Of a stretch of DNA of 36,375 nucleotides, positions 1-36,375 are shown piece after piece. The DNA is taken from positions 1-36,375 of the forward strand of contig JACOWC010000054.1 of assembly GCA_016177005.1 (NCBI GenBank), written 5' to 3'. The position numbers were made by a program, and so were the translations under genes. Source of the stretch: Methylocystis sp. Its GTDB lineage: Bacteria; Pseudomonadota; Alphaproteobacteria; Rhizobiales; Beijerinckiaceae. How positions within the stretch are numbered: position 1 is the first letter of the stretch; every line of letters begins with the position of its first letter. A model generated the notes under the pieces. It saw nothing but the letters and a program-made list of their open reading frames with translations. It searched no databases and had not been told where the DNA came from.

Positions 1-110
1 TCGTCGGCGCCCTGCTCATCTTCACCGGCGTCGCATTCCTCACTGGCGGCGTGCAGGAGATGTCCTATTGGCTACTGGAGCTGTTTCCGGGCCTCGCCAA
101 GCTCGGATAA
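1..110 (+). CDS. ccdA: Cytochrome c biogenesis protein CcdA, C-terminal end only
   Basis: The window opens inside a gene. Reading from base 3, 35 codons run to a TAA at 108-110. They encode a hydrophobic stretch (LLIFTGVAFLTG) followed by an amphipathic tail (MSYWLLELFPGLAKLG). This resembles the last membrane helix and C-terminus of CcdA, the DsbD-type membrane protein that carries electrons across the inner membrane to periplasmic thiol pathways for cytochrome c maturation. Only the last roughly 15% of the protein is visible, so the call rests on a short match recalled from the family. The next gene appears to start inside this one. Confidence 0.65.
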   Translation, partial: VGALLIFTGVAFLTGGVQEMSYWLLELFPGLAKLG

Positions 111-1285
111 GCGAAACGAAAGATCCGCTTTACGACGAGCATCGTCTGCCGGAGATCGACCGGCTGCGCGGCCTCGTCATCATCCTTATGGCGCTCGATC
201 ATATGCGCGACTTCTTCGACGCGGATGCGATGCGCTTCTCGGCGACGGACCTGGATCACACCTATCCTTTTCTATTCTTCACGCGCTTTATCACGCATTT
301 CTGCGCGCCGACCTTCACCGCGCTCGCCGGCGTCGGAGCCTATCTCTATGGCGTGAAGGTCAAAGACTCCGCGACGCTTTCGAGATTTCTCGCAGCGCGC
401 GGCCTGTGGCTCATTCTGCTTGACGTCGTCGTCATCAGTCCGATCTGGAGCATGGGTTCGGGACGCATCGTGCTCGGGACGCTCTGGGCGATCGGCTGCG
501 GACTGCTGGCGCTCGCGGCGCTCTCGCGATTTTCGCAGCGAACCGTGCTTCTCGTAGGCGTCTCAATCATCTTCGGCCACAACCTCCTCGACGGCGTTCA
601 CGCCGCCGACCTTGGCGATTTCGGGCTGTGGTGGAATCTTCTGCACGAACAGGGCAAGCTGCCGCTCGATGCGCCCGGCGGCGTTATCTATCCCGCGCTT
701 CCCTGGATCGGCGTCGCCGCGCTCGGCTATGGAATCGGTCCGCTGTTCCTCGCGCCCGCGGCGTTGCGCGACCGCGCGCTCTATATCGCGGGCGGCGGAG
801 CGCTGACGCTTTTCGTCGCGCTGCGATTCTCAAATCTCTACGGCGATCCGCATCCCTGGAGCGCGCAGCGCGACGCGACATTCACCCTGCTCTCCTTTCT
901 CAACGTCACGAAATATCCGCCCTCGCTTCTTTATCTTTTGGCGACGCTCGGCGGCGCGGCGCTGGCGCTTCCAGCTCTTGAGTTGATAAAAGGATGGATC
1001 GGATCGGCGTTAACCGTCTTCGGCCGCACGCCGCTCTTTTTTTACGTCCTGCATCTTTACGTTGGGATCGCCGCCGCGCTGGCCTTCGTCGTGGCGCAAG
1101 GCTATTCACTGACGGAGATCGCCGACTGGGCGAAAGCCGGAGGCCCTCCGCCAGAATTCGGCGCGGGCCTCGCGGGCGCTTACGTCGCGTGGATACTGGT
1201 CGTTTTGGCGCTTTACCCGCTTTGCCGCTGGTTTGCTCAGGTGAAGCGCCGGCGCCGCGATCTTTGGTGGCTGACCTATTTGTGA
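68..1285 (+). CDS. DUF1624 / heparan-alpha-glucosaminide N-acetyltransferase-like membrane protein
   Basis: This is a 405-residue polytopic membrane protein. Near the N-terminus it carries EIDRLRGLVIILMALDH (about residues 29-45), the usual opening of DUF1624/HGSNAT-like and related acyltransferase-type membrane proteins, with a basic pair before TM1 and a conserved Asp-His at its end. Roughly ten hydrophobic segments follow, and the tail is basic (KRRRRD). Bacterial members are thought to move acyl groups across the membrane, but the substrate cannot be told here. The chosen start is a TTG at 68 that overlaps the preceding gene by 43 bases. No in-frame ATG precedes 188, and starting there would cut into TM1, so the exact start is uncertain. 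Confidence 0.75.
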   Translation: MATGAVSGPRQARISETKDPLYDEHRLPEIDRLRGLVIILMALDHMRDFFDADAMRFSATDLDHTYPFLFFTRFITHFCAPTFTALAGVGAYLYGVKVKDSATLSRFLAARGLWLILLDVVVISPIWSMGSGRIVLGTLWAIGCGLLALAALSRFSQRTVLLVGVSIIFGHNLLDGVHAADLGDFGLWWNLLHEQGKLPLDAPGGVIYPALPWIGVAALGYGIGPLFLAPAALRDRALYIAGGGALTLFVALRFSNLYGDPHPWSAQRDATFTLLSFLNVTKYPPSLLYLLATLGGAALALPALELIKGWIGSALTVFGRTPLFFYVLHLYVGIAAALAFVVAQGYSLTEIADWAKAGGPPPEFGAGLAGAYVAWILVVLALYPLCRWFAQVKRRRRDLWWLTYL

Positions 1286-1342
1286 CGAGATCGCATCATA
1301 TTGACGCATCGACTCGCAATTAAGGTTTTGGCGCAAGGCGCC

Positions 1343-1371
1343 TTGGTGGTCGCGCTGTGCGCTTGTATAGA
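1343..1371 (+). promoter_or_regulatory. Predicted sigma-70-type promoter for hpnN
   Basis: TTGGTG at 1343-1348 and TATAGA at 1366-1371 are separated by exactly 17 bases, about 70 bases before the hpnN ATG. The DNA can be translated in frame with hpnN, but the resulting 47 residues look unlike a protein terminus. A noncoding promoter explains the stretch better. No transcript data were used. Confidence 0.45.
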
Positions 1372-1441
1372 GAAGCGCGACCGAAGAGCGCCGACTCCCG
1401 CGCCTATGAGGTCTTGTCGCCAAAAGGCGGGAAAAAACAGA

Positions 1442-4036
1442 ATGCTCGAAAAGCTGGTCGCCTTTTGCCTCCGCTGGCCGTGGACAGTGGTTCTGCTCAC
1501 TCTCGGTCTGACGGCGGGCGGCGTATATGTCACTGTCGAACGATTTGCGATCGACACCGAGACCGCCAATCTTTTTTCTCCGGACATCGCCTGGCGGAAG
1601 AACGAAGCGGCGCTTTACAAGGCCTTTCCGGATCTTCTCGACGTCATCGTCGTCGTTATCGACGCCAAGACGGGCGAAGAGGCTGACGACGCCGCGAAGC
1701 GTCTCAACGGCGCCCTGCAGGGGCAGCCGCTGTTCTCGCGGGTATGGCGTCCTGACGAGCACGAATATTTCCACAAGAACGGCCTGCTGTTCCTGCCAGT
1801 CGCCGACATCGAAAAGCATGTCGGCGTCATGATCGGCCAGCGCGACGTTCTGCAACCGCTTGCCGAGGATCCGAGTCTGCGCGGTCTGTCGACCGTGCTC
1901 GTCGGCAACTTCAAGTCCGCTTCCGGCAGCGAACGCGCCTTCAAAATGTATCTCGGCGGCGTCGAGGAGTTTTCCGCCGCCATTGAGGCGGCGCTCGCGG
2001 GAAAACAGCCGGAGGTCGACTGGGGCAAGCTGTTGGCCTCCGGCGGAAGCGCGCCCGCCGCGCCGGAACTGGACAAGCGACGCATCGTTATCGCCAAGCC
2101 GATCGTCGACTATACCGACCTGGAGCCGGGAGGCGACGCGATCGAGCTCGTGCGAAAGACGGCCGCGGATCTGCATCTCGACGAAGAGCATGGAATCAAG
2201 CTTCGTCTGACAGGTCAGATCCCGCTCGCCGCCGACGAATTCGCCACCATTTCGGAAAACATGGCCTTAAACACCACCGGCACGCTCGCCGTGGTGACGC
2301 TCATTCTCTTCGCGGCGCTGCGTTCGCCAAAGCTCATCCTCGCGGTGCTCATCACCCTGCTCGCCGGTCTCGCGATGACGTCGGGGCTCGGCATTTTGAT
2401 GATCGGCAGCTTCAATCTCATCTCGGTGGCCTTCGCCGCGCTGTTCATCGGGTTGGGCGTGGACTTCGGCATCCAGTTCGCGACCCGCTACCGCGAAGAA
2501 CGGCACAATGACGACGATCTCGAACGCGCGCTGCTCTCGGCGACCCGCGGCATCGGAAGCTCGCTCACCCTCGCCGCCGTGTCGCTGCTTGCCGGCTTCT
2601 TCTGCTTTCTGCCGACCTCGTTCAGCGGCGTCTCCGAACTCGGACTCATCGCCGGCGTCGGCATGATCGTCGCCTATATCGCAACGCTCACTTTCCTGCC
2701 GGCGGCGATCAAATTGCTGCGCCCGCGCGCGGAACATGTGCCGATCGCGACGGCGTCGCTCGCCGCCGTCGACCATTGGATCGCGCATCACCGCCCTTTC
2801 GTTCTGATCGCCACGGCGATGGTCGTGCTGGCCGGCATACCCGCGCTCATGCATCTGGTCTTCGACTCCAATCCGATGAATCTGCGCGACCAAAAGGTCG
2901 AATCGGTCGCGACCTTCCTCGATCTCTCCAAGGATCCGAAAACCGCGCCGAACAAGATCGAGGTGCTGGCGCCGTCGCTTGAAGCCGCGCGCGAATTAGA
3001 AAAGAAGATCGCCGCGCTGCCTGAAGTCGATCACGTCGACTCGATTGATTCCTTGATCCCCAAGGAACAGGACGACAAGCTGGCGCTCGTCGACATGGCG
3101 GTGTCACAATTGCGCGCCGTGCTGAGTCCAAAGATGAAATCGCCGCCAAATGACGCCGAGACCGTCAAAGCGTTGATCAACGCCGCCAAGGCGCTGCGCC
3201 GGGCGACTGCAAAGAAACCCGTGCCTGCCGTGACGCGCTTTGCCGACGGCCTCGACGCTCTTGCGAAAGCAAGCCCTGAGTCGCGCGCAAAGGCGCGCCA
3301 AGCGGTGTTTGGCGGCTTTGACAAGATGCTCGGCGAAATCCGTCAGGCGCTGCAAGCGCAACGCGTTACGATTGACACTCTGCCAGCGGATTTGCGTCGC
3401 GACTGGATTTCCGACGCGGGCATTGTCAGGGTCGAGGCGACGCCGAAAGGCGACAGCAACGACCGCATCATCATGACCAAATTCGCAGAGGCGATCCAGG
3501 CGATCGTGCCGGATGCGAGCGGCCCCCCGGTGATCGTGTCGGAAGCGCAAAAGACCATTACCCGCGCTTTTCTTGAAGCTGGACTCTACGCCTTCATCGC
3601 CATCTTCATCATCTTGGCGGTGGCTCTGCGCAATCCGATCGACGTCGCCTTGACATTGGGCCCGCTGGTGCTCGCAGGCGTCATGAGTCTTCAGGCCGCC
3701 GATCTGCTTGGCATGTCGCTGAATTTCGCTAACATCATCGCGCTGCCGCTGATGTTCGGCGTCGGCGTCGCCTTTCATATTTACTATGTTATCGCTTGGC
3801 GAAAGGGCGTCGTCGACATGTTGGCGTCAAGCCTCACCCGCGCGATTTTCTTCAGTTCGCTGACGACGGGCACCGCCTTCGGCAGCTTGATTTTGTCAAG
3901 TCATCCCGGAACGGCGAGCATGGGCCAACTTCTCGCCATCTCGTTGTTCTTCACTTTGCTCGCCGCGTTCATTATCGTGCCGGCTTTTCTCGGTCCGCCG
4001 CGCGAACCGAAAATGGACTCGACCGACGCGGCTTGA
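1442..4036 (+). CDS. hpnN: Hopanoid transporter HpnN-like, MMPL/RND family
   Basis: This 864-residue RND-superfamily exporter has the two-fold MMPL layout. A first helix lies at about residues 13-32 (WPWTVVLLTLGLTAGG) and is followed by a large periplasmic domain. A bundle of helices comes next (including LFIGLGVDFGIQFATRYRE), then a second periplasmic domain and a second bundle (LPLMFGVGVAFHIYYVIAW). Length and the FAIDTETANLFSPDIAWRK region fit HpnN, which moves hopanoids from the inner to the outer membrane in alphaproteobacteria. The frame is open back to 1301, but the ATG at 1442 gives the family-typical LEKLVAFCLRWPW start and follows a purine-rich GGCGGG. Hopanoid lipids are abundant in type II methanotrophs, which suits the context. 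No other hpn gene is in the window. Confidence 0.85.
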   Translation: MLEKLVAFCLRWPWTVVLLTLGLTAGGVYVTVERFAIDTETANLFSPDIAWRKNEAALYKAFPDLLDVIVVVIDAKTGEEADDAAKRLNGALQGQPLFSRVWRPDEHEYFHKNGLLFLPVADIEKHVGVMIGQRDVLQPLAEDPSLRGLSTVLVGNFKSASGSERAFKMYLGGVEEFSAAIEAALAGKQPEVDWGKLLASGGSAPAAPELDKRRIVIAKPIVDYTDLEPGGDAIELVRKTAADLHLDEEHGIKLRLTGQIPLAADEFATISENMALNTTGTLAVVTLILFAALRSPKLILAVLITLLAGLAMTSGLGILMIGSFNLISVAFAALFIGLGVDFGIQFATRYREERHNDDDLERALLSATRGIGSSLTLAAVSLLAGFFCFLPTSFSGVSELGLIAGVGMIVAYIATLTFLPAAIKLLRPRAEHVPIATASLAAVDHWIAHHRPFVLIATAMVVLAGIPALMHLVFDSNPMNLRDQKVESVATFLDLSKDPKTAPNKIEVLAPSLEAARELEKKIAALPEVDHVDSIDSLIPKEQDDKLALVDMAVSQLRAVLSPKMKSPPNDAETVKALINAAKALRRATAKKPVPAVTRFADGLDALAKASPESRAKARQAVFGGFDKMLGEIRQALQAQRVTIDTLPADLRRDWISDAGIVRVEATPKGDSNDRIIMTKFAEAIQAIVPDASGPPVIVSEAQKTITRAFLEAGLYAFIAIFIILAVALRNPIDVALTLGPLVLAGVMSLQAADLLGMSLNFANIIALPLMFGVGVAFHIYYVIAWRKGVVDMLASSLTRAIFFSSLTTGTAFGSLILSSHPGTASMGQLLAISLFFTLLAAFIIVPAFLGPPREPKMDSTDAA

Positions 4037-4097
4037 CCGTGTCGGCGTGCTAGCTTGAGCGAATCGCATTTATCGCAACAAACAGAGGTCTGGCGTC

Positions 4098-4673
4098 ATG
4101 AGAAAAGTGATTCTACGCGTCGCTATGGCGGCGGCCCTCTGCGCCCCAACGGCGGCGCACGCCGTCGACGCCATTTACGGCGTTTGGGTTCGCGAAGGAC
4201 ATCCCGACGACAAGCTGGAATTCTACGACTGCTCCGGCAAGCTTTGCGCCAAGGCAACCGAGCCCATGCCCGATGGCTCGCCGGCGCCGCAGGTGCTGAA
4301 GAACGCCGCCAAAACGACGCCCAACCATTGGGAGGGCGACATAAATGATCCCGAAAGCGGCAAGACCTATATCGGCAAGATCGCGCTCGAATCGCCGACC
4401 TCGCTGACGATGACGGGCTGCCTCGTCGCTTTCCTCTGCCAGAGCGAGACCTGGACTAAAGTTTCCGGCCCCACCAAGCCTGCGGCCGACGTTAAGCCCT
4501 CTGCGCAAGAGCCTGCCGCAAAAGCGGCGCCCGCGCCGGAGGCCAAGGAGCCGGCCGCAAAGGAGGCCCCCGCGCACGAGCCGGCGGCCAAGGAGACGTC
4601 GAAGCCGGCGGCCAAGGCGGCGCCAAAGCCGGTGAAGGGCAAGACGTCCGCTACGCCCCCCCAAGCGGAGTAG
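4098..4673 (+). CDS. Exported DUF2147-family protein with Ala/Pro/Lys-rich tail
   Basis: The 191-residue product begins with a Sec signal peptide (MRKVILRVAMAAALCAPTAAHA, cleavage after residue 22). A small globular domain follows at about residues 25-118. Its features YGVWVREG, LEFYDCSGKLCAK, GKTYIGKI and MTGCL...CQSETWTK match DUF2147, a periplasmic beta-rich domain of unknown function. Four cysteines lie in this domain and could form two disulfides. Residues 120-191 are a low-complexity tail built from repeated EPAAK/APAPEAK-like units, probably disordered and perhaps wall- or surface-associating. An AGAGG lies about 10 bases before the ATG. It is transcribed in the same direction as hpnN, 61 bases downstream. 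Confidence 0.8.
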   Translation: MRKVILRVAMAAALCAPTAAHAVDAIYGVWVREGHPDDKLEFYDCSGKLCAKATEPMPDGSPAPQVLKNAAKTTPNHWEGDINDPESGKTYIGKIALESPTSLTMTGCLVAFLCQSETWTKVSGPTKPAADVKPSAQEPAAKAAPAPEAKEPAAKEAPAHEPAAKETSKPAAKAAPKPVKGKTSATPPQAE

Positions 4674-4953
4674 CGACGGGGTTTGGCGCGCCGACGCGGT
4701 GGGCCTTACCGATACGTAACTTGACCCTCGCGCCGCCCCGCGCGAGCTTCGCATTTACTGCTTTTCGCGCGTTGACGGCCAGCGCGCCTCCTCGCCGCCG
4801 CTCCAGAAGGCTTGCGAACCGACGCGCGTCAACCTCAGGCGAGCGTAAGGGACCGCAGGCGCAAGAGCGACAGGCCTTCCCCACGCCTCCACCGGCGCTT
4901 AAGGAAGGGGACGCTTAGGCCGTTCCCGCCGTCGCTCTGGAGACGTCTGTCAC

Positions 4954-6495
4954 TTGACCGCGCCCGCTCAGTCTCACTCTGCTCGCCCGGCGCTGGCGGC
5001 CGCGATGCTCGCTGCGGCGCTCGCCGGCTGTGATCTGAAGTGGGACAAGCCAGATCTCTCGGCGCCGCCGCCGGCGCGATTCGTGGAAGCGAAGCCGCAT
5101 CCGAAGCCGCCGATCTCCCGCGGAGGGGATTTCGCAAGCAAATTTGGTTCTGGGGAGCTGACCCAGCTCGTCGAGCGCGCGCTTGACGACAACCTCGACC
5201 TCGCCGCGGCGATCGCCCGCATCACCCAGGCCGACGCTCAGGCGCGCGTTTCAAGCGCCGCGCAATGGCCGTCGGTCTCCTTGACGGATATCGCCCGCAC
5301 GACGCGGACTCCCGGCACGACGATCAATGTCGGCTCCGCGAGCGGCGGATTTAATCCGGCGACCTCCAGCACCGGCACAACTTCGACTGCTCGCGCTCGA
5401 AATTTCGGCTTTTTCCAGCTTGGCCTTACCGCGAGCTATGAAGTGGACTTCTGGGGCAAGAACGAGGACGCCTCCAACGCGGCGCGCATCCTCGCCAACG
5501 CCTCGCGCTTCGATCGCGACGTCGTCGAAATCTCGACAGTCGCCGCCGTGCTGAACGCCTATTTCCAGGTGCTCACCGCGCAGGACCGTCTGCGCATCGC
5601 CCGCCAGAACGTCGCGATCGCGCAGCAGGTCATGGACGCCCTCAACGCGCGGCTCGAAGTGGGCACGGCGACGGTGCTCGACACTGCTCAGCAGGAAACG
5701 ATACTTGCTCAGCAGCGCGCATCCATTCCGCCGCTCGAACAGACGCTGCGCCAGACGCGCAACAACATCGCCGTGCTGCTGGGACAGACGCCTGAAAGCA
5801 TGACGATCAAGGGCGGCTCGCTGACTGCGCTGAAATATCCGCGCATTGCGCCGGGCCTGCCATCCGAGGTTCTCCTGCGCCGCCCGGACGTGGCCGAGGC
5901 GGAAGCGCGACTCGCATCGCAGGAATTTTCCGTACTGCAGGCGCGGGCGGCCTTTTTCCCGTCATTGACCCTGACCAGCCTCTATGGCTTCCAGAGCGCG
6001 CTGCTGTCGACGCTGCTGTTGCGGCCGGACGCCATCGCCTTGCAGCTCGCCGGCACGCTCACGCAGCCGGTGTTCGACGGATGGAGCCTGCAGGGCCAAT
6101 ATGACCAACAGAAAGGCCGCTATTCGGAACTCGCGGCGCTTTACCGCAAGCAGATCCTGACCGCTCTGTCCGATACTGAGAACGCGTTGATTGCAATACG
6201 CGAGACGGACCGCCAGATGAAGCTCCTGGGCGTCGCCGTGTCTGCGGCTCGGCGCGCCCTCGACGCCGCAGAGATGGTTCTGCGGGAAGGGACAATCGAC
6301 ATCGTGCAGCTGGCGCAGACGCAAACCAGTTATTTCCAGACGCAAGACCAGCTCGCCGTCGCGCGTCTCTCCTATTTTCAGGCGGCGACGAGCCTTTATC
6401 AGGCGCTCGGCGGCGGCTGGTCGCCTACGACCCGGGAAATCGAGATCGCACGCTCCAACGCCGCTTACGAAGCCGAGAGAGGACCTTGGCCATGA
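4954..6495 (+). CDS. Outer-membrane efflux lipoprotein, OprM/NodT family
   Basis: This is the TolC-like outer-membrane channel of the efflux operon, 513 residues. A type II signal peptide ends in the lipobox LAGC, with lipidated Cys26. Two OEP repeats follow, with the typical strings FWGKNEDASNAAR, VLNAYFQVLTAQDRLRIARQN, LLRRPDVAEAEARLASQ and LTQPVFDGW. The start is a TTG at 4954 with GGAG about 10 bases upstream. An ATG start further in would delete half the signal peptide. The stop codon overlaps the adaptor ATG (ATGA at 6492), so the two are translationally coupled. The 280 bases upstream (4674-4953) show no convincing gene and no clear promoter. Confidence 0.9.
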   Translation: MTAPAQSHSARPALAAAMLAAALAGCDLKWDKPDLSAPPPARFVEAKPHPKPPISRGGDFASKFGSGELTQLVERALDDNLDLAAAIARITQADAQARVSSAAQWPSVSLTDIARTTRTPGTTINVGSASGGFNPATSSTGTTSTARARNFGFFQLGLTASYEVDFWGKNEDASNAARILANASRFDRDVVEISTVAAVLNAYFQVLTAQDRLRIARQNVAIAQQVMDALNARLEVGTATVLDTAQQETILAQQRASIPPLEQTLRQTRNNIAVLLGQTPESMTIKGGSLTALKYPRIAPGLPSEVLLRRPDVAEAEARLASQEFSVLQARAAFFPSLTLTSLYGFQSALLSTLLLRPDAIALQLAGTLTQPVFDGWSLQGQYDQQKGRYSELAALYRKQILTALSDTENALIAIRETDRQMKLLGVAVSAARRALDAAEMVLREGTIDIVQLAQTQTSYFQTQDQLAVARLSYFQAATSLYQALGGGWSPTTREIEIARSNAAYEAERGPWP

Positions 6496-9400
6496 CTCGC
6501 GTCAGCCGAAGAGTCCTGCTTGCGGTCGGCGCGCTCGCGCTCGTCATGACCTTGGCCTGGACCTATCAGGCAGGCAAGCTTCCCGGTTTCGCCGCCAAGG
6601 ACCAAGGCCCCGACGGGGCGCGCTCCGGCGGCCCGCGGGGCGACCGTATGGTTACGGTGACGGCTGCGAAGACGCGTCTCGACGACGTGCCCGTGACCAT
6701 CGACGCCGTCGGCACCGTGCAGGCGCTCAACACGGTGACGATCCGCACGCAGGTGGATGGACGACTGTTGCGCCTCACTTTCACCGAGGGGCAGGACGTC
6801 CGCAAGGGCGACATGTTGGCCGAAATCGATCCGGCCCTCTATCAGGCGCAATATGATCAGGCGGTCGCCAAAAAAGCTCAGGACGAGGCGAATCTCGCCA
6901 ACGCCCGAGTCGATCTTACGCGCTATGAGAGACTCGTCGTCGGCAACTTCGCCTCAAAGCAGCAGCACGCCACTCAGAAGGCGACCGTCGCGCAGCTCGA
7001 GGCGCTGGTGCGCGCCGACAAGGCCGCGATCGACAACGCCAAAACGACGCTCGATTACGCGACGATACGCTCGCCGATCGACGGACGGGCCGGCATCCGT
7101 CTCGTTGACGTCGGCAATATTCTGCATGCCTCCGATCCGACGGGCATTGTCGTCATCACCCAACTCCAGCCGATCTATGTTGTGTTCACTTTGCCTCAGC
7201 AGGCGCTGCCGTCGGTGCAGAAAGCGCAGGCTCGTGGAAGGGCTGCGGTCTCGGCCCTTGGTCCGGACAACGCTACGCCGATCGAAACTGGAGAGCTGAG
7301 CGTCATCGACAACCAGATCGACCAGCAGACGGGGACGGTGCGCATCAAGGCGACCTTTGCAAATCCAAAGCTGTCGCTCTGGCCCGGCCAATTCGTCAAT
7401 GTGCGGCTGATGCTCGACACCTTGAAGAACGTGGTCGTGGCGCCGAGTCCGGCGGTGCAGCGTGGGCCGAACGGCGCTTTCGTCTATGTGCTGGGTCCAA
7501 ACAATATCGCAACCATGCGCGAGGTGACGACGGGCCGACAGGATGAGAAAATCGCGGTCGTCACGTCGGGGCTTCAGCCCGGCGAGGTCGTCATCACCAG
7601 CGGCTTCTCTCGCCTGTCGCAAGGCGCAAAAACTCAAGTCATGGACACGCCTTCGGCTGCAAGCGCCGACGCTGACGGCGCCGGCGGCGAAGACGAAAAG
7701 ATGAACGTATCCGCGCCCTTCATCCGCCGGCCGGTGGCGACGTCTCTCTTGGCGTTCGCCGTGCTGCTGTTTGGCGTAATGGGGTATATGCGGCTTCCGG
7801 TCTCGCCGCTTCCGCAGGTCGATTTTCCGACCATTCAGGTGACGACGCAACTCCCCGGCGGCAATCCCGATACGATCGCATCGCTGGTGACGGCGTCGCT
7901 CGAACGACAGTTCGGCCAGATCCCCTCGCTGACCAGCATGTCGTCGCAAAGCTCTTTCGGGCTTTCGCAGATCACGCTGCAGTTCGCTCTGGACCGCGAC
8001 ATCGATGCGGCGGCGCAGGACGTTCAGGCGGCGATCAACGCCGCCGCCTCGACGCTGCCGCGAAGTCTTCCCTATCCGCCTGTCTACGCCAAGGTTAACC
8101 CCGCCGACACGCCAATCCTGACGCTGACGCTGCGCTCAAAGACCGCCACGCTGCGCGATTTGAGCGATCGCGCCGATACGCTGATCGCGCCGCAGCTCTC
8201 GCAGGTCTCCGGCGTCGGTCGCGTGACGGTGCAGGGCGGCGTGCGCCCGGCCGTGCGCATTCAAGCCGATCTCGCCCGCCTCGCAGCCAATCGCATCAGC
8301 ATGGAGGATCTGCGCTTCGCCATAGCATCGGCAAACATCGCCGGCGCCAAGGGCTCGCTTGATGGCGGGCGCCAGTCGTACACGCTGGACGCCAACGATC
8401 AGATTTTGCGCGCACATCAGTACAACGACATCATCGTCGCTTGGCGCAGCGGCGCGCCGGTGATGCTGCGCGACGTCGCGCAGGTCGTCGACGGGCTGGA
8501 GAACGCGCGCGTCGGCGGCTGGCACGATGGCGAGAAGACGGTGGTTCTCGACGTGTTGCGCCAGCCCGGCGCCAACATCATCAACACCGTCGAGTTGGTC
8601 AAGAACGAACTGCCGCAGATTCAGCGGGCGCTCCCCGCCGGCATGTCTCTGGAGATCGTCAACGACCGCACCGTAACGATCCGCGCCTCAATTTTGGAGG
8701 TGCAGTTGACGCTTGTCATCGCCGCGGCCCTCGTCGTGCTTGTGGTGCAGATGTTTCTGCGGAGCTGGCGCGCCACGGTCATCGCCGGCGTCAGCCTGCC
8801 GCTCTCGATCATCGCCACATTCGCACTCATGTGGGCTGCGGGCTTTTCGCTCGACAATCTGTCGTTGATGGCGCTGACCATCGGCACCGGCTTCATCGTC
8901 GACGACGCGATCGTGATGATCGAAAACATCGTGCGCAACATCGAAGACGGCAAGGCGCCGCGTCAGGCTGCGCTCGACGGCGCGCGCCAAATCGGCTTCA
9001 CGGTGGTGTCTCTCACCGTCTCGCTCATCGCGGTGTTCATACCGCTGCTGTTCATGACCGGCATCGTCGGGAGGATGTTCCGCGAATTCGCGCTGACGCT
9101 GACAATGGCCGTCGTCGTCTCGGCGGCGATCTCCCTCACGCTGACGCCAATGCTTTGCGCGGCGCTGCTGCGGCTTGCGCCGCCGCCGGGGCGATCGCGA
9201 TGGGAGGAGCTCTCTTCGGCGCTTGATCGCGCTTATCACGCGTCGCTCGATTGGGCGCTCAAGCGCGAGACGTTCATGCTTGCGATCACCGTCGCGACGC
9301 TCGCGCTCACGATCGCGCTCTACATCGTCATCCCGAAAGGCTTTCTGCCGCGGCAGGACACCGGGGTGCTATCGGCGGTTCTGGAAGCTTCGCCCCACGC

Positions 9401-10835
9401 GTCCTTCGACAACATGACGGCGCTGCAAGCGAAGATCGCCGCGGAGTTTCGCCGCGACCCGGACGTGAAGGGCGTGACGTCGGTGCTGGGCGTCGGCCCC
9501 TTAAACGCGACGACCAATGTCGCGCGGCTCACCGTGATGCTGCAGCCGCGTAGCGAGCGCCGGGACAACGCCGACAAGATCGCCGACCGCCTGAAGGCGG
9601 CGGGCGAAAAAACCCCGGGCGTCACGCTTTACGTTCAGCCGGTTCAAGACATCCAGATCACCACGCGGCCGAGCCGGTCGCAGTATCAATATACGCTGAC
9701 CTCGGCCGACGGCGGGGAATTGCGGAGCTGGTCCAACCGATTGCTCGACCGCCTGCGCATGACGCCAGGCTTGCGCAACGTCGCCGCGGAAACCCAGGAC
9801 GGCGGTCTGCGCACGCTCATGCGAATCGACCGCGAGAAAATGGGGCGTCTCGGCATTTCGGCGCAAAATGTGGACGACGCGCTGAACGACGCTTTTGGGC
9901 AGCGGCAAATTTCGATCATTTACACCCAGTCGAATCAATATCGCGTCATTCTCGAAGCCGCGCCGCAATATCTGCGCGATCCGTCGGCGTTGGAGAAGCT
10001 TTATGTCGCGCCGCTTGGCGGCGGACCGCAAACGCCGCTTGCGGCTTTCGTGCGCCTGGAAAATCTCTCCGCGCCGCTTTCCGTCGCCCACCAGGATCAG
10101 TTTCCAGCCTCGACGATCAGTTTCGATCTTGCCGAGGGCTATTCGCTCGGCGACGCGGTGAAAATGATCGCCGACGCAGAAGCCGCGATCGGCATGCCGT
10201 CGTCGATCGTCGGCGTCTTCAGCGCAGACGCCGCAGAGTTCAACAAGTCGCTGGAAAGCGAACCCTGGCTCATTCTCGCGGCGATCGTGTCGATCTATGT
10301 CGTGCTCGGCGTTCTCTACGAGAGCTTCGCCCATCCCTTCACCGTCCTGACGACCCTGCCGTCGGCGGGCGTTGGCGCGCTGCTCGCTCTGCTCGCCTTG
10401 CACATTGAAATGTCGATTGTCGCGCTGATCGGCGTCGTGCTGCTGATGGGCATCGTCAAGAAGAATGCGATCATGATGATCGACTTCGCGCTTGACGCCG
10501 AGCGCGACGACGGACTGTCGGCGCATGACGCGATCGTGCGCGCCTGCCATCTGCGCTTCCGCCCGATCATGATGACGACGCTTGCGGCGCTATTCGGCGC
10601 TCTGCCGCTTGCGCTCTCACACGGGCCGGGAAGCGAGTTGCGCATTCCGCTCGGCGTCGCGATCATCGGCGGCCTGCTCCTCTCGCAGGCGCTGACGCTC
10701 TATACGACACCCGTCATCTATCTCGCCGTGGAGCGTCTGCGCGTTCGGCTGTCGCCGCCGGCCGAGCCGGGGTTCGCTGAGGAAAACGAGGTCGTCGAGC
10801 TGCCGAAAACGCCAACGCGCGAGGCCGCCGAGTGA
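6492..10835 (+). CDS. RND periplasmic adaptor (MdtA-like) in one open frame with RND pump (MdtB-like)
   Basis: A single uninterrupted frame of 1447 codons. Residues 1-403 are a complete HlyD/MdtA-type membrane fusion protein. It has an N-terminal anchor (about 8-25), a biotinyl-lipoyl strand (VTIRTQVDGRLL), a coiled-coil hairpin and a second lipoyl half (LDYATIRSPIDGRAGIRLVD). The beta-barrel and membrane-proximal domain end near GAKTQVMD. After a short Ala/Gly/Asp-rich linker comes Met404 (base 7701), which begins a complete RND pump. The start is the ATG at 6492, coupled to the oprM stop and preceded by GAGAGG. The adaptor C-terminus is periplasmic while RND pumps start in the cytoplasm, and no extra helix separates them. 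A true fusion is therefore awkward. Internal initiation, or a one-base frameshift that removed the adaptor stop, is more likely. Confidence 0.8.
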   Translation: MTRVSRRVLLAVGALALVMTLAWTYQAGKLPGFAAKDQGPDGARSGGPRGDRMVTVTAAKTRLDDVPVTIDAVGTVQALNTVTIRTQVDGRLLRLTFTEGQDVRKGDMLAEIDPALYQAQYDQAVAKKAQDEANLANARVDLTRYERLVVGNFASKQQHATQKATVAQLEALVRADKAAIDNAKTTLDYATIRSPIDGRAGIRLVDVGNILHASDPTGIVVITQLQPIYVVFTLPQQALPSVQKAQARGRAAVSALGPDNATPIETGELSVIDNQIDQQTGTVRIKATFANPKLSLWPGQFVNVRLMLDTLKNVVVAPSPAVQRGPNGAFVYVLGPNNIATMREVTTGRQDEKIAVVTSGLQPGEVVITSGFSRLSQGAKTQVMDTPSAASADADGAGGEDEKMNVSAPFIRRPVATSLLAFAVLLFGVMGYMRLPVSPLPQVDFPTIQVTTQLPGGNPDTIASLVTASLERQFGQIPSLTSMSSQSSFGLSQITLQFALDRDIDAAAQDVQAAINAAASTLPRSLPYPPVYAKVNPADTPILTLTLRSKTATLRDLSDRADTLIAPQLSQVSGVGRVTVQGGVRPAVRIQADLARLAANRISMEDLRFAIASANIAGAKGSLDGGRQSYTLDANDQILRAHQYNDIIVAWRSGAPVMLRDVAQVVDGLENARVGGWHDGEKTVVLDVLRQPGANIINTVELVKNELPQIQRALPAGMSLEIVNDRTVTIRASILEVQLTLVIAAALVVLVVQMFLRSWRATVIAGVSLPLSIIATFALMWAAGFSLDNLSLMALTIGTGFIVDDAIVMIENIVRNIEDGKAPRQAALDGARQIGFTVVSLTVSLIAVFIPLLFMTGIVGRMFREFALTLTMAVVVSAAISLTLTPMLCAALLRLAPPPGRSRWEELSSALDRAYHASLDWALKRETFMLAITVATLALTIALYIVIPKGFLPRQDTGVLSAVLEASPHASFDNMTALQAKIAAEFRRDPDVKGVTSVLGVGPLNATTNVARLTVMLQPRSERRDNADKIADRLKAAGEKTPGVTLYVQPVQDIQITTRPSRSQYQYTLTSADGGELRSWSNRLLDRLRMTPGLRNVAAETQDGGLRTLMRIDREKMGRLGISAQNVDDALNDAFGQRQISIIYTQSNQYRVILEAAPQYLRDPSALEKLYVAPLGGGPQTPLAAFVRLENLSAPLSVAHQDQFPASTISFDLAEGYSLGDAVKMIADAEAAIGMPSSIVGVFSADAAEFNKSLESEPWLILAAIVSIYVVLGVLYESFAHPFTVLTTLPSAGVGALLALLALHIEMSIVALIGVVLLMGIVKKNAIMMIDFALDAERDDGLSAHDAIVRACHLRFRPIMMTTLAALFGALPLALSHGPGSELRIPLGVAIIGGLLLSQALTLYTTPVIYLAVERLRVRLSPPAEPGFAEENEVVELPKTPTREAAE
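7701..10835 (+). CDS. mdtB: RND multidrug efflux pump subunit 1, MdtB-like (alternative start inside the longer frame)
   Basis: From the ATG at 7701 the frame encodes 1044 residues, the normal length for an HAE-1 RND pump. It starts NVSAPFIRRPVATSLL, almost identical to the start of the next gene (NVSAPFIKRPVATTLL). Proton-relay residues are visible: Asp401-Asp402 in VDDAIVMIEN (TM4) and Lys920-Lys921 in GIVKKNAIMMIDFAL (TM10). These match AcrB D407/D408 and K940 in context. The pump exchanges protons for exported compounds such as drugs, bile-salt-like molecules or metals; the substrate is not deducible. The upstream bases GAAGACGAAAAG are purine-rich but not a strong ribosome site. Two different pump genes behind one adaptor is the mdtABC arrangement, in which MdtB and MdtC form a heterotrimer. 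Confidence 0.7.
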   Translation: MNVSAPFIRRPVATSLLAFAVLLFGVMGYMRLPVSPLPQVDFPTIQVTTQLPGGNPDTIASLVTASLERQFGQIPSLTSMSSQSSFGLSQITLQFALDRDIDAAAQDVQAAINAAASTLPRSLPYPPVYAKVNPADTPILTLTLRSKTATLRDLSDRADTLIAPQLSQVSGVGRVTVQGGVRPAVRIQADLARLAANRISMEDLRFAIASANIAGAKGSLDGGRQSYTLDANDQILRAHQYNDIIVAWRSGAPVMLRDVAQVVDGLENARVGGWHDGEKTVVLDVLRQPGANIINTVELVKNELPQIQRALPAGMSLEIVNDRTVTIRASILEVQLTLVIAAALVVLVVQMFLRSWRATVIAGVSLPLSIIATFALMWAAGFSLDNLSLMALTIGTGFIVDDAIVMIENIVRNIEDGKAPRQAALDGARQIGFTVVSLTVSLIAVFIPLLFMTGIVGRMFREFALTLTMAVVVSAAISLTLTPMLCAALLRLAPPPGRSRWEELSSALDRAYHASLDWALKRETFMLAITVATLALTIALYIVIPKGFLPRQDTGVLSAVLEASPHASFDNMTALQAKIAAEFRRDPDVKGVTSVLGVGPLNATTNVARLTVMLQPRSERRDNADKIADRLKAAGEKTPGVTLYVQPVQDIQITTRPSRSQYQYTLTSADGGELRSWSNRLLDRLRMTPGLRNVAAETQDGGLRTLMRIDREKMGRLGISAQNVDDALNDAFGQRQISIIYTQSNQYRVILEAAPQYLRDPSALEKLYVAPLGGGPQTPLAAFVRLENLSAPLSVAHQDQFPASTISFDLAEGYSLGDAVKMIADAEAAIGMPSSIVGVFSADAAEFNKSLESEPWLILAAIVSIYVVLGVLYESFAHPFTVLTTLPSAGVGALLALLALHIEMSIVALIGVVLLMGIVKKNAIMMIDFALDAERDDGLSAHDAIVRACHLRFRPIMMTTLAALFGALPLALSHGPGSELRIPLGVAIIGGLLLSQALTLYTTPVIYLAVERLRVRLSPPAEPGFAEENEVVELPKTPTREAAE

Positions 10836-13800
10836 ACGTCTCCGCGCCTTTCATCAAACGGCCGGTCGCGACGACGCTGCTTGCGGCGGCGCTGTTCCTC
10901 CTTGGCGCCGTCGCTTATTTTTTCCTGCCTGTCGCGAGCCTGCCGGCGGTCGATTTTCCGATCATCGGCATTGGCGCATTGCGGCCCGGCGCCGATCCGC
11001 AAACAATGGCGGCGTCCGTAGCGGCGCCGCTCGAACGGCGCCTCGCCACCATCGCGGGACTGAACGAGCTGACATCGGCTAATTCGCTCGGCTCGACGCA
11101 GATCATCGCCCAGTTCGACATCTCGCGGCCGCTCGACGGCGCGGCGCGCGACGTTCAGGCGGCGATCAACGCCGCGATCACCGACCTGCCGTCCGATCTG
11201 CCGACGTTGCCGACCTATCGAAAGGCGAGCCAATCCAGCATGCCCGTGCTCGTGCTGGCGATGACCTCCGACACCTTGCCGACAAGCGCAATTTTCGACG
11301 CGGCCGATTCCGTGATCGCGCAGCGCGTTTCTCAGGTTCCTGGCGTCGCTGAGGCGCGACTCGCCGGCGCCGAGCAGCCGGCGATCCGGGTCCAGGTCGA
11401 CAGCGCGCGGCTCGCCGCAATGGGGCTCGGCGTCGACGCCGTCGCCAATGCGCTCAACGCCGCCAACGCCCATTCCGCCGTCGGCGCGCTCGGCGGCGAT
11501 TCGCGCGAGGTCACGCTAGCGACGACCGATCAGCTATCGACGCCCGAAGACTATCGCAACATCGTCATCGCATCGCGCAATGGGGCGGTCGTCAAGCTCG
11601 GCGACGTCGCCACGGTCGAGCTCGGCGTCAAGAACCGAAACGCCGCCGGGTGGTTCAACGGCAAGCCCGCCGTCCTCCTGATCGTCACCAAACAACCCAA
11701 CGCCAATGTGATCGACACGGTCGATCAGATTAAGGCGCTGCTGCCGCGGCTTCAGGAATGGATTCCAAGCGGCGTCAAAATCAATGTCCTCGCCGACCGC
11801 ACGCAGACGATCCGCGCCAGCATTCATGACATTCAGCGCACACTGGCGATCTCCATCGTTCTGGTGATGATGGTCGTCTATGTGTTTTTGCGCCGCTCGA
11901 CTCCGGTCATAGCGGCCGGCGTCACCGTGCCGCTCTCTCTGGTGGGCACCTGCGCAGCGATGTGGGTGGCCGGCTTCTCGATCGACAATCTGTCGCTGAT
12001 GGCGTTGACGATTTCAGTCGGCTTCGTCGTCGACGACGCCATCGTCATGATCGAAAACATCCAAAGCAACTCTGAGCGCGGTCTGGGCCGCCTGGAAGCC
12101 GCGCTGGTGGGCGCAAGACAGATCGGCTTCACCGTCGTTTCGATCAGCCTGTCGCTCGTCGCCGTTTTCATTCCGCTCCTTTTCATGGAAGGCGTGATGG
12201 GCCGGCTGCTGCGCGAATTCTCCTGGACGCTGACGTTCGCGATTGCGATTTCGACGGTCATCTCCCTTACGGTGACGCCGATGATCTGCGCGCGACTGCC
12301 CGCGCCCCGTGAGAAGACGCCTTCGCGCTTCGACCGGATCATCGAGGGCGGTCTCGACCGGGTGGTGGACTTTTACGCGCGCAGCCTGCGGCCAGTGATC
12401 GATCATCCCTGGGCCACGCTCATTGTCGTGGTCATCTCGATCGCCTGGACGGCCCGTCTTTACGAGACGATCCCAAAAGGCACGTTGCCGCAGGACGATA
12501 TCGGCCTGATCAATGGAACGACCGAGGCCTCTGGCGACGTTTCGTTCACCGAGATGGCGCGTTTGCAGCGGCTCGCTTCCGAAACGCTGCTCGCCGATCC
12601 CGACGTCGTCAATGTCGGCTCCTTCATCGGCGCCGCGCATTTGACGGCCTCGATGAATCAGGGACGGCTGTTCGTCGCCTTGAAGCCCGCCGACGAGCGG
12701 CGCGCGTCGAGCAAGGAAGTGATCGCGCGCCTGCGCGGCGAATTCGCGAAAATCCCTGGCCTTAGCGTGTTTATGGTGCCTTCACAGGATTTGCGAGCGG
12801 GCGGTCGGCTGAGCAAGGCGCAATATCAGTTCACCCTGTCGAGCCCGTCTGTCGAGATTCTCGAGGCGTGGCGCGACAAGGTGCTGGAACGGCTGAAGAA
12901 GGCGCCGGAACTCATCGACGTGACGTCCGACCAGGAGCGCGGCGGCCTCCGCGCCAATGTCGTCATCGATCGCAACGCGGCCGCTCGCATGAACGTCCAG
13001 ATCGCCGCCATCGACGCGGCCTTGAATAGCGCTTTCGGCCAGCGGCAAGACGCGATTGTCTATACCCAGCGCAACCAGTATCGCGTCGTCTATGAGACGC
13101 CGCCTGAACGCCAGCGGGACATTCGCGACCTTGCTGGAATCTATGTCGCCTCGACGACCGGCGATCAGGTTCCGCTCACTGCGCTCGCGCATATCGAACG
13201 CAGCGCGACGCCGCTCGTCGTCCATCATCAGGGCGTCGTGCCGGCGACGACGATTTCCTACAATGTCGCGCCCGGCTACAGTCTCGACGCGACCGTCGCG
13301 GCGATTGAAAAGGCGATCGCGGAGCTCAATCCGCCGGGCGGTCTGCGCGCCGAATTCGCCGGCGACGTAGCGGACTTCCGTAAGATGGCGGCCGGAATGG
13401 CGGGGCTGATCCTCGCCGCCCTGCTCTCAGTCTACATCATTCTCGGCATTCTTTACGAAAGCCTCATCCATCCGATCACCATCATCTCGACCCTGCCATC
13501 GGCAGGCCTCGGCGCGCTGCTGTCGCTCGAACTGTTCGGCGTCGAATTCACCATCATGGCCTTTATTGGCATTTTACTGCTGATCGGCATCGTAAAAAAG
13601 AACGGGATCATGCTGGTCGACTTCGCCTTGCAGGCGGAGCGCGAAGGCGGCCTGTCCGTGCATGACGCGGCGCTCGAAGCGGCGCGCGAGCGCTTCCGCC
13701 CAATTCTGATGACGACGCTTGCGGCGACCTTCGGCGCGCTGCCGCTCGCCTTTGCGACCGGGATCGGGGCCGAACTTCGGCGTCCGCTCGGCATCACCAT

Positions 13801-13942
13801 CGTCGGCGGATTGCTGCTCAGCCAGGCGCTAACGCTTTATACGACGCCGGTCATCTATCTGCTGATGAGCAAGCTTCGGCGCAAAAAACCGGCCACGCCG
13901 GCGCATGAGCGCGTCACGCCGCTCAAAGCCCACGGCGCTTGA
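10832..13942 (+). CDS. mdtC: RND multidrug efflux pump subunit 2, MdtC-like
   Basis: A 1036-residue HAE-1 RND pump with both halves complete. TM1 follows NVSAPFIKRPVATT, Asp401-Asp402 sit in VDDAIVMIENIQSN, and the TM10 lysines are in GIVKKNGIMLVDFAL. The start is GTG at 10832, overlapping the TGA of the preceding pump (GTGA), so translation is coupled. It is a clear paralogue of the preceding pump, and the pair with one adaptor and one OprM suggests an MdtABC-type heteromeric exporter spanning both membranes. The operon appears to end here: a composite palindromic repeat begins two bases after the stop, and the next gene is on the other strand. Which pump is the proton-translocating partner cannot be decided, since both retain the acidic pair. 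Confidence 0.88.
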   Translation: MNVSAPFIKRPVATTLLAAALFLLGAVAYFFLPVASLPAVDFPIIGIGALRPGADPQTMAASVAAPLERRLATIAGLNELTSANSLGSTQIIAQFDISRPLDGAARDVQAAINAAITDLPSDLPTLPTYRKASQSSMPVLVLAMTSDTLPTSAIFDAADSVIAQRVSQVPGVAEARLAGAEQPAIRVQVDSARLAAMGLGVDAVANALNAANAHSAVGALGGDSREVTLATTDQLSTPEDYRNIVIASRNGAVVKLGDVATVELGVKNRNAAGWFNGKPAVLLIVTKQPNANVIDTVDQIKALLPRLQEWIPSGVKINVLADRTQTIRASIHDIQRTLAISIVLVMMVVYVFLRRSTPVIAAGVTVPLSLVGTCAAMWVAGFSIDNLSLMALTISVGFVVDDAIVMIENIQSNSERGLGRLEAALVGARQIGFTVVSISLSLVAVFIPLLFMEGVMGRLLREFSWTLTFAIAISTVISLTVTPMICARLPAPREKTPSRFDRIIEGGLDRVVDFYARSLRPVIDHPWATLIVVVISIAWTARLYETIPKGTLPQDDIGLINGTTEASGDVSFTEMARLQRLASETLLADPDVVNVGSFIGAAHLTASMNQGRLFVALKPADERRASSKEVIARLRGEFAKIPGLSVFMVPSQDLRAGGRLSKAQYQFTLSSPSVEILEAWRDKVLERLKKAPELIDVTSDQERGGLRANVVIDRNAAARMNVQIAAIDAALNSAFGQRQDAIVYTQRNQYRVVYETPPERQRDIRDLAGIYVASTTGDQVPLTALAHIERSATPLVVHHQGVVPATTISYNVAPGYSLDATVAAIEKAIAELNPPGGLRAEFAGDVADFRKMAAGMAGLILAALLSVYIILGILYESLIHPITIISTLPSAGLGALLSLELFGVEFTIMAFIGILLLIGIVKKNGIMLVDFALQAEREGGLSVHDAALEAARERFRPILMTTLAATFGALPLAFATGIGAELRRPLGITIVGGLLLSQALTLYTTPVIYLLMSKLRRKKPATPAHERVTPLKAHGA

Positions 13943-13943
13943 A

Positions 13944-14064
13944 GTTAGAGCGCGGCTCGCGAAAAAGTGGACGCCGGTTTTTCGCGCAGCGCGCGCTCTA
14001 AGTTTTTGGAATCGATCACGTCATCTGCGTTTAGGCGATTCCGCCCAAATGCAGCGTGGTCTAG
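13944..14064 (-). repeat. Composite palindromic intergenic repeat, copy 1
   Basis: About 120 bp, in reverse orientation relative to copies 2 and 3. Two hairpin modules are joined by a spacer containing GGAATCGATCACGTCATC. One module has arms built on AGAGCGCGC and an inner GAAAAA/TTTTTC pair. The other is built on TTTAGGCGATTCCGCCCAAA with a slightly imperfect stem. It fills the gap between two convergent genes, and its last bases (CTAG) supply the TAG stop of the 95-residue gene on the minus strand. It may act as a two-way transcription barrier. It encodes no transposase. Confidence 0.85.
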
Positions 14065-14348
14065 TGCGCCGGCGTCTGCGGCGTCTCGAAGAAGAAGCGC
14101 AGCACCTGGGCGGCGCCGCAATCCTCAATCGGCACATGCCAGAACTTCGAATCGAGATCGGGGAAGCGCTCCATCGGCAATTGAATCTGCGTCAGTCGCG
14201 CGTGATTGTCGAAGCCGCGCAGCATGGCGCGTTCGAACAATTTCAGGAGCTGCGCTTCGCAGTCTGGCACTTCGGTTACGGTGAGAATCGTGTTGTTGGC
14301 GAGGGGGAAGGCTTTTTCGAACAGCTGTTCCAAATTTACCGGCGCCAT
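14061..14348 (-). CDS. Hypothetical protein, 95 residues, last gene of the cobalamin block
   Basis: The frame is open further upstream, but the ATG at 14348 has a GGAG 8 bases before it and gives a compact soluble protein starting APVNLEQLFEKAF. I do not recognise a family. It has two cysteines (VPDCEAQ and IEDCGAAQ), a basic FERAMLRGFDNHARLTQ helix and an aromatic stretch FWHVP. There is no signal peptide or membrane segment. Because the sequence is well structured and has a ribosome site, I consider it a real gene. It lies 146 bases downstream of bluB on the same strand and may be co-transcribed. The gap holds a GC-rich palindrome near 14472-14489 without a clear T-run. Its stop codon is contributed by repeat copy 1. 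Confidence 0.6.
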   Translation of the reverse strand: MAPVNLEQLFEKAFPLANNTILTVTEVPDCEAQLLKLFERAMLRGFDNHARLTQIQLPMERFPDLDSKFWHVPIEDCGAAQVLRFFFETPQTPAH

Positions 14349-14494
14349 GTTCGCGTCTCCGACGCCCCGTGGGGCTTCGACCATCCGGCGTTCCTGATGC
14401 TCCAACCTTTCACGCGTCGCGCTGAAAAAACCAGCGCCGCTAAAAGGTCGTCTACAGTAGTCCACAGGAAAGCTCGGCCGAGCCTTTCAGCTAT

Positions 14495-15220
14495 TTAAGG
14501 CGGGTTTGTGGAAGCGGCCAGTTCTCCCCATCTGTCCTCGAAAATCAGATTCTCCAAAGGAAGCCGCGACGCCCAGCGCTTGACCTCGAGTTCTGGCGAT
14601 CTGTAGGCCTTCGCGACATAGCCGACGCAGAGATAGGCGATGATCGCTATCTCACTGGGAATATTGAAGATCTGGCGCAGGTCGTCTGCCCTGACGATGC
14701 TCACCCACCCCACGCCGACGCCTTCGGCGCGAGCCGCAAGCCATAGATTTTGCACGGCGCAGGCGGTGCTGAGAATGTCGGTGTCGGGCTGCTGGCTGCG
14801 CCCGAGCCCCGTCGCGCCGAAGCGGGCGCGGTCGCAGGTGACGCAAATATTGAGCGGCGCCTTCAAGATGCCTTGCAGCTTGAGGCTCCGGTAGAGCGAA
14901 CGCCGCTCCGGCTCCAACGCCTGTTCCTCCGCGTCACAGGCGCGCAAAAAGGCCTCGTAGGCTGCGCGCCGCTTCTCGATATTTCTGACAAGGATGAAGT
15001 TCCATGGCTGCATGAAGCCGACCGACGGCGCGTGATGCGCGGCGTCGAGGATTCGCAGCAGCACTTCGCGCGGCACATCGTCGGGAAGGAATTCATCCCG
15101 AACGTCGCGGCGCGCATGGATGACGCGATAGATCGCCGCCCGCTCGGCCTCGCTAAAAGCGGCGACCGGCGCCAGATCGTCCCGCGGCTCATCCGGCGAC
15201 TTCGGCGCATCAGCCGCCAT
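14495..15220 (-). CDS. bluB: 5,6-dimethylbenzimidazole synthase BluB
   Basis: BluB is a flavin-destroying nitroreductase-fold enzyme. It uses FMNH2 and oxygen to make 5,6-dimethylbenzimidazole, the lower ligand of cobalamin. The 241-residue product carries the family signature strings VIHARRDVRDEFLPDDVP, APSVGFMQPWNFILV, CDRARFGATGLGR and CAVQNLWLAARAEGVGVGWVSI. It lacks the domain fusions seen in some organisms. The ATG at 15220 follows GGAGAG by 7 bases and overlaps the 3' end of the preceding cob gene by 11 bases. A longer frame exists but would run further into that gene. BluB needs oxygen, which fits an obligate aerobe such as a methanotroph. Confidence 0.93.
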   Translation of the reverse strand: MAADAPKSPDEPRDDLAPVAAFSEAERAAIYRVIHARRDVRDEFLPDDVPREVLLRILDAAHHAPSVGFMQPWNFILVRNIEKRRAAYEAFLRACDAEEQALEPERRSLYRSLKLQGILKAPLNICVTCDRARFGATGLGRSQQPDTDILSTACAVQNLWLAARAEGVGVGWVSIVRADDLRQIFNIPSEIAIIAYLCVGYVAKAYRSPELEVKRWASRLPLENLIFEDRWGELAASTNPP

Positions 15221-16238
15221 CGACGCTCTCCAGCGCTGCGGCGAGCCGCGCCCAGGCGGCGTCGCCGCCCGGCAGACCAAACCGCAGCCAGTGCGGTTTT
15301 TCGGCGAAGGCGCGCGTCAATATCCCGAGCGATGCAAGATGGGCGAACCGGCGCACGGCCTGCGGATGCGCCGCCAGCCGAAACAAGTTTGTCCCGCCCA
15401 CGATCTGAAAGCCCGCCCGCATCAGAAGCGCGTCGAGGCGCGCCGCGCCCCGCGCGCTCGCTTGCGCGGCGTTCGCGCGCCATGACTCGTCGGCAAGCGC
15501 GCGGGCCCCGATGGCGAGCGCCAGACCCGACACGGCCCAGGGTCCGAGCGCGGCGCGAAGCTTCGCCGCGCGGGCACGTGCGCAGATCGCGAAGCCAAGC
15601 CGCACGCCGGGGAGGCCATAGGCCTTTCCGAAGGACCGCAGCACGACGAGGGCGTTGTTGTTCGCCAAGCGCGCCACGCTGCGTTCCGGCGTGAAGTCCA
15701 TAAAAGATTCATCGACGATCAGCAGGCGGCCACGCTGCGACATCGGATTGGCCACGGACAATATCTCTCCGGGTTCGAGGAGCCGTCCGTCGGGATTGTT
15801 GGGATTGACGATCACGCCGACATCGGCGTCCGCAAGCGCATCCAAAGTTTCCACAACATCGACCTGCGCGCCCGAAGCGGTCCAGCAAACGGCGTGCTCC
15901 GCATAGGTGAAACCGAGGATCGCGACTCGCGTCGCCGGAAAAACGCGCGGCAGCAACTGGATGAAAGCTTGCGCCCCGCCGCCCGCGACGATTTCGACGC
16001 CGGCCGGAGCGCCATAGCTCCGGCGCGCCGCGCAGTCGAGCGCGGCGAAAGCGTCATCGTCGGGAAGTCGCGTAAAAACCTCGTCGGCGAGCGGCGGCGG
16101 CGGATAGGCGCGCGGATTGACGCCCGTCGACAAATCGATCCAGGGCTGCGGCGCGTCGGGATAGAGACGGCGCGCGGCGTCGAGTCGGCCGCCATGCGCG
16201 ACGATCGGCGGCGCGCCGATTGCAGAATGCGCCGTCAT
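15210..16238 (-). CDS. cobD: Threonine-phosphate decarboxylase (CobD; CobC in the aerobic nomenclature)
   Basis: A fold-type I PLP enzyme of 342 residues. It makes (R)-1-amino-2-propanol O-phosphate for the nucleotide-loop arm of cobalamin. Visible motifs are IDLSTGVNP near the N-terminus, VNPNNPDGR for cofactor and substrate contact, IVDESFMDF, and [15 protein letters not shown] with the Schiff-base lysine at about residue 205. A C-terminal RFGLPGG carries the carboxylate-binding arginine. The ATG at 16238 overlaps the cobQ stop as ATGA and is preceded by GGGAG. In-frame ATGs further upstream lie within cobQ and were not chosen. Confidence 0.9.
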
Positions 16239-17692
16239 CGCGCCATCTCCCATAGCGCCTCGAGATTGATATGGCGCGCGCAATGCGCCGCAAGCGCATC
16301 GAGCGTTTCTTCGATCGACTCCTCATAGCGCAGCGGCGACGGCGGCGCGCCGAGCATGCGCAGCAGCGACCCGCGCAAAGAATCATCGGCGAATATCCCA
16401 TGTGCATAGGCGCCGACGACAAGGCCGTCGCGCGAGATCGCGCCATCGATGCGTCCGTCAGCAAGTCGCAACGCAGGCCGCTCGCAATCTGGACCGGAGG
16501 TTTCGCCGACATGCATCTCGTAGCCGCAAAAAGGCGCGTCGAAAATCGGCGCATAACCGCTGACTGGCGTTAGCGTCTTTTCTCCGGTCAGCGCGGTCTC
16601 AACGTCGAGGAGACCCAACCCTCGCGCGTCGCCGGCGGCGCCCTCGACGCCAAGCGGATCGCGAATGACGCGGCCGAGCATCTGATAGCCGCCGCAGACG
16701 CCGAAGACGCGGCCGCCGCGACGCACATGCGCGAGAATGTCGATGTCCCAGCCATTGGCGCGCAGCGCCGCGAGGTCTGCGATCGTCGCTTTCGATCCCG
16801 GCAGGATGACGAGTTGCGTCTCCGGCGGCAGCGGTTCGCCGTCCTTGAGGAAAATCACGCGCGCGCCGGGTTCGGCCTTCAGCGGATCGAGGTCGTCGAA
16901 ATTGGCGATATGCGGCAAGAGCGGAACGGCGATGACGACCCCGTCGCCAAGACCATGACTTTGTCCGCGCAACCCGAATGCGTCTTCGGCCGGCAGCCGC
17001 GCGGCGGCGTCGAAAAACGGCACGAGACCGAGCGATCGCCATCCGGTCCGCTGTTCGACAAAGCGCAGGCCATCGTCGAACAGCGATGCGTCGCCGCGAA
17101 ACTTGTTGACGATGAAACCCTCGATCATCGCCGCATCATCATCGTCGAGCGCCGCCTTGCAGCCGATGAGTTGCGCGATGACGCCGCCGCGGTCGATGTC
17201 GCCGACGAGCGCCACCGGCGCGTCGACTTCGCGAGCAAAGCCCATATTGGCGATGTCGTTCCTGCGCAGATTGACCTCGGCGGCGCTACCGGCGCCTTCG
17301 ACAATGACGATGTCGCTTTCCGCCTTCAGCCGCGCATAGCTTTCGAGCAAAGGCCGCATCAGGCGAGGCTTTAAATCCTGATAGTCGCGCGCCTTCGCCT
17401 GGCCGACAACGCGTCCCTGAACGACGATTTGGGCGCCAGAGGCGCCTTGCGGCTTGAGCAGCACGGGATTCATGTCGATACGAGGCGTAAGGCGCGCAGC
17501 GCGCGCCTGCAAGGCCTGGGCGCGGCCGATCTCGCCGCCGTCTATGGTCACGGCGGCGTTGTTCGACATGTTCTGCGGCTTGAAGGGCGCGACCTTGACG
17601 CCGCGATTGGCGAAGGCGCGCGCCAGTCCGGCGACGAGGAGCGATTTGCCGACGTCGGAGCCCGTGCCCTGGATCATCAGCGTGCGGCTCAT
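16235..17692 (-). CDS. cobQ: Cobyric acid synthase (glutamine-hydrolysing)
   Basis: CobQ/CbiP amidates carboxylates b, d, e and g of adenosylcobyrinic acid a,c-diamide, using glutamine and ATP. The 485-residue length is typical. The N-terminal dethiobiotin-synthase-like ATPase domain starts [12 protein letters not shown] and includes [10 protein letters not shown]. The C-terminal class I amidotransferase domain has [11 protein letters not shown] and the nucleophile Cys333 in [10 protein letters not shown], with a late His in YAHGIF. The ATG at 17692 overlaps the cobK stop (ATGA), so the chain cobK-cobQ-cobD is tightly coupled. Confidence 0.96.
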
Positions 17693-18528
17693 GAAGCGAG
17701 GAAAGCCATCGCCGCATCGATGTCATGCGTGGTGGCGGCGTCGCCGCTCACTGGGCGCGCAATCATGACGACTTCGAGACCGAGCGCGCGCGCCGCCTCG
17801 ATCTTGGCGTAGGCGAGCGCGCCGCCGCTGTTCTTGGTGACCATCATCTCGATGCGTCTGTCGCGCATCAGCGCGATCTCATCTTGCAGCGCGAAGGGAC
17901 CACGGCCGAAAATCACTTCGCATGAAGGCGGCAGATCATGCGCGTCCGGCGGTTCGATGACCCGCAGGACATAGTCGTGCTGCGGCGCGACGCGAAAATC
18001 GGCGACGCCCTGCCGGCCGATGGCGAGAAAGACCCGGCGCGGCGCCGCGCCGAGCGCGCGCGCGGCCGCTGGATTGTCCGCGACCTCAGTCCAGCGGTCG
18101 CCCTGCGCTGGGATCCATGGCGGGCGCGTCAGAACAAGCAGCGGCGCGCCGGCGGCGGCGCAGGCGGCGCGGGCGTTGGCGGAAATTCGCGCGGCGAAGG
18201 GATGCGTCGCGTCGACGACATGCGAGATTCGCTCTTCAACGAGATAGCGCGTCAATCCATCGACGCCGCCGAAGCCGCCTGTGCGAACCGGCAGATCATG
18301 CGCGAGCGGCGCGCTGGTGCGGCCGGCAAGCGAAATGACGCCTTCGAGTCGCGGATCGGCGGCGATGCGGGTCGCAAGAACGCGCGCTTCGCTGGAGCCG
18401 CCGAGCACGAGCGCGCGGCGACGGAGCGCGGCCTCGTCATTGCGAGCGGAGCGAAGCAATCCAGAATCGCGGCTCGAACTCTGGATTGCTTCGTCGGCTT
18501 CGCCTCCTCGCAATGACGACGGTTCCAT
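17689..18528 (-). CDS. cobK: Precorrin-6A reductase CobK, with repeat-derived N-terminus
   Basis: CobK reduces precorrin-6A to dihydro-precorrin-6 with NAD(P)H in corrin ring synthesis. Family features begin at [17 protein letters not shown] and continue with [13 protein letters not shown], the FLAIGRQGV segment and [21 protein letters not shown]. From the ATG at 18528 the product has 279 residues. The first 35 or so ([12 protein letters not shown]...LLRSARNDE) are simply the translation of a REP-like palindrome at 18436-18517. A GTG inside ALVLGG would delete the first beta strand, so initiation at 18528, TTG 18516 or TTG 18540 is needed unless a non-standard start is used. The function call is firm but the start is not. 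Confidence 0.85.
18436..18517. repeat. REP-like palindromic element overlapping the start of cobK
   Basis: An 82-bp imperfect inverted repeat. GTCATTGCGAGCGGAGCGAAG at the left is matched by the complement of CTTCGCCTCCTCGCAATGAC at the right, with CAATCCAGA/TCTGGATTG pairing nearer the centre. This is the extragenic element, common in many proteobacterial genomes, whose translation gives strings such as LRSARNDE and [11 protein letters not shown]. Here it lies between the preceding oxidoreductase gene and the recognisable part of cobK. I see no second copy in the window. Confidence 0.8.
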
Positions 18529-18552
18529 GACGACACGCAACTGTTGAACGCC

Positions 18553-21500
18553 TCACTCTGCGGCAAGCTTCACGGCGGCCGGGTGGCGGTATTCGGCCAT
18601 CAGCCGCTCGCGCTCGGCGTCAACGGCCGCGATATGGCGCGCCTTGACGTGGCCGAAGCCGCGAATGTGCTCAGGCAGGCGCGCAAGCGCGACCGCGCCG
18701 GCATGGTTTTCCCGCGTGAGCGAAACGGAAAGCTCGTCAAGCAGCGCTTCATAGTCCGCAAGCAACCTTCGCTCGACCACGCGGTCATGGTCAAAGCGAA
18801 AGACATCGAACCATGTGTTGCGCAAGCTTTTCATCTTCGCGAGCACGCGCAGCAGCTTGAACATCCAGGGTCCGAAGGTGAATTTGCGCGAGCCGCCGAA
18901 GTCAGTCTTGCGCTGGAGCGAGGGGAAATTCGGCGCGAGATGCAATTCGAGCCGCAGGTCGCCCTCAAAGGTTTCGCCGAGCTGGCGCTGGAAGGCGCCG
19001 TCGGTGTAAAGCCGCGCGACTTCGTAATAGTCCTTCGCCGCCATCAGCTTGAAGAGGTAGCGCGCGACCGCCTCGGTCAATTCATGCGAACCCGGCGCCC
19101 GTGCGGCTTCGAGCCTTGCGATCTTCTCGACGCGGGCGCGATAGCGGGCCGCGTAAGCCTTGTCCTGGTAGTCGACCAGAAAAGTCGCGCGCTGTTCGAT
19201 GATCTCCTCGAGCGTCTTCGATCTATTGCGATTGGGCTGGCGCAGCGACTCGACGACGGCGAGCACGCTGTTGAGATCATGCGCGGCGCGTCGGCCCCAA
19301 AGAAAGGCCGAATGATTCATCGGCACGGATTCGCCGTTCAACTCGATGGCGCGCAGGAGCGCGGCGTCCGACAGCGGCAAATAGCCCTTCTGCCAAGCGT
19401 AGCCGAGGATGAAGATATTCGCGGCGATCGAATCGCCAAGCAGCGCCTGAGCGAGCGCCGTCGTATCGATGAAGGTCGACTCAGGGCCGCCGGCGCGGCG
19501 GATCGCCTGCTTGATGTCCTCTGACGGCAGAACGAAGTCGGGATTGCGTTCGATGTCGCCAGGAAACACCTCGGCGCAATTGACGAGCACCGCCGTCTTG
19601 CCGTGTTCGACGGCGGCGAGCACCTGCTTGGCGCCGGCGACGACGAGGTCGCAGCCCAGCATCAGATCGGCTTCGCCCGCGGCGATGCGGATGGCGTGCA
19701 CGTCCGCCGGCGTGCGGCCGATCTTCACATGGCAATAGACCGCCCCGCCCTTCTGCGCGAGGCCGGCCATATCGATGACGCCGACGCCTTTGCCCTCAAG
19801 ATGCGCGGCCATGCCGAGAATCGCTGAAACGGTGACGACGCCGGTCCCGCCCAACCCCGCAATGAGGACGCCATAGGGCAAGGCGCCGATCTCGGCGATG
19901 CGAGGCTCCGGCAGCGCGGGCTGGCCGTTGGCGTCTTCCTTCGAGGGCAGCGGCGCCTTTTTCATGCGCCCGCCATGTACGGTGACGAAGCTTGGGCAGA
20001 ATCCTTCGAGGCAGGAAAAATCCTTGTTGCAGGCGGACTGATCGATGCGCCGCTTGCGGCCGAACTCGGTTTCGACCGGCTGCACCGCGACGCAGTTCGA
20101 CGCCGTGCCGCAGTCGCCGCAGCCTTCGCACACGAGCTCGTTGATGATCACGCGCGAGTCGGGGTCGGGCATCAGCCCGCGCTTGCGCAAGCGACGCTTT
20201 TCCGTGGCGCAGGTCTGATCGTAGATCAGCACCGTGACGCCTTGCGTCTGCGCCAGCTCCCGCTGCACCTCGTTCAAGACGTTGCGATGATGAATCGTCA
20301 GGCCCGGCGGCCAGCCGATCGTCGGCGCATATCGGCCAGGTTCGTCCGTGACGAGCGCGATCTTCTTCACGCCTTCGGCCGCGACCTGCCGCGCGACGGC
20401 CTCGACCGTCAACTCGCCTTCATGCTTCTGGCCGCCCGTCATGGCGACGACGCCGTTGAAGAGAATTTTGAACGTGATGTTGGTGTTGGTCGCGACCGCG
20501 AAGCGGATGGCGAGCGACCCAGAATGATTGTAGGTGCCGTCGCCGAGATTTTGGAACATGTGCTTGCGCGTCGAAAACGGCGCCTCGCCGATCCAGTTCG
20601 CGCCTTCGCCGCCCATATGGGTGTAGCCCTCGGTCGAGCGGTCCATCCACTGCGCCATGTAATGGCAGCCGATGCCTGTATAGGCGCGCGAGCCTTCGGG
20701 CACATGGGTCGACGTCGAATGCGGACAGCCGGCGCAGAAATGCGGCACCCGAACGGTGACGTCGGTCATCGTCCGGCGGCGATCCTGCAGTCTTTCGAGC
20801 CGGCGCACGCGCGCCTCGAGATCCTCAAGCGGATGATATTTCAAAAGACGACGGCCGATGGCGATGGCGATGTCATTGGCGTCGAGCGCGCCCTTGACCG
20901 GAAACAGCCATTCGCCGCGCTCGTCCTTCTTGCCGATGCAGAGCGGCTGATGCGACGCGCCGTAGAGTTCCTCGCGCAACTGCACTTCGATCAGCGAGCG
21001 CTTCTCTTCGACGACGATGATGAGGTCGAGGCCGCGCGCGAATTCACGCAGACCTTGCGGCTCCAACGGCCAGGGCGCGGCGATCTTGTATAGGCGCAGA
21101 CCGAGATCATTCGCCTTCACTTCGTCGAGGCCGAGATCGTCCATCGCCTGGCGCACGTCGAGATAGGACTTGCCCACCGTGATGACGCCGATCTTCGGAT
21201 TGGCGCCGCCGGACGTGATGATGCGGTTCAGGCGATTGGCGCGAATGAAGGCGAGCATCGCGTCGCGCTTGCTCTCCTGCAATCGCTCTTCCTGAGCGAG
21301 AACCGGATCGCCGGGACGGATATTGAGACCGCCCGGCGGCATGAAGAAGTCCCGCGGCGCGATCGGCCGAACGCGATCGAGCGAACCGTCGATCGAGGCC
21401 GTCGACTCGACCGTGTCCTTAAGGAGCTTCAAGCCGACCCAAACGCCCGCAAAGCGCGACAGAGCGAAACCATAAAGCCCGTAGTCGAAGATTTCCTGCA

Positions 21501-22062
21501 CGCCGGCCGGCGACAGGATCGGAATCATCACGTCGACGAAATGATAGTCCGACTGATGGGCGGTGGTGGAGGATTCCGCCGTGTGATCGTCGCCCATAAG
21601 CGCCAGCGCGCCGCCGTAGCGCGACGTGCCGGCAAGGTTGACATGTCTGAACGCGTCGCCGCTGCGGTCAACGCCGGGACCTTTGCCGTACCACAGCGAG
21701 AAGACGCCGTCATATTTGCCTTCGCCGCGCATCTCGGCCTGCTGCGCGCCCCAGATGGCGGTCGCCGCGAGATCCTCGTTGAGTCCCGGCATGTATAGAA
21801 TATCATTGGCGTCGAACAGCGCCTTGGCCTTGTGCATTTGGGCGTCGACGCCGCCCAGAGGCGAGCCGCGGTAACCCGTCACAAATCCGGCGGTGTTCAG
21901 CCCGGCGCGGCGGTCCGCCTCTTTCTGCATAAGGAGCAGACGCACGATCGCCTGAGTGCCGGTGATCAGCACGCGCGATCGGTGAAGGTCAAATCGGTCT
22001 GAGAGCGACGCCTCGGCGAAGGCGGAGCCGGTCATTGCGTCGCCGGCGGCAACTTCCGCCAT
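18553..22062 (-). CDS. Indolepyruvate:ferredoxin oxidoreductase family protein (fused alpha-beta-gamma type)
   Basis: A 1169-residue single-chain 2-oxoacid:ferredoxin oxidoreductase. In order there is an N-terminal pyrimidine-type domain (GFVTGYRGSPLGGVDAQM) and a TPP domain around residues 440-540 (CAGCPHS, GIGCHYMAQWM, GDGTYNHSG). A cysteine-rich Fe-S segment (CEGCGDC through CLEGFCPSF) lies near 640-690. The gamma domain starts with GLGGTGVVTVSAILG near residue 735, and a C-terminal DUF6537-like tail follows. Family enzymes oxidatively decarboxylate aryl or branched 2-oxoacids and reduce ferredoxin; the substrate here is not known. The ATG at 22062 follows AGGAG. It heads the minus-strand run into cobK, 24 bases on, so it may be co-transcribed with cobalamin genes. 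Confidence 0.9.
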   Translation of the reverse strand: MAEVAAGDAMTGSAFAEASLSDRFDLHRSRVLITGTQAIVRLLLMQKEADRRAGLNTAGFVTGYRGSPLGGVDAQMHKAKALFDANDILYMPGLNEDLAATAIWGAQQAEMRGEGKYDGVFSLWYGKGPGVDRSGDAFRHVNLAGTSRYGGALALMGDDHTAESSTTAHQSDYHFVDVMIPILSPAGVQEIFDYGLYGFALSRFAGVWVGLKLLKDTVESTASIDGSLDRVRPIAPRDFFMPPGGLNIRPGDPVLAQEERLQESKRDAMLAFIRANRLNRIITSGGANPKIGVITVGKSYLDVRQAMDDLGLDEVKANDLGLRLYKIAAPWPLEPQGLREFARGLDLIIVVEEKRSLIEVQLREELYGASHQPLCIGKKDERGEWLFPVKGALDANDIAIAIGRRLLKYHPLEDLEARVRRLERLQDRRRTMTDVTVRVPHFCAGCPHSTSTHVPEGSRAYTGIGCHYMAQWMDRSTEGYTHMGGEGANWIGEAPFSTRKHMFQNLGDGTYNHSGSLAIRFAVATNTNITFKILFNGVVAMTGGQKHEGELTVEAVARQVAAEGVKKIALVTDEPGRYAPTIGWPPGLTIHHRNVLNEVQRELAQTQGVTVLIYDQTCATEKRRLRKRGLMPDPDSRVIINELVCEGCGDCGTASNCVAVQPVETEFGRKRRIDQSACNKDFSCLEGFCPSFVTVHGGRMKKAPLPSKEDANGQPALPEPRIAEIGALPYGVLIAGLGGTGVVTVSAILGMAAHLEGKGVGVIDMAGLAQKGGAVYCHVKIGRTPADVHAIRIAAGEADLMLGCDLVVAGAKQVLAAVEHGKTAVLVNCAEVFPGDIERNPDFVLPSEDIKQAIRRAGGPESTFIDTTALAQALLGDSIAANIFILGYAWQKGYLPLSDAALLRAIELNGESVPMNHSAFLWGRRAAHDLNSVLAVVESLRQPNRNRSKTLEEIIEQRATFLVDYQDKAYAARYRARVEKIARLEAARAPGSHELTEAVARYLFKLMAAKDYYEVARLYTDGAFQRQLGETFEGDLRLELHLAPNFPSLQRKTDFGGSRKFTFGPWMFKLLRVLAKMKSLRNTWFDVFRFDHDRVVERRLLADYEALLDELSVSLTRENHAGAVALARLPEHIRGFGHVKARHIAAVDAERERLMAEYRHPAAVKLAAE

Positions 22063-22096
22063 TACTGCTCTCCTGCGCGAATTCGGCGAAGCGCGC

Positions 22097-22125
22097 TTGG
22101 GACTCCTGCGCTCACACGCTAAAAG
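22097..22125 (+). promoter_or_regulatory. Weak sigma-70-like promoter before the DUF1007-nicO pair
   Basis: TTGGGA at 22097-22102 and TAAAAG at 22120-22125 have 17-base spacing, in the divergent gap between the oxidoreductase and the metal-uptake pair. The match is modest. If used, it gives a leader of about 200 bases, long enough for RNA-level control. A weak hairpin followed by TTTTT lies in that leader. Confidence 0.25.
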
Positions 22126-22272
22126 ACAAGGATCAACCCGTGAACGAATCCGGTTTAACGACCCAGCCGGTTGCGGCCTCCAGCCGCGCAGCGCCCGGCA
22201 GGCGCCGACTCTGCACCGTCCACCTTATGCCACAGGAAAGCGCCTTTTCAAGGACGGAAATCCTGGCGTGCA

Positions 22273-22305
22273 CAGGCTCGGAGCGGGAGCCTGCGCCGCG
22301 TTTTT
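22273..22305 (+). terminator. Possible leader hairpin/attenuator upstream of DUF1007
   Basis: CAGGCTC (22273-22279) and GAGCCTG (22287-22293) form a 7-bp stem with a 7-base loop. TTTTT follows seven bases later. The distance to the T-run is longer than in a standard intrinsic terminator, so this is tentative. It ends about 30 bases before the DUF1007 start and could regulate the metal-uptake pair. The remaining leader (22126-22272) shows no gene I can support. Confidence 0.25.
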
Positions 22306-22336
22306 GCCGCCTTCGCCGCCTAAGCGCGAGACTCGC

Positions 22337-22981
22337 ATGAAGCTGAAAATCAACTCGATTCTTATCCTTATCACGACAGTGACGGGAATTGGGACGGCGA
22401 CTGCGCACCCTCACGTATGGGTCGCGGCGCGAAGCGAAGTGGTGTTCGCGCCGGACGGCAGGATTGCAGGCATTCAACACGCCTGGGAATTTGACGAAAT
22501 GTATTCGGCCTATGCCGTGCAGGGGCTCGGCAAGGACGGAAAGCCGCCGACCCGCGAAGAACTTGCGCCGCTCGCCAAGACGAATGTCGAGTCGCTGGCC
22601 GAGTTTGAATATTTCACCTTCGCCAAGCACAATAGCGCCAAGCTCGCGTTCAAGCCGCCTGAAAAGGTGACGCTCGAAGCCAATGACAAAAAGATCGTCA
22701 CCATGCGCTTTTTCCTGCCGCTGGAAACGCCGGTCGCAGCAAAAAAACCGTTCTCCTTTCAGGTCTATGACCCGACATATTTCGTCTCCTTCGGACTGGA
22801 GAAGAAAGATCCTGTGACGCTTGCGGGCGCGCCGGCGGGATGTTCGCTCAGCCTGGTCGAACCTGCGCCGCTTCTTTCGACAGACAACCAGAAGCTGAGC
22901 GAAGCGTTCTTTCAGAACATGTCGCCAGGAGCCGATTTCGGCGTGAAGCTGGCGACTCGCGCGATCGTGGCCTGTCCGTGA
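22337..22981 (+). CDS. DUF1007-family periplasmic protein, partner of a NicO permease
   Basis: The 214-residue product starts with a signal peptide (MKLKINSILILITTVTGIGTATA) and the mature protein begins HPHVWV. HPHVW followed by EWxFDEMYS-like text (here HAWEFDEMYSAYAV) is the hallmark of DUF1007, a small periplasmic family usually encoded beside RcnA/NicO-type Ni/Co permeases. The exposed N-terminal His-Pro-His is a plausible metal-binding site, though that is inferred. The frame is open to 22097, but the extra region has no protein character and the ATG at 22337 gives a clean signal sequence. Its stop overlaps the start of the next gene (GTGA), implying coupled expression. Confidence 0.85.
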   Translation: MKLKINSILILITTVTGIGTATAHPHVWVAARSEVVFAPDGRIAGIQHAWEFDEMYSAYAVQGLGKDGKPPTREELAPLAKTNVESLAEFEYFTFAKHNSAKLAFKPPEKVTLEANDKKIVTMRFFLPLETPVAAKKPFSFQVYDPTYFVSFGLEKKDPVTLAGAPAGCSLSLVEPAPLLSTDNQKLSEAFFQNMSPGADFGVKLATRAIVACP

Positions 22982-23979
22982 AGATTGGGCGAAGGGTCGT
23001 TTGGATCGGCGCGGCGGCGGCGCTCGTCGCGATCGCGGCGTCGTCGGCGTGGTGCGCGCCCCGTCATCCCTTCGCGGTCGGCGCGCAAGAATCGGTCGGC
23101 GCGGCGACCGGCTTTGCGGGTCTCATTCTGGCCTGGCAGAGCAAGTTCCAGTCCGAGCTGCAAGCCGCCGTGCGGGCGCTAAAGACCGACTCTTCCGCTT
23201 TTTTCGCGCTCGCCGCGGCGAGCTTCGCCTATGGCGCTTTTCACGCCGCCGGTCCCGGCCACGGCAAGGCGGTGCTTGCATCTTACATGCTCGCCAACGA
23301 AACGGCGCTGAGGCGCGGTCTGCTGCTCGCGGCGCTCGCCGCGCTTCTGCAAGGGCTGGTCGCGATCGCCATCGTCGGCGCCGCAGCGGCGATTTTCCGC
23401 GCGACCGCTAACGAGATGAGCGAAGCGACGCGCATGATCGAGCTTGCAAGCTATGCGGCGGTCGCCGCGGTCGGCGCGCGTCTCGCCTGGGTCAAGGGCC
23501 GCGCGCTGTCGGCCGCCTTCGCCGCGCCTGCACTCGCGTCCACGACGCGCGGCTTCGTCTGCGAAGCGATCGACGATCCGACTCATGTGCATGACGAGAC
23601 CTGCCGCCACGCGCCGGACCCCTCGACCTTGACGGGGCCGAAGTTCCGCCTCGCCGACGCGGCGGCCACCGTCGTCGCCGCCGGCCTGCGCCCCTGCTCG
23701 GGCGCCATTCTCGTCCTGGCGTTCACCCTGTCGCAGGGACTCTTCGCCGCCGGCGCCGGCGCGGTCATCGCCATGTCGGCGGGGACCGCGATGACGACGG
23801 GCGCGCTCGCCGCGATGGCGGTTTACGCCAAGAGCGCGGCGGTGCGGCTTGGGGCGAAGGATTCGCGCCGCGCGATCATCATCGCGCGCGGCGGCGAGTT
23901 CATCGCCGCAATTCTGGTTCTGGCGCTCGGCCTCATGCTGCTCCTTGGCCTCGCGCCGATGTTCGCAGGCGCGGCGTGA
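22978..23979 (+). CDS. NicO-family nickel/cobalt permease
   Basis: A 333-residue membrane protein read from the GTG at 22978, which overlaps the DUF1007 stop. An ORF from 22840 in this frame exists, but its first part is just the DUF1007 gene in another frame. An N-terminal hydrophobic segment is followed by the family motif AFHAAGPGHGKAV (His89, His95). A loop rich in His, Cys and Asp (HVHDETCRHAPD) comes next, then a second conserved cluster GLRPCSGAILVLAF. NicO/RcnA proteins move Ni2+ or Co2+. Location beside DUF1007 and opposite the cobalamin block argues for cobalt uptake, but direction of transport cannot be read from sequence. Confidence 0.85.
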   Translation: MKIGRRVVWIGAAAALVAIAASSAWCAPRHPFAVGAQESVGAATGFAGLILAWQSKFQSELQAAVRALKTDSSAFFALAAASFAYGAFHAAGPGHGKAVLASYMLANETALRRGLLLAALAALLQGLVAIAIVGAAAAIFRATANEMSEATRMIELASYAAVAAVGARLAWVKGRALSAAFAAPALASTTRGFVCEAIDDPTHVHDETCRHAPDPSTLTGPKFRLADAAATVVAAGLRPCSGAILVLAFTLSQGLFAAGAGAVIAMSAGTAMTTGALAAMAVYAKSAAVRLGAKDSRRAIIIARGGEFIAAILVLALGLMLLLGLAPMFAGAA

Positions 23980-24030
23980 CGCCGCTCGCAATGCAACATA
24001 AGGATTGCGGCCGGAGTGGCCTCATCCGCC

Positions 24031-24150
24031 TCTAGATCACGCCGCATTTGGGCGAAATCGCCCAAATGCAGATGACGTGATCGATTCCAAAAGTTTAGAG
24101 CGCGCTCTACGCGAAAAACCGGTTCCCACTTTTTCGCTGCGCGCTCTAGA
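24031..24150 (+). repeat. Composite palindromic intergenic repeat, copy 2 (best preserved)
   Basis: A 120-bp unit bounded by TCTAGA at both ends. The first module contains GCATTTGGGCG-AAAT-CGCCCAAATGC, a perfect 11-bp hairpin at 24044-24069, flanked by GATCACG and CGTGATC. The second module pairs AGAGCGCGC with GCGCGCTCT around an inner GCGAAAAA/TTTTTCGC pair. Copy 1 is the same sequence in reverse orientation, and copy 3 is a diverged version in this orientation. It lies between nicO and fadD. Confidence 0.88.
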
Positions 24151-24235
24151 CGCGCTATCTTGAACAGAAGCAGATAGGCGACGCGAACGATTCGCGATCC
24201 GCGATCATGCCCATTCGCGGAGGTCCAGGACGACA

Positions 24236-25993
24236 ATGACGAACGCGGAAAATCGAGAGGACCCTTACGCGAATTGGCCGTGGCTGTCGTCGTATCCCGC
24301 AGGCGTTCCGGCGGAGATCGATGAATCGTCCTATTCGACCCTGGTCGACGTATTCAATGCGAGCGTTGCGAAATTCGCCGATCGAACCGCGATGGAGAGC
24401 TTCGGCGCGACGCTCAGCTACGAGGAGCTCGGTCGCGCCGCCGTCGCGGTCGCCGCCTGGCTGCAGACGCGCGGACTGAGAAAAGGCGATCGGGTCGCGA
24501 TCATGTCGCCGAATGTCCTCGCTTATCCTGCGATCCTCTTCGGAGTCCTGCTCGCGGGCGGCGTCGTGGTGAACGTCAATCCGCTCTACACGCCGCACGA
24601 ACTCGAACATCAGATGAACGACTCCGGCGCGCGCTTCCTGTTCGTCTTCGAGAACTTCGCGCATACCGCCGCGGCCGCGTGGCCGCAAATGAAAATCGAG
24701 CGGGCGATCATCGTGAAGCCCGGCGATCTCATGGGTCTGCGCGGAACAATCGTCAATTTCGTTTCGCGTTGGGTCAAACGCATGGTCCCCGCCTATCGTC
24801 TGGCGGGATGCGTCGGATTTGCGCAAGTGCTGCAAGCGGGGGCCGAGGAGCCGTTCAAACCGCCGCCGGTGGCGCCGGACGACATCGCCTTTCTGCAATA
24901 TACCGGCGGCACGACCGGCGTCGCCAAAGGCGCGATGCTGCTGCATCGCAACGTCGCCGCCAATGTCGAACAGTCGTGGACCTGGTTGAAGCCCTATCTT
25001 GCGGACAAGCCGTTGATCATGGTGACGGCGCTGCCGCTCTATCACATTTTCGGCCTGACCGCCTGCCTGCTGCTAGTGGTGAAGGTCGGCGGTTGCTGCC
25101 TGCTCATCGCCAATCCGCGCGACATCAAGGGGCTCATCGCGACGCTGCGCAAATCGACGTTCACGCTGTTTTCCGGCGTCAACACGCTTTACGCGGCGAT
25201 CGCCGATCATTCGACGGCCAAGTCGGTCGACTACTCCAATCTTCTCCTCGCGATTTCGGGCGGCATGTCGACCCAGGAAATCGTGGCGCGGAAGTGGAAA
25301 GCATTGACCGGCAAGCCGATCGTCGAAGGCTACGGACTGACCGAAACTTCGCCGATCGTCACGATCAACAAGCCGACGATCTCCGAATTCACCGGCGCGA
25401 TCGGTTATCCCGTGCCGTCGACGGAAATCTCGTTGCGCTCGCCCGAAGGCGAGCCCGTTCCTGTCGGCGAACGCGGCGAACTCTGCGTCAAGGGGCCGCA
25501 ATTGATGAGGGGCTATTGGCGAAGGCCGGACGAAACCGCGAACGCGCTGACGGCCGACGGATTTATCAAAACCGGCGACATTGCCGTGATGGCGCCGGAC
25601 GGCCTGATCAAGATCGTCGATCGGCTGAAGGACATGATCCTCGTCTCGGGCTTCAACGTCTATCCCAACGAAGTCGAATCCGTGCTCGCCGAACATCCCA
25701 AAGTAAAGGAAGTCGCGGTCATCGGCGTGCCGCACGAACATTCCGGCGAAGCGCCGATGGCTTTTGTCGTCGCCCGCGATCCGAGCCTCACGCACGAAGA
25801 ATTGCGCGCGTTCGCGCATGAGCAGCTGACAAGCTACAAAATTCCGCGCAATTTCGAGTTTCGCGAGAGTCTGCCGAAGACCAATGTCGGCAAAATCCTG
25901 CGGCGCGCGCTGAAGGAACAATTTCTCGCGCGCAAGAAAACCGTCGCCGAGGAAGGACGCGAAAATAGCGAGCACAGCGATCTCGAAGGCTGA
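24236..25993 (+). CDS. fadD: Long-chain fatty acid--CoA ligase
   Basis: An ANL-superfamily acyl-CoA synthetase of 585 residues. It activates long-chain fatty acids to acyl-CoA through an acyl-AMP intermediate at the inner membrane. Motifs appear in the expected order: the P-loop YTGGTTGVAKGAM near residue 222, GYGLTETSP near 365, FIKTGDIAVM, the hinge DRLKDMILVSGFNVYP, and the C-terminal catalytic lysine in LPKTNVGKILRR near 551. GGAGG and AGGA lie just before the ATG. It stands alone, convergent with bioA (8-base gap). In a methanotroph it more likely serves lipid recycling than growth on fatty acids. Confidence 0.92.
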   Translation: MTNAENREDPYANWPWLSSYPAGVPAEIDESSYSTLVDVFNASVAKFADRTAMESFGATLSYEELGRAAVAVAAWLQTRGLRKGDRVAIMSPNVLAYPAILFGVLLAGGVVVNVNPLYTPHELEHQMNDSGARFLFVFENFAHTAAAAWPQMKIERAIIVKPGDLMGLRGTIVNFVSRWVKRMVPAYRLAGCVGFAQVLQAGAEEPFKPPPVAPDDIAFLQYTGGTTGVAKGAMLLHRNVAANVEQSWTWLKPYLADKPLIMVTALPLYHIFGLTACLLLVVKVGGCCLLIANPRDIKGLIATLRKSTFTLFSGVNTLYAAIADHSTAKSVDYSNLLLAISGGMSTQEIVARKWKALTGKPIVEGYGLTETSPIVTINKPTISEFTGAIGYPVPSTEISLRSPEGEPVPVGERGELCVKGPQLMRGYWRRPDETANALTADGFIKTGDIAVMAPDGLIKIVDRLKDMILVSGFNVYPNEVESVLAEHPKVKEVAVIGVPHEHSGEAPMAFVVARDPSLTHEELRAFAHEQLTSYKIPRNFEFRESLPKTNVGKILRRALKEQFLARKKTVAEEGRENSEHSDLEG

Positions 25994-26001
25994 CGACCGC
26001 T

Positions 26002-27273
26002 TTACGCAGATCCGCCAAAACGATCCGCCGCCGCGCTGATGGCGTCGTAAACGAGATCGAGCTCGGCTTCCTCGACGCAGTACGGCGGCAAGACATAGAT
26101 CGTCGGCCCGAGCGGGCGCAACAGCAGTCCGCGCTCATTGAAGAAGCGCATGAGATCGAGCGCGATCGTCGCAAGATAGCCGCCTTGCGCGACATTGAGA
26201 TCAAGCGCCGTGATCGTTCCAAGCTGACGGGCGTTGGAGAAGCGCGCGTCGCCGGCAAAGCGCGCAAGGCGTTTCGCCTGCATATCGCAAAGCGCCGCGA
26301 CTCTCGCGGCGGGTTCTCCCGTCGCCCAGATATCGAGATTGGCGAGCGCCGCGGCGCAGGCGATCGGATTGGCGGTAAAGGAGCTCGAGTGAAAAAAAGC
26401 GCGCGCGCGCTCCGGCGATAAATGCGCCTCGAAAATTTTGCGCCTGCACATGGTGACGGCGAGCGGCAGCGCGCCGCCGGTCAGGCCCTTGGCGTAGCAG
26501 ACGATATCCGGAACGACGCCCGCCTGCTCGCATGCGAAGAGCGTTCCCGTGCGTCCGAAGCCTGTCATCACCTCATCGGCGATGAACAGCACGCCGTAAT
26601 GTGCGCAGATGCGTTTCATCTCCGCCAGCGTATCGGCGCCGTAGATGAGCATGCCGCCTGCGCCAAGAATGAGCGGCTCGACAAGAAAGGCTGCGGGTCT
26701 CTCCCGACAGGCGCGCTCGAGCGCGTCGAGCGTCTCCTGCTCCCGTCCGCCTATGGGGAAGGGAATGCGCGACACCTCATAGAGCAGCGGCTCGTAGGGC
26801 GCGTTAAAAGGCGAGCGCGCGCCGGCGGACATCGTTCCGATCGTATCGCCATGATAGCCGTGTTCGAGCGCGACGATGCGTGTGCGCGCGTCCTGACGAT
26901 TGCGCCAGAAGCCGAGCGCCATCTTGATCGCCACTTCGACGCAAGTGGACCCGCTATCGGAATAAAACACATAATCGAGCCCCGGCGGCGTCAGCGCCAC
27001 GAGCCGCCGCGCAAGGGCTTCCGCCGGTTCGTGGGTAAAGCCAGCGAAAATCACCTGATCGAGCCGTTCGGTTTCCTCGCGGATCACTTGCATGATCGCC
27101 GGATGGCGATGGCCATGGGTGATCACCCACCAGGACGAGATGGCGTCGAGAAAGCGCCCGCCGTCGTCGGCTTCGAGCCAAGCGCCTTCGGCGCGCGCGA
27201 TCTTGAAGGCGCCCGGTTGCAGCGCATGCTGGGTGTACGGCCGCCAGATCGGCGAGTCGATGACGAAGCTCAC
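26002..27273 (-). CDS. bioA: Adenosylmethionine--8-amino-7-oxononanoate transaminase
   Basis: BioA converts KAPA to DAPA in biotin synthesis, using S-adenosylmethionine as amino donor. The 423-residue class III PLP aminotransferase has the BioA start IWRPYTQH and the substrate-site text DAISSWWVITHGHRHPAI. It also has the PLP-site DEVMTGFGRTGTLFACE and the Schiff-base lysine at about residue 262 in CYAKGLTGG. The start is a GTG at 27273 overlapping the bioD stop (GTGA). It is the last gene of the operon, convergent with fadD. Confidence 0.95.
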   Translation of the reverse strand: MSFVIDSPIWRPYTQHALQPGAFKIARAEGAWLEADDGGRFLDAISSWWVITHGHRHPAIMQVIREETERLDQVIFAGFTHEPAEALARRLVALTPPGLDYVFYSDSGSTCVEVAIKMALGFWRNRQDARTRIVALEHGYHGDTIGTMSAGARSPFNAPYEPLLYEVSRIPFPIGGREQETLDALERACRERPAAFLVEPLILGAGGMLIYGADTLAEMKRICAHYGVLFIADEVMTGFGRTGTLFACEQAGVVPDIVCYAKGLTGGALPLAVTMCRRKIFEAHLSPERARAFFHSSSFTANPIACAAALANLDIWATGEPAARVAALCDMQAKRLARFAGDARFSNARQLGTITALDLNVAQGGYLATIALDLMRFFNERGLLLRPLGPTIYVLPPYCVEEAELDLVYDAISAAADRFGGSA

Positions 27274-27905
27274 CCGCCGCTCCCAAAGGCGTCGCGCGCG
27301 ATCGCGGCGTTAAACGCCGCGCGAAGCGTGTTCTGATTCAAAGGATCAAGTTTCGGCAGCCGGCCGAGAATGCGTGCGCCGCCGATCGTCTCGATGGAGC
27401 GTTGCGCGTCGGCGTCGGCCGCGCCGGAAAAAACGATGCCCGTTATCGGAATCGACCGTCTGCGCAAGGCTTCGAGCGTGAGCAGGCTGTGACTGATCGT
27501 GCCAAGACTCGTGCGCGCGACGAGAATGACAGGAAGCCGCCAGCGCTCGAGCACATCGATCGTCAGCGCACGATCGCTGAGCGGCGTCATCGCGCCGCCC
27601 GCCGTCTCGATCACGAGAAGACCGCCGCACTGTGGCGGGGTCAATGCGGCGGCGTCGATTTCGACGCCCTCGTCGCGCGCGGCAAGGTGGGGGGAAGCGG
27701 CTCGACGCAATCGCCAGGCTTCGGGGAAAATGCGCGCGGTGGGCGCGCCCGAAAGCCGCGCGACAATTTGCGAGTCCGTCTCGCCGTCGAGGCCCGCCTG
27801 CACCGGCTTCCAATAATAGGCGTCAAACGCGCCGACGATCGCTGCGGCGACGATGGTCTTGCCGACGCCGGTGTCCGTTCCGACGATCACGACCGGGCGG
27901 TTCAT
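27270..27905 (-). CDS. bioD: Dethiobiotin synthase
   Basis: BioD closes the ureido ring of dethiobiotin from DAPA, CO2 and ATP. The 211-residue protein has the P-loop VGTDTGVGKT (residues 8-17), the YYWKPVQAG segment with its conserved lysine, and VIETAGGAMTPL. The ATG at 27905 overlaps the bioF stop (ATGA) and its own stop overlaps bioA. It is slightly shorter than many homologues, with no obvious loss of catalytic parts. Confidence 0.95.
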   Translation of the reverse strand: MNRPVVIVGTDTGVGKTIVAAAIVGAFDAYYWKPVQAGLDGETDSQIVARLSGAPTARIFPEAWRLRRAASPHLAARDEGVEIDAAALTPPQCGGLLVIETAGGAMTPLSDRALTIDVLERWRLPVILVARTSLGTISHSLLTLEALRRRSIPITGIVFSGAADADAQRSIETIGGARILGRLPKLDPLNQNTLRAAFNAAIARDAFGSGG

Positions 27906-29035
27906 GATTTAAGTCTCGACAACTCTTCGCCAAGATGCGCGATCATGCGCGCAACGTCTTCCTTGCGCGTATTGAGCGTCAGGGCGATGCGCAGCCGGGC
28001 CGAGCCCTCCGGCACCGTCGGCGGACGAATGGCGCGAATATCATAGCCATGCGCCTGCAGGCGCGACGCCAACGTCGTCGCGCGCACGTCGGCGCCGACG
28101 ACGATCGGTTGAATCTGGCTTCCCGACGGCTCCATCGCGCAAAGCCGGCGCAGCTCGGCGCCGGCGAATTCGACTCGCGAGATCAGCTCGGCGCGCCGGT
28201 CGTCGGCAGCCTCGATGATTTTGAGCGCCGCGCGCACGCAAGCAGCGACAATGGGCGAAGGCGCCGTCGCGAAAATGAACGGCCGGCAGCGGTTGATCAA
28301 GAAATCGCGCAAGACGCGCGGCACACAGAGGAGACCGCCCGCCACGCCCATCGCCTTGCCGCAGGTGTGCAAGGTGATGACATTGTCCGCGCCTTCAAAA
28401 CGCGCGGCGAGGCCACGGCCGCCCGGACCGTAGACGCCCGTCGCATGCGCTTCGTCGATCAGCAGAAAGGCGTCGCTCTTTGCGGCGAGCGCATAGAGAT
28501 CGTCGAGCGGCGCCTTGTCGCCATCCATGCTGTAAAGGCTTTCGACCACGATCCAGACCTGCCCGCGTCCGCCCTTTGCGCGCCAGGCGCGGATCGCGTC
28601 TTCCGCGGCGCCGGCGTCATTATGAGCAAAACTCGCATTCGGCGCACGCGCCAATCGCATGCCCTCATGAGCGCTGGCGTGCGCGAGCGCATCATAGAGA
28701 ATAAGATCCTCGCGCTGAGGCGCAGTCGAAAGCAGCGCCTCATTGGCGGTAAAGCCGGCGCTGAAGTAAAGCGCGCTGTCAGCGCCAAAGAAGCGCGCGG
28801 CCTCCTCTTCCAAAGCCTCATGCTCCGGATGATTGCCGCGCAAGAGCCGTGAGCCGCCGGCGCCGATGGGAACGCCGCGGGCGAGCGCAGCATTCGCGGC
28901 TGCGGCGAGTTCCGACGATTCGGAAAGCCCCAAATAATCGTTAGACGCGAAATCCAACCCGACCCGCGGCGCCAGCATGCGCAATCTGCCGCGCGCCGCG
29001 AGGCCGGCGAGATCCCGCGTATAGCGATCGAACAT
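27902..29035 (-). CDS. bioF: 8-amino-7-oxononanoate synthase
   Basis: BioF is a PLP alpha-oxoamine synthase that joins pimeloyl-ACP/CoA and alanine to give KAPA. The 377-residue protein shows DFASNDYLGLS, GAGGSRLLRGNHPEHEALE, YFSAGFTANEALL, LIDEAHATGVYG and the lysine near residue 227 in HTCGKAMGVAGG. The ATG at 29035 gives a standard-length start (FDRYTRDLAGL). The earlier ATG at 29071 would overlap the preceding gene and add 12 untypical residues. AGGA lies about 12 bases upstream. bioB is not in the window. Confidence 0.93.
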   Translation of the reverse strand: MFDRYTRDLAGLAARGRLRMLAPRVGLDFASNDYLGLSESSELAAAANAALARGVPIGAGGSRLLRGNHPEHEALEEEAARFFGADSALYFSAGFTANEALLSTAPQREDLILYDALAHASAHEGMRLARAPNASFAHNDAGAAEDAIRAWRAKGGRGQVWIVVESLYSMDGDKAPLDDLYALAAKSDAFLLIDEAHATGVYGPGGRGLAARFEGADNVITLHTCGKAMGVAGGLLCVPRVLRDFLINRCRPFIFATAPSPIVAACVRAALKIIEAADDRRAELISRVEFAGAELRRLCAMEPSGSQIQPIVVGADVRATTLASRLQAHGYDIRAIRPPTVPEGSARLRIALTLNTRKEDVARMIAHLGEELSRLKS

Positions 29036-29052
29036 GAAGGATCGATCCTGTA

Positions 29053-29397
29053 TCAGGAGAACCGCTCCCATGCCGCTTGGCGGGAGACGCCCAAAGCCTT
29101 GCCGATCGCCGTCCAGCTGACCTCGCGTTTGCGAAGCGCCGCGACTTGCGTGTGGATGAAGGAATGCAGCGCCGCGACGCTCGCCTCGCTCGCCTTGATC
29201 GAAGAAAGCAGCTGCTCGTCAGAAAGATCGTCCCAGCTTTTGAAAGGCGAAGGCGCTGCGTCAAGGATTTTGTTGCACACGCCGACGCAGTCTTCGCAAA
29301 TGTAGCCGCCGGCGGCGCCGCCGACGAGTCGCGAAACCTGGGTCTCCGCCTTTCTGCAAAAGGAGCAGCGCAGTTTGCGTTTGGGCAGGGCCAGCAT
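29053..29397 (-). CDS. Small ClpX-type zinc-finger / helix-turn-helix protein, first gene of the bio operon
   Basis: A 114-residue soluble protein. Residues 11-41 form a ClpX-type C4 zinc finger (CSFC at 11-14 and CEDC at 34-37) with the GGYICEDCV signature. The AAA+ ATPase of ClpX is absent. A helical middle section follows. Residues 93-113 (VSWTAIGKALGVSRQAAWERF) look like a helix-turn-helix of the kind found in small DNA-binding proteins. The ATG at 29397 is preceded by GAGGG. The gene ends 17 bases before bioF, on the same strand, and is probably co-transcribed with bioFDA. Two perfect palindromes lie 13-65 bases upstream of its start. I infer a DNA-binding, possibly autoregulatory role; the family match proves only zinc-finger plus HTH. 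Confidence 0.8.
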   Translation of the reverse strand: MLALPKRKLRCSFCRKAETQVSRLVGGAAGGYICEDCVGVCNKILDAAPSPFKSWDDLSDEQLLSSIKASEASVAALHSFIHTQVAALRKREVSWTAIGKALGVSRQAAWERFS

Positions 29398-29410
29398 CGC
29401 AGTCCCTCTT

Positions 29411-29429
29411 TGTCAAGCTTGACTTGACA
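29411..29429. promoter_or_regulatory. Palindromic operator 1 (TGTCAAG-N5-CTTGACA)
   Basis: A perfect 7-bp inverted repeat with a 5-base spacer. It lies 13 bases upstream of the zinc-finger/HTH gene ATG, just before its ribosome site, and upstream of the divergent methyltransferase-family gene. The right arm contains TTGACA, a consensus -35 box for the plus strand. Binding here would be expected to block initiation of the bio operon transcript. Confidence 0.65.
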
Positions 29430-29443
29430 TACGAAGCTGGTCT

Positions 29444-29462
29444 TGTCAAGCATTCCTTGACA
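29444..29462. promoter_or_regulatory. Palindromic operator 2 (TGTCAAG-N5-CTTGACA)
   Basis: An identical pair of arms with the same 5-base spacing as operator 1. The centres are 33 bp apart, about three helical turns, so two dimers could bind on the same face of DNA. The spacer sequences differ (CTTGA and CATTC), so the arms are what is conserved. Confidence 0.65.
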
Positions 29463-29510
29463 GGCGACTTGAAACCGTCACGATGAAACGCGATTTAGTC
29501 AAAGTGTGTA

Positions 29511-29558
29511 TTGGAGCGTTTCCTGGAGCGTCTCTTGCAGCGTTTCTTGGAGCAGCCG
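29511..29558 (+). repeat. Four tandem 12-base units, three of them carrying GGAG
   Basis: Consecutive units TTGGAGCGTTTC, CTGGAGCGTCTC, TTGCAGCGTTTC and the partial TTGGAGCAGCCG. They sit just before the ATG at 29561, and the last GGAG is in good Shine-Dalgarno position for it. If the ATG at 29483 is used instead, the units encode the repeated tetrapeptides GAFP, GASL, AAFL and GAA. Confidence 0.7.
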
Positions 29559-29560
29559 TC

Positions 29561-30046
29561 ATGACCGCGCCGATGCGCGAGGATGCGTCGCCTTCCCGCA
29601 TTCCCTGGCCCCCGATTTTGATGGGGCTGACGCTCGCGGCCGGGCTGGCGCTCGACGCCGCGACTCAGACGTCGCTCATTGATCGGGCGTCCTCTTCTTT
29701 CATACAAGCCGCAGGCGCAGCGATCGTCGTCCTGGCGCTCGCTAATGATGTCTGGTGCTTTCGCATTTTCTCGCGCCATCAAACTACGATCATGCCGCAC
29801 CGCGCCGCGTCCTTTCTCGTCACCGAGGGACCGTTCCGCTTTTCGCGCAATCCGATCTATGTGTCTCATGTCGCTTTGATCTTTGGACTGGGTCTGTTCC
29901 TCGGCTCGCCCTTCACGCTGCTGTTGACGCCGGTTCTTGCGGTTGGCCTGACCAAGCTCGCCATCAAGCCCGAAGAGCGGCGCCTTCTTGAGAAATTTGG
30001 CGACGACTATCGGTCCTATGTGGCGCGCACGCGGCGGTGGCTTTAA
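29561..30046 (+). CDS. Isoprenylcysteine carboxyl methyltransferase (ICMT/PEMT)-family membrane protein
   Basis: A 161-residue protein with about four hydrophobic segments. The C-terminal family signature reads [27 protein letters not shown], followed by [25 protein letters not shown]. Bacterial members bind SAM and methylate small hydrophobic substrates or lipids; the substrate is unknown. An in-frame ATG at 29483 would add 26 residues that are partly tandem-repeat encoded. I prefer 29561 because GGAG lies 9 bases upstream and family members usually start shortly before the IPWPP segment. It is divergent from the zinc-finger gene and shares the operator region with it. The copA start follows 37 bases after its stop. 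Confidence 0.85.
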
Positions 30047-30083
30047 ACTGATGGGCGCGGGCGTTGTGAACGAGGCGGCAAGT

Positions 30084-32840
30084 ATGAACGCTCAAATTCC
30101 TTTACCGGGCGTCGAACGCCTTGACTTCACCGTCCGGGGCATGACCTGCGCCTCTTGCGTGTCGCATGTCGAAAAAGCGCTTGCCCGTACGCCGGGCGTA
30201 GAGGCCGCCAGCGTCAATCTCGCCACTGAACGGGCTGAGGTCTCGCTGGCGCCGGGCGCCAGTCTCACGCAACTTGTGAAATCAGTCTCGGACGCGGGCT
30301 ACGAACCGGTGGTCGAGACGATTGAGATCGGCGTCGGCGGCATGACCTGCGCCTCCTGCGTCGCTCATGTCGAAAAGGCGCTGAGCGCCGTTCCAGGCGT
30401 GATCGAGGCGAAGGTCAACCTTGCGACCGAGCGCGCTTCCATGCGCGCGCTCTCCGGTCCTGGCCTGACCGATCGCCTGCGCCGCGCCATTTCGCAGGCC
30501 GGCTATGAGCCGCGAGCCATCGAAACCGATTCCGGCGGCGCCGATCGCGAGCGGGCGCGACGCGAAGAGGAAATGCGCGCATTGCGTTTCCGCCTCATCG
30601 TCGCCGCCATTTTGACGGCGCCGGTCTTTGCGGTGGAAATGGGCGGGCACCTCATCCCCGCCGTCCACCACTGGGCCATGGCCACGATCGGCGAGGCAAG
30701 GATTCGCGAGATTTCCTTCCTGCTGACGAGCGTCGTGCTGTTCGGTCCCGGCCTGGTGTTCTTCCTCAAGGGCATTCCGTCGCTGTTGCGGCGCCAGCCC
30801 GACATGAACGCGCTCGTCGCCATGGGCACGCTGAGCGCATACCTCTATTCCGTCGTGGCGACTTTTACGCCCAGCGCGCTTCCGGCGGGCTCGGCGCATG
30901 TCTATTACGAAGCGGCGGTCGTCATCGTCACTTTGATCCTCTTTGGCCGCTTTCTCGAAGCGCGCGCCAAGGGCCGCACGTCGGAAGCGATCCGCGCCCT
31001 GGCGAAGCTTCAACCGAAGACCGCCAGAGTCGAACGCGACGGCGCGACCGTAGATGTCGATATCGACGAGGTTCGCGTCGGCGAAATCGTTCTGGTTCGG
31101 CCGGGCGAGCGCATTCCGACCGACGGCGTCGTCACGCAGGGCTCGTCCCATGTCGACGAGTCGATGGTCACAGGCGAACCGACGCCCGTCGCAAAAAGGC
31201 CAGGCGCCGCGGTCACCGGGGCGACCGTCAACGGCTCCGGCGCGTTCTCGTTTCGAGCGACCCGGGTCGGCGCGGATACGACGCTCGCCGGCATCATCCG
31301 TATGGTCGAGCAGGCGCAGGGCGCGAAACTGCCGATTCAGGCGATGGTCGATAGCGTCACCGCCGTCTTCGTCCCCGCCGTCTTTGCGGTCGCGGCGTTG
31401 ACCTTCGTCATTTGGATGCTGATCGGACCGGAGCCGCGCCTCACTTATGCGCTCGTCAACGCGGTCGCCGTGCTCATTATCGCCTGTCCCTGCGCCATGG
31501 GACTGGCGACGCCGGCGGCGATCATGACCGGCACCGGCCGCGCGGCGGAGCTTGGCGTGCTCTTTCGCAAGGGCGAGGCGCTGCAGACGCTGCGCGACGT
31601 GACGCTCATCGCTTTCGACAAGACCGGCACGCTGACCCATGGCAAGCCGCGCCTCACCGATCTTATCGCGATGCGCGGCAAGAAGGAGACGGATCTGCTG
31701 CGTCTCGCCGCAAGCGTCGAGGCGCAGTCGGAGCACCCCGTAGGCGCCGCTCTGGTCGCCGCCGCCAGGGCGGCGGACCTCTCGCTTGCCCTATGCGCCG
31801 ACTTCAAATCCATCGCCGGCATGGGGGTTACCGGAATCGTCGACCGCAAGGCCGTCGCCGTCGGCGCCGAGCGCTTCATGGCGACGCTCGGCGTCGACGC
31901 CGCGCCCTTCGCACAGGACGCCCAGAGGCTCGCTGAACAAGGCAAGACGCCGCTTTACGTCGCGGTCGGCGGCAAGCTTGGCGCCATACTGTCCGTCGCC
32001 GACGATCTGAAGCCGACAAGCCGAGCGGCGATCGACGCGATTCATTCGATCGGCGTGACAACGGCGATGATCACCGGCGACGACGAGCGCACGGCAAGAG
32101 CGATCGCCCGAAGGCTTGGAATCGACGAGGTGATCGCCGGCGTTCTCCCCGATGGAAAAGTCGCCACGCTCGAGCGCCTGCGCGAAGCAAATAAAATCGC
32201 TTTCGTCGGCGACGGCGTGAACGACGCGCCGGCGCTCGCCGCCGCCGACGCCGGCATCGCCATCGGCACGGGAACCGACATTGCGATCGAAGCCGCCGAC
32301 GTCGTGCTGATGTCGGGCGATCTCGCCAAGGTGCCGGCGGCGCTTTCCGTCTCGCGGGCGACGATGCGCAACATTAAACAGAATCTGTTCTGGGCTTTCG
32401 GCTATAACGTGCTGCTCATCCCCGTCGCGGCGGGCGTTCTTTATCCAGTCAACGGCATGTTGCTCTCGCCGATGTTCGGCGCGGCGGCGATGGCTCTGTC
32501 GAGCGTCTTTGTCCTCACCAATGCGCTGCGCTTGCGCGGTTTCGAACCGCCGGTCGTCGTTGCGAGGGCCGATGGCTCCGGGCGAGCGGCGCCAATCGAA
32601 ACGAAAACGGCGGATGAGGAAATCAAGGAGGAAACGATGACGACATTCAACGTGAAGGATATGACCTGCAATATGTGCGTGAAGCATGTCACCAAGGCGG
32701 TGCAATCGGTCGAGCCGAACGCCGACGTCAAAGTCGATCTCGCGACCGGCAAGGTCGACGTCACCCCTACGCCGAAGGACGCGGCGGCGCTCGCCAAGGC
32801 GATCACCGAAGCCGGCTATCCGGCGCAGGTCGCCGCGTGA
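30084..32840 (+). CDS. copA: Cu(I)-exporting P1B-type ATPase CopA with C-terminal CopZ-like domain
   Basis: A 918-residue copper pump of the inner membrane. Two N-terminal HMA domains carry GMTCASC (Cys22/25 and Cys89/92). The core has MVTGEP, the membrane copper site ACPCAMG (Cys468, Cys470), the phosphorylated Asp512 in [18 protein letters not shown], and [10 protein letters not shown]. After the last helices and a charged linker, residues 852-918 form a third HMA domain with DMTCNMC. A C-terminal HMA domain is unusual for CopA, and it coincides with an internal ribosome site and ATG. The start at 30084 follows GAGG; earlier ATGs at 29988-30051 lie in or next to the preceding gene. Copper export suits a cell making large amounts of copper-dependent methane monooxygenase. 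Confidence 0.93.
32625..32639 (+). promoter_or_regulatory. Internal ribosome binding site within copA
   Basis: AAGGAGG, a 5-base spacer and ATG. It lies inside the copA frame at the boundary between the ATPase and its C-terminal metal-binding domain, and decides the alternative CopZ start. Confidence 0.65.
32637..32840 (+). CDS. copZ: CopZ-like copper chaperone, probable separate product from an internal start in copA
   Basis: From the ATG at 32637 the copA frame encodes a stand-alone 67-residue HMA domain ([17 protein letters not shown]). Its metal-binding cysteines are at positions 11 and 14, and the length is that of CopZ/CopP chaperones. An exceptionally good Shine-Dalgarno, AAGGAGG at 32625-32631, lies 5 bases before this ATG, better than that of most genes in the window. 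This suggests that ribosomes initiate here and make free chaperone in addition to, or instead of, the fused domain. Whether the fusion is also translated cannot be told from sequence. Confidence 0.6.
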
Positions 32841-32898
32841 GGCGCCGCGCTTTTTCGGGGACGATGAACGGCGCAAGCGCGCCATTGCTGCGTCCACA

Positions 32899-33786
32899 AT
32901 GGCGCCCATGATGACGCGCTCGCTCGCCGGCAAGACGCTCTTCATCACCGGGGCGAGCCGCGGCATCGGCCTCGCCATCGCCCTGCGCGCGGCGCGCGAC
33001 GGCGCCAATGTCGTCGTCGCGGCCAAGAGCGTGACGGAAAATCCAAGAATTCCGGGCACGATCTATACCGCCGCGGCGGAGATCGAAGCGGCGGGCGGGC
33101 AGGCGCTCGCCGTCCCCTGCGACATTCGCTTCGAAGATCAGGTTGAAGCGGCGGTCAGTCAGGCCGCATCCTGCTTTGGCGGGATCGATATCCTCGTCAA
33201 CAATGCGAGCGCCATCGATTTGCGCGGCATCGACGCGCTCGAGATGAAACGCTTCGATCTCATGCATCAGATCAATGCGCGCGGAACCTATCTTTGCTGC
33301 AAGGCGGCGCTGCCACATCTGCGCAAATCCGCCAATCCGCACATCTTGACGCTCTCGCCGCCGTTGGATTTGAACCCGAAGTGGTTCTCTCCCAACCTCG
33401 CCTACACACTGTCGAAATATGGAATGAGCCTGGTGACGCTTGGGCTCGCGAGGGATATCGAAGGCGACGGCGTCGCCGTCAATTCCCTGTGGCCCGAGAC
33501 CGCGATCGCGACGGCCGCGGTCGCCAATCTGCTCGGCGGCGACGCATTGCTGCGCCGTTCGCGTAAGCCGGAGATCGTCGCCGACGCGGCGCACGCCATC
33601 CTTGTTCGCCCCGCAAAGAGCTGCAGCGGCAATTTCTTCATCGACGTCCGCGTGTTGGCGGAAGAAGGCATGACCGACTTTTCAACCTACGCCGTCGATC
33701 CGAAAGTCGACGCTGTCCTCGACTTTTTTCTCGATGCGCCGATCACCGCCAAGGTGACCAAATCGGCGTTTGACCTCGATAGATAG
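32899..33786 (+). CDS. Short-chain dehydrogenase/reductase, HSDL2-like
   Basis: A 295-residue NAD(P)-dependent SDR. The Rossmann signature is TGASRGIG at residues 17-24, followed by ILVNNASAI and the catalytic Tyr169 and Lys173 in YTLSKYGM. The text VVVAAKSVTENPRIPGTIYTAA and the C-terminal ATAAVANLLGGD region resemble HSDL2-type and citronellol/farnesol dehydrogenase-like SDRs. The substrate is unknown. Three nearby ATGs (32899, 32908, 32911) are possible starts and none has a strong ribosome site. The frame extends upstream into copA but that part is not protein-like. It is convergent with rcnA, with adjacent stop codons. Confidence 0.85.
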   Translation: MAPMMTRSLAGKTLFITGASRGIGLAIALRAARDGANVVVAAKSVTENPRIPGTIYTAAAEIEAAGGQALAVPCDIRFEDQVEAAVSQAASCFGGIDILVNNASAIDLRGIDALEMKRFDLMHQINARGTYLCCKAALPHLRKSANPHILTLSPPLDLNPKWFSPNLAYTLSKYGMSLVTLGLARDIEGDGVAVNSLWPETAIATAAVANLLGGDALLRRSRKPEIVADAAHAILVRPAKSCSGNFFIDVRVLAEEGMTDFSTYAVDPKVDAVLDFFLDAPITAKVTKSAFDLDR

Positions 33787-34677
33787 TTACGCCAATCCGG
33801 CGGCGCCGGACGCAATCGTTAGGGCGCCGATGACGGCGACGAGCGCGCCGGAAAGATAGGGCGCGCGCGCTGCAAAGGCTTCAAACCCCGGCCAGCGCGA
33901 GACGGCGTGACGCAGACCTAGCGCCGCCGCCACGCCGACCAGCACCAGCGTCAGCGCGAGACCGACGCTGAAGCACAGCACGAGCAGCGCGCCCAGTCCA
34001 ATGCGCCCGACCTGCAGACACAGAAGCAACACGGTGATCGACGCCGGACAGGGAATGAGTCCCCCGGTCAGCCCGAAGAGAATGATCTGTCCGGTCGTCA
34101 CGCGCCGATTGGCGAAGCGCCGATCGATGTCCAGCGCGTGTTCGCGTTCATGCGCGTCAGCGTAAACGCTTCGATCGACGTCGAGGAGTTGGCTTTCAAA
34201 TTCCTCTTCCTGATGGCTGTGGGGAATGCCGGCGTCATGCGCATGAACATGCCCGGCGTGGGCATGGCTCCTGGCCGAGCGCGCGCCTACGCCATGGCCT
34301 TGCGCCGATGCAGTCTCGACGCGGCTGACGGCGACGTCACGCCAGCTTCGCCAGATCATCCAAAAAGCGATGACGAGAATCAGCGTCCCCGAAACGATCT
34401 GCAGATAGGGTTCATTGGCTTCGACGTTGAGTCGCGCGCCGAAATAGAGTCCCGTAAGGGCGATCGCCCAAACAATCGCCGTGTGCGAGATCGTCGCCGC
34501 GAGCCCAAGCAACACCGCCTGCGCCACCGTGCCGCGAATCGCAATGATGAACGCCGCCATCATCGTTTTCGAGTGGCCGGGTTCGAGTCCGTGCAGCGCG
34601 CCCAACGCCACCGCGCTCGGCGCGAATATCCAGGCGTTCGCCGCGCCGGCGCGGAAGACTTCGGAAAGATCGGACAT
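33787..34677 (-). CDS. rcnA: Nickel/cobalt efflux protein, RcnA family
   Basis: A 296-residue polytopic membrane protein. The RcnA motif ALHGLEPGHSKTMMAAF is near the N-terminus (His29, His35), and the second-half motif GLTGGLIPCPASITVLLLC is clear. Between them is a cytoplasmic-type loop very rich in histidine (HAHAGHVHAHDAGIPHSH), the expected metal-binding segment of RcnA. The ATG at 34677 follows AGGAGC; a longer frame would start inside repeat copy 3. Together with the NicO permease at 22978-23979 the window holds two members of this superfamily. This one has the RcnA efflux signature, the other pairs with DUF1007. The stop codon abuts that of the SDR gene. Confidence 0.9.
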   Translation of the reverse strand: MSDLSEVFRAGAANAWIFAPSAVALGALHGLEPGHSKTMMAAFIIAIRGTVAQAVLLGLAATISHTAIVWAIALTGLYFGARLNVEANEPYLQIVSGTLILVIAFWMIWRSWRDVAVSRVETASAQGHGVGARSARSHAHAGHVHAHDAGIPHSHQEEEFESQLLDVDRSVYADAHEREHALDIDRRFANRRVTTGQIILFGLTGGLIPCPASITVLLLCLQVGRIGLGALLVLCFSVGLALTLVLVGVAAALGLRHAVSRWPGFEAFAARAPYLSGALVAVIGALTIASGAAGLA

Positions 34678-34692
34678 TGAGGCGGCGCGGGC

Positions 34693-34813
34693 TCCTGGAT
34701 CACGCTGCAATTCGACGGAAAAGCCCAACTGCAGATGAATTGATCGATCCTTAAAGCGTAGAGCGCGCTCTACGCGAATAGCGGGGTTCCACTTTTTTTG
34801 CAGCGCGCTCCAG
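34693..34813 (+). repeat. Composite palindromic intergenic repeat, copy 3 (diverged)
   Basis: Same order of modules as copy 2 (GGATCACGC, CAACTGCAGATGAATTGATCGATCC, TAGAGCGCGCTCTACGCGAA, GTTCCACTTTTTTTGCAGCGCGCTCCAG). The first hairpin has decayed: the left arm reads CAATTCGACGG rather than the full palindrome. It lies immediately upstream of rcnA, within its predicted 5' leader. Confidence 0.8.
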
Positions 34814-35126
34814 GGCGCAGTGTCAAAGGCGGAAAGAGAATGGAGAAAGACTTTACGGGCGTCGGCGGCTCCGCCGATCTCCAGGGTCCGGCCATTTTAT
34901 AATGAGCGCAGCCGGACGAAACAAGCGCAGGAGAAAACGAGACAAAAATCGAGCCATCTCCCAAGGGGAACGACGATCGCTTTGAATGCATTCCAACTCA
35001 CGCCAACCAGCTCGCGTCAAGATTCTTCGCGCCTACAAGGTTCGTCGCGCCGCGATCACGCCGAACGTCAGTCATTCTGAATGAGCGGCGCATCGCGTTG
35101 ATGTAGGGCTTCGTAGCGCTTCCCGC
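34814..35126. other. Intergenic region upstream of rcnA, no supported gene
   Basis: The region between repeat copy 3 and the pmo terminator. It contains a near-perfect palindrome ATCGGCGGAGCCGCCGAC (minus-strand reading) at 34861-34878, just downstream of the predicted rcnA promoter. An 86-codon open frame on the plus strand (34820-35080) has no recognisable protein character and I do not call it. The rest, about 34925-35126, shows nothing I can name. Confidence 0.5.
34896..34924 (-). promoter_or_regulatory. Predicted promoter for rcnA
   Basis: On the minus strand, TTGTTT (34924-34919) and TATAAA (34901-34896) are separated by exactly 17 bases. This predicts a transcript start near 34889 and a leader of about 210 bases that includes the GGCGG/CCGCC palindrome and repeat copy 3. 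The TATAAA is one of the few AT-rich hexamers in this GC-rich stretch. Confidence 0.45.
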
Positions 35127-35155
35127 AAAAAAACCCCCGGCTTTTGGGCCGGGGG
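35127..35155 (-). terminator. Intrinsic terminator of the pmo operon
   Basis: An 8-bp GC stem (CCCCCGGC at 35134-35141 with GCCGGGGG at 35148-35155) and a 6-base loop. On the minus strand seven T residues follow (35133-35127). It starts 28 bases after the pmoB stop. The plus-strand side is also T-rich (CTGTTTTCTTTC), so it could work both ways. Confidence 0.85.
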
Positions 35156-35183
35156 CTGTTTTCTTTCAATCCGTCAGTTTCGC

Positions 35184-36375
35184 TTAGGGCATGTCGCCGG
35201 CGACGAACTTCGGAATGACCGGACCGATGACCGGACCGCCGATTTCGGCCGCGAAGCGGCGTCCCGACGGCGAGAAGAACATCAGCAAGCCGCCGATCTG
35301 GCTGTCGGTGTCGTAAGCCAGGTCAGACAGACGCTCGATGTCCCAACGCGCGTCCTGCACCTTGACCGCGATTTCCTTGGTCTCGCCCGGCGCGATCGGC
35401 GTCGGGTCCGTCGACAGACCGCGGTCGGCCAACAGATAGTCCGGGAAGTCGGGCTTGGTCGTGAACACGTCAGGGTTCAGGAAGCGCAGGCCGGCCGTGG
35501 TGTATTCGCCAAGACGCAGCGGCTCAGAGGTCGAGTTCGTGACCTTGACGTTGATCGTCAGCTCACGGCCCGGAACCTTGTAGACGCCGCCATCCAGCTC
35601 GCTCGTCACCCGCTCCTTGCCGACGCCCGCCGTGCCTTCCGTCACGATCGGCGTCAGAGGCTTCTGCAAGCCGGCCTGAAGCGGAATCGTGCGCGGGAAC
35701 GTCGAGTTCGTCACCGCATAGCCGACAATCGTCGCCAGAATGGTCAGCGCCAGAACGATCGCGCCAATCCGCTTGTCGTCGTCCGTCATCTGCTCGTCCA
35801 CCTTGCCGGTGGCCACACGCAGATAAGAGGCGATGATGCCCTTGCGCACGAACCAGAACAGGATCCACGCCGCGCCGACCGCAAGCCACGGCAGAATGCC
35901 ACGCATAAACGCGGCTGATGCCATAGGTCTCGAGGTCGACCGTCGAGCCGTCAAGCAACGTCACCGGATCGGTGAAGTCCTTCATGTCGCCCTTGATCTC
36001 AATCCACTGGCCCGGGCCGATGATCGGTCCGCCGCCCTCGACGTTGATCTGCGCATGAACATGCCAACGGCCGGCGCGACGACCGCGCAGGTTGATCGAG
36101 AAGGCGTAGTCGTTGCCAGGAACAAGCGACACCGAACGTGGCGCAAACTGCTCGCCAATAAACTGCGCCGTGCGAACCAGAACCGGGCCGGGCTCGCCGG
36201 CGTTCAGGAACGACACGCGCGGATTGGCGACCGCCTGCGGCCAGGCCGAGAACACATGGATCTTGCCCGACAGCACCATCTCTTCATTGACGTTCACCGT
36301 CGTCTTCGACCACGAAACGTCATACCAGTTCAACGTGCGCATCCGAAGAAACGCCTGCTGAGACTTCTCGCCGTG
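35184..36375 (-). pseudogene. pmoB: Particulate methane monooxygenase subunit B, partial and frameshifted
   Basis: PmoB is the copper-binding, largely periplasmic subunit of pMMO, which oxidises methane to methanol in intracytoplasmic membranes. The window enters at HGEKSQQAF; this His, the N-terminus of mature PmoB, is the first CuB ligand, and the other two are in WHVHAQINVEGGGP. The N-terminal cupredoxin domain reads cleanly to VDLETYGISRVYAWH. There the frame shifts by one base at 35895-35896, and the protein resumes in another frame as LPWLAVGAAWILFW (TM1). TM2, the second cupredoxin domain and the end VIPKFVAGDMP follow. Both parts are well conserved, so this is either a recent mutation or a one-base sequence error. 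A perfect 12-bp duplication lies near the C-terminus. pmoB is normally last in pmoCAB, which fits the terminator. Confidence 0.9.
35215..35238. repeat. Perfect 12-bp tandem duplication within the 3' end of pmoB
   Basis: ATGACCGGACCG occurs twice without interruption. On the coding strand it duplicates four codons, giving GGPVIGPVIPKF where I would expect a single GPVI from PmoB sequences I recall. The frame is kept. Confidence 0.75.

Follow-up and report, generated by a model that had tools for sequence, protein, structure and literature searches.

The twin palindromes at positions 29411-29462 of a 36,375-nt stretch of a contig from the methanotroph Methylocystis (the window, meaning the whole stretch of DNA analysed here) are, in our reading, operators of the adjacent zinc-finger/HTH protein, a dimer of which would repress its own promoter and the bioF-bioD-bioA genes. 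We place the probability of this reading at about 0.8. Sequence comparisons link the sites to the gene across phyla, restrict them to it, relate the HTH to that of a known regulator, and set gene and sites together before bioF. From these we infer DNA binding, dimerisation, and repression rather than activation.

Results

TGTCAAG-N5-CTTGACA is present twice in the window, with 7/7 matching bases in the arms, N5 spacers and a start-to-start distance of 33 bp (Table 1). Coordinates and spacing are exactly those given by an earlier, sequence-only reading of this DNA, which had reported two perfect palindromes with 7-bp arms and equal spacing. Allowing up to three mismatches, the window contained three matches, two of them perfect, against a mean of 0.58 in dinucleotide shuffles. 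In the Methylocystis assembly (2.06 Mb in 193 contigs, 65% complete), these two are the only perfect copies; the same 65%-complete assembly has one match with two mismatches elsewhere, and none for a reversed-pattern control. The earlier reading also described arms that are kept and spacers that differ. The two spacer sequences are indeed unlike each other, and in a footprint across 10 relatives the arms of both sites were conserved and the spacers were not.

The two flanking genes had been named correctly: the minus strand carries zf-C4_ClpX plus HTH, the plus strand a gene of the PEMT/ICMT family. The 163-base divergent gap proposed between them stands if the methyltransferase starts at 29561, and becomes 85 bases if the in-frame ATG at 29483 is used. 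Absent from that reading was the biotin operon: the zinc-finger/HTH gene heads bioF-bioD-bioA, in the same direction. Because only 17 nt lie between the regulator gene and bioF, the predicted switch would also cover bioFDA in Methylocystis.

Table 1. Features around the twin palindromes, in window coordinates
Feature	Position	Strand	Remarks
bioA	26002..27273	-	TIGR00508
bioD	27270..27905	-	TIGR00347
bioF	27902..29035	-	begins 17 nt past the stop codon of the regulator gene
114-aa ClpX-type zinc finger/HTH protein, proposed autorepressor	29053..29397	-	Pfam, PDB profile match, AlphaFold
HTH, residues 94-113, whose recognition segment SRQAAWERF is nearly invariant	29059..29118	-	homology to the N-terminal domain of ClpC2
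ClpX-type C4 zinc finger, residues 10-46	29260..29370	-	Pfam; Foldseek to 2ds5/2ds6/2ds8
Operator proximal to the zinc-finger/HTH gene, TGTCAAGCTTGACTTGACA	29411..29429	none	predicted; 13 nt upstream of its start codon
Operator distal, TGTCAAGCATTCCTTGACA	29444..29462	none	predicted; 46 nt upstream of the start codon
PEMT/ICMT-family membrane protein, divergent	29483..30046 (start could be 29561)	+	
Copper-type P1B ATPase, copA-like, divergent	30084..32840	+	follows the methyltransferase

The 114-aa protein matched Pfam zf-C4_ClpX (PF06689, 3e-14), and the profile of its family matched ClpX zinc-binding domains in the PDB (E 4e-15). The AlphaFold model (mean pLDDT 88.5) consists of the finger, a long helix of 31 residues (60-90) that precedes the HTH, and two short helices; with a pTM of 0.53, the relative placement of the domains is unreliable. 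In Foldseek, the finger aligned to the ClpX zinc-binding domain (2ds5/2ds6/2ds8) with target TM of 0.84-0.91 and E of 0.005-0.04. No AAA+ module was matched in the 114-aa protein, so it does not qualify as a ClpX unfoldase; a separate 424-codon open frame with a ClpX finger, at G000:C41, is presumed to be clpX. Pfam HTH matches in the 114-aa protein fell below the curated cut-offs, and the HTH is therefore called from the comparisons with RelI and ClpC2 together with the structure model. PADLOC models gave no match. Plasmid and phage collections contained two near-full-length relatives, on Nonomuraea/Streptomyces replicons, and the phage matches were mostly to the ClpX finger alone; thus, this search identified no mobile-element carrier.

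The genus itself offers a natural control. The zinc-finger/HTH gene occurs in 21/39 genus genomes, directly before bioF in 17 and elsewhere in four. In the 17 genomes, gene and twin sites stand between PEMT/copA and bioF, although in one of them the contig ends and the sites are not visible. The two sites are exactly 33 bp apart in all intact pre-bioF loci (the window and 16 others), and the four genomes with the gene elsewhere carry TGTCAGG-type sites, some with one mismatch. Thirteen further bioF loci have no such gene before them; they keep the copA-PEMT|bioF synteny and show no site at up to three mismatches in 300 nt. Given this co-occurrence and co-absence before bioF, gene and operators behave as one unit. 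We read the gene-less copA-PEMT|bioF arrangement as probably ancestral.

This control bears on another explanation, in which the zinc-finger protein is a bystander: the palindromes would serve a different regulator –for instance, a metal- or biotin-responsive one– that acts on copA/PEMT or bioFDA. The location makes such a regulator conceivable, with copA and PEMT flanking the sites on the other side and bioFDA being a classic regulated operon. However, the 13 gene-less loci retain these same neighbours and lack the sites, and in other genomes the sites accompany the zinc-finger gene with no copA or bio genes nearby. We regard this explanation as very improbable.

A scan of two gene-less regions upstream of bioF found no BioR-like box. 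By eye, the regulator-less bioF upstream regions (L250-L263) have in common a promoter-like CTTGAC...TTTACCA pattern and a TTTTCAACCC-like element.

For distant homologues, genomes were scanned for full-length proteins, which were found in alpha- and gammaproteobacteria, Myxococcales, Nonomuraea and Nocardioides. The test set comprised the 20 homologues that were neither Methylocystis-like nor from Nocardioides; they were picked by protein similarity, not by motif, and a simple rule served to assign their start codons. A motif-free dyad search recovered GTCA-N9-TGAC upstream of 19/20, compared with 3/939 background windows from the same loci. With YGTCARG-N5-CYTGACR and at most one mismatch, 20/20 had a site and 17/20 had two (background, 2 and 0 of 939). 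Since the degenerate pattern was shaped on the same loci, the dyad search carries more weight as a test. Twin spacing varied by lineage (18, 22, 26-28, 33 and 38-44 bp). No such site, nor any common dyad, was present upstream of 12 Nocardioides homologues that share the HTH. Closer to the window, the expectation that orthologues would carry the motif was borne out, both sites being present in the 16 further intact genus loci and in four named close relatives (33 bp apart in three, 39 bp in L052).

The position of the sites helps to separate repression from activation. Each right arm contains TTGACA, which is the sigma-70 -35 hexamer, and this favours an autoregulated activator that would use TTGACA as a promoter element. 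On the other hand, a scan around the twin sites recognised no sigma-70-type promoter or terminator and no -10 partner for the hexamer; 2-30 nt usually separate the end of the proximal site from the start codon, a position where a repressor would sit; and the homologue ClpC2 represses. An activator is thus very unlikely, and the repressor that we favour probably has sites overlapping its promoter, judging by their closeness to the start codon.

The neighbours of the homologues vary between lineages, so they share no physiological target that would point to the signal. At three Caulobacterales-type loci (L061, L067, L071), a large same-strand gene after the zinc-finger/HTH gene appears acyl-CoA synthetase-like by eye, and is possibly another captured neighbour. 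At L005:1894-3333, in the family relative G021, the zinc-finger/HTH gene is followed by genes whose translations look by eye like lutA/lutB, for lactate utilisation.

At the genome level, 18 carrier genomes contained 45 sites of the degenerate pattern, 30 upstream of the gene and 15 elsewhere, and the reversed control gave 7; the split was made by comparing site coordinates with the homologue loci plus one extra gene copy. This agrees with the proposed rarity of the motif, with 30/45 sites at the gene and the remainder near the control count. In one MAG, a second pair of sites marked a second copy of the zinc-finger/HTH gene. The 15 lone sites, not far from the control, are taken as mostly chance, and therefore the protein appears to be a local autoregulator; an exact pattern would miss weak degenerate sites of any wider regulon.

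Two of the 15 outside sites form a twin CGTCAAG-N5-CCTGACG, 28 bp apart, just upstream of L156:2085-2894 on the minus strand. The 270-aa product of this Nonomuraea gene contains a comparable HTH-like segment, SWEMIGEQLGEISKQAAHERY, and gave no significant Pfam match. Segment and sites together suggest that autoregulators of this type come in a third architecture. A perfect TGTCAAG-N5-CTTGACA also occurs in a same-genus genome without the regulator gene (L040, G057:C26:37048-37066), inside or beside restriction-modification-like genes as judged by eye; it is probably there by chance.

The genome-wide sites also bear on whether the protein could be a dedicated biotin regulator that replaces BioR/BirA and senses biotin or a precursor. 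It is encoded by the first gene of bioFDA in 17 genus genomes, as such a regulator could be. However, in the M. rosea genome the degenerate pattern has just two exact sites, both at the zinc-finger/HTH gene, which leaves its other biotin genes unmarked; most homologues lie far from biotin genes, and the four genus members with the gene elsewhere argue in the same direction. Pfam detected no GntR-type HTH or biotin ligase domain in the 114-aa protein. A dedicated biotin sensor seems improbable, if slightly less so than the bystander and activator explanations.

Comparison with proteins of known function points to ClpC2 and RelI. Over the HTH, the family profile matched RelI in the PDB with E 6e-10 and the ClpC2 N-terminal fragment with E 0.1. 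Direct alignment of the HTH regions by hhalign, family against ClpC2 residues 4-72, gave a probability of 97% (E 2e-10), compared with 0.6% for a reversed control, and hmmsearch of the HTH against 15 ClpC2 orthologues gave E of 2e-10 to 4e-13. These orthologues, recovered from the Nonomuraea family, have GTCAAC-N5-GTTGAC upstream of the start codon in 15/15 cases. At half-site position 7, G was found in 94/96 half-sites of the ClpX-finger/HTH family, which were collected with a G-favouring pattern, and C in 62/64 of ClpC2; that this base changes in step with SRQAAWERF versus TKQAAQKRF is a lead.

Discussion

Sites upstream of orthologues and their genome-wide restriction give strong support to the palindromes as putative operators of the adjacent HTH protein, as the sequence-only reading had proposed. 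At the mechanistic level, a dimer would cover each palindrome and repress its own promoter, and with it bioF-bioD-bioA 17 nt downstream. The part that reads the DNA would be the homologue of the ClpC2 N-terminal domain, and the part that senses would be the copy of the ClpX zinc-binding domain. By analogy with ClpC2, a ligand of the finger would release the protein from DNA so that more of it is made; self-repression with derepression by a ligand, both taken from ClpC2, is the most likely mode of action.

In ClpX, the zinc-binding domain is a dimer that docks adaptors such as SspB and some substrates. Tentatively, the family may thus be a proteobacterial sensor-sponge for ligands of this domain (adaptors, phage proteins, natural products): a ligand would lift autorepression, the decoy finger would shield ClpX as ClpC2 does ClpC1, and the Methylocystis switch would also drive biotin synthesis. 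We consider this wider role possible, though doubtful as a whole.

These findings suggest at least two occasions on which a Clp docking domain was fused to one kind of HTH for autoregulation, one involving ClpC1 and the other ClpX. In the literature searched, we found no description of the ClpX-finger/HTH combination, its function or its operator, and a checkable operator is now given for the family. The locus is also a clear case of a vitamin operon behind an autoregulated gene. Moreover, because the HTH is the only domain that the two families have in common, their common operator indicates the N-terminal domain as the specificity determinant of ClpC2. This contrasts with the ClpC2 paper, which put the DNA contact in the C-terminal domain (PMC10030653).

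Among known systems, BioR/BirA resemble the zinc-finger/HTH protein in its expected control of biotin synthesis genes, and differ in domain family and operator. The ClpX zinc-binding domain (PDB 1ovx, 2ds5-2ds8) is like its finger in sequence and predicted fold; unlike ClpX, the protein has no AAA+ module, and the finger is followed by an HTH. The antitoxin RelI (Rv2664, PDB 9sdc; PMC13284704) has a homologous HTH segment, but it is paired with RelS and lacks a zinc finger. RelI was reported to resemble ClpC2 –a self-repressor– in an HTH region, and inverted repeats upstream of it were not reported (PMC13284704). Visual inspection of the ORF lists around the homologues examined here revealed nothing recognisable as a toxin gene.

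The closest parallel is ClpC2 (Mycobacterium Rv2667 and its M. smegmatis orthologue), a proven autorepressor whose binding site upstream of its own gene, CGTCAAC-n5-GTTGACG, is frequently present in duplicate (PMC10030653). It senses ClpC1-directed antibiotics in mycobacteria, and cyclomarin lifts its repression (PMC10030653). Both proteins have a homologous HTH-bearing domain, and in both the DNA-binding part is joined to an incomplete copy of the docking domain of a Clp unfoldase. Twin autoregulatory operators, putative for the zinc-finger/HTH protein, lie beside the start codon in both cases, with 7-bp arms, an N5 spacer and GTCAA as core. They differ in the sensing part (Clp_N, from ClpC1, versus the ClpX zinc-binding domain), in domain order, which is reversed, and in operator and recognition segment (GTCAAC with TKQAAQKRF versus GTCARG with SRQAAWERF). 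Pfam found zf-C4_ClpX in the 114-aa protein in place of the Clp_N ligand-binding domain, so we liken it to ClpC2 in its proposed mode of action and do not class it as one. Overall, it looks like the ClpX-side counterpart of the mycobacterial antibiotic sensor ClpC2.
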